DNA of 64,000 nt from Lolium rigidum (taxonomy: Eukaryota > Streptophyta > Magnoliopsida > Poales > Poaceae): contig NC_061512.1 in assembly GCF_022539505.1 (NCBI RefSeq), positions 247,458,510 through 247,522,509 on the forward strand, in the 5' to 3' direction. Of the stretch, positions 1 through 64,000 are shown piece after piece. The notes beneath the pieces are model-generated. The model saw only the letters and a list, made by a program, of their open reading frames with translations. It was not told the origin of the DNA and made no database searches. Made by a program: the position numbers and the translations under genes. How positions within the stretch are numbered: position 1 is the first letter of the stretch; each line of letters opens with the position of its first letter.

Positions 1-860
1 ATTGGCTATTCTACTTTATTTACTTCCCAACTTGTAGGATATTGGAACGGTGTGACTCATGCAATTAGTGTTGTGAACCTTTTTGGAATGACACCCAAAC
101 CATTACCCAATGATGTATATTTTGGTCTATCCATGTGTGGATTGTGGATGTTAAGGCTGTGAAGTTATGTGGGATCGGGACATCCCGTGATCCACATTGT
201 AACATATTCAATTGTATATGTTATAAAGCTGAAAAATTTCAGTGTATATATATGAACATCAGTGATCAGCCGACCTCATTTCTTTATTCTATCATACATC
301 GCTGCTTACAATAATTGCAAAGCATGTCGCATATATTATATATGTTGTGAGGAATAAAACAGATAAGCGGTATATATTTTATTACCTATTATGGTGATAG
401 TGAGGAGTAAGACATATTAGCAATATTCTTTTTTAATAGGGATATATTATTGATCTAGCGCATTTTACAAAGACTAGCGTGCACTGAGGCACTAAGACTG
501 ATGTTACATCTGACTCTCGACAAAACTCCCATAGCAGAGACACCTGAAATGTAAATATCTAGCCTAAAGCTTAAGAGCAAGCTTGGCCTGATGGTGAGCT
601 TTGAAGTTGAGGCTTCCGGATATGTGAAAGACCCGTTGTTCAACATAATTCCCTGATCATTCAAGGCTTAGCACTTTTCAACATTTTGAACATCTTTCTA
701 CAATAGAATTGGTACCCAAATTACAGACGGAGGAAAAAGTGAAGAGTGAGTTGCATGCATATATACCCAACACAAACAACTATGGCAGTAGCGGATTGAT
801 GGGAAACAACTTTGCAATTTGATGGTACCATATGATTTGTAAATTATTGTCGATTTTTGT
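1..860. other. AT-rich flank, no gene seen
   Basis: I see no coding exon, transposon end or RNA gene here. The only local structure noted is a short imperfect palindrome near 172-195 (gggatcgggacatcccgtgatcc-like). The ORF of 69 codons at 455-664 on the minus strand has no recognisable features. Confidence 0.5.
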
Positions 861-931
861 TAACTAAGAAATCGTGCGTTGCACGTGCACACTTACTAGT
901 CCACTGTAAAAGTAAAACCAAAAAGAAACCC

Positions 932-1031
932 NNNNNNNNNNNNNNNNNNNNNNNNNNNNNNNNNNNNNNNNNNNNNNNNNNNNNNNNNNNNNNNNNNNNN
1001 NNNNNNNNNNNNNNNNNNNNNNNNNNNNNNN
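932..1031. other. assembly gap (100 N)
   Basis: Exactly 100 N, the conventional filler for a gap of unknown size. It truncates the 3' end of the minus-strand transposase-like gene just after the hAT dimerisation motif. Confidence 0.98.
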
Positions 1032-3321
1032 GATATTACATTATCACCCATACTATTTCTCAACTTGTTTTTTACTAGACTCATTGCGGAAAATACTCTT
1101 TCAACATTCGCCGTCGCCACCGGTAGAAGCAATATCAATTTGACACATTTGAATCTATCATCTTTTCTCATGTCATCAATAAAGATCTCAAGTTGGGGTT
1201 CAAGTCTTAACAAATCCATGCTTGATATGTCATTGGGGTAGAATTGAGCAAGTCTCATTACCTTTTGTGCATCATAAGAAGCAAATGAATTCACGGGATT
1301 CAAAGCCGCCATACAAATAAGCAACTCCATGTTAACCTCATCAAACCGATTGTCAAGCTCTTGGATAACTTGGTCAACAACGCCAAGATACACTTCTCTT
1401 CTATAACGATCATCATTTGTTTGCTTTTCATAATACCGTTGTGATCTTCCATGAGCCACATAATTAGATTCCGGGAAGGAACTTCAATGCCATGAGTGTT
1501 GCAAAAGAATGTCACCTTTGCAAGAAATCTTTCCCATCCAAGTGATGACCTCATATCCTTCATTTTCTCCTTTGCCAATCCAACAAGCACCATTGCATTG
1601 AGAATATCTTGATCCTTCTTTTGCAAAGATATAGACAAGTCATTTATGTAGCCAAGAACAACAAGCATCAAGTTGAGATTGAAAACAAAGTCAAATGATT
1701 CAAAGGCCGCGACAACTCCTCTTATTCTTGTCCACTCACTCTTTTGTGAAGGATCTTTTCCAATCCTTACAAGCACCTCAAGTATCACCGGGTACATATC
1801 AACAATGTGTAGAATGGTCTTGTAATGAGAGCCCCATCGAGTATCACCGGGTCTAGATAAACCCATCTCTTGATTGAGTCCACTTCCACTTTCAATTTCA
1901 CCCATCTCAAGTGCTTGTAAAACTTGTTGAGCTCTAACATCTCGAAGCATGTCATGACGCTTGCAAGAAACTCCAATGATATTGAACAAATAAGAAACAT
2001 GATCAAAGAACCACACACATGCTTCATTATCCTTTGCCACGGCAATAAGAACCAATTGAAGTTGATGTGCAAAGCAATGTATGTAATAAGAAGAAGGTGA
2101 CTCTTTCATGATCAATGTTTTTAACCCCTTAATCTCACCCTTCATGTTGCTAGCCCCATCATATCCTTGTCCACGAATTTGAGTGGGAGACAAATGATGA
2201 TCTTTTAGCAAAGATATAATTGCAACCTTGAGAGACAATGAAGTAGTATCGGAAACATGAACTACTCCAAGGAACCTCTCACATATTCTTCCCAATTTAT
2301 CCACATAACGCAAACAAAGAGCAAGTTGTTCTTTGTGAGACATATCACTAGACTCGTCGGCTAGAATTGCATAGTGGTCACCATCAAGATCTTCAATGAT
2401 TAGTCTAGTAGTTTCTATGGCACAACATTCAATAATGTCATGTTGTATCCTTGGACTATTCAAGATGCAATTTCCGGGAGCATTCTTCAAAACAACCTTA
2501 TTGACTTCCTCATTACCTTCCGCAAGCCACTTTAGAAGTTCAAGAAAATTTCCCCGGTTGGTTGATTCTTCACTCTCATCATGTCCACGGAATGCCAATC
2601 CTTGTTTCAAAAGAAATCTCAAACATCTAAGAGAGTAAGTTAGCCTAGTCTTGTAAAGAAGTACATCCTTCTTAGACACCTTCATAAGAACATTATCAAT
2701 TTTGGTGTTGGGTGCAACAAATAAGTTGTACTTCTCTTGAGCTTGGTTGTGAATGCTAGTAACACCACCCACATGCTTCTTAAATGATTCGGGTCTTTTC
2801 CAATTTCTAAAACCATCTTTAACAAAGGCATCTCCTCCGGGACCTCCATTGGCTCTCTCTTTGAACAAGAAACACACAAAGCAAAATGCCGCATCCTTTC
2901 CGATACTATATTCTAGCCAATTGTAGTGATGAAACCAAACACAACTAAAGTGTCGATTCTTGCCCTTCTTTTTTGTTGGCGGGAAAGCATGCTCATATGG
3001 TCGGCATGGACCTTTTAGGATATATCCTCTCCGAACATCATCTTGAATATTAACATCATAACTTGAAATAGGAATCATGTCCCCCGGATCATGTGGACAA
3101 AAGTGAGCATCATATGACCTTGCATTTGGTTGTTGGGGTGAGGGTGGGTGTGGTGTTGTATCTTCAATGTCAATCTCACTCTCAACATCGGATTCGACTT
3201 CTTCATCGTGAACAATATAAGATTGGACCGGAGATGCAATCTTCTTTGATACTTGTTTCTGAAAAAGTAGCGCAATTTGGCTATTTCTCTTCATTTCTAC
3301 ACAATTGAAACATTCAAACAT
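1032..3321 (-). pseudogene. zf-TTF / DUF4371 / hAT-dimerisation protein (ZMYM1-like), frameshifted
   Basis: A transposase-derived protein of the large plant family annotated as zinc finger MYM-type protein 1-like. Seen: the first frame runs from 3321 (a more family-like start is MKRNSQ at 3294). It carries a TTF-type zinc finger (FSCVWFHHYNWLEYS...FCFVCFLF), then DUF4371 (YAILADESSD; GYDGASNMKG; HCFAHQLQLVL). After FCNTHGIEVP, at about 1475-1482, the family sequence continues only in another frame (YVAHGRSQRYYEKQ), which runs to the hAT C-terminal motif LLPVATANVERVFSAM before the N gap. One indel therefore separates body from tail. The segment before LLPVATA also looks shorter than usual for the family. 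Inference: a dead or domesticating transposon gene rather than a host gene; the missing 3' end is in the gap. Confidence 0.85.
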
Positions 3322-3935
3322 TACTAATTTAACAATTTTATGTGTTCTTCATCATATAAGACTTAACATACATATGTACAGAGAGCAGTTTATATGAAAA
3401 TAGCTGAAATGCACTAGCAGTTCATTCATACTACTGTGCTGAACAGAGTTAGAGATCAATATGTGCTGAATCATCTTGGTCAATTAGCGGAATAGGACTC
3501 AATGGTCAATTGCTCAATGGTCAGTGGCTCAGTGCTGCGGCCGGCGGCCGGCGGTCATCGCGGGCGCGGTGCGGCGGCAGTGAGGGCAAACCTGCAGGGT
3601 GTAGAGGGCGGGGGGCGGACGAGACGCAGGCACGCAGCTCGGGCGGGCGAGCGCCGGTCTCGGCAGAGACAGCGGGCGGGGCGCCGGGGCCGACGAGCAG
3701 CGGCGGCGGCGGAGAAGGGGTGGCAGACGGTGGGCGGCACCGGGACCGGGGCGGCGGGTGGCGGCTGCGTGCGGAATCGATGGCGTCGGCTGTCGGGGCG
3801 TGGTCGAGTCTCGAGTGCGAAGAAATCGGGCCTTTCTTCATTTTTTCTGTGCGGTATAGGTTTGGGCCGGCAGAATTCTAGGTGGGCCACGGCCCCCCCG
3901 CCCCCCCCCCCCGCGTCCGCCCATGGCTGGAGCTA
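3322..3935. other. GC-rich leader and possible end of the zf-TTF element
   Basis: The stretch 3530-3880 is strongly GC-rich with long open frames on both strands, which base composition alone explains. It lies upstream of the minus-strand zf-TTF gene and probably holds its leader. A C-rich tract at about 3892-3912, followed by cccatgg, resembles the C-rich ends I know beside this family in wheat. I could not define inverted ends or a target duplication. Confidence 0.35.
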
Positions 3936-4433
3936 CCGAGCTAAACTGACAAACGCGACTGGATGGTCATTTTTCGTGTTCGTGGTCTAAACTCTAAACC
4001 AAATAGTAAACGAAAACAGTCATATTTGTTGGCCGAAATGCATTGGAACGCTTGACTTCCCGTAACATCATCTTATTACCTCAGATTTGAACCTGGTATC
4101 ACGAGACGAAACGTTGCTAAAGAATCATTGCATCCCTTGAACTCGAGATAGAAAAAAAGTCGATGTCTGTAACTTGTAGGTGGCGTGAACGGAGGGGTGC
4201 GAAGAAAGAATGGACGGGAATCGTCGGTCGCCATCCATCCACCATGTACGGTCGTCCCGAAGCCCACATAATGCATCGACTCTTCTCTGCGTTCCTTGCA
4301 CATCGACGACGTAGAAAACTGAAAAGTGATCGGAAGGGCGATGGAAAAACTTGCGGACAAGCCGAACATATCTTCTGGAATGCGAATAAAAATATCCCGT
4401 CAGGCAGCCCGCACCAGGAGAGCTAGCTAGCTG

Positions 4434-4730
4434 TAGTCCACCCACAATGATTACTCTAATCACCTGCGCGCAAACGTAGGTTAGATATTTTCGCACCAGC
4501 TTGTACAGTACAATGGCGACAAACATAGCCAAATGCTGCAGCGCACATCCACGTACGTAGAACAATGAAAAATGATCCAAAGGGTTTTTCTTTTGTGAGG
4601 CGGTGTCCGCACGCACCATGAGCTCGCTCAAACCAGAACAACGATAGCTGCTGTCCACCCATCATGGTTACTCTAATCAAAGTACTCCTAGTTTAGATAT
4701 TTTCTCTCCAGCGTGTACAGTGTACAATGG
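4434..4730. repeat. direct duplication of about 80 bp
   Basis: About 4434-4514 (tccacccacaatgattac ... ttgtacagtacaatgg) recurs at about 4652-4730 (tccacccatcatggttac ... gtacagtgtacaatgg), an offset near 216 bp. Parts of 4310-4345 and 4555-4600 also match loosely, so this may be the remnant of a 215-bp tandem unit. No gene is visible between 3936 and 5500. Confidence 0.6.
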
Positions 4731-5508
4731 CATGGCAGGAGGTGGTGGACGATCTATTGGGCCAAGCAGACGCTTCCGGGGACGCCCTTGTGGACGAGGG
4801 GTCGCCGTCGCCATCGGGAGTGAAGAGCCACTTGGCGTCATGGCGTGGAGATGGAGTTGTTGTTGTCCCCCTCCCTCCTGTTTCTGATTCTCCAAGGTAT
4901 TGCCTACGTGGCAAATTAACAAATATCTCCGTCCGATCTAAATTGCAAATTGAACCTGAGTTGCTGGATGGCATAAAAGTTCATAATTTTAGCGCTTCAA
5001 AATTCGGAAATTAAATATAGCTTAAATAAAAAATGACAAGTTTCAGATGAACCGTCTAAAAGAAAACTTTCTTCTCTAGAAATTTCTATAACTTAAAGGT
5101 CGCTATACTATGTAACTTATTCTTCAACTAAGTATAACTAGATTCCGTAGTACCCATGCCCAAAAATAATTCTTTAGTCGAAGCTGAATGTAGCAAAGGT
5201 AGCCATGCGGTGGCCGGCATATTAAGTCTTGTTATTTGCCAACATATTATCATATTAGCTGATTGGCCATCGGCTATTAAGATTCACCGTTGGGAATTTG
5301 GGGATTTCTAGTAGTGGCCGGTGGTGGCCGCCGCAAGCTCATGTCTTGTTATTTTTCAGCTGGAGGTGCTCATGTGCAGGTTCCAGTAGATCGGTCTCAT
5401 TCTGGTGATTTGATTTGCAGATGTGGGCGTGTGGCTACCGGGCATTGGCTGAGTTGAGAACTTGAGATGTCGCCGTACCTCGTGAGGTGATTGCATTAGT
5501 AGACCGAC

Positions 5509-5930
5509 GATACAGGATCGTGTGGCCCGAACATAAAACTTGTGGAGCTAAGAGCATATCCACTCGCCGCCCCAGCACTCCCTCTTCAGGCCCATTCTTA
5601 TCGCCGGATGGATTTATTTTACTCAGTCGCGCCCCCAACAACTCACAAATCACCGGATTGGGCCATATTTTCATCCGGCGATCGCATGCCGAGCCCAACG
5701 TGCCTGCGAGCGCCGGATGGAGAGAAAGCGGGCATGGGACCGTGCAGTCGGTGACACAAGTTAGATTTCCTCCTCTTTGCACTTTTCCTCCTTTTCTTGC
5801 CGCCATATCCCCTAGCTAGCCGTCCGCTTGCGCCGGCCCTCTCGCCATTTCGCCACCAGCTCCGCCCGCCGCCCGCTCGCGACGGACGAGACAGGGTCAT
5901 GTGGCCCGGGCGTAAAACCTTTCAAGCTAA
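5509..5930. repeat. 46-bp direct repeats about 374 bp apart
   Basis: About 5509-5555 and 5884-5930 share gtggcccg-, cgtaaaac/cataaaac- and agctaa in the same order. The spacer starts gagcatatccactcgccgcc, like ends of grass PIF/Harbinger MITEs (gagcat-), but I found no matching right end, so I call it only a duplication. Confidence 0.45.
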
Positions 5931-7861
5931 TGTTGGTTGGCTAGCTTGAATTGCTACGTACCCTCGCTGTTGCGTGTTCTTGTACCGGGACAGAAGTAGA
6001 AGGTTCCTCGTCTCATGCAGTACCCAGCTCATTAGATATTTTCGTGGGTATTTTCATCCTTCTCGATCAAACCTTGATTTTTCCAGCGAGAGGAAACAAC
6101 CAGCCATTGATTCATGACTGGCTGGCCAGGCCGTGCTGCATGCGACAAGTGTAACTACGTGTTGTTGCAACAACCGATTCCCCGCACGTTTACGACCATC
6201 TTTATCTTTACGTGGTTGAGGGTCTTTGGTTTGCCAATGGTTTGGTTCAACCTTAGCTTTTTTGGCCTTTCGGCCGCTAGTCAATAGATGGATTAGGTTG
6301 CCAGCACTCTTTTCTCTCAACCTGTGTGGAGCAGTGCGTGCTGCATATGGACGAGCTAGGCTGGAGCTGCTGGACCGACGGCCAAGCCTCCAAGCATGTG
6401 GACACCGTCGTCGGCGGCTACAGCTATCGTCGCAGCGCGCGACGGCGACCGAACGATCCAACGGCTGCTCGGCGCCGCGGGTCACCAGCTGAAGCCGCAG
6501 AGACCGACAGCAGGTAGCCAACACAGCACGAGATATTTCCCCAGGAGATCGAGTCGAGATCTTTTCCCGGCCGATCCTGCAACCATCTTTCGTTTTCGTT
6601 TTCCGCAGCACGTTCGGACCCAGTGGCCAGGATACCACAACCCATCACCATCCCTGGGTCGCCTCCATTGAGAACCCTGTGGAGTAGTAGTGGTCTAGTG
6701 GAGGGAGGTGCTTTGAACCGAGAAGCCGGATATCGAACATTCCCGCCGGCGATCGATCCAGGATCAGCGGGAAATAAACAAGTGGCGGTGGAACGAGAGG
6801 AGGAGCTGCGGCCACTCCCGTCCACGGAAGCTTTGGCCAGAAGATTGCATAATTTACTGATCAGATGACTGCTGATCCATCCGTCCGGTCCAGCAGTAGT
6901 ACTGTAGCATCTATTTCTTCCGCGAGAGCTGAGAACAAATATCTTCTTCGTCACCCACGCGGATCATCGGGGTTAGTTGGAACTCCTAATGCAAGTCGCA
7001 GGTTAATTCGGGAAAATATCTTCGAGATGCATGCATGTACACTGTTCTACAAACTTCTCCTCCTCCTGGATTCTACTATTATTATTATTATGTATGTAAT
7101 CGGCATGTGGCTCCACGGTTTAGCCAATGGTTTCCGAATAGGTCGTCACGGTTGCGTCGCTCTTGTGCGCTTGTGTCGTTGGCAACTTGGGAAGCTGCCA
7201 GGAAGCAGCTGGCTATCTGTCACCGACTTAATCTAATGTGTAATCTTTTTGAAATTTTACCGTGGAGCAACTATTCATGTAAAAAAAACAGATCAGGGAT
7301 GCTTCGCCTTTTCCTTTTCCTAAAGAAATTGATATGAATCTTCAATTGTGGTTGTAAGAGAAATTAGTAAACTGCTACTTCGCTAAAATTTTACTAATCT
7401 AACCACCGTTTAGACTAGTTGCAGAAAATAAACCATAACACACACTAGAGTCCTTACAGAGGAAGAAAGACCCCACTGGGCAGAGCTCATGGGTAAATAA
7501 AAAAATCGGCTCATTTTGGCTGAGATTTTAATAGTTTAGTTAGAAAAACACTTGAAATATTTACAATTTTACAGGTTTTCCAAAAACTTCAAACTTTCCA
7601 TCCAAAACATAGTATAAAAACAAATAATTGAATGTAAAAGAGTAAAATAATGGTACATTTTAGCTGAGATTTTAATGGTTTTGTCATAAAATCTTCTTTG
7701 CAATATTGCATTTTCTAATATATAAGAGAATCTTGAATTTTCAATGATTTTGCATTTGAAATTGTAAAATTGATTTTGAGAATAAACTATTGTGTACTTT
7801 TCCTGTATGATAATTCATGATTAACTAATATTTTTCATATGTTTGTGAGGAGTTACAATTT
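5931..7861. other. intergenic, no gene recognised
   Basis: Several short ORFs occur at 6054-6954 on both strands, but they overlap one another in GC-rich DNA and match no family I know. A short (tta)n run lies near 7077-7090. From about 7370 the sequence becomes AT-rich, with a weak internal repeat (gctgagattttaat at about 7520 and 7663). Confidence 0.45.
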
Positions 7862-8117
7862 TTCGTCAATTTTCGACAGACTTTTGGAATCTTTGTGACA
7901 CATTTTGCAAAAAAACATTTTCAGTAGCTCATAAGATTCTTATATCACCTCAGCATGAACTTGACTCAATTTGGCAGCATAATGATGTTAAAGGTATTTA
8001 CGTACTTGTAATAGATGTACAACCAAGGTTACAACCAATAAACTATTATTGATATAAAATCTAGTATATCGCCCCTATACTTTTTTAAGTGGAATGTGGT
8101 AGGAAACACCCTACATA
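7862..8117. repeat. direct repeat R1 flanking CACTA remnant
   Basis: Aligns over its full length with 10419-10692. Shared blocks include cattttcagtag, tacaaccaaggtt, aaccaataaa and ggaatgtggta, with many point differences and small indels. It lies left of the CACTA-derived segment in the same orientation as the right copy. Confidence 0.7.
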
Positions 8118-8827
8118 GTTTTTTTTAATAAGAAGAATTAAAATCTACGTACGTCAGAGCTTGTGAGGTGTTTTTTTCATTGTAGTTTTTGTTCTGTATT
8201 TGCATAAGTAGTGTCAGGATTTTGGCATTCTGCCACGCTCGTGCGCACCAATTTTATCTCTTGCGCTGAGATCCAGAAATAAGGAGGTTGATTGACAATT
8301 CAATTAAATAGATCACTTTTGGAATAAACATGAAGATTGGAGGCAATAAATAGCTTCCATATATTTACCCACGCACCAAGGGGTCAAGCCATGGAGGAAA
8401 TTGGCGAATAAAAACCAACATCCAGTTTAACAATCACTAGTACGGGAGCGTCCGCCTGTGTCGCGAAACCGTACCATAGGTCGGTGGCTTCGTCTTGTCA
8501 AGTTCTTTTAGCCGGTGGAAACAGATCTCATATTAGAGACTCGGAGACACCACGAAACCTCACCTCCGGAAGGGGTACTCACAAAGGAAATCCATCACCA
8601 CCCCTTCTTGGATCTTCGAGGCTTAGGCGTCGATCTTCATCATCAACACCATCATCCATCTCGTTGCAATCCTGAATCTTAGATTGCTTTTACACATGTA
8701 TTCATTCGATCCTTCATACTCCATTCATATATTCATAATGATGTTATTTTCCTCCATTTGTGAGTAGTTCCATTTGTTCTTGGGGAGATCGAGAAACCCT
8801 AGCGATACTATGAGCGGAAATAAAGAT

Positions 8828-9960
8828 TTATGATTGTCTTCTTGTGACATGTGTGTGGTGGTATTCTTTAATGATGTTGTCTATCGGATTCATGTCATCT
8901 GTACTTAGACCAAATCTTATGTTCCTTGCGTCAGCTGCAAAATCTTCGAACTCTTTGTCGATCTTTCTCCATTGCGTTCCATCTGCGGGGTGTCTCAACT
9001 CCCCGTCCGACTTTCGGTCCTCTTTGTGCCATCGGAACAACTTGGCATGCTCTTTGTTCCTGAACAGACGTTTCAACCGTGGTATTATAGGAGCATACCA
9101 CATCACCTTGGCGGGAACCCTCTTCCTGGGTTTCTGGCCCTCAACATCGTCACCAGGGTCATCTCCTCTGATCTTATAACGCAATGCAGTGCATACCGGG
9201 CATTCATTCAAATTCTCGTATTCACCGCGGTAGAGGATGCAGTCGTTAATGCATGCATGTATCTTCAGAACCTCTAAACCTAGAGGGCGAGACAACCTTC
9301 TTTGCTTCGTACGTACTCGGCGGGCAACTCGTTATTCTTTGGAAACATATTCTTCAACATTTTCAGCAAGTTTTCAAATGCTGAGTCAGCTACACCTTCC
9401 TGTGCCTTCCATTTCAGCAAATCCAAGTGTGCAGCCCAGACTTTTTCGGACCATTATCGCATCCCGGGTACACCGACTTTTTGTGATCCTCTAACATGCG
9501 ATCCAAATTCTCCCTCTCCTTTTCAGTTTTGCAGCGTCTCCGTGCATCAGCAATGGTCCGACCAAGATCATCGACGGGCTCATCACGTGCCTCTTCTTCA
9601 CCTTCCCCTTCACCTTCCCCACCTTCAGCATCCTCCATGAAAGTATCACCGAAATGATCAAGATAGTTGTCATCGATGAAATCATCCCCTTCTTCATCTT
9701 CTTTCATTATAACCCCTCTTTCTCCATGCTTGGTCTAACAATTATAGCTTGGCATGAAACCGTGCCGAAGCAGGTGCAGGTGAACTTCTCTTGAGGAAGA
9801 GTAACCCTTCTGATTCTTACGGCCAACACATGGACAGGTAACAAAACCCCCCTACTTGTTCGCATTAGCCACTACGAGGAAATCTTTCAAACCCGTAGTG
9901 AACTCGCCGGAGAGTCGGTTACCGTACATCCATTGTCGATTCATCTGCATTATTATTATA
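8828..9960 (-). pseudogene. CACTA (En/Spm) TNP2-type transposase, 5' part, frameshifted
   Basis: The protein that cuts and moves CACTA elements. Read from high to low coordinates: an N-terminal transposase-associated domain begins near 9952 (MNRQWMYGNRLSGEFTTG), then an acidic block (9707 downward: DNYLDHFGDTF, GEGEGEGEEEA), then YPGCDNG-KK, then the TNP2 core (GLEVLKIHACINDCILYR; CPVCTALRYK; IPRLKRLFRN; FGLSTDDMNPI). These family blocks lie in different frames; one shift occurs near 9420 and another near 9290. After FGLSTDDMNPI (about 8870) the sequence leaves the family, so the catalytic C-terminal half is missing. It lies on the opposite strand to the CACTA ORF2 remnant at 13-16 kb and probably comes from a different copy. 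Confidence 0.85.
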
Positions 9961-10284
9961 TAAAGTATATAATTAACCATCATGCATTTGTTAAACTAAC
10001 TAGCTAGAAATAATAGAAATTAAACAATGAACTACACACATGCATATTTTATCAATGACACATGAAAGGTTCAAGTTGCTAACCGCGATCGAGGAAAAAT
10101 AAATGAGAAAGCTCAAGTGTGGCTCGGACACTTCATATCATGTTTCTTTCTATCTCTCGGGCATTTCATCGAACACCTTCTGTGCATAAGAGGAACCAAA
10201 ATCAAACCAACCACCCACTTGTGAAGATTGTGAAGAAAGTGGCACCAAATGGCTAAGTGAGTGTGCTGAACGGGTATATATAGG

Positions 10285-10412
10285 GGAGGGGCTTTAGTCG
10301 CGGTTGGCCAGGCCAACCGCGACTAAAGGCCCTCACGTGCACCAGCTGGCCACCGAGCGCCCTGGGCCCAGACCTTTGGTCGCGGTTCGCCTCCCGAACC
10401 GCGACTAAAGAG
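10285..10412. repeat. CACTA-type subterminal inverted motifs
   Basis: Two head-to-head motifs: ttagtcgcggttggcc/ggccaaccgcgactaa, then ttggtcgcggttcg/cgaaccgcgactaa. I recognise this tagtcgcggtt...aaccgcgacta pattern from subterminal regions of Triticeae CACTA elements, where such repeats are thought to bind TNPA-like protein. It lies behind the TNP2 remnant (upstream on the minus strand). The CACTA terminus itself was not found. Confidence 0.7.
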
Positions 10413-10418
10413 CCCATT

Positions 10419-10692
10419 AGTCAAGCTTTGACTGCCTTATGGAAACATTGTGGCAACATTTTGCAAACAACCATTTTCAGTAGTTCATAAATATTCTTAT
10501 ACCACTTCAGCATAAAGTTTGACTAATTTTGACAGCGTAATGAAGTTAAGTGGTACTTACAAACTTATAATAGACGATGTTACGGTACAACCAAGGTTGT
10601 AACCAATAAATATTGTTGATATAAATTCTATTATATCGCCGCTGTACTTTTTAAATGGAATGTGGTATGGAAGACCGTACATATTTCTCATT
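10419..10692. repeat. direct repeat R2 flanking CACTA remnant
   Basis: Partner of 7862-8117. It begins directly after the subterminal motifs, so the approximately 2.3 kb between R1 and R2 behaves as an insertion, or as the spacer of a duplicated host sequence. Confidence 0.7.
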
Positions 10693-11635
10693 GGAAGACC
10701 CTACATATTAAGGAGTTTGGTAGAGATGTTTTGGAAAGGAAAAAACTTGTTGTTCTTTACCTTCTGGCCCTGTTATAGAATATGGAACTTGTGTTAACTT
10801 TTATAGAACTGTTTCAGACTTTCAGTACCAGTTCTCTGTTTTTTTGAAGACCGGAGATGGTACTGAGAGGGCCTGTAATAAGAATTTGTACATTTGTGGT
10901 TTCATGGTTAGTGAATATTGGATTCGAGCCCTCAGTTCAAAAAAAAGGGCACCAATCAAACAAGGGCTGCGCTAGGCGTCGGTCGCCCGATTCGCGGGCG
11001 AAAAATCGGTTGCATGCGGACCGTCTGATCTGACATGTCGGACGCCATCGCTGCAACGACCGCGTCGCTGTCGCGCGCTTCCTGCATGCATCCCAGTGAA
11101 GCCCTTCCTGTCGCTGTTGCTGTCGCGCTGCTTTTTGCCTGGTCGCACGCGTGGATCGAAAGCATTGCATGCACTACATCCCATGTTAGGTGGAGCCCAC
11201 TCAATGGTGGGGTGTGCGTGGAATCTGGTTTTCATCCTGGATAAAATACTGAAGTTTACTCTGGAGCACTGCACATGGTACTTGAATGCTACTACTACTT
11301 CCTGCACTTGCACTCGAGTAGATGTGTAGTTGTGACTTCTGAAGTAACTATCCGTGGACAATGGTGCTAGCTTGCTAGATGTACTAAAAACTATAATTAG
11401 ATAGCACCACCTAGAATTATACTCGTAAGTGTACACGTAACGATGGGTCAAGAACAAAAATAATTGTTAGAACAAAAGGGTTATTAAACAAAAACAAAAA
11501 AATGCAAATCCTTTTGCAATAAAAAACCACCAATAATTTCAACAAAAATCACAGACAAATATAATAACAAATTTTTTTTTTGCAGCATTTTGAGAAGCAC
11601 CTAAAATATTATCGAAAAATCTGAGAAAACACACA
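10693..11635. other. intergenic, no gene recognised
   Basis: GC-rich at 10950-11240, with overlapping ORFs on both strands that look like composition artefacts. AT-rich after 11380. No transposon ends recognised. Confidence 0.4.
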
Positions 11636-11639
11636 AACT

Positions 11640-12450
11640 TGTTGCAATCTCCTAGAATGTCTTACAACGTCTGTGCACTCTTTAGCACCAAAAGATATAC
11701 AAGTTTGTTACAAATTAAACACACATATACAACATCGAAACCCTATTTTTATATTGTACGCCGCGAAAACAATGCAACATCTCACATGTTAGTTCACAAC
11801 ATATCGTGTGCGAGTTCACAACAAAATGTGTATGAGTTTATTACAAATTATACAAACGTATACAACATTGAAACCCTACATTTATATCATACGCCGTGAA
11901 AATCATACACCACCTCAAATGTGTATTCACAACATCTTGCATGTGAGTACACAACAAAACACATATGAGTTAGTTACAAATTGAGCACACATATACAACA
12001 TCGAAACTCTAGATTTATATCATACGCCGTGAAAACCATACATCATCTCACATGTGGGTTCACAACATATCATGTGTGAGTTCACAACAAACTGCTTATG
12101 AGTTTATTACAAATTAAACACGCGTATACAAAAAAACCATACACCATCTCAAGTGCGTATTGACAACATCTTGCATGTGAGTTCACAACAAAACACATAT
12201 GAGTTAGTTACAAATTGAGCACACATATACCACATCAAAACCCTACATTTATATCATACGTTGTGAAAACCATACAACATCTCACATGTGTGTTCACAAC
12301 AAAATACATATGAGTTTGTTACAAACTGAACACACATACACAACATTGAAATCCTAAATTTATACCATACGCCGCAAAAATCATAAAACATCTCACATGT
12401 GTGTTCACAACATACCGCGTGTGAGTTCACAACATATATATTTTATGTGT
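11640..12450. repeat. tandem satellite, 133-bp period
   Basis: The anchor acaaatt(a/g) followed by acacacatatacaacatcgaaa recurs at about 11710, 11843, 11976, 12109, 12210 and 12320. The first four copies are spaced exactly 133 bp; the last two intervals are 101 and 110 bp because of internal deletions. Each unit contains tcatacgccgtgaaaa and several (a)gttcacaaca boxes. It precedes the CACTA remnant at 13 kb. Confidence 0.8.
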
Positions 12451-12863
12451 TTCACAATATATCATCGGTGTCATCGTCATCGTCGTCTCTCTTGTCGTTG
12501 GAACCGTCGATGACGTCTGTCGTTGCCTAATCGACGGTACCTCGGAGGAGGGATCCTCACGAGGGGGAGAAGAAGTAGGGGTCATAGGGCGGAGTGCACA
12601 CGGGACGGTGGTACGCGAGTTACCCAGCTTCGGAACACCTGCACGATGACAGGGCCTACTGCTGCTTGTCTGGAATTATCTGGGTGCTTTCGCGTTGTTA
12701 CAATGAGTTGTGGTTGTGCCTCTAGGGCTCCCAGGATCCGGCTTATAAAGGCGCACGGATCTAGGGTTTACATGGAGAGTCCTAGCCGGAATACAAGTTG
12801 CCTAACTACGGTACAATGTCTTGCCGTGTACGTCAAGGATCCGCCTTCCTCCAAGTACGTGCT

Positions 12864-12917
12864 GGATCCGGATACTTCATGGGCCGTCACGGATCCGGAT
12901 ACTTCATGGGCCGTCAC
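12864..12917 (+). repeat. 27-bp perfect tandem duplication
   Basis: Two identical copies of a 27-bp unit (ggatccggatactt...gggccgtcac) followed by a partial third (ggatccgg), just before the N gap. Such a repeat may have caused the gap. Confidence 0.85.
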
Positions 12918-12931
12918 GGATCCGGCCTCCT

Positions 12932-13031
12932 NNNNNNNNNNNNNNNNNNNNNNNNNNNNNNNNNNNNNNNNNNNNNNNNNNNNNNNNNNNNNNNNNNNNN
13001 NNNNNNNNNNNNNNNNNNNNNNNNNNNNNNN
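12932..13031. other. assembly gap (100 N)
   Basis: Exactly 100 N, inside the CACTA element. Confidence 0.98.
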
Positions 13032-14670
13032 GAAGAAGGACATGCGAAAACTGAACTTAGGCACCCACAAACTTGGTCTCGGAGGTTTTAGGGTGGCGCA
13101 ACCGAAATGGGACGCGCGGATGAGGAGCGTGTGAAGAACGGCCTCGAGCCCCTCTTTCCCGCAATACAAAAACAAGCAAACCAGGAACTTTCTCCCGGCC
13201 CGGTACCGTATTGACCCGGAAACAAAGGAGCTCTACCACCACTCCGGATGTGAAGCGGTTTGAGGCTCTTCGGTAAGGAATGCACCCGCTTAATTAGCTC
13301 CTTTATGGTTGCATTCTTATTGATGAATCCAAATTTCTAAATGGTTCATGCATGTTCCTCCCGTAGGCTAAGGAGGTTGTCATGGAAAGTGAAAAGGAAG
13401 CTAATAGCGGCGCGGGGTCCACGAGCTCCTCGCAGGTGTGCCCTTTGGGACAACCCTTTAAATAGGGCGTTGAATGCCCACAAGAAGAGGGATCCATTGA
13501 GTAAGCCGACATCGGCTGGTCGTGTGGTCGGCGAAGGATGCTCTATGAAATGGTCGGAATACTATAAGTCGGGGAAAAAGGAGAAAAAGGCCACCATCGA
13601 TGAGAAGGAGGTCGCACATCTCAAGGCACAAGTTGCGCAGATCCCGACATTGGTCGAGGAGCAAGTGCGGCAACAAGTGCAACATATCGTGGAGACCCAA
13701 CAGAGGACGCAACGACAACAAGTGGAGGACCAAGTGGGCACGACGCTTAGCTCCCTCATCCCAACCTTGGTTGCCGGTCTGGACGCGTGGTATAGGGGAG
13801 GACAAAAGGGGGAACCCCCGGTTCCCAGTTTCGCGGGCAGCAACTCCCACAACGTGGAGCCATCGGTGAGTCCGCAGGCGGCAACAATGGTGTCTCCGGC
13901 GGCACCAACCTTGGTGGCTCCCGCGGCGCCAACCGTGGTGGCTCCAGCGGCGCCAACCTTGGTGTCTCCCGCGGTGCCATTACTTCAGCTCAATGCACCC
14001 GTCGCTGCGGATAATACGCCGCCCGGCACCGCGCCAACAAGCGGCCACTCCATCAATTGCACGCCGCCGCCGCGGTGCCTCGACCTTAGCCGAGCTGGAC
14101 GCCATCACGGTAACCAACCCTTGGCCAATGACTTCCATATCCTTGCCTTTGACTAGCTAGCCATCCCTAACGCCCTACATGTTTTCCGCAGAGCTCCGCC
14201 GTCGACGTCCCATGCACTCTCCTCGCAGTTTAGTGAATGGCGAGTTGATCGATGTTGCCAAGGCCAAAATCGTTCAACCGAGCAACCGTCAGTTACACGG
14301 TAGACCCATGCAACCCGACGTGTATAGGATTCAACTGGTTTGGGTGCTTAGCGGCTACGACGATGTGCTACCTCCCTTTCAACCCCATGGTGCCGACGAA
14401 GATGAGGTCCTTACCCTCCAGCATTGCTTCAATTGGTCCATGGTTTGGCCAAGAGCCGATTCGTTTGGGGGCGAGGGACACCACCCCACGTACAACGACC
14501 CCCAGCCGTGCCGGCGCCAAGCCATGGCAAGACCACCCCAACGGTGCCGCCATCAGCTGATGTGGACATGCAGATGGCACAGGATCCGAACGATGGTCCG
14601 GACGAGGACAGTACGTTCGCCAACCCGGACTGCAACTTCGATTTTGGGGTGATGGACTACGATCTCGAGT
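13032..14670 (+). pseudogene. CACTA ORF2, Transposase_24-like (Ptta/En/Spm)
   Basis: The second CACTA gene, thought to encode the DNA-binding TNPA-like partner. Fragments in family order: KLNLGTHKLG (13.05 kb), LWDNPLNRALNAHKKRDPL and SAGRVVGEGCSMKWSEYY (13.44-13.57 kb), then a coiled coil EKEVAHLKAQVAQIPTLVEE (about 13600-13660), a proline/alanine repeat of 12-residue units (VAPAAPT-type, about 13880-13980), and a domain with AKIVQPSNRQLHG and YDDVLPPFQPHGADEDEVL (14.26-14.42 kb). Stops and frame changes occur between 13135 and 13340, at 14156 and around 14430, so no single ORF spans it. Motif order supports one decayed gene that continues into the Ulp1-like part. Confidence 0.75.
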
Positions 14671-14787
14671 AGCCAACCCTCTCAAGCTGCCGCCGAGGGA
14701 AAACCTATTGCAACAAGCGGCGCCTATTCTCGTTCTCAGGAGACGCCTCCAGCTGCCGACTTCACCGAGACTCAGCCGATAGCCGAG

Positions 14788-16073
14788 GTGAGAAGTGTTA
14801 TCAGTCCTAACACACTGAAGAAGGCTTGCGAAGAGGAGAATGCAGTCCCACTAAAAACGAAGCTGAAGGGACGGAAAAGAAAGAAGAAGGACGACAAGTT
14901 TGCCAGCCAGCCGGCACCTATCCGTGCTCAGGACGGGCCACCAGTGCCCAAGAATATAGAGGCGAGGGTGCATGTGTCGGGTGAGCGGATGCTAATTCAA
15001 AGATTGTACGATGGTGCACCCGGTCCTATGCGATCTCTGGTTGACGGTATTATGTTTATGGAGGAGCGGCGTCTCAGGGAGAAAGATCATGGATACCCAG
15101 TGTATGTTGCCAAGGTGCCCTCAGGCCATGGCTTTGTCGATAGTGGCTTCGCGGAGAAGATCTTCCTCGCGGTATGATGACATCTTCGCCATGCTGAACA
15201 GCTATCCGCCGCACTACACCTTCATTCGCCTATACTCGCTCAGCAAGGCGATGCGGATCATTAGACACAACATCCCGGACATCGCGATAGCCGACCCCTT
15301 CTACATGCGTGCCGGTCCACTTGGCCACCGCCGGAGACCGGGCAGTCGCGAGTGGATACCTCAAAGACTTCTTTCTAGCGAACCGAAGAAGTGTAACATC
15401 CTCCCGCCCGTATTTCCGAGTAAGTCACCCCCTCACCGTACCGGTCTTAACTCGTGATTTTTTTAGATTTCAATCGTCATGTTCTTAAACATTATGTGTT
15501 CTACGCAGAGACAAAACCTGCACACTCATCTCCATAACCCCGAAACATTCCGTGGCCACATACCTCGATGCGGACGGTAAGTCAACCACGGACTACACGA
15601 ATGTCAAGGCCGTACTTGATGATGCTCTCAATGGCTACGTCAAAGCGAAAGGCAACATGCAAGAGGCCAAATGTTAGGTACGGGAAGCATGTGTTCAAGC
15701 ACCAAACAAAGTTTCCATGCGTCAAGAAGCCGCCTTCTAGTAACAAGGATGCCTACTACGCCCTCTATCACATGGATAAGTTCATACGGGACCAGCAGCA
15801 GCTTACGCTACTCCGAGCATCTCGGAGACTCGGGCCAACAAATTGTCGCGGGTCCCCGACGACGGCATCAAGCAAGACTTCTTCCGCATCCAAGTAGAGT
15901 TTTGTGAAATCATCCATCAAGATGTCGTTAGAAGCGCGGGGAGTTCTACGCCGGCTATCAGCCAGTCAAACAGTGACATAGACACAATGCTCCAAATGCA
16001 GGGTGACGACTACCGCTCATGGATGTGCTTGAAGAAAGGCGGCGGTTTTATCCACGCTCCGAGAAAGTCTTGA
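14788..16073 (+). pseudogene. CACTA ORF2 C-terminal part, Ulp1-like (C48 peptidase-type) region
   Basis: Grass CACTA ORF2 proteins often end in a Ulp1-like protease fold. Visible blocks in order: a basic segment KLKGRKRKKKD (about 14.86 kb), YPVYVAKVPSGHGFVD (15.09 kb), IAIADPFYMR (15.28 kb), a probable intron 15421-15508 (gtaagt...tacgcag), YTNVKAVLDDALNGY (15.6 kb), YGKHVFKHQTKFPCVK (15.68 kb), ALYHMDKFIRDQQQL (15.76 kb), and SNSDIDTMLQMQGDDYRSWM then GGGFIHAPRKS with a stop at 16071-16073. These blocks lie in at least three frames, so it is a pseudogene. The FPCVKKPP block would hold the catalytic-site cysteine if the family alignment holds; that is inference. Confidence 0.7.
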
Positions 16074-16234
16074 TGTGCGAGCCTAGTTATGTAGTTGTGA
16101 ACTAAAGACGAGCTTCGTTGTAATAAACTTTATCCGAGCACTTTACTTGCTATTAATTACTAGTTCGGCTATGTTTGTGAACTTATATATATGGCTCTGT
16201 CGTTTTCCGCACTTGATTTGGTCGTTAATTTTGT

Positions 16235-17870
16235 TTGCATATGCCGATGATTAGAATGGTTGGTCACTTGTACACTCGGGGTGGAGCAAGCGAGCCTGGT
16301 GTGATGGCACAAATATCCATGTCTTGTGCATCCTACCCGGCCTCGCTTACTCCATCCCCGAATGTTAAAATTTGTTTTGACCAACAATGTATGAGGCATT
16401 CCATTTAGTTCATAGTAGCTACTTATCTCTTGTTTGAGTTGGCACTTCTTAATTGCATTTGGCCGATGATTAGAATGGTTGGTCACTTGTACACTCCGTG
16501 GTGACGTAAGCGAGCCTGGTGTGATGGCACAAATATCCATGTCTTGTGCATCCTACCTGGTCTCGCTTACTCCATCACGGAATGTTAATATTTGTTTTGA
16601 CCGACAAAGTATGAGGCATTCCATTTAGTTCATACTAGCTACTTATCTCTTGTTTGAGTTGGCACTTCTTAATTGCATTTGGCCGATGATTAGAATGGTT
16701 GGTCACTTGTACACTCCGTGGTGACGTAAGCGAGCCTGGTGTGATGGCACAAATATCCATGTCTTGTGCATCCTACCTGGTCTCGCTTACTCCATCACGG
16801 AATGTTAATATTTGTTTTGACCGACAAAGTATGAGGCATTCCATTTAGTTCATACTAGCTACTTATCTCTTGTTTGAGTTGGCACTTCTTAATTGCATTG
16901 GCCGATGATTAGAATGGTTGGTCACTTGTACACTCCGTGGTGACGTAAGCGAGCCTGGTGTGATGGCACAAATATCAATCTCTTGTGCATCCTACCTGGC
17001 CTCGCTTACGCCATCACGGAATGTTAATATTTGTTTTGACCGACAAAGTATGAGGCCCTTGTCATTCTTCCATTTGCTTTCGTATTTCAAAATGCCGATG
17101 ATTAGAATGTTTGGTCACTTGTACACTCGGGGGAGGGGCTAGTGAACCTGGTGCGATGACACAAGTATCAATCTCTTGTGCATCCTACTTGGTTTCACTA
17201 ACCCCTTCTCTGAATGTTAATATTTGTTCCGACCAATAATGTATGAGGCATATGCTATTTAGTTGATACCACTTGGCTCTTTCTTCCATTTTAGTGCCGA
17301 TGATTAGAATGTTCGGTCAATCTGTACACTCGGGTGTCGCTAGTGAGCCTGGTGTGATGGCACAAATATCAATCTCTTGTGCATCCTACCTGGCCTCACT
17401 AACGCCATCCCGGGATGTTCATATTTGTTTCGACCAACAATGTATGAGGCATTCCATTTAGTTCATACTAGCTACTTGTTTCTTATTTGAGTTGGCACTT
17501 CTTAATTGCATTGGCCGATGATTAAATTTTGTGGTCACTACACTTGGGGGAGGCGTTAGTGAGCCTGGTGCGATGACACAAATATCAATCTCTTGTGCAT
17601 CCTACTTGGTCTCACTAACTCCTTCCCTAAATGTTAATATTTGTTTGGACCAACAATGTATGAGGCCCTTGTCATTCCATTTGCTTTAGTATCTCAAAAT
17701 GCCGATGATTAGAATGTTGGGTCACCTATACACTTGGGGGAGGGGTCAGTGAACCTGGTGCAATGACACAAGTATCAATCTCTTGTGCATCCTACTTGGT
17801 TTCACTGACCCCTTCCCTAAATGTTAATATTTGTTCCGACCAACAATGTATGAGGCATGCCTTTTAGTTC
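16235..17870 (+). repeat. tandem array of eight hairpin-forming units
   Basis: Eight direct repeats (period about 190-221 bp), each starting near gccgatgattagaatg at about 16242, 16462, 16682, 16901, 17093, 17296, 17515 and 17701. Each contains an inverted repeat of about 82-86 nt: 16277-16360, 16496-16580, 16716-16800, 16935-17019, 17128-17211, 17331-17412, 17545-17630 and 17735-17820. Inner arms ...cacaa/ttgtg... are nearly constant; outer arms vary but stay complementary within each copy. The array follows the Ulp1-like stop directly and could lie in the 3' untranslated part of the CACTA transcript. Copies 2 and 3 are almost identical (recent duplication). Confidence 0.85.
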
Positions 17871-17966
17871 ATACTACTTGGATCGTTTTTGAGTTTGCTC
17901 TTATTCGTTGCAAACATCTATGAGCGTGCACTAATGTTGCTTTGGCTTGTTCATATATGTGCGGAT

Positions 17967-18220
17967 ATGACGTGGTATGTCGTGTACAAGGGCAAGGTTC
18001 CCGGAGTCTACAACGACCGGGAGGAGTGTCGGAGACAGAGTTCACCGTTTTAGCGGTAATGAGCTACAAAGGGTACACCACTAGAGCGGAGGCCGAAGAT
18101 AGATACGCACGCTATTTGGCGGGAGAGAGGAGGGAGCGGAGGAGGAACCGGATGAAGACCACTATCATCGGGATGGTGCTATTAGTGACTCTAGCTCTCT
18201 TCTATGTGATTGTACTTTAG
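17967..18220 (+). pseudogene. small RNase H1 N-terminal-like (viroplasmin-fold) ORF with C-terminal membrane segment
   Basis: The start at 17967 gives WYVVYKGKVPGVYND, the hallmark of the RNase H1 N-terminal hybrid-binding domain. The frame breaks near 18035; the rest of the domain (SYKGYTTRAEAE) lies two frames on and runs to a stop at 18218-18220. Compared with the family pattern there appear to be two single-base insertions, at about 18035 and 18060. The tail has a basic stretch (RRERRRNRMK) followed by a hydrophobic segment (IIGMVLLVTLALFYVIVL), a likely single membrane anchor. It sits between the hairpin array and the CACTA subterminal repeats on the same strand. Probably a CACTA-borne accessory gene, broken in this copy. 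Similarity to the caulimovirus protein domain reflects the shared fold; nothing else viral is present. Confidence 0.65.
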
Positions 18221-18446
18221 ATGATCGATCTTGTGTAACCATTAGCTCATTTGCGACTTTGTAACCCCGTAACTCGTCTAATATTCGAAATCTTGTGAAT
18301 CATGGAGGCTAATGTGAAGAACTATGTATTGATATACTGTGATGTTGTTTATATGTGTATTTGTGCTGTATTTGTGTTGTTATACTGTTCTATACAACCT
18401 GTACAACTACCAGCCAGAAATGCAAAAAACAAAAACGAAAAACTAG

Positions 18447-18910
18447 CAGTGGCGCACTGGTGGACCCTGAGTGGCGCACGACCACTAAGTAGCAGTGGCG
18501 CACTAGTCTGGGACCTGTGGCGCACTACTCGGTGATCCCCTTCGAAAGTAGCAGTGGCGCACCGAAGCTACTAGCAATGGCGCACGTCTGAGATACAACA
18601 GTGGCGCACCTCGACAACCAGCAATAGCGCACCAGCTCGAGGTAACAGTGGCGCACTCCAGGAGGCAGTAGTGGCGCACCAAAAACTGAGAGTAGTGGCG
18701 CACTGCTGCTTAACAACAGTGGCGCACCCATTTGGAGTAATAGTGGCGCATCGCCAGACATTTCAATGGCGCACGGCGCAGATGCGCCATCGTTACTTAG
18801 GGTAGTTGTGGCGCACCAGTAGTGCGCCACTACTAAAACTTAGCAGTGGCGTGATAGTAGTGGCGCACCAGCAGTGCGCCACTGATGGGGAATAGTGGTG
18901 CGCCACTGAA
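18447..18910. repeat. CACTA subterminal repeats (agtggcgcac)
   Basis: About sixteen copies of (a/t)gtggcgcac spaced roughly 20-25 bp, plus three inverted copies (gtgcgccac) close to the terminus that form short palindromes, for example near 18805-18835 and 18855-18885. Such arrays are the expected binding region of the TNPA-like protein and support placing the element end at 18929. Confidence 0.9.
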
Positions 18911-18913
18911 TAG

Positions 18914-18929
18914 TTTTTTCCTAGTAGTG
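18914..18929 (-). other. CACTA terminal sequence
   Basis: ttttttcctagtagtg reads CACTACTAGGAAAAAA outward-in, a terminus I know from Triticeae CACTA elements. The following bases are tta; the matching left-side triplet is not available. Confidence 0.85.
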
Positions 18930-19016
18930 TTAGTCACCACTACATCGATGATCCACCGGCGACGCATCCAGAATTCACCATCTTCATCCGTTGGCATTAT
19001 GGGCCCACTTGGCAGT

Positions 19017-19186
19017 GACTTAATACGTTTGGCTCGCGAGCCAGCTCGAGTTTTCGTATAGCTCGAGCCGAGCTCATTTTTCCAGCTCGGGAGAGAAACG
19101 AGCCAGCCCGAGCCGAGCCGTTTTGGAGCGAGCCAAAGACTGGCTCGCACCGAGCCCAGCCCGAGCTGGCTCGTGTCCACCCTTAG
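19017..19186. repeat. gagctcgagcc-rich block ending in a possible hAT-type terminus
   Basis: Dense gctcgagcc/gagccagc repeats, ending gtgtccacccttag. On the minus strand this reads ctaagggtggacacgagcc, resembling plant hAT ends ((c/t)aggggtg-). The opposite end and an 8-bp target duplication were not found. Confidence 0.4.
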
Positions 19187-19440
19187 TTGCACCCCTGCCT
19201 GCCTATTCGCCGATGTGGCACCGTCGGTCTTCCACGCGCCTCCAACAATCTCTGCCCTCTGGCACGTGGCCGCCGTCTCCGGTTCCTGCATTCCATCAGA
19301 GCTCGGAGTAGGGAATTGATTGAACAAATTAGCTAGATAATTTCATCGCTAGTTATTTAGTTCAATTGGATACACTAATTGGATTAATTTGTAATTGAAC
19401 TGATTTGTTAATTTGACAATTATTTGTAATTGATTGAATG

Positions 19441-19895
19441 TTGCAGAAACATAAGATGAAGAGACTTTCTCCATCGATCTTGAAACTAAACCAGTTAACA
19501 AATCCAAATGCTCAAACAAAAGAAGCTCCTCGAAACAAGGAAACTCCTCAAGCCGAAGAAGCTACTGACACTGAATTAACTCCCCAAAGTGGACCTTCAA
19601 CTTCAATCTCAAGTGAAGCAAATGAAAACCTTGCATATCGTATTGCCAATGTCAATACTCGTGGGAGACTAGGTATGAATGTTATTGTTTGAGATCCTGG
19701 TCTTAGGACACCTATTGAGGACTTGGATCCAAACATTCAAGATGTTGCTAGAAGGGAGTATATTAATCTGGGTCCATGCCAACCTTTTGGTCACAAATAT
19801 AAGAGGACATCTTTTGGAAAAGTTGGTAGACTTAGAAGCTTTCATGATAATTGGTTTAAGAATAATGGTGATTGGTTGGAGTATTGTGTTCCTAA
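19441..19895 (+). pseudogene. zf-TTF/ZMYM1-like fragment, N-terminal part
   Basis: Homologous to the N-terminus of the minus-strand gene at 1.0-3.3 kb. LDPNIQDVARREYINLGPCQP here corresponds to YDVNIQDDVRRGYILKGPCRP there, and FHDNWFKNNGDWLEY to VWFHHYNWLEY. The leader ORF (from 19438, rich in T, E and S) stops at about 19690 and the domain continues in another frame from about 19700, so there is a shift. The domain stops dead at 19896, where a CACTA terminus begins. The remaining DUF4371 and hAT parts are absent downstream in this window. Confidence 0.75.
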
Positions 19896-20392
19896 CACTA
19901 CAAGAAAAAATGATATTTCATGAAAGGACCCTTTCGTCACGCAAAATAGGTTTTTTGTCACTGAAAATATGCCCGAGACAAAACTCGACCGTCATGAGGA
20001 TCGTCACTAAAGCTCTGTCATAGAAAATTTGGCGCGCCAGTACGCAATATTTCATCACGAAAAATTCTATTTTCGGTGGCAGCAAAACTTTTGTCAACGA
20101 ATATGTTTAGAGGTGATAAAAAGATTTATCACCAAAAATACGAAAATTTTACTAGTTCCTGCCAGGGGAGGAAATCGTGGACCGTCTTGGGGACCAAAGT
20201 GGGCTCTGGCACAATATTGTCAAGACGAATTTGGATTCTAACAATGCATTTGGCCCGTTTAATTTACAGATCTGCCCGTTCTATCATGTGGGCTAAACAG
20301 TTGGCACGCGCTTGCTTGGGCTGTCACGGTCTGTACGTTGCTCATGTGGATGTTGTCGAGTGGGTCTAGAACGTTGTGACGTGGTATTATGT

Positions 20393-20540
20393 CATGTGGG
20401 GTCAGATAGTGCTGGAAGGTGGGTTCGGATGGTGCTGGCAGGTGGGACCAGGACGATGCTGAAGTGTTGGACCGAGACAGTTTGAAAGGTGGGACCGACA
20501 CGTTGCTTCCATGCGGGACTAAAACGTTGCAATCATTTGG
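20393..20540 (+). repeat. 23-24 bp minisatellite, about six copies
   Basis: Degenerate units of the form gtgggaccnggacgntgctggaag repeat about six times. It lies inside the CACTA left part and has no coding sense. Confidence 0.7.
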
Positions 20541-20924
20541 GTGACGACGTGAGAATTCCCGTGACGGTTTGAACATAATATTACAATTTGGATAATTTGA
20601 AATTCTCAGCGAAATATCGAAACAAATAGAATTGGCACACAAAAAAATTTACAACATATATTGTCTCACACATAGCAATTAATTATGACACACTAATCGA
20701 GTTGTAATACAAACGACGGACATAGAAGACTCAAAAAACAAGCTTGTAACATTTGATAATGATTAACAATGCATCATGATGGTGGCGCAGATCATTAGTT
20801 TCTCTAGGATTATTGCTGCAATGTCTTTAAATGTAAATTCATTAGGGCATCCAATTCTTGTTGCCTCTTTTCATATGTCAAAGCCTTATCTTCCCAATTT
20901 TTTATGATAGCTGGAATCTTTTCG

Positions 20925-21170
20925 TCATGCTACTTTTTTAGTATTTGACATCATATCCTTATACATGTCTGCTGCCTGTGTTGCATGTTCCTCCTGATAT
21001 GCAAACCTTTGTTCTAACTCTCTCATGTGTGATGTTGGATGATAATCTGTCGGATGCCTGCCCTCACGACCTAGCTGGAGTGTCGTGTTCCGGAAGGCTC
21101 CGCTAGCAAACTTCACTGGGCGATTCATGCCTGGAGATCGCTGGATTGGGTGGGATTCGATCGCAAGCAC
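20925..21170 (-). CDS. unrecognised ORF inside CACTA-derived DNA
   Basis: An open frame of 81 codons with a C-terminal stretch that could be a coiled coil (MRELEQRFAYQEEHATQAADM). I do not recognise it. The helical end resembles the low-complexity tails of CACTA ORF2 proteins, so it may be a fragment of one on the minus strand. No start or splice context supports an independent gene. Confidence 0.25.
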   Translation of the reverse strand: MLAIESHPIQRSPGMNRPVKFASGAFRNTTLQLGREGRHPTDYHPTSHMRELEQRFAYQEEHATQAADMYKDMMSNTKKVA

Positions 21171-21479
21171 CCGTGTCTTCTGTGACCGTTTGGTTTCAGA
21201 GCGAGCGTTGCGAATCTTTGCTGGCTGTTACCATCATGGGGCACGCTTTCTCGTTCCATGGTGAAGTCAGCTGGCGGAGAATGTCATGAAATTCGAGATC
21301 CGAGGACTAACAACGGTGATTCGAATATTTGTGGCGACGAGGAATTGGTTTGGTGATTCGTGACTTCGAGCAGCGGTATCATAAGAGGGGGGTGGAAGCA
21401 CGAGACAAGTTCAAAGTTTTACTTTTCAGGGTGAAAATTTCAATTCAAGGTTTGGTCTTAATTGGTTGTGACTTGCAAT

Positions 21480-21776
21480 GGCCTTGTTGAAGGCATTGTT
21501 TTGTGAGGAGGACTTTCTCCAGGATGAAAACCTAAGATCTATGATCGGGCGACGATGACGCTTGTGCGCTGTTTCCTTCTTGGAGGTGTCTTTTTGGATA
21601 AACTGGACTGCTGGTGTTGTTTTGGTGGTTTTAGTGTTGCTGCTAAAAGAAATAGATCATTGTAGCGGGACTTTTCTTTTATTGTAATTTTTCTTCCTTT
21701 TTAGACTGTGTGCATCCAGGGCAATACGTTGTTGTAGAGACTGAGTGTAATTGGTATCTTCGTGTTCGACAAAAAA
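21480..21776 (+). mobile_element. LINE 3' end (5'-truncated)
   Basis: The sequence tgttttggtggttttagtgttgctgct, then ttgtagcgggac, then gactgtgtgcatccagggc, tgtaattggtatcttcgt and an A-rich tail (gacaaaaaag) matches the 3' untranslated end I know from Triticeae LINEs. No reverse transcriptase remains. The left boundary is uncertain and a target duplication was not identified. Confidence 0.55.
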
Positions 21777-22693
21777 GATTAGAGCTGGAAGGAAATGGCA
21801 CATCACAACATAGGTCGGCTCTTGTATGTATTTCGCAAGAGTATTACATCGGTAGAGTACATACGTGTACGGTAGGTTTATATAAAATACCTAGACCATA
21901 TATAGTAGTTAGGATCTAATACCTCTGGTTTTTAAATATAATATTCTAAATACAATATGTTTTGCTAGGCCATAAATAGCCTAGCAAAATTGGAAAGTGT
22001 TTTTGCCTTTGGAGCTCTCGTGATCCCTTTTTAAAATAAAATTCAAAATTCATATTTATAATTTTAAAAAAATCTAAAGAATAAAACTGGACATATTTAA
22101 TGATGCAACCTACAAGCATGCAAAATTAAAACGAGAAATTCTTTCTATCGAAAAATGATAAAAGCTAATAAAATTTGAAGCGTTGAAAATATAAATATTC
22201 CCATCTACACTGGTAATTTTTGAGTGGCTCAAAATGCAGAGTATATAAAATTTAGATTTTTTGCCTTGTGGAATAAATCATCATCTACATCCCAATTTTA
22301 AAAAAAATATAAAAGTAGTGGTTTTCAATTTTTTTGGAAAAACAAACGTGGTAAACTATGTTCGGAGCCAAAAATCTCTGCTCCGAAAAACACGTAAAAT
22401 TTTGATATATCTAGACACCAAATAGCATCTGGATATATTCAAATTTTGACACAACTCAGATAATCTTCTATGTACTCCCTCAGTTTCACGAAGGTTGGTC
22501 TGTAGTGCAGTCATTCGAAAGCCAATGGCTATATTATGTTCAACGGCTACCCAAGTACCCATTCAATCAATCGTACACTCGTGTACCGCCTCGGTAACCA
22601 TTCTCATTCAGATCAGATCCCCACCAACATCCCAACGCCTTCCCTCCCTGTCCCTGGCTGGCATCAACGTACGTAACCGCCATCCGATTCTTA

Positions 22694-23754
22694 GAGCATC
22701 CCAGCCGTTGGGCTCCCTAGGTCGAAATCCGGAGCTATTTAGCGTCGGATGGATGTATTTTGTGGCCTGGGAAGGCCCATTTTGTCGCCTGATGACGGTC
22801 ACCCACCGCGTACATATCGACGGTGAATCGCCGTAAATGGTCCGCGAAGTGGTCTGGGGAGCCCAAACGCCTCGTCGGGAACCGTCGCAGTGGCCTCGAC
22901 GCGAGAACCGCCGCAATGGAGCACGAACTCCGCGGAAGAGCAACCGCCTCTCTCTTCGTCGATAGACCTACATATGCGGTTTCCGACGGCTGACGTCATT
23001 CATCTATTCTCTCCTGACCATCCTCTGTCAACCATGAGCGATCTCTCTTGGCCATCGGACACCGACAGCAAGGGGAAGCCGCCTGGATGGCGCCATTGGT
23101 GGGATCAAGCTGCATCGTCCAGCAGCGACGATCCCCCCCCCCCCCCCACACCGGCCAGTGAGGACGAATGGGATGATGACGAGGAGGAGGACGAAGAGAC
23201 CGAGGAGCAGGCCGAGGAAGATGAGGAGCAGGAGGAGGAGGAGGAGGAGGAGGAAGAGGCCGAGGACGCTGACGACGAGGAGGACTCAACTTCCTCCGGC
23301 GAGGAGGTGACGAGCCGGAAGCGTCGCCGCCACTACGATGAGGCGGGGCCATCTTGGAAGAAGAAGTAGTTTAAGTTTGTTTTAAAGTTTTTATATATAA
23401 TTTTTATGTTTATTCGAATTATATATAATATGTCTATGTTGCACCACTTGAGAGTTCAAAGCTTTCGTTCGACGAGGGTATTGCCGTAGATCGGGGAGAC
23501 GAGGGTATTGCCGTAGAAACCCAGGCCATTGTCGCCGACAGGTCGGGACCACTAGACGGTTTCCGCGCTTTTCTCTCGTCCGGAGTCCCCGAGCGCTCCC
23601 CGAGGGGGCGGGGATGGTCTGGGCTCTCCGGACGGATGAAAGGCCTAATCCGGACGAAATCGAGGAGCCGATGGCGCGACTGGACCGCTTTCGTCCATCC
23701 GGATGATAAAAAGGCGTCCTGGAGGCCTCGTCGGGGAGACGGCTGGGGATGCTC
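22694..23754. mobile_element. PIF/Harbinger-like element with TTA target duplication
   Basis: Left end gagcatcccagccgt and right end acggctggggatgctc are inverted repeats differing by a 1-base indel. TTA flanks both sides (22691-22693 and 23755-23757). The empty site exists in this window: the paralogous promoter has cattcttagcaaca at about 24530, with a single tta. At 1061 bp it has no transposase and is non-autonomous. It encodes one acidic ORF on the plus strand. Confidence 0.9.
23034..23369 (+). CDS. acidic low-complexity ORF carried by the Harbinger-like element
   Basis: 111 residues from an ATG in good context (accatgagc). Layout: a tryptophan-containing head (MSDLSWPSDTD...GWRHWWDQAASSSSDD), a proline run encoded by a C tract (23131-23145), about 60 residues mostly Asp and Glu, then a basic C-terminus (SRKRRRHYDEAGPSWKKK) that could act as a nuclear localisation signal. 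The frame is open upstream to 22890, which would add 48 residues. I do not recognise a domain. It may be a capture or an element-specific accessory protein; the triplet repeat gaggag could also make it a chance ORF. Confidence 0.4.
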   Translation: MSDLSWPSDTDSKGKPPGWRHWWDQAASSSSDDPPPPPTPASEDEWDDDEEEDEETEEQAEEDEEQEEEEEEEEEAEDADDEEDSTSSGEEVTSRKRRRHYDEAGPSWKKK

Positions 23755-23773
23755 TTAGCAACATGGGCTCTAC

Positions 23774-23780
23774 TATATAA
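23774..23780 (+). promoter_or_regulatory. TATA box of the truncated GH17 copy
   Basis: tatataa, 86 bp before the dead ATG at 23860, in the position of the functional TATA box of the intact gene. The Harbinger-like element ends only about 20 bp upstream. Confidence 0.6.
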
Positions 23781-24121
23781 CCGCGACGACAACACCAGGA
23801 TAGATACAACACTCCATCAATAAAACACCATGAAACGCAGTGCCGTTCCCAAACGCACAATGGCCACGAGAACAACAATAGCTGAATGTATGTAGACACT
23901 AAATAGAATTCAGATACATCTAGATCTAGACAAACTTTAGACATATATTTATAGATAGAGAGAGTATATATAATTTATATTTTTTACCTTCGTGGGATAA
24001 ATCATTGTCTACATCCCAAAAATATTAAAACAAATAAAACTTGTGGTTTTCAATTTTTTGGAAGAAACAAACGTGGTAAGTTATGTCCGGAGCTAAAAAT
24101 CTCCACCCTGGAAAACATGTG

Positions 24122-24244
24122 CTCCCTCACTTTCACAGAGGTTGTCTGAAATTTATTAGAATTTCGATGTATCTAAACACTAAATAGCATCTACATAATC
24201 TAAATTTTGACAAAACTCAGTCAATCTTCATGGAATGGAGGAAG
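24122..24244. mobile_element. Stowaway-like MITE in the GH17 promoter (degenerate)
   Basis: Starts ctccctcactttcacagagg and ends catggaatggaggaag followed by ta. The ends are imperfectly inverted, with the internal sequence typical of Triticeae Stowaway elements (ctaaacactaaatagc, aaattttgacaaa). A related degenerate piece occurs at about 22375-22490 in the upstream copy. Confidence 0.6.
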
Positions 24245-24547
24245 TACTACTACTGAGTACGAAGGTTGAGCGTGTCTCGACGAGGGCGTGGGGACGACCT
24301 TTGCCGTTCATCATCGGGGTATACGGATCTCTCGCAGCTTGCCATCAGGTGGTCTGCAGTGCAGCTATTCGAAAGCCAACGGCTATATATGTTCAACGGC
24401 TACCCATTCAATCAATATCAATCGTACACTCGTACCGCCTCGGTAACCGTTCTCATTCAGATCAGATTCCCACCAACATCCCAACGCCTCCCACCCTGGC
24501 TGCATCAACGTACGTAACCTCCCTCCCATTCTTAGCAACACAAACTC

Positions 24548-24554
24548 TATATAA
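24548..24554 (+). promoter_or_regulatory. TATA box of the GH17 gene
   Basis: tatataa, 96 bp before the ATG at 24644. This decides the start: the in-frame ATG at 24557 is only 3 bp past the TATA box and would lie upstream of the expected transcription start (about 24580). Confidence 0.75.
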
Positions 24555-24643
24555 TCATGGATTCATGGCGACCACCAGGATACAACGCCCCACCAAAAAA
24601 ACACAACGAAACGCAGTCGAATCCTGTAACGTGCCGCCGCACA

Positions 24644-25717
24644 ATGGCCACGAGAACAACAGCATCGATGTCGTCGTGTCTGTGCTACGTCCTCCTTGTA
24701 GCTGGCGCGCTCCTCGCCGTGGCCACGGCCGACCCTGCCAAGATCGGCGTCTGCCACGGCCGCGTGGGCAGCAACCTCCCAGCGCCGGAGGCGGCCGCGG
24801 CATTACTCACGCAAAACGGGATCACCAAGGCGCGGCTCTTCCTGCCAGACCCGGCCGTCCTCCCGGCCTTCGCCGCGGCCGGCATCGACCTCACCGTCGG
24901 CGTGCCCAACGAGAACCTCACCTACCTCTCCACCTCCGGGCCCGACGGCGCGCTGCAGTGGCTCCGCTCAAGCGGCCTGGCCGCCAACCCCGTCGCCGCA
25001 CGCCTCCGCTACCTCGTCGTCGGCAACGAGGTGCTCTACAACAACCAGTTCTACGCGCCGCACCTCGTCCCCGCCATGCGCAACCTCCACGCCGCGCTGG
25101 CGACCCTTGGCCTCGACCGCGCCGTCAAGGTCTCCTCCGCGCACGCCTCCTCCGTGCTCGCCGCCTCCTACCCGCCCTCCGCGGGGGCCTTCGACGTCGC
25201 CACCCTGGACGTGCTCCGCCCCATGCTGCGCTTCCTCGCCGACACCGGCGCGCCCTTCATGCTCAACGCCTACCCGTTCATCAGCCACCTCAGCGGCCCC
25301 GCCAACGTCCCGCTCGACTACGCGCTATCTTCCTCCTCCTCCGGCGCCGCCGCCGCCGCAACGGTGGTGCGCGACGGCGGGCTGGCGTACACGGGCCTGT
25401 TCGACGCCACGGTGGACGCAGTGGCGGCAGCGCTGGAGCGGGAGGGATTCGGCGGCGTGGCTGTGGCGGTGACCGAGACCGGGTGGCCCACCGCAGGGCA
25501 CCCGGACGCGACGCTGCAGAACGCGGCGGTGTACAACGGTGGTGTGGCGGAGAGGGCGGCGCGGGGAGCCGGCACGCCGCGCCAGCCCGGGACGCCCGTG
25601 GAGGTGTTCCTCTTCGACCTCTACGACGAGGACGGCAAGCCAGGTGCCGAGATCGAGCGGCACTTCGGCATCTTCAAAGCCGACGGCACCAAGGCCTACG
25701 ACATCAGCTTCACCTAG
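24644..25717 (+). CDS. glucan endo-1,3-beta-glucosidase (GH17)
   Basis: Hydrolyses internal 1,3-beta-glucan bonds (callose, fungal wall glucan), a secreted plant enzyme of defence and development. 357 residues in one exon. A signal peptide fits residues 1-29 (hydrophobic CYVLLVAGALLAVATA), giving a mature start near DPAKIGVCHGRVGSNLP, the usual GH17 N-terminus. The catalytic acid/base is in VVGNEV (Glu129) and the nucleophile in VTETGWPT (Glu278, the GH17 signature). AYPF (209-212) and EVFLFDLYDE (320-329) are further family blocks. There is a possible N-glycosylation site at Asn91 (NLT). The chain ends soon after YDISFT, with no X8/CBM43 domain and no GPI signal, so it should be a soluble extracellular protein. 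GC is high, as in many grass genes. The start at 24644 is chosen from the TATA position and from the truncated paralogous copy. Pathogenesis-related versus developmental subclass cannot be decided here. Confidence 0.93.
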   Translation: MATRTTASMSSCLCYVLLVAGALLAVATADPAKIGVCHGRVGSNLPAPEAAAALLTQNGITKARLFLPDPAVLPAFAAAGIDLTVGVPNENLTYLSTSGPDGALQWLRSSGLAANPVAARLRYLVVGNEVLYNNQFYAPHLVPAMRNLHAALATLGLDRAVKVSSAHASSVLAASYPPSAGAFDVATLDVLRPMLRFLADTGAPFMLNAYPFISHLSGPANVPLDYALSSSSSGAAAAATVVRDGGLAYTGLFDATVDAVAAALEREGFGGVAVAVTETGWPTAGHPDATLQNAAVYNGGVAERAARGAGTPRQPGTPVEVFLFDLYDEDGKPGAEIERHFGIFKADGTKAYDISFT

Positions 25718-28415
25718 ATTAGAAAGTTGCGTTTATCTGATCGGCGATGTTGATTTCTGTATCAACTATTCAACTGGCTCCGTATCCATGCGTTTTTCTT
25801 GGCATTTTAAGCCTAATGTGTTACTCTGGATGTATCTCACTCGCTTAATTAATGGCGTAGTTGCAAGTGATAATGTCCTGGACTTCCTGTCCAGCTTATA
25901 CGGGGGCGTATCAGGTGGAAACAGCCAGATCCTGGAAATCTGGAAATTTTCGTTATGGGCCGTAGGATCATGTACCAGTGGTTCAGATGGTCCTGATGGT
26001 CGTTTTACAAAAAAGCGCCCGCAGCCACACTTCACAGTTTGCAGTGAGGACCTTCACATATCTCTGTCTTGAAAAATCAGCGTCACCAGTACATGTTGTG
26101 CCTTACGTTGCTGGACTTTCCTGTGCCACTTAAATTGTTCCAGGACCATCCTGTGCCAATTGTTCTATGATCTGACAAGTTGGGCTGAAAAGATTGACCA
26201 GATTTTTCTGTGCGTGATAACGGATTTAAATATTCTATTCTGGTTAAAGTTAGGACTAGTGTTCTTGTCAAGTAAAAACGAGAACTGACTAATCAAACTG
26301 CATAATTAAATAATAATACATAACTTTCAGATAACGAAACATGTCATCAGCCATCAGGTTTTCTGTATTTCACAAACAGCATAAATCTTCAAACCAATTA
26401 AGTTAAAAGATATCAATTAAGCATCTCTACGCCTTCCGAAAGACTGAAACCACCGTCTGGAAACATGAAACATGGCATCAGCCATCAGGTGGCCAGTGTA
26501 AAGATTGCATTCATATTAGTTCTAGGAAGGAACAATTAGTACAAAATGGAATGCTCCTGCTGATCGTTGGCGTACTAAAGCAATCTGATATGGTAGAGCT
26601 CGTGACAACAATGGATTCAGCATCAGCACAATCATTTGTTTCCATAGGACACGATGACATCTCACTCTCCACGAGATCCATACAAGCTGCTATTCTTGCA
26701 TACAGAAGACAACTTCAGAATGTATTACCAGAGAAAACAACAGATTTCGTTCTGCATCAATGATTTTGAATCATTTTCAGGTAAACATAATCAATCTTAT
26801 AACAAAATATGGAATATGTAGGAGAAAATTCAAGTTCTAGTACAGAACACAGTACAAGTAATTTATGTACTGGTAAATGTTTAGCAAATCGTGTAAGTGC
26901 AGCGTCACATGCAGCAAAAACTGCTTATGTCCTTTTTCTGAACATGTCAGCTCTATTGAAAATAAAAGCATTTCAAGCTCACCATTTTACTAAATATAGC
27001 TCAGAATTCAGAATGCAAACAATGAAACACTGGACTGATATCTAAACTGACCACATCATCATCATGACACAAACCATTAAGAAAATGATGACAGTGTGGT
27101 AATATATGTTTCTCCATTGCTAATGAAAAAAAAGTTGTACCTCTTGGAAGAGCTGAACACTACGTAGCTTCAGTTTTTTTCCAATTAAACGAGAGCACTT
27201 CTTTTACAGCCAGATTCTGAATATCTGATTGCCTATACAGTATTGGTAAAACAGACATATTCAAAAAGTGTGAACTTAGGATCAGATCTTTAATGGCAAC
27301 AATCGTTATCTATCAATAAAGATTGTGATCCTGAAACAAATATATGCTCAAATATTTCCCAATGTGCATGCCATAAATAAATACATGTTCTTTCTGATGC
27401 ACCCACTAGATACAAAATTTCCTAAGTAGTATTAGCCAGTCCTCACATCCACCGTGGTAGGTTCTTATTTCTTATTTAAAAAAATCTTCCTCCGTTAACC
27501 CCCTCCTAAATATCCAGATCAATCAAACTGGAAGACTGGCTGAGTTAAAGTTGGCTTTTAGAAGATGCATATGATTCTATCTGCTGATGAAGAATCCCCG
27601 GAGATTACCTGGAGAGCAAGGTCGAACCGGTGGAGAACTTGCAGATCTCCTTGGCAATGCGGCAGACCTCCTAATTGTCAAGGCGGCGCTCGCCCTCGTC
27701 CCACGATCGAGAGCCTAACAGCACATGGAGGCGAGGGGACGAGGCTACGAGGTGCGACCAAGAGAAGATCTATCTGGCACGAGATCTGGCATGCTGGACT
27801 AAGCTGGGTGGGGCACCATAGCCATGGTGCTCGCCTGCTCGATCTGAGATGGGAAATGGGGAGCTGAGAGGTGGAGAAGAAGGGGATCTCGATGTTCTGT
27901 ACTGATGTCCTATGGAATAGGGACGGGAGAGGAACAGAATAGACATGAGGGGGTTTTCTGCAAATCGCAGGATGGTGGAAACAGAACAGGAGATCTGACC
28001 GTTCGTATCTAATCCGACGGGACGGATGCAAATTTTCAGATTTGCAGGATGTAGTTCATTTTCACATGATACGTTCCCCAGCTTATACTATGTGCATTGC
28101 CTCAAGGGTGAAGAAACTGAATCTCTATTCCAACATGTTATTCTCTGAACCTCTTTATTACTATGTTGCACAACATGACCTGACGGAAATTGTTCAGGTG
28201 ACAGTATTTTACGCAAACAACAGCACTCCTCTAGACTATTTAGTACTGAGTATTTGCTACACAGTAAGCGAGAAAAATTCTCAAGTTCTTGCAGTCGTTT
28301 GACATGCACTAGGATATATGGTGGTTACTGAGTACAAGATGACAATGTTGAAAAAGCTTTGGTGCTGATGTCCTAGGTTTGTATACCAAATTGCTCTGTA
28401 GTCTCTTCCGCATCC
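25718..28415. other. intergenic between GH17 and PANK2 genes
   Basis: Convergent gene ends face each other here. No coding gene recognised. The GC-richer stretch 27600-27900, read on the minus strand, contains a short frame (EVCRIAKEICKFSTGSTLLS) ending at gtaatc, which could be an exon remnant with a donor site; I cannot name it. Confidence 0.4.
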
Positions 28416-31400
28416 TCAAGAAACAGGTTCGAATTTACAGATGCAGTCATATATGTTCCCGTTGAAAAGCTTCTCGGCCAACCTCTGATTCTTCACCATC
28501 GCAAGCTGCGCATTCAGTTCAGTTTGGTAAGCTCACAATAAACATATAGGATTGAGCACAACAAAGCAACATTGCTTGAAGCTTCGGCGCAACGCTCTTG
28601 TTAGCTGAAAGATACTTGCAGATATGTCAACAGAACTCAGGATCAGCGATTTGTCAAAACGACGTACCTTTAGAGCATCACACTTGAAACGGGCGTTGAG
28701 GTTGGTATGCAGCGCTCGCCCCATGCCCTCCAAGATTAACTGCATAACATATTAACATTCAGAATAAAGGCCGACAAATCAAAGAACTCTCCAATTGAGT
28801 ATACACAAGGAAATGCATTAAGTTCAAAGAACTACATATAGCCTTTCTTACCAGATCTGCATCCTTCGCAGCAGCTGCAAGCTCCGAGCTAACCTGCCGG
28901 AAATCAATACAAGGGCTGCCACATCCATTCTCCACGACCATTAGGGGCACTGACACTGGTTCATCCTTGGCATCATCTTGGATGCCAGCCATGGCATCGA
29001 CTATCAATCCACCTGCTTCCGCAGCTTTCCGAAGGATACCACAGTGCTGTGTTACATAACAAGCAATAAAGCACAAGTTAGATGCATCAGTAGATAGCAC
29101 AACTAGGGTGGCCAACGAGAATAAATCTATGTTCATCTTTGTACCTTTGCAGCTTCAGCTACGATTTCTGGAAGTTCATTAGCCGTAACATCATTCAAAG
29201 CCGGCAATGAATTTGCAACCAGAACTACCTGCAGATAAGAATTCTCTTAATGACTTATTCCACAACATTGCTTAAACTGCAAAAATCATCTTTCTATCAG
29301 TTCTGGACCTTCTGGGTGACACAAATATAATGCTGTGTATATTTTCCATTAAGGAGAACAGAAATGCAAACAAATACTTTATGAGAATGCGATGTATTGC
29401 TTGTTCCAGGCCCATCGACCCATGATTCAATCTCTTGAAACAGAAAAACATGTGTTTCTTTTAATTCAAACTATAATGTGGAGCAAACCTAACAGTATAT
29501 GTTTCTTCTTAACTTCGTATTCTCAATTTATACCTCAATTCCATTGCGTAGAAGTTCTCGTGCTAAAGGAAGCATCCCAAGGACCACATCAGCACCCGAG
29601 TTATCAACAGAAATAAGTGCTCTTTTGTATGGTTTGTCTTTCTTAAGCATTCTCTTTTTGAATATATCAAAGTCATCAATCTGAAACAAAAGATAACAGT
29701 ATAAATACCATGGCACAATTATCTGTTCTTGTATTAGCACGGCTCGTAAAATATAACTTGGATAACTCTTGCATTGTAATAACATATAAATTTCAGATCT
29801 GGAATACTTGCCCGCCAAGGACGTTGCATCTTCTTGCGGCTCATGTAATAAATTTCTATTATAGTTCCTTGGTGATAAAGGTCCACACAAGCTTTAGACC
29901 CCCAGTCAAATATATTCGCAGCAAGGACACCTTCAATTAGGGCAAGCAATCTAGCTTCCTGAAAAAAATCAAGCATGAAAGTAAACTCAGAATTCATAAC
30001 TAGACTTCAAACTGAGTTAGATTGCTGAGGTACTGGACAACAGCATGTGGCCTGTCAAATAAGCATGCAGACAAAAAAAAATCAACATAAAACTGTTTAC
30101 CATGACAATGGCAGGTGGACACACCAGGTCTGTTTGTCAGTTAACATAACAGTTGGCATTTTTTAAAATTATTCTAATATTTTTTGTTGCGAGATGATTT
30201 AAATATTAGGTTTTTTCTGCATGCTCTACCGATGGAGGAATAAGGGAAAGCTTCTCTCTCATACCTCATCCATACTATCAAGTTCCATCAGTAGATCAGG
30301 TAAAACAGCCAATGAAGCTTCATTTTCCCTGTATTGCAGAAAACATCAAACAATTTAAATAGCAGAGTAGAGATAAATGTTGACAACCATGAAGAGAGTA
30401 TGACCTAACCTTTGCTTGATACTAGCATATGCATCAAAAAACTGAAATTCTCTCAAACATTCTTCTCTCAACTCCAACAGGTTGGCTAAACCGAACTTCC
30501 CATAAGCAGCAGGCTCCTCCATCAACCTAAACTTACAAAAGTTAGTAACAAAGTGATATCAGGTAGTTGAAGCATAAGTAAGTATGCCAAACGTTTCTGG
30601 CTAACTTGTGGCCAAGAAAAATGGATCTACGAGTGTGGGCTACGAAGCCAAGAAAGTATGGCGAGTCATATTTGTGCCAGTGAACCAAGGACCAATGTTA
30701 TACAGTTGCATTTGTGTACCTTGCCAAATGAGCAGAAAAGGCATGCGCAAATGCATCGCCCCGTCGTTTGGCGTCATCAGTCCCACCTTCGCTAGCAACC
30801 GCCTGCAAACAACAGTATGCAGAATTTAGTCACATAGAATACTTTTCAAGTATCCACATGGAATTTAGTATAAATCCATACGTTGTTGATGTACCAGTTT
30901 TAATGTCAATTATTTTCTGAACTGTTAAGTAGCTAGCACAGCTTACGGAACCACTACTAACTTCAACATTAATAGTGGCTCCATGCCTACTTAAGCTAGG
31001 TGTTGAGCCTGCTGTATGGTTTTCAATCGATTTTCCCTTAATTAACTGGGTATTCTGTTTTCTTCTTAAGCTCCTGCCCGGTTTCGGGAAAAATGCTAAC
31101 AGTGATTAACAAGGACAGTAGAGTTTTTAGTGGAAAATCTACTGTGCGCGGAACGCCTGCTTAATTATCCAAAGAGTTAACATGACTTGGTGTTTAAGTA
31201 GGACAAATTAAAGTTTTGATAGGAAATTAATATCAAAGACTTAAGGTTTGGCCTGCCCCTCCTAGGACTCGTGATAGTGGCTACAATGCTGGCCCACATG
31301 ACACATGCTTGAAGGCTGACAAACTTACCCAGGCCACCAATAATAAATTGGCAACAAATATTCAGACAGTCTATTGTTATCACAGTGGCATTCAGTGACA

Positions 31401-34400
31401 AAATTCAGATGCCTTGCCTTGTAACTAAGCTATACAAGGGTATCTGCAAGAAGTGGATCATACCTTCTCCATAAGATCTGGTAGATGGTCTGACAAAAGA
31501 GTGAACCAGTACCTAGCAGGATACATTTCACATATCGTCAAAGGAATCATCAAAACTCAGTTGCTCTAATATATTTATAGATAAGGAAAAGAAGAATACT
31601 TGAACTCGTCCTGGTCGAGATCGATAGTGTTTGGTTCATACCTGCAGTACAGATTGCATATTACAATTCATTCACGATACATAGTTGTGTTGAACATGAT
31701 AGCATTTGTTCTTTCACTGCCAAGCTAACATCCAATAAAACCGCTTGTCCTCGAGCAATATCCACAAAGTGACCAAAACTCCTTGAGTTTTTTGAGCTTG
31801 GACAAAGACCTGTTTGGCTGAGGCACAGTTTTTTTTCATGGAGATCACAGTCTTGGATATATGGTGAAGCATCTCAGTTACTTAACTAGATGCTTCACGA
31901 AGTGGTTAGGTTACATAACTGTAAGCTTCGTAGGCAAGTATTAGCTCATAACTTTTGGAGTCTTTGAGGTAATGAAAGTGGAGCTCCAACTTCTATACTC
32001 CCTCCGTCTCATGAAACTTGTCGAAGATTTGACTAAATTTAATATGTATCTAGTCTACATACTAAATAGTGTCTAGATACATCCAAATTTTGACAAATTC
32101 AAGACAACTTTCCTGAGACGGAGGGAGTACTTAGTTTGACTTGGTCTTCTTTGGGTTGAGAAATAGGATCCAACTATCTAGCCAGACCCTTGGTTCCAAA
32201 ATTTTATTAGACATGGTAGAGATGAGAGCTAAATAGTTGCGCTTACGTCTTTGGGTCTTCCAACAATGGAAAGACATCCAATGAGGGTACAAGATGAAGA
32301 ACACCAACATTTAGAGCTGCACTTGCATCAGACCGCAAAATGTCACCCTTGGAAGTCGGCCTTTCAAAGCCTCCCATGCCTGTCGTAGCAGGAGCTCCCA
32401 TAGGTACAGGTGCTGTAATCTGAGTACCTTTCTGCACAAACTTCTCCATCCATGATATCTGACAAGTAGAGTTCCATATCAAAATTTATCGATCTTGCAA
32501 TCCATACAGAACAGAGAATACATGTAATAAAATGTCCGTAATCAAGAATAGATGTTCTTGCCTTCTCATTGAGGTCCCCCAGAGGAGGCCCATGAATCTT
32601 CCCACCAACATATGGAGCACCCATTGGGAAACGCTCAACTAAGTGATGTGCACTCAAGTCATCAAGACCATGCTTCTCGTAACTCATAAATGCGCCAAGT
32701 GCTCCTAGAAAACCCTCATGACGAAGAAACATGGCTTTTGCTTCTCCTTTTGACCTTTCCGAAACAAAGGTTGCAGGAACATATTATACGAATACGGCAT
32801 GAGGCGAGAATTATTTTCAAAATTAACTACATTAGTGTGGCAACACATTCAAAACTAAAATGTGTTTGGAATGTTTACCAGAAATTTACTGCAAAAGAAA
32901 TGGTGTCCATGGTATAAGCATGGCCACGGATGAAGAATCCACCAAAAAGTATCCTCTTTAGTCCATAACGAAGTGCATTAAGATAGGAAATCTACAGCAA
33001 CAACAAAAGGATGAGTCCAGCAACTTCTATAACGTGCAATGTTGCCTATACTATCACGAAAATGTTACCGGACAATGGACATCCAGTTTCCCCTTAGACC
33101 TAGTGGTCGAGTATTAAACTCAGCTGAATTTTGGAGCTTTCGGTTATATTTGTTCTATTAATAAAATTTGTTGAACCATAAACTCCAAGTGGCACCGTCT
33201 TTGTTAGCATACAACAGCTAACAGAAAATATCTAAGTTCATTGAACACCATGCTAAGTGACATTCAACCTTTGACGACAAGGAACCTATTTGAATTTGAA
33301 TACATTGTTAAGCACTGGCATATGATATCAGCTTCCGCAGTGTTAGCTCCTAAGCTCGTTATGTTTTCAAATCCACCAATGCCTACGAATAATAGCAGAG
33401 TTTTACAAATTTCATTGTAATAACAAAAATAAGATGAAATTAATTATATTGATTCTTTCGACGGAAGAATGCTACTGTTCAGTGTTGGACACTTGAGCTT
33501 CTGAATATAAAGAGTAAGACAAAGCTCTGCGTTCAGATAAGCTCCCAAGCTTTCATAGTATAGATCATTTGCTCGAATTTTTTAAGTCAACAAGAACATT
33601 ACCATGTTTGAATATCTATGAAAACTTTGAAGCGGCAAGGGCTGAGGCATTCTTATCAAAATACTATGTCAATCTACTCAGCATTTGTGTTAAGCCAGAG
33701 AAAGTATCAATAAGATACCTGACCAATATTATATGAAATCATTCGTAGGAGAGAGAGTGAAATGTCCTCGGGTCTATATTCCGATAGTTCCTTGTTATCT
33801 GAAATCGTCTTCTCAAAACTAGAGGCAATTGTTGACGCTGAAAGGCCAATCTGCCAGAAGCATGCAAGGATTAGTGCATTGCAAAACAAGAACTCAGGAC
33901 ATTGACACGGTAAATGTTACACATTAGTACCAGTTGCGGCAGGAAATTTTCACAATATATACCAAAGTCAATGTCCATAATAACTTAAAGGTGGCCATAA
34001 ATGATAGTAATAAAATAGTTTCCAACCAATGCTAATGATTACCTTGGAGTAGTCCAGACCACCATATATATCTCCTACAAGCATGTCAATGGTGCTGTTG
34101 TCTCCACGTTGGCTCAACTCTAGTAACTCGTCAAAACTGAAACAAATTCAAGATTTCAAACTTCTGTGAATAAAAGTATGATGTCTCTGAACAAACAGAA
34201 ATGGCACCTCTTGCACTCTGTCATTAACCTCCCCAATCCCCAGTATGTACCGCCACCAACATTTGTTCCACTTACTCGTTGAAACTTCCCATGCCCATCA
34301 ACCTTTGAAGAACAATAATTAGCAAAGATCCAGTGAGAATAAAAAATCAACCTAAAAGTTACCTTGATTATGCTGACACCAGATCCAACATTAACTAGAA

Positions 34401-36702
34401 GGTAGGGAAACATATCATTCTGATCAATTTGCACGTATTCTTTTTGGCCATCCATGTGTGTAAAAGCTTCATGGCGTATAGCCTGGCAAAAATAAAGTCT
34501 TCATAACTACCACATAATTTAAATATCTCAATGTGACCACCCTATGAGATGATGTACTTAATGACATGATAAATTTTGAACTATCCATTATAAACACCAT
34601 GTACAACATGGAACTGCATTGTAGCATGCAGCCTAAATAGGGATATTGCCAATTTAGAAATAGAAACCTTAAGCAAAAAATTTGATCCAGCTACAAGACA
34701 GTCCATTTCATCCTCCTTCTCAAGACTGACTCCCAGTCTTTCCTTAAAGAGATCAGCATACTTGTATGCTCCACCACCTGTTGCCTTTCCAGAAAATATC
34801 ATATAATCAGTAAGACATGAAATTCTAATTCCACAAATCAAGTAAGGAAGAATAGTGCAAATACCACGACTTCCCTTCTATATAGTAGAAGTAACCATCA
34901 AGACTATTTGATCATTTTTTTTCATTCAAAAGCAATTAGTGGGAGAGGAAGAAATTTACGACTGGACTATCTATGGTGTTATCTGGTAGATGCCTGTTTT
35001 CGGTTTTTTCAAAAGTGGTATGTGCCAGAAACCCAGAACAAATTTTAATCCTATTTACAACCACCGCCGCAGACCATGTACACTAACAAGATAGCATTAG
35101 GAAAAAGAGATTGCAAACCACAATGTCCGAGTGTAACTGACACTAGCTAGCTTTTCGAGGTGTGGTAAACCAATTTTCAATAAATAATGATGATGTTGTA
35201 TCATTAGTTGTTACCTTAATTACAATGTTATCAGGCTGAACTCCTGAGCGCCACAAAGGTGAATCCACTCCTGCAGCATAAAACTACTACTCAATTCTAA
35301 GAACATACAAGTTAAAAAAAACAGTAAAATACATGACAACATAGTGAGGGAAGGAATCAGGACATTATGCCATTTAGTGTTTATCATCAACGTTTGACAG
35401 ATGGTGTATACTTCCAAAATTGACAAATAATTTAGTGATATTTCTTTGTTTTCCACTAATTCTATACATAATAATGTGAGCATGCAGAATATTTGTGCAC
35501 TCGACAGTATGCAAGATTCGATATGTGTACAATCCAAATTCCAAAGTAGTATTCCGTAATTTGTATCAATACGAAGTAATGTTTGCATACCACCCCGGTG
35601 TAGTTGTTTGGAAGAAATGAAGTCCAAGCACTCGTTTAGCTTGCCAGTTTCAAATTTGACAAAGTGGAGCCTCCCTCCAAGAACGGGGTAACTCCTCCTG
35701 GCACCCGTGAATATCTCAAGCCTTCTCTTGGTGGATAGCTTGCGTTTATCCTCGGTGTCCGCGTGCCGTGAGAAGTATACCAACTTTATAAGAGAACCTA
35801 GAGGAAAACATAAAGTTCAGTGACTGCAGAAATAGACTTTATGTAGCTCTCATTCAGACTGATGACTGAAAACAGAACTTCTGAACAAAAAATATCAGAT
35901 GCAGGCGAACTAATACGGTCGATTAGCAAGAGTATGGATAACGGTGTTCGCAATGATCAGTACTGAGCAACACAGGCAAAGCCGCCATCCACCTTTCAAG
36001 CACTATTATTTCCCTTTCTCCCATCTTATTTAGTTACTGAAAACTTGAAAGCTGCCTCACGTCATTCAGGCACTGACTCCACACTCCACTGTAAGCATCT
36101 CACTCCATAGGCTTATAAGAGACAAGATGAGAATTGAGGTACTCCTGGTGGACGATGCCCATCAGCGAAACGAGGCGGGTCTTGTTATTGGTGGCATTGA
36201 TTAGCAAGAGCATGTTCAGTGAGTACTCAGTGCTACTGATCAGCACAGCAATCACGAAAAGGAAAGCCTCCATCCACCGATTAGATTTCAGTCGAAAACT
36301 CGGAAAACCAGCTAGCCCTTTCCATGCATTGATTGACTCCACACTACACTGTGCTACCTGAGCTCTACTATACGCTTAGGAGACAGACGATGCTGACATT
36401 GCTGGTGGAGGATGCCGGGCTGAGCGTCAGGGAAAGGACGTACCGCCGATGTCGAGGGCGAGGTGTGAGATGTCGTCGGACTGGTTTGGCAGCAGGATGG
36501 TGGGGTTGCGGTCCTCGAGGGCGCCGTGGATGGCGGCGCCGCTGAGGTCGAGCTGCGGGCGCGAGCCGGACCGGTGCAGCATGGTGGTGGAGGTGGCCGG
36601 CGCCTTGCCCTTCGCCTCCGGCTCCGCCTCCGCCTCGTGCTTCACGCCCGCTCCTGCTTCGTCGAGCGGGATGGGGGCGTCGCCGCTATTATTGGCCGCC
36701 AT
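28416..36702 (-). CDS. PANK2: pantothenate kinase 2 (PanK-DUF89 bifunctional protein), 22 exons
   Basis: Phosphorylates pantothenate, the first step of CoA synthesis; in plants the fused DUF89 domain is a metal-dependent phosphatase acting on 4'-phosphopantetheine and damaged forms. Exons (high to low): 36702-36444, 35797-35591, 35270-35215, 34784-34668, 34482-34363, 34302-34208, 34136-34043, 33850-33719, 32991-32879, 32754-32562, 32458-32247, 31641-31600, 31512-31464, 30802-30720, 30526-30410, 30328-30265, 29958-29812, 29680-29534, 29228-29145, 29046-28852, 28739-28668, 28505-28416. They join without a frame break to 895 residues plus stop. PanK domain about 80-425: LALDIGG, ATGGGAYKYADLF, LVNVGSGVSIIK, SGTNVGGGTYWGLG. 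DUF89 about 490-885: VDNSGAD (725-731), VANSLPALNDVT (753-764), LEGMGR (845-850). Introns 10 and 17 are GC-AG. An in-frame ATG at 36798 is possible, but 36702 fits better. Confidence 0.95.
31998..32127. mobile_element. Stowaway MITE in PANK2 intron 11
   Basis: 130 bp with inverted ends ctccctccgtctcatgaaac and the matching cctgagacggagggag, flanked by TA on both sides (31996-31997 and 32128-32129). It lies in the intron between exons 11 and 12, away from splice sites. Confidence 0.92.
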
Positions 36703-36818
36703 TTTAGGCGAGCGGATTGGATTGGGGATCAGTGGAGCCGCGCGCCACCAACCGCCCACCTGCCTGCCGGCTGCTTTGGGGAGATCGAAAATCGCCAAGC
36801 AACGGCAGACAAAAACGG

Positions 36819-36843
36819 GATCGATCGATCGATCGATCGATCG
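36819..36843. repeat. (GATC)n microsatellite upstream of PANK2
   Basis: About six perfect gatc units, 117-141 bp upstream of the PANK2 start codon, probably in the leader or core promoter. Confidence 0.9.
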
Positions 36844-37074
36844 CCAAGGTTGGGGGAATTGAGGTTGGGGATGGGTTTGGAATTGGATCGCGTTGCCTGC
36901 CTCGACTACCTCACTGCGTGCGTCGGCGGGCGGGGTGGACTCGTGGTGGTGGTGCTAGCCAGTTCTAGGACTTTTGTGCGGCCGTGCGTGTACAAGTCAA
37001 AAACAGTATATTTTCAGTGTTTCTTTTTCGTTTTACTTTTACAATGGATATACAGTGGAATCTCACAAAGTAAC

Positions 37075-38200
37075 TCGATTTTTTCTCACAAATATGCATA
37101 TTCACACTCACTTCAGAACGCACACACTTACACTCTACTTTATGAGCACCTTCGATACACTGAGGGTGTGTTTGGTAGCCCGGTTGGACTATCTTACCTC
37201 ATACAAGCTGAGTCCAGCTATGCCAACTACATACAAGTGTGCTTTATTGTGTTGTGTTTGGTAGGTTGTATGAGCTGAGCTGAGCTCAGTTGAGATCCTG
37301 TTTGGTGTGTTGTATGACTTGAGCCATGCCATACCAAAATAAAAAGCAATCAGGTCCCTGAATACAAAACAAAAAAGCAATCAGGTCCCTGATGGAAAAC
37401 AAAAAAAGCAATCGGGTCCCTGGCAGCGTTGGGCCTCGGGCACCGGCGAGATGAACCGCCGCCGGTGGAGAGCTCCGGCGAGATGAGCCGAGGCCATCAT
37501 GCTCTACGCGCGGTGCAGAGCTCCTGCTGCTCTGGACTAGGACGAGCACCTCCTGCTGCTCGATGCAGGACGAAGGCCGACCTCCTCCTTGCTGCTCGCT
37601 GCGCAGATTTGGCCGCGAAAGGCGAAGCTCCAAGCCGGACGAGGCCGGGAGAGGCGGCGCGGCCCGCCGCTCGCTCGACCGCCGTGCGAGCTTCGGTGAG
37701 GTCGAACGGGGCGGTGGATTGGCGCTGACTGGAGCGAGAGAGATGGTGAGATGGGGGTCGCGGGTGGAAATGAGGCGGCCGGGCCGGTGACCCCTAGCGG
37801 GCCGACGCGCGTGCGGGAGCGTTTTCGGATGGACTCGGCTCGGTTCGGTTGTGAAGCTCGATCTCAGCTTCCCAACTGGGCATAGCTGAGGACCTCTTTT
37901 CGTATGTGGTGGGCATAGCCCAGGACACCCGACCCGACCTAACAAACAAGAAATAGTGGGTTGAGGTGGGATTATCTGAGGAGAGCCGACCTACCAAACA
38001 CACCCTGAGTCTCACGGACTAATCCGATAAGTTTTGAGATTGCCGAATTCACCATAGCCATCTCTCTCTCGATGGAAACATCGGCTCCCATTCAAAGCAT
38101 ACTCCGCCTTTATGAAAAGGCAAAGCGTTAAACCTAGAATTTGATCCTTGGTGTGCTGGGGATGCCACTACCCTCATAATCATCCAATCATAGGCTCATT
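37075..38200 (-). mobile_element. short retroposon (SINE-like), split by an insertion
   Basis: Left part about 37075-37163 and right part 38006-38200. Joined, they follow a high-copy Triticeae repeat I remember: tcacactcac...cgcacaca...tatgagcacc...cactgag then tctcacgg...ttgagattg...ttgatccttggtgtgctggggatg. The last block reads on the minus strand like a tRNA B box region (caccaaggatcaaa). SINE is my best class guess. The element is interrupted at 37164-38005. Confidence 0.4.
37164..38005. mobile_element. 842-bp element with 15-bp inverted ends and TGA duplication
   Basis: Left end gggtgtgtttggtag and right end ctaccaaacacaccc are perfect inverted repeats; tga occurs on both sides (37161-37163 and 38006-38008). 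The 3-bp duplication and the gggtgtgtttgg end fit a PIF/Harbinger-type MITE, although TGA is not the usual TWA. No transposase ORF; the interior is GC-rich. Confidence 0.8.
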
Positions 38201-38209
38201 CTCTTGAAA

Positions 38210-39240
38210 TGTTTCTTTACAAAACGCCAAGTACAACCTAGACGTGTATATCGTGCATGGTCTATTGAACACCGACTAGCGGGGATGCGAAAATTGAAGA
38301 AGAGCACATGATTTATTTTTGTAATTCTCGCCAAAATTTTACGGATCGGGGGAAAATGTGAGCATAAGAGGTTCCACTTTGTTGCAGGAGGATAAGAAAA
38401 ATACACGATCGAACCGATACTGGCACGGGAAGAGATAGGAGGTGCCCAAAAAACAACAATCTAGGGTTTCATCCCTCTCGCTGGTGACCTTGAGGCCTTG
38501 GAGGTGTGGTGGGCCATGGTCTCTCGCTGACGGGAGGTTTTCGTTCTTTTTTATGTATTTGCAGTGTCTTCTTCATTATAGTGAGGCGGCAGCTACATCC
38601 TAAAGTTGGAATAAGGCCTCCTAGCGCCTATCCCATTCTGGCAGTGCGCCTAGCGCTGATGCAGGACGTGTGGAGTTGTCTTGAATGTCGGTATTATGCT
38701 AATCATCATTTTTGGCCAAAAGCTTCATGCTGGCATTCAAAGTGTTACAATCAAAATCTTATGTCAAGGTTATTTGGTACACAAAGCTTGATATGTAAAT
38801 AGATAAGTAGATGCGATGACGGGATTTGAAAGCCATTGTTTGATTATATTTTGAAAATTTTGTATCAAGTTTCTTACTATTCCGAGGAACTTTGTGTGAC
38901 CACTCATTTTGAGGGTGAACACGTTCTGCCCTCAACCACCAAGTTTTTGTTGTGTAGAAATATCTATTTTCTTTTTCGATTTTTCTCTTTCTAGAACATA
39001 TTTCTACGTCTTCAATGAAAATGCACATTTTTCAATTTATTAGGTAAACCATGGCAATAATTTTGTTTTTTTATGTTCAAAAAGTTATCCAGGGGTTTCA
39101 TGTCAGACTTTGATCAGATTATACGTGTTTTTATGTTGTACAAATTCAACATATAATGTTTCTACTTCTTTCATTGTTCTAGTTTAGAAAACAAAATAAT
39201 AACAATCAAGGAAGAAATAGTTCACGATTTTGTTTTTGGA
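38210..39240. other. intergenic, no gene recognised
   Basis: Mixed composition, short ORFs only. No inverted ends, tandem repeats or coding exon found. Confidence 0.4.
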
Positions 39241-39261
39241 AAGCAAAGAAAGAAGAATGGG

Positions 39262-39408
39262 TAGCACCTGCGACTGGTTTAATTTACTTGTGGTTTCTAA
39301 GACATTTTCTACCACCGCGATGTAATCTGACCCGTGTACTGTTTCGTTTCAATATATAAAATTACACCGTACGGGATTCCTGTACGGTAAAGATGTCAAA
39401 AAAAAAAA
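39262..39408 (+). mobile_element. short poly(A) retroposon insertion
   Basis: About 147 bp ending gatgtc plus an A tract, flanked by agaatggg (39254-39261 and 39409-39416). A variable form is present in the 52-kb copy: it also starts gggtagcac but is only about 20 bp long there, so that copy appears internally deleted. Confidence 0.55.
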
Positions 39409-39539
39409 AGAATGGGCGAGTAGATTCCCCCACGCCACCTTGCTGCCCAGGCCTTCCCGAACCACCACCTCCATTGGTCCGCCACCTCACGCCCTCCCTC
39501 TAAACCGCCCCTTTTCCATCTCTGGAGAGGCCACGCACC

Positions 39540-40088
39540 GGAACGAGATCCTCTGGCGTTAGGAAAAGAACTGCAGAGGGAAGTACTTCTATGTGGTCCA
39601 TTCATAGCCTATCGGACGACACTTGGTGAAAACCCATGCAGGAGTCGGGAACTTCCACGAGTATAGGCCCAAGGCCAAGTTTGCTTGCCGTCTAGATGGG
39701 AAACGCCAGGGAAGCCGCCGGCGTGTGCAAGAGAAGCGACGGTGCAGATGTTGAGCACGGCGACTAGGCCGACATGCGCTCTTGCTCTTCGTCTTGGAGG
39801 ATGCGGTTGGATGTGCGCTAGGCAGTGGTGACCAGGCCGGCAGGGGCGTTGGTTGAGAGCTCGACGGCGTGATTCAGCCGGCCACCAGCATGTAGTTGGG
39901 TGTGCCGGCGAGGCAAGCGAAGGCGAATTCAAGACGGGAGATTTTTTTTCTGCTTGAGCGCCCTGTTTCCGTCTCTGCTTCGCTGCTTTTCCATGGTTTC
40001 ACCAGCAGCCGTCGGATCGGCAAGGAACGGACCGGACAGAACTACGTCCCTCTGCAATTCTTTGCCCAACGTCAGAGGATCTCGTTCC
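39540..40088. mobile_element. MULE-like non-autonomous element, 549 bp
   Basis: Left end ggaacgagatcctctggcgt and right end acgtcagaggatctcgttcc are inverted; the arms extend about 48 bp (gcagaggga...). Flanks cacgcacc / cgcgcacc suggest an 8-9 bp target duplication with one mismatch. The paralogous segment at 52.5 kb (gccacgcagcaccaccc) lacks the element and serves as the empty site. Confidence 0.8.
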
Positions 40089-40270
40089 CGCGCACCACCA
40101 CCCTAAATTCTAGGTCTCCGAACCATCTTTGGCCCCACACTCAACCCATCTTCCCTAAGTTTCTTCCTCACCTACGTTGGCTATGCTGACACCAGCCATG
40201 TTGTCCCCGTCTCCGGTGAGGTATCGGCCTTGCCTCGCCAGGAAGGCATGGCTAGCCGGAGTCCTTTGGC

Positions 40271-40370
40271 NNNNNNNNNNNNNNNNNNNNNNNNNNNNNN
40301 NNNNNNNNNNNNNNNNNNNNNNNNNNNNNNNNNNNNNNNNNNNNNNNNNNNNNNNNNNNNNNNNNNNNNN
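40271..40370. other. assembly gap (100 N)
   Basis: Exactly 100 N, between the 39-kb duplicated segment and the first copy of the LTR-like repeat. Confidence 0.98.
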
Positions 40371-40798
40371 AAGGTTTTCCGTATCGTGGCTCTCGGTGAC
40401 CGGGGGTTTCGCGACGGAGGCTTTAAGTAGGCGGAGGGTCAACGCGGGGGCCACACGAGGGGCCCAGGGGGTAGGTCGGCGCGGCCGGGGCTTGGGCCGC
40501 GCCGGCCACCCCTCCGGCCGCCTCGTGGCCCCACTTCGTTATCTCTTCGGTCTTCCGGAAGCTTCGTGCAAAAATAGGACCCACGGGCGAAAGTTTCGTC
40601 CAATTCCGAGAATATTTCTTTACTAGGATTTCGAAACCAAAAACAGCAGAAAACGACAGAATCGGCTCTTCGGCATCTTGTTAATAGGTTAGTTCCAGAA
40701 AATGCATAAATATGACATATAATGTGCATAAAACATGTAGGTATCATCAATAAAGTAGCATGGAACATAAGAAATTATCGATACGTTGGAGACGTATC
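40371..40798 (-). repeat. LTR-like repeat, copy A (truncated by gap)
   Basis: Shares aaggttttccgtatcgtggc, gtttcgtccaattccgagaa, gttaataggttagttccaga and the end gatacgttggagacgtatc with copies B and C. On the minus strand intact copies begin TGATACGTCTCC, a very common wheat repeat. Followed by about 640 bp (40800-41440) not present after copy B. Confidence 0.8.
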
Positions 40799-41765
40799 GG
40801 ATGCGCACGATAGCAAGTTTTCCCTCGAAAAGAAACCAAGGTTTAATCGAACCAGGAGGAGCCAAGAAGCACGTTGAAGGTTGATGGTGGCGAAATGTGA
40901 TGCGGCGCAACAACTGGGATTCCGGCGCCAACGTGGAATCACGCACAACGAAACCAAAGTACTTTGCCCCAACGAAACAGATGAGGTTGTCAATCTCACC
41001 GGCTTGCTGTAACAAAGGATTAAACGTATCGAGTGGAAGATGTTTGCAAAGAAAACAAGTAAAACACAATTGCGATAGATTGTATGCTATGTAAAGAATA
41101 GGACCGGGGTCCACAGTTCACTAGAGGTGTCTCTCCCATAAGATAAAAGCATGTTGGGTGAACAAATTACAGTCGGGCAATTGACAAATAGAGAAAGGCA
41201 TAACAATGCATATACATGATATGATAAATATAGTGAGATTTAATTGGGCATTACGACAAAGTACATAGACCGCCATCCAACCGCATCTATGCCTAAAAAG
41301 TCCACCTTCGAGGTTATCATCCGAACCCCATTCAGTATTAAGTTGCTAAGCAACAGACAATTGCATTAAGTATGGTGCGTAATGTAATCGACAACTACAT
41401 CCTTAGACATAGAATCAATGTTTTATCCCTAGTGGCAACAAGCACATCACAACCTTAGAACTTTTTGTCACCGTCCCAGGTGTCAATGAAGGCATGAACC
41501 CACTATCGAGCATAAATACTCCCTCTTGGAGTTAAGAGTACAAACTTGGCCAGAGCCTCTACTAATAACGGAGAGCATGCAAGATCATAAACAACACATA
41601 AACAATAGATTGATAATCACCATAACATAGTATTCTCTATCCATCGGATCCCGACAAACACAACATATAGTATTACAGATAGATGATCTTGATCATGTTA
41701 GGCAGCTCACAAGATCCAACAATGAAGCACAACAAGGAGAAGACGACCATCTAGCTACTGCTATG

Positions 41766-42347
41766 GACCCATGGTCCAGGGTGAACTACTCACTCATCAC
41801 TCCGGAGGCGATCATGGCGATGAAGAGTCCTCCGGGAGATGAATCCCCTCTCCGGCAGGGTGCCGGAGGCGATCTCCCGAATCCCCCGAGATGGGATTCG
41901 CGCGCGGCGGCGTCTCCGGAAGGTTTTCCGTATCGTGGCTCTCGGTACCGGGGTTTTCGCGACGGAGGCTTTAAGTAGGCGGAAGGGCAACGCGGGGGGC
42001 CACACGAGGGCCACACACCCTAGGTCGGCGCGGCCAGGGCCTGGGCCGCGCCGCCCTATGGTGTCGGCACCTCGTGGCCCCACTTCCTTCCCTCTTCGGT
42101 CTTCTGGAAGCTCCGTGCAAAAATAGGACCCTGGGCGAAGATTTCGTCCAATTCCGAGAATATTTCCTTACTAGGATTTCTGAAACCAAAAACAGCAGTA
42201 AAACAACAATCGGCTCTTCGGCATCTTGTTAATAGGTTAGTTCCAGAAAATGCATAAATATGACATATAATGTGCATAAAACATGTAGGTATCATCAATA
42301 AAGTGGCATGGAACATAAGAAATTATCGATACGTTGGAGACGTATCA
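41766..42347 (-). repeat. LTR-like repeat, copy B
   Basis: Second copy of the unit ending gacgtatca at 42347. The preceding internal sequence 41441-41765 (cacatcacaacc...gcacaacaag) is repeated after this copy at 42348-43496, giving a repeat-internal-repeat-internal-repeat chain. The left limit of the repeat is approximate. Confidence 0.8.
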
Positions 42348-42504
42348 CACATCACAACCTTAGAACTTTCTGTCACTGTCCCAGGTGTCAATGAAGGCAT
42401 GAACCCACTATCGAGCATAAATACTCCCTCTTGGAGTTAAGAGCAAAAACTTGGCCAGAGCCTCTACTAATAACGGAGAGCATGCAAGATCATAAACAAC
42501 ACAT

Positions 42505-43320
42505 GGAGGCTTTGGATTCTGCCACAGCCTCTCGCTCTGCTCCACCACCGCTTCAGTTGAGAGTTGAGAAGGTTCTCCCGGCTAGCTCCTCTTCACCTCC
42601 CGGCGGCGGCGGCGCTAGCCGGCATGGAGAAGGGAGTTTAGCGCGGGTCTCCTCTGTAAATAGCAGTAGGTTTAGTTCAGATCTGAGTTTTGCCCTGGTG
42701 GCTTATGGCTCTATGCCGGCTGTGAGGGTGCTTTGGATGCTGGCGAGCGGCGTCCGAGGCGTGGTGCTGTTGGTGACGCTCGTGGCGCTTTCGAGGTGGA
42801 AGCCCGCGGTTGAGCTCGGCACCATCTCCTCCAATAAGCTCGATGCGCGGAGGTGCTGTGCGGTGGAGCTTCTTCCGGCCGGCCGTGGCGGCGAGGGGAG
42901 GAGGCGAAGCGGCGAGGCCTCTGCTTCTTCAAGGTGGACGGACTGTAACTTGCTGCAACGACGAGCGAATCACGCGGCGGCCATGTTTGCCTCCGCGATT
43001 TGTGGCCGAAAGGGCGGCCCTTCGAGACGCCTTGTTGGCGCTCTTTCTCAACCTCCAGTTCGGAGGCCCATCCCTGAGCTTCTCGTCGGATCCACCGCCT
43101 TCTCGCCGTCAAGTGGTTCGTCCCCGACGGTGTTAAGGTGGCCGACGATGGAGGCTCCCCGCCGGTGGAGAGGACCTAGGAGTCGATCGCGTTTTCTTCT
43201 GTATTCTAGAGGTCCTTTGTGTAAAAGTTCTAGCCTTTGTTGTATTTTCTTTATCTTTCATGGGCTTGACTGTAAAATGTACCCACCGCTTTTTATCTGA
43301 TGCAGCTTCGGGAAAAAAAA
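42505..43320 (+). mobile_element. retroposed insertion with poly(A) and perfect 10-bp duplication
   Basis: 816 bp ending gcttcggg plus eight A, flanked by identical aacaacacat (42495-42504 and 43321-43330). It splits the internal part between LTR-like copies B and C. The 3' end (gtcctttgtgtaaaag, ttgtattttctttatc, gcttgactgtaaaatg) looks like a LINE or processed-transcript 3' end. The GC-rich ORF spanning it starts outside the insertion and is not a gene. Confidence 0.85.
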
Positions 43321-43496
43321 AACAACACATAAATAATAGATTGATAATCACCATAACATAGTATTCTCTATCCATCGGATCCCGACAAACACAACATATA
43401 GTATTACAGATAGATGATCTTGATCATGTTAGGCAGCTCACAAGATCCAACAATGAAGCACAATTAGGAGAAGACGACCATCTAGCTACTGCTATG

Positions 43497-44077
43497 GACC
43501 CATAGTCCGAGGGGTGAACTACTCACTCATCACTCCGGAGGCGACCATGGCGGTGTAGAGTCCTCCGGGAGATGATTCCCCTCTCCGGCAGGTGCCGGAG
43601 GCGATCTCCTGAATCCCCCGAGATGGGATTCGCGGCGGCGGCGTCTCTGGAAGGTTTTCCGTATCGTGGCTCTCGGTACTGGGGGTTTCGCGACGGAGGC
43701 TATTTGTAGGCGAAAGGGCAGCCTCGGAGGGGGTCTGGTGGGGCCAGACACTAGGGCGGCGCGGCCAGGGCCTGGGCCGCGCCGCCACCATGTGTGGGCC
43801 CCACGTAGCCCCTCTCTGACGGCTCTCGGGTGTTCTGGATGCTTCCGGGCAAAATAGGAACCCGGGCGTTGATTTCGTCCAATTCCGAGAATATTTCCTT
43901 ACTAGGATTTCTGAAACCAAAAACAGCAGAAAACAGCAACTGGCTCTTCGGCATCTTGTTAATAGGTTAGTTCCAGAAAATGCGTAAATACGACATATAA
44001 TGTGCATAAAACATGTAGATATCATCAATAATGTAGCATGGAACATAAGAAATTATCGATACGTTGGAGACGTATCA
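43497..44077 (-). repeat. LTR-like repeat, copy C
   Basis: Third copy, ending gacgtatca at 44077. It is nearly colinear with copy B from ggagaagacgacc to the end. Immediately after it begins the different LTR-like sequence up to 44888. Confidence 0.8.
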
Positions 44078-44888
44078 GTTTTCACCACATAACCGGAACA
44101 TCCTACACGTAGTTGAGCCTGGCAGATACGAAAGATAACAGCAAACTAACCCAAAACGAGGCCTAAAAACCAACACGGAGTCGATTCCCGGAACATCCCT
44201 TCTTGGATCAGCAAACAGTACCTTACGCACTACTGGATCGTTCAACCCGTTTGCAAGGCCTAACCATGCAGATATCAAACTAATCCTTGAAGAACAAGGA
44301 ACAACTATAACAGATCGAATCTACTAAACAAAGATGAAGCAGGGTGCTGCCCTTACACCTAAAATAGGTGTAAGGACAGCTAGACATCTAAGGGCCGCAC
44401 AGCTACGAAAATACATCAGAAAAACATCGATGCAAGCCCTAAAACATCTATGATAAACAGTGTTACTCGCCGTAAAAAAGGCTTCAGTACGAGCAACACC
44501 AGACAACGAATAAACAGATACTGCCTAGATCGCAAGATGCGATCTAGGCAGCATGACGCTTACCCGGAAGAAACCCTCGAAACAAGGGGTGGCGATGCGC
44601 CTGGTTTGTGTTTGTTGTGAACGTGATCGTCCTCCTTTCTCAATAACCCTAGGTACATATTTATAGTCCGTAGACTTTCTATCTTTGGAAGTACACTTAA
44701 CCGTGTACGAGCTAAACTCTATCTCTTAATTCTAAACTAAGATGCAATCTACCATAATGTACAGATACACGGGCAATCTAGCCCAAATCCTGATACGAGG
44801 CCGATTCAGAAACACATTACGTGTATATCCTTCAAGCCCATCTTCATCACGGCCCACCTCCTGAGTTGGCCAAAATCTGGTGATAACA
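44078..44888 (-). mobile_element. LTR fragment or solo LTR (starts TGTTATCACC on minus strand)
   Basis: Ends tctggtgataaca at 44888, i.e. TGTTATCACCAGA on the minus strand, followed by the tggccaactcaggaggtggg type sequence I know from Triticeae LTR retrotransposons. It contains two perfect hairpins (44351-44375 and 44521-44551). The inner boundary with copy C and any target duplication are not resolved; no gag-pol sequence is present. Confidence 0.5.
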
Positions 44889-44939
44889 ACTATGTAAATT
44901 GAATCTTATGGGGTTTTGTTAATTTAAAGCATGTGCTTT

Positions 44940-45141
44940 TCATCTCAATGTTTTCTATGTTTAAGTAATTTTTCATTTATTTTCTATTTTAAAACTTTTG
45001 GAAGCCAATTTTTTTGTTTAAAAAATCTTTTATTTGGGTTTCTTCATTTTCTTTAGGGTTCATGAGCTCTTTTTTAGCAACACGATCTCCTTATGTTGAT
45101 TTTTTTCTGGTTCACTCAAAAAAAACTTTGCTTTGTTAAAT
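44940..45141 (+). repeat. left fragment of the T-rich 210-bp tandem array
   Basis: Contains the same boxes as the array right of the MULE: gggtttcttcattttcttt, catgagctctttttta, ctggttcactc, and then the target sequence ttgttaaat at 45133-45141. The array continues at 50124. Confidence 0.75.
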
Positions 45142-46634
45142 GGGATTTCTATTTTCGTGCCCTCGGGTCCTTAGTTGTGCTCAGTTTTCGCCAGCTCCTT
45201 AGTTTTTCCTCAGTTTTACCCAAACGTTTGTCTGAAACCATCACACGTGATGTAACGGCCGGTTGCCCGACGGTTGACCGTTATCTTCTGACTAGTGGGG
45301 CCACGTAGAGCCCGCAAAGACACGTCGGACCATCCATCTTTGTTTGACCGTAAGCATCGCCTGTATCCCTGACCAAAACGCGAACGAGTGGGGCTTCGGT
45401 ATATCAAATGACAAGTGGGGCCATGACGCTGATACAAGGGGCAATACACGGGTAGGATTAGATTTTTAAACGAAGCTCTACAGCGATGGCACGGAGGAGG
45501 TGGCATGCGGGGTGCCGAGATGAGATCGACGTCCACAAAGAACTGCATGAGGCGAGACCAGACGCATTAGATAGATATGAACTAGACGCGTTTAACCTTG
45601 CAAAGAAGAGAAGAAATGGTCGACGACATCGACGACCACCTCAAAACTTTGACTGACCGTGTCGGACACGAACGCGAGCAATGTAGAGAAAACTAGTGTC
45701 TCTCCTTTCTGGCGTGTATAGGTGGGTGCTAGGAGAGTGTGGTGGCGAAGGGAAAGACCTCGCGGCGGTCTGTGGCGTCCGAGCATAGCGGGTCGGCGTG
45801 GCCGTGCCCACGGCGGCGTGCATGCATGTTCGGCATTGGCATCGGCATGTACGTTCGGCATTGGCCTCGGCGGTATCTCCGGTGTGTCGGTGATCGAATG
45901 AGGGGACGGGATTGAGGGTGCATCCCGACGTTGACCTAGCAGTGGCGGCGAGCATAGTCGTTCTGACCATGCCGATATCGGCATCGGCATCGTTTGGAGG
46001 CTGTGGTGCTCGAATCAAGTTGGGATTTGTTTCTTGTAGGCCAAAATGAATTTGAAACAAGTTTCATGTTGAAGGTTAGGTAACCAAAGTTTGTAACTAT
46101 CCCAAAATTATACTAGCGCCATGGTGAGGTTCTTTTTGATAGAGCTATACGGTTGGGCAAATTTTTTTGACACTTTTTAGATAGGGTTCCTTGTTGTTAC
46201 ACGTATGGCATCATGTATGGAAAATTTGGGGTCATTTGGAGATGTTCGAAAAAATCACTTTGCTTAAGCGCATGCCGTTTCGTCTCGTCGAAACCAGCTT
46301 TTCTAACAAGGTGATTTTTTCTACCTTCTCTAAATAACCTCAAATTTCATACAGCTGATCTTCTATACATAGATAGATAGATTGTTTCGTTTTTACATTT
46401 TTCGAACTTTTTATTTCCCTTTATAATACCCAATTGATTTTCAGGTCAAAACCTCGAAAGTTTCAAATTTTCTGAAACTTTCCCTTTTAGATATTCCTTT
46501 TTGTTATAGGTATGCCATCATGTATGCCAAACTTGGTTAGGTCTCACTGAAACCAGCTTTTGTAACAAATTAGGTTTTTTCTGCCTTCTCTAAATGACCT
46601 CAAAAATCATACGTGATAGGTTTATCATTATATA

Positions 46635-47150
46635 CAAAGATAGATGGTTTATCATTTTTTGCGTGAAAAGTAATGGCTACAACAAATTGTTGATGGTTTA
46701 TCATTTTTTTGCGTGAAAAGTAATGGCAACAACAAATCGGTGATGCATGGTTTATCATATTTTTTGCGTGAAAAGTAATGGCAACAACAAATTGTTGATG
46801 GTTTATCATTTTTTGCGTGAAAAGTAATGGCTACAACAAATTGTTGATGGTTTATCATTTTTTGCGTGAAAAGTAATGGCAACAACAAATCGGTGATGGT
46901 TTATCTTTTTTTTTTGCGTCAAAAGTAATGGCTACAACAAATTGTTGATGGTTTATCATTTTTTTGCGTGAAAAGTAATGGCTACAACAAATTGTTGATG
47001 GTTTATCATTTTTTTGCGTGAAAAGTAATGGCAACAACAAATCGCTGATGGTTTATCATTTTTTTGCGTGAAAAGTAATGGTAACAACAAATCGGTGATG
47101 ATTTATCATTTTTTGCGTGAAAAATAACGCCTAAAAGAGTTTATAATTTT
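46635..47150. repeat. minisatellite, about 50-bp unit, about ten copies
   Basis: Unit gatggtttatcattttttgcg then tgaaaagtaatgg and (c)aacaacaaat. Two variants, ggctac...attgtt and ggcaac...atcggt, are intermixed. Long minus-strand frames here (MINHQQFVVAITFHAKN repeated) are only the translated repeat. Confidence 0.9.
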
Positions 47151-48212
47151 TAGCGCGTGAAAAATAATACAGAAAACCGCCCTTCAGCATACTTAGAGGG
47201 TGGAAGCTAATTAACCGCCAACAGAGAGAGAGAGAGAGGGGTTATCCTGCCCGTTCCCTATATCATACGATCAACGATCGGCAGGCACGATCCGCGTGAC
47301 ATGGGCTAGACCAATCAGGGCGATGATGCATGTCTGCGAGAATTTGTGAAGAGAGAGGGCAAAACTGAGTACTATCAAGAAACCAAGGGCACTCGAGTAG
47401 TAAATAGACTAAGGGATTCAAATATGAGATTTAAAAAATGGAAAATGCGTGTTTTGTACAATGAAACCCATCTTGGCCTAGCTCAAACTATTTGCAATAC
47501 CAATATACATCAGGTGTGAGAATTGTGGCCTCATTTAGACAAAGTATGATTTGGGGGAAGCTGTTTTGGGAAGGGCTTATTGTGGAAAATCATGCACCTT
47601 CATAGCTACTAGGTGATTTGAGAAGTGGCAATTTGTGGTAAAACTTGATTTATCTATGATTTATCTATGATTTGAGAAGTGGCAATTTGTGGTAAAGACT
47701 CCATGAGTAAGTGCCACTCTTTTTAGGATTTTTTTGCACATTAAATGACTCATTTAACTAGTTAATCCCATTTGTTGACTCTCCGTTGACCAGCCACTTG
47801 AGGGTAAAACCGAGTATATTGCACAAGCCAGTATTAGCACTCGAGGGGAAAATTGAGCACACAAAAAATGCTAGTATAAGACTCGAGGGTATACCCGAGT
47901 ATATCTAAATTTTCGGGGTTAGACTCGAGGACACGTGCAATTGTTGACGCGTAGACGCGGGTCGCGGTGGAGAAGTCGAGACGTGCAATCGTGGACGCCC
48001 GTCGCGTTGCGAAGTCCAAGACGTGCAGACGTGCACCTGTGCACGCGTAGGACGCGGGTCGCATTAACCACCCCTCGCCTTTATAGACGCCTCCTCGCAC
48101 TCTCTCTGTCACTCTCACTCGCTCACGCATCGCCAACTCTCTCACGTCCCATCATCTTCTCCAAAGCAAAAAACCCTCTCCCTCTCCCTCTTCCTCTTCC
48201 TCCGCCGGAGAG

Positions 48213-49376
48213 ATGGACAAGGAGAATGCCAATCCCATCGTCGAGGTTGGCTCGAAGCGCGACGCCTCCATCTTCGGCGCCGTCCCCTCTACGGACGACG
48301 ACGCCGCCACCGCCGTCGCCGGTGCATCGGAGGCTGCTGCCACCGGTGGCAGTCAGATCCCGACGGGATGGGACCCCTACGACCCCGTGCCGTACGTCCC
48401 GCCCCCGAACCCCTACGACACCTCCCTGGAGGACCCATGGAACGAGGTAACTACGGTTTGCTTCCTTTTTTGTTCCCCATTCCTTTTTGAACCCTATTTT
48501 TGCTGGTGTAGATGGATGAGTATTGGGCTAATATTTGCGCCGATTTTATTCCATTTTGTTTTGATCACTTCTTGATTTCGTTTAAGATTTGGGGTTCGGC
48601 TGTTCGGTTAATTTATGCAAGTAATATTGGATCTCAATCGGTTAATTTATGCAAGTAATCATGGGATCTCAATCAGTTATTTTATGCACTAATCAAAAGA
48701 TATCAACCGTTTAATTTTGCAAATAATCTCGAATGTGTTCAAGTTTAGATCTAGTTCAGATCTAGAATCGTTTCTTTGCCTATGATGAATGGTTGGGCAC
48801 AAATTTTACAGGGAGGGTTCAACGAACCATTGCTGTGTACAAATCTGTTGTGCATGAGCTTTAGTTCGCTAACACCTTCCCCTGTAGATATATAATCATG
48901 TCCACTCTAACCGAGGCTGACTCTGTTTTTCTTAACTTTGTTATCATGTACGTTAGTCATCGTTGCAACTCATTCACTAGTTTCCGTTTGATATGGATCG
49001 GATGTCCGGCAGCGACGTCGGCAGCGACGAAGAGGAGGAGGACGTCAAGACTCGCCGAGTCGTCGCGGAGGCTGCAGGTCGGCCGATACATCTCCTACTT
49101 CGCCAAGGAGGTGTACAGGTGCCCCTTCGCACCGGGAGACTCGGCGCCACGGACTTCAACTCGCCTCGTCACGCATGCTGAGAACATCGGCAACACCTTC
49201 CCCAAAGTCGGCACGACGGTGAACGTCCACTCCTTCCGCGCCAAGCACGGGCGCTCGACATGCACCTCCGCAGCTTGCGGCGGGTGGAGATCTCCGCCGG
49301 GCGCATGCCTCCGCTCAAGCCCAAGGCTCCCAAGGGGAGCAAGAGCAACAAGTGGAGGCAGAGCCAGATGGGGTAG
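48213..49376 (+). pseudogene. two-exon gene carried by the MULE, frameshifted, function unknown
   Basis: Exon 1 (48213-48446) starts MDKENANPIVEVGSKRDAS, is alanine- and proline-rich with WDPYDPVPYVPPPNPYD, and ends at a good donor (gag|gtaact). Exon 2 probably starts at 48981 after cattcactag, in phase: FPFDMDRMSGSDVGSDEEEED. It then needs at least two frame changes to keep the plausible sequence: VGRYISYFAKEVYRCPF, LVTHAENIGNTFPKVGTTVN, then AKH and LRSLRRVEIS...KSNKWRQSQMG, stop at 49374-49376. The CPF...H...H pattern hints at a degenerate zinc finger, but I cannot name the family. A CT-rich leader at 48060-48200 (cgcctttatagacgcc, possible TATA at about 48080) looks like a real promoter. 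It may be a captured host gene (Pack-MULE) or a MULE-borne family. Confidence 0.6.
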
Positions 49377-50123
49377 GCGGAGTCCTGGACGTGTGCTGCT
49401 GCTGCCTCCTAGTTTGTTGTTGGGATCCCTTTGTTGTTAGCTAGGGATCCCTTGTTGTTATGTTAGTATGATAGTGCTGTGAAGAACCTGTTACTATGTT
49501 GGCTGCTGTGTATGCAGCCTATTATCTATCCATATTATCTAGGGATTATCTATCCCTAGTCTACTATATATTTTGTTGGCCGTACTTAGTTTTCTTGATT
49601 TACTATGACTGTGAATTTATCGTACATTATCCTGGAGATTTGCTTCTAGATTTAACTACATACATATGGACCAGAGGGAGTACTAGATTTGCTGCCATAT
49701 TGGGCAAACAACGAGGGCCAAAAGGCACAAATAATTGAAGAAAGTCAGAAATGCAAGCTTCTCTAGATTTTATATAAATTTGGTGAAAAGGACAGAGAGA
49801 AAGAGGGGAAAAAGGTGCACTTAATAATGCCAATTTGGGGCCGAGAGAGACAGAACCCAGCTCCTGCTCACGTGCAACCAAACGCTTCTCGTCCTGTCCC
49901 ACGCGGTCCCTTTCTACCAGCCCCACGCGACGCGGGCCCACACGACGCGGCCCCACAAGACGCGGCCCCACATGTGACAGAACGATCAACTAAACGGGAA
50001 TCCTGCCGTCTGAGCTGCTTCTGCGGGTTTCAAACAAGGGCTTGGGGAAAACTGAGGAAAAACTAAGGAGCTGGGGAAAACTGAGTACAACTAAGGACCT
50101 GAGGGCACGAAAATAGAAATCCC

Positions 50124-51480
50124 TTGTTAAATTTGGTTCCTTCATTTCCTTTTTCGGTTCACAAGCTATTTTTCTTCCTTCAACCTTTTTTTTATTTCAA
50201 CCTTTTATCCCCAAAGTTACACCTTTGGCATTATAGATACTCTCCTTTAGCATCACGTCCTCCTCCCCTAGATTTTATTTCCTGGTTCACTAGCTCTTAT
50301 TTTTGGTTCGCCCATATGTATTCATTTTGAAAAATGTTCGTTTACTTTGGTTCCTTCATTTTATTTCCAATTCACGATCTCTTTTTATTCCTTCGACCTT
50401 TTTATTTCTACCATTTGTCTCCAAATCTAACCTTGATGTGCATTTTAGACACACTCCTTTGGCAACAAGACCTCCTCCCTCACTTGAATCTATTTTCCAA
50501 TTCACTGCCCAATATTTTTCATTTTGAAACTTTTTGGTTGCTTATTTTGGTCCCTTCATTTCCTTTTTCAGTTCACGAGCTCACTTTTGTTCTTTCGACC
50601 TTTTTGGGTTCTACCTTTTGTCTTCAAATTTTAACGTGTGGGGATTTTAAATACTCGTCTTTAGCTTCATGCCCTCTTCCCTTAGATTTATTTTACGGTT
50701 CACTAGCTCTTACTTTTGGTTCACCGATTTTTTTATTTTTAAATATTTTATTTATTTTATTTTGGTTCCTTCATTTTCTCTCCTGTTCATGAGCTCCTTT
50801 TGTTCCTTCGACTTTTTGGTACTAGATTTTGTCTCCAAAGTTAACCGTTTGAGTATTTTACATATTATTCTACTATAGAAGTACAACCTCCGCACCTTGA
50901 TTAATTATTGGGTTCACTAGCTCTTTTTTTTTGTTCACCCAAATTTGTTAAGTTTGAAATTTTTATTCTTTATTTGAGTTCCTTCAGTTTCTTTCAGGTC
51001 CAAAAGATCTTTTTTTCCTACAACATTTTTAGTTCTAGCTTTTTTCTTCAAAAATAACCCTTTAGGAATTTTAGGTACTCTTTTTACTGCAATACGACCT
51101 CTTTCTCAAGATTTATTTTTCAGTTCACTCGCACTTATTTTGGTCGACCCTTTTTTCAAAACTTTTGTTCGTATTTTGTGTTTGTTTATTTCCTTTTCCA
51201 TTTCACAAGCTTTTTTTGTTCCTCGAACCTTTTTCGTCATTACTTTTATATCCAAAGTTAGCCCCTAGGGCATTTTAGACACGCTCCCCTTTAGCAACAT
51301 GACCTCCTGGTCCGGTTTCTCTTATGGTTCACTAGATTTTATTTTTGGTTCACCCAAATTTATATGTTTTGAAACTTTTTATTTTTGCATTTCATTTCCT
51401 TCATTTCCTTTCCCCGTTCACAAGATCATTGTCAAAAAAATTGGTTCACCCAAATATGTGAAAGTAAATAGCTCCTTTTT
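50124..51480 (+). repeat. T-rich tandem array, about 210-bp period, about seven copies
   Basis: Diverged units beginning ggttccttcattt(c/t)c at about 50138, 50349, 50549, 50765, 50977, 51180 and 51395 (intervals 200-216 bp). Each has gttca(c/t)gagct, ttcgacctttt, a tttagnnacact/ctccttt box and ggttcactagct. The open frames here are by-products of the T-rich code (Phe, Leu, Ser). Confidence 0.85.
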
Positions 51481-52349
51481 TGTTCACATATTTTTTTTAT
51501 ATAATATTCATTGTTTTTTTATTAATTCCTCATTTCCTTATGTTCACTTTAACAACACATGTGCAGAGTTAAGCACTTTCTCTAATAAAAAAATCTATCA
51601 CAATTTTTCATCTTCGACTATAGCATTAAAGAAAAGACTATATTCAATCACAATTTTTCAGCACCAAATAAGGTTTTTAAATGTCTGAATCAGCAGAGTA
51701 TCCAGATAATTATGTGATTTTCACAATGAAAATAGTATATATGTTCTATATTTACTATTGTCTTTCCGCTTGATTTTTTTTTAATTTCTGTCATTCGACC
51801 ATATTTTGTAGATTTTGCTTGTTAGAGAAACCTTTCACCTTCATATGCACCTATTTGTCTCGCTTCCTTCATCGCAACAACATTTACTTTTTTTTGTTTC
51901 CTTTGCTTCCTTGAGGACCCTTGCTAGATTTTCAATTCTTACTTGTGTTTTCTGACGATTCTTAGCTTGTTCTAACATCTTCCTTCTTTTCTTCACCTTT
52001 CTCTTTATCTTTACCATTCTTCTTCATCCTCTTTTTCTTTGATCCAGGTATCATCTTGTTACCTTTCCCAACTAACTTTGAATTTCCCAGTGATGGATCT
52101 TTGAATGTTACGAGAGAATTGGTTGCATTTTCTTTATCATGCATCTTATCAATCACATCCATGAAATGCCGGCCTTGTCTTTCATATGTCCATATATCCG
52201 AACCAATATATATGTTCATCATCATTGCATAACCCAAAACAATATCTATCATCGATCTCTACAATGTTGCATATAGTTGTGCGTTTTGAAGTTATGCTTC
52301 TTTGTACTCTATAACGCAAAAAATATGCTCGTATTTTCATCATCATTGC
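51481..52349. other. AT-rich spacer with one unrecognised minus ORF
   Basis: The only notable frame is 51962-52252 (-), 96 codons, ending with a lysine-rich tail (KKKRMKKNGKDKEKGEEKK). The tail is loosely like C-termini of FAR1-related (MULE-derived) proteins, but there is no zinc finger or transposase motif, so I leave it unnamed. Confidence 0.35.
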
Positions 52350-52690
52350 ATAACAAAGAAAGAAGAATGGGTAGCACTCGCGAAGAAATAAAACGGGTGA
52401 GTAGGTTCCACCACACCACCTTGCAGCCTAGTCCTGCCCGAATCACCACCTCCCGCCCTTCCTCTAAACCTCCCCTTCTCCATCTCCGGAGAGGCCACGC
52501 AGCACCACCCTAAACCCTAAGTCACCGGACCATCTCGACATCCGTACTCAACCCACCTTCCCTAGTTTTTGCCTCAGATTTTGTTGGCGATGCTGCTGCC
52601 AGCCATGTTGTCTCCATCTCCGGTGAGGTCTCGGTCTTGCCTCGCCAGGAATGCCATTCGCCATGGCTAGCCGAGTCCTTCGGCAAATGT
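52350..52690 (+). repeat. segment paralogous to 39241-40270 (without MULE insertion)
   Basis: Colinear with the 39-kb copy: aagaaagaagaatgggtagc, gccaccttgcagcc-like blocks, ggagaggccacgcagcacc, agccatgttgtctcc, tctccggtgaggt, cttgcctcgccagga. It provides the empty site for the 549-bp MULE-like insertion. Confidence 0.7.
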
Positions 52691-55600
52691 CTAAAATGTT
52701 GGCGAGGTCAAAGTTGGGCTCAAACCGTATTAGACTGCCAGCTATCGTGGTTAGTGGGCTTCATTCCGCTACTGGGTTATAGCCCAGTCTGCAACAAATG
52801 CCTCTCATGTCTCATCCGATCCTCTGCTTTTGCAAAAACAAAAATCCGGTTCTCTCCTCCACCTCCGTTACCTTCCACGGACGGCGGAAGCCGGTGAAGA
52901 CGGCGCACCCCTGTCTTTGCTCGCCATGGATCCATGGACGACGGTGAGGCTGAGGCTGAGGTTGTGATCTCCACGGCCCGTCGTCTGCCTACCAACCCCC
53001 ACGATCCATCCGGTCTCCCCTTCTCAGTCACGCATTTCGACGCTGTTCATCGAGTGGTTGTGAAGGATAGTACGGAGTACAGTTTTTTTCGGGGGGCTTC
53101 ATATACCCAGGAAACCTGAATTCGAGATGCCACAGAAAAGCTAAACGGATTCAGATACAGTATGAGATTTGACCTTTTCCTGGCTACTGATTACTGAAAT
53201 GTGCTTTATATAATTATATCCACATTGGATTTCATTACCATAATTAGCTGGAAGGTTGGTAGTCCAGGTTGTTATTCAGTGAATTTAGCCGATGCTATCT
53301 GGTGACAGAAATTTCTCACCTATTTTCACTACAGTTTAGTTCAAAATTTCTAATCTGACAGTATGTAAAGATGGCATCTCTCCATGGCATGATCTAGTCT
53401 AGCTATAGCTACAACCATCAGGGTTTGACATTATCTTGCACTTTAGAAAATCACACTTCCTGGCTACAAGACATTGCACGCACTGTCATCTTGTTACTGT
53501 TGATGGTAAGTGCGCAAACACTAGATAGTACTAAATTTACTGTTATGTGATGTTCTCCAAATCATTGACTGGCCAAGCCATTGAGGAATCAAACCCACGG
53601 CACCTGATAGTAGGTATGTGATAACCTGATCTGACCTGAGACACTAAGAGAAAACTGGAGCGAAGAGATCGTCAGGTGATACGGTGAAGCAATTGGTCAC
53701 ATGTAGACACCTGTGCTCTGAGTACAGTATTTCAAATCAAATGACCACTGAAATAAGATGACATTACCTGGCTGTTGATTGCCTTTCATTTGTGCAATCA
53801 ATGCAAATGTGGTGGGGTTACAAGGAATCATTAAGCGTTTGAAACACATTCTCCATTGCTAGCTAGCTTCTGCCTTAGATTTTGTCATCTTGTGGTGTAA
53901 GTCTTGCAGTACAGGATGGAAAAATGACCTACCACCTAGAGGAATCTCATTCTTATATTAAAGTTTTGCTCCTCCATTATCTTTTTTGTTACTAGGGTCA
54001 GCCCCATCATCTTTCTTCACTGTAAAATCTCAAATAGGTCTGTGAAACATTTAAAGTCCAATGTACCCACATGTGTGGATGCAGTTCAATGTAGAAGTAT
54101 TGATAATCTTAAATTCAAAAGGTTATAGTTTGATCTATGTTCTTATTGCATTTCAATGCAAATTTCAAACACGTTAAAGGTTTGCATTTCCGTAGGTATA
54201 TAATTTTAAGATTGATCTGATGTTTCTTAGGGATGCCAAATTCTAGTTATTTCTCCAAGTTTATAGAAACCTCACCTCTCTGTTTGGTAGCTGGGTTTAA
54301 CTTCTTTTCAAATTATCTTGTAGTATTATGTTTTCATACCTCAAAGTTAAATCTTTCATCATGTTATTCATTAGTTACTGACGCCTTCCATGCAGGTTAA
54401 GGGACCAGCCCCCAAAGTGCCAGGACAGGAACACAGCTCCTGCCTTGTGCTATGATGATCAGTTTTCTCAACTGAATATCATCATGACAGCCATTGCATA
54501 ACATTCTGATCTTATTACCAAAACTACACAGGTTAGTACCATATGCATATACATTTCTCTCGCATCTTACACAAGATTACCTAAGGCATGTGTTTTTTCA
54601 TAGTGCAGAGATACACTTTATTGGCAGAGCGGCCTAGGTAAGACGTGAACCACATCAGTCCACACTCGACACGTTTAACGCAGAAAAGATTCTTCAGAGT
54701 GGCTCAGTTTCCCAAAATGACATCACCAAATTGACATTATTCTTTCATTACAGGACGCGGTCATTTATTGTCCTAGTTGCTATGTCGGTACAATCAGTTC
54801 TGTACCTGCAGATAGTTACTTTGTCTGCACATGTCATTTCTCTATCACCATTTTTCCTTTTCTCTGTACGTTGTCTGGAAAATAGTCTCAGAAAATGAAT
54901 CCAAGTTTTAGAATTGTGAGGAGAGGTTGTTGCATTATTATGCCTGGAGTAAACCAAATTATGCTACTATGGATAATCGTTTTGGTTCCTTCTGACAGAA
55001 TATAGTATGAGCTGTATTGCTAGCTGAAAGGACTCAGTGTTGGGTACAGTCCTCCAGGCAGTGTTTTCTCTGTGGACCTAACAACATCTTTCAGTGTTGA
55101 CGGATAAACGCCAGGACGACTGGGATTTGGTCGAACTGCTTATTACAGGATGTCAATTGGTATCTACAGTTCTAAGGAAGGCGATGGACGGTAGTGAGTA
55201 GAAATTGCTGCATTGTTATAGCTGGATCAAAGTAAAAATTATATCACGGCCGGTAGATAATGTTTTTGTTCCTTTGATGGAAATCGCATATTGAAACTGC
55301 ATAATATGTAGCTGAAAGGACTTATTGCCGGGTACCATCCTCAAGGCAGTGTTTCTCTCTAGACCTAACACATCATCTTTTGATATTGACAGATAAACGC
55401 CAGGACGCCTGGGATTTGGTTGGATTGCACGGATGTCAATTAGAACTACAGGCTCGAGGAAGGCGATCGGCATCCGTGACCCTGTTTCTGCGTGGCTGAT
55501 CGCACATTGCCAATACGTGATTCAAATGTGGCAAAAGGTTAGTGGAGTACAACTCTTACCGACCTAATTAACACTATTCCTGGCAAGCTACAGGTGATCC

Positions 55601-56750
55601 GTATATTGTGACTCTAAAGACTGAATCAACCTTTTCATTTTTGTGCAATCAAATTATACATTAGATCCAAGGCATTCCTCAAAGAAACGCGTATAGACGA
55701 TTCGCCCCTGTAGCTGATGTTAGGAGTTCCACTTTTCATTGAGTAACGAGTACAAAAGTACAGGCACCTCTCGATACATAACATGATTAGGAAACTGGAT
55801 TTGGACTTGCCCCTGTACATGGACAGCTAGCTAGAGTGACATTGTAGCTGTGCACTTGCTCTCGCTGCAAACCATTCGATCGAAACACAACAGCGTATAT
55901 AGTCGCCGTATCTGGGGTCGTCATCGGGTTGCTTCTCGGCCGCGTCCTCGCTTGACCTGGTCGGTTGGTTGGTCGGGGGTAACTTAGCTTGCGTAACTAC
56001 AGTCTACTGCAGGTCCGAGGAAGGCGACGCCGCCGGGGCAGACGGTATGACCGACACGAGACGCTGCCGGAGCCTTACGAGAAGCCACGCGGCGGAGCCC
56101 CGGAGGCCGGGAGGGAGAGCTAGGTAGCTAGCTAGGGGCAGCGCCTTGCGCGCACGCAAAGGCCATGGATTTGCCTCCCCCACATCTACATTGCTGCTGG
56201 GGTCGATGGTGTGGGGTGGATGACGGGGTGGTTGATGGTATCCTTGCGTAAGGGCGCAACCACGGCACGCCGGACATGAAGGTGACATGCGTGTGGGCGT
56301 GGAAAACGGGAGCGGCAGATTAAGACTTGAGGGCTTGAGGCACAACACAACGAACTGTAGCACTAGCCTAGCTTTGTGCGTGGGGTGGTCCGGGTTAGTA
56401 CTGTTTTTTTTTTGACATGTCCGGGTTAGTACTGTTGATGTTGAAGTAGACGAACTTCGAGAGGAAATTCTGGTGAAAACCTTCCGGCAGACATGCGCAA
56501 CAGACGACTGTAGCCTTCGATCGTGTGCGTGGGTGGTCCGGGTTAGTGTACCTTGATGTGCTCAGCTGAAGAAACTTTGAGAAAAGAAAAGCAGCTAGCT
56601 TCTTGTTAATGCCAGACTTGTGGCTGGCTAGCTTTTGCGCAAAGGAAGACCTGAGAGTGTTTCAGAATCAGATCGACCAAGTGCTCCTCGTGGGCTCGGC
56701 CTGTCTCCTCACTCTCTCTGCCTTTGCCGTCGCCGTCGCCACAGCGCAGC
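52691..56750. other. long region without recognisable coding gene
   Basis: One short ORF at 52934-53119 (MDDGEAEAEVVISTARRLPTN...) has leader-like DNA before it and no known domain. 54395-54531 is bounded by tccatgcag and cacag|gttagt and could be a spliced noncoding exon. 54945-55470 is a tandem duplication. No transposon protein seen. A noncoding transcript unit is possible but unproven. Confidence 0.35.
54945..55470 (+). repeat. tandem duplication, unit about 250 bp, two copies
   Basis: About 54945-55190 and 55205-55470 share gctgaaaggact, gggtac(a/c)(g/a)tcct, aggcagtgttt, gataaacgccaggacg, ctgggatttggt and ggatgtcaatt in the same order, with moderate divergence. Confidence 0.8.
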
Positions 56751-56779
56751 TTAAAAGAGGGCTAGCTTGAAAACGGGCC

Positions 56780-56789
56780 TATATATATA
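56780..56789 (+). promoter_or_regulatory. TATA box of the MYB gene
   Basis: tatatatata, about 170 bp before the ATG at 56949. It implies a leader of roughly 135-140 nt. Confidence 0.6.
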
Positions 56790-56948
56790 CTCACACGCGC
56801 GCTCGATCTCAATTGCAGTTCCGACGCACTTGTCACGCACCTTTCTCGTCGATGCACGCTTCCCCTTAGCTAGCACCACCGTCACACGCCGAGGTTGGTA
56901 GCTCTTCGCCGGCGCCGGCAGCCCAGGACCACGTACATCGATCGATCG

Positions 56949-59900
56949 ATGGGGCGGCAGCCGTGCTGCGACAAGCTGGGGGTGAAGCGTGGGCCGTGGA
57001 CGGCGGAGGAAGACAGGAAGCTGATGGCCTTCATCCTTGGCAACGGCGGCCGCTGCTGCTGGCGCGCCGTCCCCAAGATGGCGGGGCTGCTGCGCTGCGG
57101 CAAGAGCTGCCGCCTCCGCTGGACCAACTACCTCCGCCCGGACCTCAAGCGCGGCCTCCTCACGGACGACGAGGAGCGGCTGGTCGTTGACCTCCACGCA
57201 AAGCTTGGCAACAGGTACCGTACATTATTTCGTTGAAAAAACATTTGGTCTCGACCGCTGCACACACGGCTAGCGGCTGGCATCACCGTTTTGTCTTTGG
57301 TTGCGGATGTACAAATGCACACCGTACCATACCACAAATGGATACTACTAGTACGTGCGATTGAGACGATTAAGCTCTCTAGGGCCACTCACTTGATTGC
57401 CCTCTAGGTAAGACGGGCAAGTAATATTCATGCATGGTGCGCTTAGTTAATGCGCATACAAGAGAGACTATATACTAGCTAGCTCCACGCAGGATAAAAC
57501 TAAATACAGTACGCACTTGCCCTAAAAAAAATACAGTAGGCACTTCGGCACTTGCCTCAAGAAAAATATACAGTACGCACAATCACCTTATCATGATCGA
57601 ACGCCAACCACAGCTAATATTTCTTGAAAACGACGCACGTAAACTTAACTACGTGATCACACTCGTGTGGTGTGAACTATAAGCAAGCGATTACGTCCGG
57701 CCGTCAGTGCGTGTGCATGACATAGTAGCGACGTAGGCATGCTAGGTGCCTAGGTACGTAGATTAGTTAAGAGCTTGCGCGGATGCACCTGCAGGCCGAT
57801 CGATAGGAGTCCTCAACGAGAGAGGAAATACACTTTGTTGCTTCAGAAACCAATTGTGGTCAGCAGACTCGGCATACACAACAGTACTAGAAGTTGTACC
57901 TTACTATTAAATTGAGTCCATTATGACCTTAAATTAAAGTAAGCTCATGTAATTTTGCTGCAAAATATTACTACATCCATTTGTCAATATATATGACGCC
58001 ATGATGCCTAAAAAGCATGTAGTCGGACTTTTCTGACTATAGGTTTCAAAAGAAATTTATTTTGACTATGGTTATAAATATATAGGAAAATATTTAGATT
58101 TGTAAAGTGAAAATAGTACTCCCTCCGATCCATAATAAATATTTAGATTTGTAAAGTGAAAATAGTACTCCCTCCTCTTGTACTAATGTAGTACTAAAGT
58201 ACCGATACTTATTGTGGATCGGAGACAGTATAGTTAATTAGCTACTACCTCCATCCCAAAGCTAAGCCTTATAATATTTTTAGAAATTCAAACTATGTCA
58301 AGTTTGACTAAGTTCTTACTAAAAATCATTAACATGCAAAATACAAAATTAATATCATTAGATAGAAATGAAATATATTCTCGTCTGGTATCTACAAAAT
58401 ATTATATTTGTTGATAGATTGTTTTAAAATTTTGGTCAAACTTTACTTGGTTTGACTTTTCAAAAAAATATAAGCCTTAAGCTTTGGGATGGAGGTAGTA
58501 TGTCATAAAAACTCTTATAATACGAAGTTTCATAATTTCTACCAATACACTCTTAATAAAAAGTATTGGTCAAAAGGTGTATATTCAATAATGTGTCAAT
58601 GTCTAAACGCCATTTAGAATTCATATATTAAATGATATCGCAACTAGTGAAGGTTTAGTCTGATTGGCAAAAGTTATAATACACATGACATCACTGAAAG
58701 ATGAATTGTTTTATTGGGTCATTGAACTAATCCATTTATGTTTGAATTCCCGTACTTGATTAGAAATAGTTTCTCAGAATTGCGTTGTAAATTAGCATGC
58801 AGATCATTAAAAAAAATGCGACTTGGAAGTTAGACAGCTTCTAGAAGAATTTGGGTGCCTACAAGTGAGAGAGCAGGCAATGGTACTCGAACTTACGATC
58901 TCACGGGCAGGGCAGGTATCAACACCTCCTAGCCATCCAGGCTATGTAGATCATATAAATGTAAAGTACAAAGTGCCTGATATTCTAGATAACCTATGCC
59001 TAAGAAAAACTAAGGCCACACATTTATACCATTCAATTTTACAAATTATTGCGGACACTGAACAAATTTGTAGAATGCTTTTTTGGCAAAGTCTCACATA
59101 CCAAACACATGCTATTATATATTTTAGACAAAATAAATCGAAATGATAGACTAATTAGGTTTATGACAAACATACGTATTGCAAATTCTTTGGATTTCAA
59201 TAATTATATCTTCCAAAGGGTGGCATGCACTGCTCTTAGGTCAAAGAGTTGAAGCGTGACATGCAGGTGACCTATTGCAGTCTTACGAGGTACATGAAAC
59301 ATCAAACACATTCATAGAACTAGCTTTAGACAGAAGCTATATTACTAGTGTGTCGTTGATCCCCTATCATACCAACTGATGCTAATATTTTGAAAACTAA
59401 ATTGTGCACAAAAAATGATGGTGCTACCCACACAAAAAATTATCTTCAAATCCAGAAAATACATAAGACAACTATTGGTCCATATGACTCCAGTTCTTAG
59501 GCAGCACAAATTTATGTCCCTATTTCCCAAAAAAGGAAAATAAATTAATTTTAATGTGCCTGTAAGAAAGTAATGCCACACAATCGGACAGGCTTACAAT
59601 CTGTCATTGCAGAAAATTCCAGAAACATGGCCACTGCTTTTTTTCCCTTGTATCCATCACTGTCTTGATGAGTGCGCTAGCAGCCACACCACTAGCTTTG
59701 CTTGTGGGGTTGAGGAAAATTAACCTAGCGTTGTTGGACTCAGAAATGGAAAGCATCGGGCTTAGGTCAAGTTGCCCAGCACTTCAAACTTTTTTAAAGG
59801 CCACTCTCGCTCACTCTACCAACCACTTCGTTATTTTATCACTGATAAAAGGCTACTACTACTCAGACACAGATAGCTTAAAGAAACAGATGATGTCGTT

Positions 59901-60973
59901 GTGATGGAGAGTGAACCTTAATTCTTATTGTACTCCATATCAGCAAAAAGTTTTTCCATGTAAGTGTTCAGTAGTTATCAACATGCATATATACCGCTAT
60001 GTACATAATTGAAAACAGGCATAGTGAACTTTTAATCATCATAAGGAATTTTGGTAAGCAGTAGCACTAAGCAACCACGAGAAGGACGTAAAAAGTTTCT
60101 TTTCACTTTTACCTAAGCATGCACCATAGCATGAATTAACAGGTACACATTTCGTCGCAACTACATATGAGAACTTTGACCATTTTATCTGTATATGTTA
60201 GAAGAAAATTGTAAATAAATGACTATTGCAAATAAGGTTTCGTGAAAAATAGTACGTGCCAAACTCCTCTCGTCAATTTGAATATTATTTATTTATTAAT
60301 CATCAAAGTTATGGAAGTTTGACCGCATCCTGAGAATTTCATTTCTAAAATGTGAATGCCTTGTAAATTTTGTCTGTCTCTATGCAGATGGTCCAAGATT
60401 GCTGCCAAGTTACCAGGAAGGACAGATAACGAGATTAAGAACCATTGGAACACACACATCAAGAAGAAACTTATCAAGATGGGCATAGATCCGGTTACAC
60501 ACGAGCCACTCGACGGACGGAAACAACCGCAACAAGAAAGCCCCACTACCACATCCGCACATTCCTCCACCGTCACGGCTGAATCCAAGTCTATGGACGA
60601 CCAACAAGAGAACAAACACGTTAACGACACAGACAAGGATGTTACATCGTCTGGGGAAGAGTCTAGCATGCCACAATCGTCAAGCGTGAACACTACGACT
60701 AGTGTGGGCATCACTAACCATGACCAGGACCCGTTGGTGAAGTGGCTGATGGAAGAGGAGGAGGACATGCCCATTGGCGTTGTTGATGAGTCGTGGCTTG
60801 ACTTAACAGCTAGTGACAACATCGACGATCTCAACATCATCACCGCTACCACCCCATGGGACATCGTTGGAGCTACGGACTGGTTGCTCGACTACCAAGA
60901 TTTTGGAGTAGAGGAATCGAGCTTGCTAGTGGACGTCTCTATGGTCGACAACTCAAGCAGATCAAATCTCTAG
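56949..60973 (+). CDS. R2R3-MYB transcription factor, MYB20/43/85-ODORANT1 type
   Basis: Nuclear DNA-binding regulator; the nearest plant relatives control phenylpropanoid, lignin and secondary-wall genes. Exons 56949-57214 and 60388-60973 (donor acag|gtaccg, acceptor atgcag|atgg) give 283 residues; codon 89 (Arg) is split. R2: Trp17, Trp38, Trp58 in [29 protein letters not shown]3 has Leu71 in place of the first Trp (normal), then [23 protein letters not shown] with Trp90 and Trp109. The N-terminus [18 protein letters not shown] and the segment [18 protein letters not shown] mark this subgroup. The C-terminus is acidic ([12 protein letters not shown]) with WLLDYQDFG near the end, a likely activation region. 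Most R2R3-MYB genes have an intron inside R2; here it is absent, leaving one 3173-bp intron in R3. In-frame ATG at 56895 is less likely. Confidence 0.93.
58088..58175 (+). repeat. perfect 39-bp direct repeat overlapping a MITE end
   Basis: 58088-58126 and 58137-58175 are identical (aaatatttagatttgtaaag...actccctcc). The unit spans the left boundary of the Stowaway-like element at 58119, so it is a local duplication made after insertion. Confidence 0.85.
58119..58228. mobile_element. Stowaway-like MITE in the MYB intron
   Basis: Ends ctccctccgatccataataa and ttattgtggatcggagacag are inverted, with TA on both sides (58117-58118, 58229-58230). The interior contains a duplicated piece of left flank plus end. 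Confidence 0.8.
58245..58498. mobile_element. Stowaway MITE in the MYB intron, 254 bp
   Basis: Ends ctacctccatcccaaagc and gctttgggatggaggtag are perfect inverted repeats, flanked by TA (58243-58244 and 58499-58500). It lies only 16 bp from the preceding MITE. Confidence 0.9.
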
Positions 60974-63900
60974 TGGTCTACCTACATCTAGCTAGCAAAC
61001 GGTTGGAGAAGATGCCAACATGTGTTGTATAGTGGAGCAGATAATAAGATTCTCTCTCATCTGGATCCATTTAATTCTTGGATTGAAGAATTGAGTGATA
61101 CATAGGTTAGTGTTATTGTGTTGCATATTTTCCCCTTGTGGTTCAAGGGGCTTAATCAAATTGTTCCATTAGAAATATATGTTTCCTCTCAAAGAGAGAG
61201 GCTGTAGAAGTCATAAATATATGTATTGGTCTGCTTGTATGTAGATGTTTCCAATACAAAATGTTTGTGTGAGAAATGCATGTCTGTTTTTTTCTTGCAA
61301 ATACATGGGTCTGAGCTTCCATCAAATCTTAGAAGCTAGAAAGTCACACATTTATCTGAGAAAATGATCTAAAACATTTATTCAATAGTCTTAAGTTATA
61401 ACATCATAAGAATTATATATCGATTGGTACATTAACTAAGATGCATTTATAGTCTTTATTAGAATGTATATTTTTATGACAAGTAAGTAGTAGAACTATA
61501 TGAAATAGAAACTAATTCAGATTTTCTGCCATTAGTAATTCAGCTAGTTTGTTTGGAGAGACTACAATAAATATATATTATTGGCTATGTTGCATCTTTA
61601 ATAGCATCCTTAATTATGTGCAAATCGCATGCATATGTGGTGCTTAACTTGAGTACTAATTAAGCAAAGATATTTTTTATATACTTTTCTCTGTTCATAG
61701 TTAGAGAGGTTCACTACAGTAATTGTGTAGGTTGATTAGTTACCTACTTGCAAGTTTGCTATTTTAAATCTTTATCGTTAACACGATAATATTGTTTAAG
61801 GAAAATGTTGTCAATTTAATGATGCAAGGGTTGTAACTGTAACTATAAAATGTTTAGTAACATTTGTCGCACTATAAGTCATTGCTTTAAATTTCAAAGC
61901 AAGCAATTTGTTGGAGGGAAAGTGGTAAAGAGTAAAAGACCGGGAGAAAAACAGAATCATTGGATGTGAAATGTAAAAAAGCTAAGGAGATGTGATGGGC
62001 TTTCATATTCTTACCAGAGGTCACAAAAGAATCAAAAAGATAACAGAGGAGACACATGACAATGAGATGGCCTTTTGGCCGGATGCATTTTCCACCATAA
62101 ATAAAGGATTTATAAATCTGGGACTTGCTTGAAATACTGATTTCATAGAAAATGATGTAGCTAGTGTCTATAATATCAATAAGATTTTTTAATATCTTTT
62201 GAACAGGGGAAAAAGCTTTGCTGCGGTATGATGTTTCCAGATGTTTCTCTCCAACGATGCCTCAGATTGCTTCTTTTTAATCTTATTAGTGAAGATGGCC
62301 ATCGTCATAGTGGGGGATGTCTCTAAAAACTCATGCATTGATAAGCATGATATAAGCAAGGCAATGATCCTTCTACGGGCTGCCTAAAGATTTGTGCTGG
62401 AGATCCACCATCTCTTAACCGTGAAAGAGCTCCAACGGTTGAAATTCCAATCCGTGAGCCCAAGCCATTGACCTGCCATCCTCAAATGCAGATAAAAGAA
62501 AACTGGCAACCGAAGATGAGATGGATTGCCATTTCTGGCTCCATACGACACACTAATCGATGTCAAATTACTTTGTTAGTTTTTATGTTGAAGCAATTTT
62601 TTTGAATATACTCAAGTTGGCAAGATGCATGTTGCAAACGTACTAGATTGCAATCAATACGTGCATGTACGTTCACTTGTGAAGTTAATTAATGGACGTG
62701 TTATCGGAAGTCAAAGTTATTAGCTGTCGATCCAGCTCAAGTTGGCATATCATTTGCATGCAAGAAAACGATGCAACTTAATTAGAGGAGAGCTGGCTGC
62801 CTAGCTTATCTGGTTATCTCTTGGCCATACTTCTCTTGTGGAGTACATGATGACATATGCACACGTGGAGTATCCCTAAAAAAGTTATAGACGTGCAAAG
62901 GCTTGAATAGTTGCAGTCGCACCGAAACGACGATGTGTCGCGTTCAGTGGTAAAGCATATGGCCGTGCGGCCCGTGCAGCCGTGCTACCAGACCAGGCAG
63001 AGTGTTTGCCCCTGGTGTACCACAAACTAAGCACTTGAAGTCTTGAACACACGTCGAGAGACACGCGAGGAGGTTAGCGTAAGAAACGGCCAAATTAAAG
63101 ATAGATATAGCACGGTCGAGAGGTCGAGAGCGAGCACGAGCTAGCACGAGGGCGCACTTGACCTGAAAGCTGACAGCAACACCAACGCAGCACAGTCCAC
63201 TGGTAGTAGCTTGTACACTTCACGTGTGATTGGACGAACGGGACATATTTCTGCCGGACGAAATTCACCAGTATTTTAAAAAATTGCTTATACTTAAAGT
63301 TCTTTTTATATATATATTTTGTACAAATTTGTTTGACAAATCTCGGACAGCACTTTGATCGGTAATTCCGAAAACTATCAAAGAAAGTTCAATCAAGTAA
63401 AAAACCTTGGTCGCAAGGTCGGATTTCAATAGGGTGTACCTGATGCACAGGTATCAGGGTCAAGCAAAAAAATTAAGTCACACATGAGATAACTAAGGCT
63501 TGTGCAACAGGTTAGACATAGAAAAGTGCATCAGGGAGGCTATAGTTTAACCTAGCAAGGTTGCAGATGTAGAAATTGTACAGAGAGGCTATTGGGTGAT
63601 AGTTTTCATGGGTGACTCAATATAGTTGTATTGGATGGTGCACACAAAACACATACAGTCCAATGGCTGGTGTGTAGTCATGAACAAGAACTTGCTTGCC
63701 TCTCCAGTGCAATTTGTCCCTTGGCCTATCATTAGGGGGACATGAACTTCCACAGGGACATGAGCAGCTAGCTTGCCAAAAGGAATAGGTCATCTGTAAG
63801 ACTGTAACTTGACACCTTTTGGACTCCATATGGACTGCCTGTGTCGCCGTCAGATTTGGTGATCTCCAGACAAGGTGAAAGCTTCAGCATAGATAAGGTG

Positions 63901-64000
63901 GGTTGGTTGGGCGATCCCAATCCCAGCTTTGTTTTTTATTTTAACGTCACTGATGTGAACCCCTGTCTCGAGATCTTCCACAGGGCCTCCACCAACTAAA
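60974..64000. other. intergenic downstream of the MYB gene
   Basis: Mostly AT-rich. No coding gene, transposon protein, clear inverted ends or tandem array found. The short minus-strand ORFs at 62384-62566, 62944-63147 and 63617-63829 show no recognisable features. Confidence 0.45.

Follow-up and report, generated by a model that had tools for sequence, protein, structure and literature searches.

The 64,000-nt stretch of Lolium rigidum DNA analysed here (hereafter the window) carries a tandem array of eight hairpins, which we cautiously regard as probably being a transposon-encoded polycistronic microRNA-like precursor, whose 3' strands would serve as guides against host Argonaute mRNAs. An earlier note on this DNA had described eight tandem units with complementary arms, and all of the arm pairs quoted in it are present in the sequence; the three-base rhythm of variation and the Argonaute codons reported below are additional to its reading.

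Each unit starts at a common 5' box, GCCGATGATTA (at 16243, 16462, 16682, 16901, 17094, 17296, 17514, and 17701; start-to-start spacing 219, 220, 219, 193, 202, 218, and 187), and next comprises a hairpin (about 100 nt), a 3' box that is likewise conserved and ends in GTATGAGGC, and a spacer of 34–64 nt; unit 8 was given an arbitrary end. The array and its hairpins are located as follows:

16235..17870 (last unit to about 17880), plus strand: tandem array of eight hairpin units, delimited by repeat and box searches
16270..16370, plus strand: hairpin unit 1; 3' guide candidate 16342-16362, antisense FGDGVSE
16489..16589, plus strand: hairpin unit 2; 3' guide candidate 16562-16582, antisense FRDGVSE
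16709..16809, plus strand: hairpin unit 3, identical in sequence to unit 2; 3' guide candidate 16782-16802, antisense FRDGVSE
16928..17028, plus strand: hairpin unit 4; 3' guide candidate 17001-17021, antisense FRDGVSE with a different Gly codon
17121..17221, plus strand: hairpin unit 5; 3' guide candidate 17194-17214, antisense FREGVSE
17324..17422, plus strand: hairpin unit 6, the weakest fold (z -5.7); 3' guide candidate 17395-17415, antisense SRDGVSE
17538..17638, plus strand: hairpin unit 7; 3' guide candidate 17611-17631, antisense FREGVSE
17728..17828, plus strand: hairpin unit 8, the strongest fold (z -9.3); 3' guide candidate 17801-17821, antisense FREGVSE

The spacers of units 1–8 are of types A, A, A, B, C, A, B, and C, respectively; identity is 92–98% among units 1, 2, 3, and 6 and 86% between units 4 and 7, and type C is loose, with 43% between units 5 and 8. 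Given this mosaic of spacer types, the array seems to have grown and to have been reshuffled via unequal exchange.

Folded singly, the eight hairpins reached -43.4 to -54.9 kcal/mol (z from -5.7 to -9.3), and for each of them 0/200 dinucleotide shuffles were as stable. In the minimum free energy fold of the whole array (1666 nt), each 3' arm (21 bases) has 14–20 bases paired within its own unit and 0–3 unpaired; units 6, 7, and 8 pair 4, 1, and 1 bases elsewhere. The check that the earlier note had proposed, folding each unit as well as the whole array, thus bore out stable hairpins whose arms pair within the unit. In silico, the units show one hallmark of plant MIRNA precursors, a stable stem-loop in which the predicted small RNA occupies a single arm and few bases are left unpaired. 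As to the strand, single folds were more stable on the minus strand in 4/8 units; folding of the whole array gave -618 for the plus and -573 for the minus strand, and the cells with opposed bases comprised 25 G-T versus 14 A-C, of 325. A covariance model built from the hairpin found the eight units on the plus strand and the same sites more weakly on the minus strand, with generic inverted repeats far below. The best hit of this model outside the array (10286-10336, E 0.0009) is a short GC-rich inverted repeat at 10284-10336. A search of positions 15000-19500 against Rfam returned 10 rows at E up to 5, none of them at the gathering score, and no match to a curated miRNA family.

The suggestion that the outer arms co-vary holds on three of five measures. 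In alignment A1 (36 pairs, 7 distinct rows, 500 shuffles), the rows of which are all copies of one another, with relatedness not fully controlled in the shuffle statistics, paired cells amounted to 97.6% versus 90.0% in the shuffles, cells with a change on both sides to 22 versus 9.3 ± 1.9, and the covariation score to 0.254 versus 0.106 ± 0.018, each value being reached by 0/500 shuffles. The other two measures were unexceptional: 8 pairs with a two-sided change versus 6.2 expected (51/500 shuffles reached this value) and 14 further pair types versus 12.7 expected (161/500). When the partner was shifted by 1–3 columns, pairing fell to 35.5–43.4%.

Variation is concentrated in the lower stem, the fastest part of the unit, where the mean pairwise difference is 0.30 and 0.26 in the two arms, versus 0.05–0.14 in the upper stem, loop, and flanks. 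Between units of a common spacer type, the lower stem and the spacer differed at 8/41 and 1/64 positions (units 1/2), 13/41 and 3/63 (units 3/6), 10/40 and 5/64 (units 1/6), and 13/41 and 4/64 (units 2/6), with p from 0.0003 to 0.017 for pairs that are not independent; swapping of hairpin modules between units could be an alternative cause of this faster change. Within the 3' arm, in a phase picked after inspection, each third column from 74 to 92 is variable (7/7, versus 2/14 of the others in columns 72-92; p = 0.0003). The 5' arm shows the same rhythm (7/7 versus 4/12 of the others, p = 0.007) in a test that is not independent of that for the 3' arm, and no three-base rhythm was present in the upper stem when tested. 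The sequence of the upper stem and loop (CCTGGTG..GATG.CACAA / TTGTGCATCCTAC) is almost invariant across the eight units, in contrast to the lower stem; it is a possible second guide or processing signal, and its near-invariance is unexplained by the anti-Argonaute reading.

The antisense readings listed above are the reverse complement of columns 74-94. Their codons are TTC/TTT for Phe, CGT/CGG/AGA/AGG for Arg, GAT for Asp, GGA/GGC/GGG for Gly, GTA/GTT/GTC for Val, AGC/AGT for Ser, and GAA/GAG for the last Glu, and the changes across units at Gly, Val, Ser, and the last Glu are solely synonymous. In antisense, the 7 distinct rows show 24 amino-acid differences, versus 67 ± 11 under column permutation (1/20000 as low). 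A comparably low count, 21, is obtained for the sense frame shifted by one base (SLTPS[PRL]N/D), and 0/3000 permutations reached it. Read in sense, the 5' arm is likewise quiet: after removal of units 1 and 6, the 4 distinct rows free of gaps show 9 differences (3/3000 permutations). The rhythm alone cannot choose the strand because third positions pair with third positions; the 3' lower-stem strand was taken as the guide because the 3' arm, and not the 5' arm, spells the motif cleanly.

Compared with the codon spellings of FRDGVSE, an exact match to which has a probability of about 1e-9 per 21-mer at equal base use, units 2–4 show 0 mismatches and the other five 3' arms show 1. Among all N-free 21-mers of the window on both strands, none beyond the eight 3' arms lies within 2 mismatches, and five lie at 3 mismatches, including the 5' arms of units 2–4. 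The 5' arm is in these units a poorer copy of the motif, as would be consistent with a passenger strand. Against the spellings of YRDGVSE, units 2, 3, 4, and 6 stand at 1 mismatch and units 1, 5, 7, and 8 at 2.

RDGVSE lies within the PIWI domain of Argonaute, where AGO2 and AGO3 chains read IIFYRDGVSEGQF and the AGO10 chain 7sva reads IIFYRAGVSEGQF, with Ala replacing Asp; two typed AGO peptides containing the motif both match Pfam Piwi. The Argonaute chains examined have Tyr before Arg, not Phe, and the match checked spans six residues. F-R-D lacking Tyr is taken here as a feature of the AGO4 or AGO2 clades; AGO4-type plant Argonautes presumably read IIFRDGVSESQF, and Phe before Arg would on this assumption fit the AGO4 type alone. 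The Asp of the motif, which we take to be a catalytic residue, is replaced by Glu in units 5, 7, and 8, and this single mismatch at the Asp codon weakens the simple anti-Argonaute version. Outside the 21-mer, with LT before and T/A-R/K-stop after, the similarity to Argonaute ends (by eye). The natural 21-residue readings around the motif gave no PDB match (one tried) and no Pfam match (five tried), X-padded 7-mers, as queries too short to search, gave no matches, and the strings FRDGVSE, YRDGVSE, RDGVSESQF, and RDGVSEGQF were absent from the paper text searched.

The earlier note placed the array directly after the ORF2 block of a CACTA element. This is mostly upheld: an ORF2-like remnant and a reading frame ending at 16073 lie upstream, and CACTA-like repeats and a terminal motif lie downstream. 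No left end of the element was located in the window, and searches gave no family name for the ORF2-like protein. The surrounding features are the following:

14574..15421, plus strand: remnant of an ORF2-like coding sequence belonging to the element, spread over several frames; 24 homologues among database proteins, with no Pfam domain
17967..18217, plus strand: mini-gene remnant, broken between two frames at 18050-18062; first half of RNase H1 N-terminal type (Cauli_VI, PF01693)
18448..18907, both strands (15 plus, 3 minus): 18 subterminal repeats of the AGTGGCGCAC type (0–1 mismatch); 2.3 expected by chance
18917..18929, minus strand: terminal motif CACTACTAGGAAA, found by motif search and taken as the right end of the element

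Of the terminal-motif patterns, the looser one gave 8 matches versus 6.7 expected, which is not above chance, and the stricter one gave 4 versus 0.7; the sole nearby candidate for a left end on the plus strand is an imperfect motif at 9870. With the right motif and the subterminal repeats found, and a named CACTA transposase solely on the other strand, the array would lie within the right part of a CACTA-like element. A CACTA-type transposase fragment (Transposase_21, E 3e-15) lies at 8828-9331 on the minus strand, in the opposite orientation. Another tandem array, AT-rich and with a period of about 101–133, is situated to the left of the hairpin array at 11702-12412.

The mini-gene directly follows the array after a gap of about 100 nt. 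Its Cauli_VI match (E 3.3e-6, above the Pfam cut-off) covers positions 2-25 of the 44 in the profile, and the second half alone, a hydrophobic C-terminal stretch, has no Pfam match. The mini-protein has 333 database relatives; the 120 listed include one record under the name Lolium multiflorum and one under Triticum urartu, which mark the window as plant DNA by content, and 6/7 of the relatives fetched have the hydrophobic C-terminal end.

Several other explanations of the array have to be weighed. The earlier note had left a choice between a selected fold and arms that convert each other. Folding and covariation speak for selection, and conversion is disfavoured because it should erase the bulges (near columns 39 and 73 of the consensus), the mismatches (29/70, 34/65), and the G-U pairs (13/87, 33/66) that are kept in 8/8 units. 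The same features make it improbable that the array is a DNA palindrome shaped by arm-to-arm conversion or by template switching during replication, with no selected function; moreover, two-sided change affects isolated base pairs, mostly at intervals of three columns in keeping with the three-base rhythm, and does not form tracts. Such a palindrome would draw on the known tendency of inverted repeats to template switching and on the mosaic nature of the array, in which spacer types are common to units with different hairpins. We consider it very improbable that the hairpins are eight repeats of an exon whose encoded peptide constrains the arms. Third-position variation in the arms would suit a short coding repeat, as would a sense frame that in all 8 units runs without a stop from the upper part of the 5' arm across the 3' arm, but coding leaves the complementary arms unexplained, the distance between the conserved 5' box and the upper stem (52, 53, or 50 nt) does not preserve the frame, 6/9 variable columns between 27 and 73 alter the amino acid (hand count), and the 3' flank of unit 5 contains a stop. 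In homology searches, the unit-6 peptide reading had no homologue, four readings gave no Pfam match above the cut-off (two weak TrkA_N rows, E 0.09 and 0.11), and the unit-8 reading retrieved from PDB two antibody-fragment rows alone (E 7.7 and 8.9).

There is likewise little to recommend a binding array for a protein of the element, such as the RNase H1 N-terminal-like mini-protein: the proximity of the mini-gene and the binding of RNA-DNA hybrids or double-stranded RNA by this domain in other proteins would favour it, yet the codon rhythm and the synonymous spellings are left unexplained. Finally, the array might be microRNA-like or another structured RNA selected for folding, with a target other than Argonaute and with RDGVSE as a coincidence. 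Folding and covariation hold independently of the target, the antisense frame is no quieter than the sense frame SLTPS[PRL]N/D, and the similarity to Argonaute covers a short stretch, six residues in the chains examined. We nevertheless regard coincidence as unlikely, considering that it gives no reason for a three-base rhythm restricted to the lower stem and that a hand estimate for ~50 silencing proteins and two readings puts the chance at about 1e-4 when seven residues are counted and at 2e-3 when six are. Among the roles offered in the earlier note, a source of small RNAs fits best, whereas a protein-binding or stability role is less probable and explains neither the rhythm nor the Argonaute codons.

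According to the anti-Argonaute reading that we prefer, a sense transcript through the 3' part of the CACTA-like element would fold into the eight hairpins predicted in silico, and processing by a Dicer-like enzyme would yield a duplex of 21–22 nt from each lower stem; the asymmetric bulge at column 73 might favour a 22-nt product, which is a guess. The 3' strand, antisense to the (F)RDGVSE codons, would be loaded and directed to Argonaute mRNAs, and the guides would cut or repress these mRNAs, resulting in weaker silencing of the element. Because the motif holds the Asp that we take to be catalytic, the host could escape mainly by synonymous change. Units with differing synonymous spellings and re-matched passenger arms would then account for both the covariation and the three-base rhythm, and the different spellings may cover different Argonaute paralogues or follow their drift. 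More tentatively, and as a possibility that we would not yet lean on, the array may be a multi-guide cassette against a near-unchangeable stretch of Argonaute, with guides diversified codon-wise along with synonymous paralogue drift, with each hairpin arm matched anew at every such change, and with the adjacent, nucleic-acid-binding mini-protein as a possible second weapon; the arms race between transposon and Argonaute would then be visible in synonymous sites. The copy of the array described here sits in a decayed element, and this counts against the anti-Argonaute reading.

The miR482/miR2118 family, which is host-encoded and regulates immune receptors, targets the P-loop codons of NLRs. 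The array resembles it in guide variation that falls on the third codon positions of a conserved protein motif, and differs in the motif itself, in its encoding by a transposon instead of the host, and in a proposed target other than immune receptors. Rice miR820 is, according to the accessible text of its description, a microRNA located in CACTA elements; DRM2 is the gene it represses, and microRNA and target site evolve together (PMC3459959). The likeness lies in a precursor within a CACTA or CACTA-like element acting, here as a proposal, against the host silencing machinery, and in a guide and site that change together, which for the present array is likewise a proposal (PMC3459959, accessible text). 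Differently from miR820, the present array has eight hairpins in a row, another sequence, and a proposed target that is Argonaute and not DRM2, and it is known from sequence alone. A resemblance of the upper stem to miR820 was dropped: the mature sequence, given as TCGGCCTCGTGGATGGACCAG in the accessible part of PMC4429473, does not occur in the window even when up to 3 mismatches are allowed.

Tandem plant microRNA precursors, among them miR395, miR156, miR166, and osa-miR1428, likewise carry several related stem-loops per transcript, but, as far as the accessible text describes them, they are microRNA genes and not a transposon array of eight units with synonymously differing guides (PMC2607281). 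Wheat miR1117 and miR1131 are annotated small RNAs that match wheat CACTA DNA; they differ in sequence by eye, and a silencing-gene target is not mentioned in the accessible part of their report (PMC3398953). Transposon small RNAs acting on the host silencing or stress machinery appear to be few, the accessible texts naming miR820 against DRM2 (PMC3459959, PMC5943564) and a transposon siRNA acting on UBP1 (PMC5943564); the accessible part of PMC13317346 cites anti-silencing proteins and mentions neither miR820 nor Argonaute. In the titles and abstract starts searched, with subscription papers and supplements outside the scope, no report of a transposon small RNA or array against Argonaute was recognised, and the titles and abstract starts likewise contained nothing on an RNase H1 N-terminal-type mini-protein in CACTA elements. 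Arm strings of 12–15 nt, the lower-stem strings of units 4, 5, and 6 and supplements being excluded, were found in no plant miRNA context in the main texts of papers.

If the anti-Argonaute reading is true, the array strikes at a core effector of silencing and several paralogues could be covered at once. Such an escape of a transposon from silencing would be checkable in existing small-RNA and genome data, with each unit predicting an exact guide and its target codons.

Beyond the window, a 17-mer scan of the array hit 0 viral contigs and 7 bacterial or archaeal contigs, the latter below a rough chance expectation, and neither the mini-protein nor the ORF2-like protein had relatives in viral contigs. 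Candidate target sites within the window outside the array had a best penalty of 4.5–6 and were judged unremarkable, with no null distribution behind this judgement. An open frame of 682 residues at 1300-3348 on the minus strand contains a DUF4371 domain (E 2.5e-71) and presumably represents a hAT-like type of transposase. At 46643-47127, a tandem repeat has a 50-bp unit in 9.6 copies with 91% matches.
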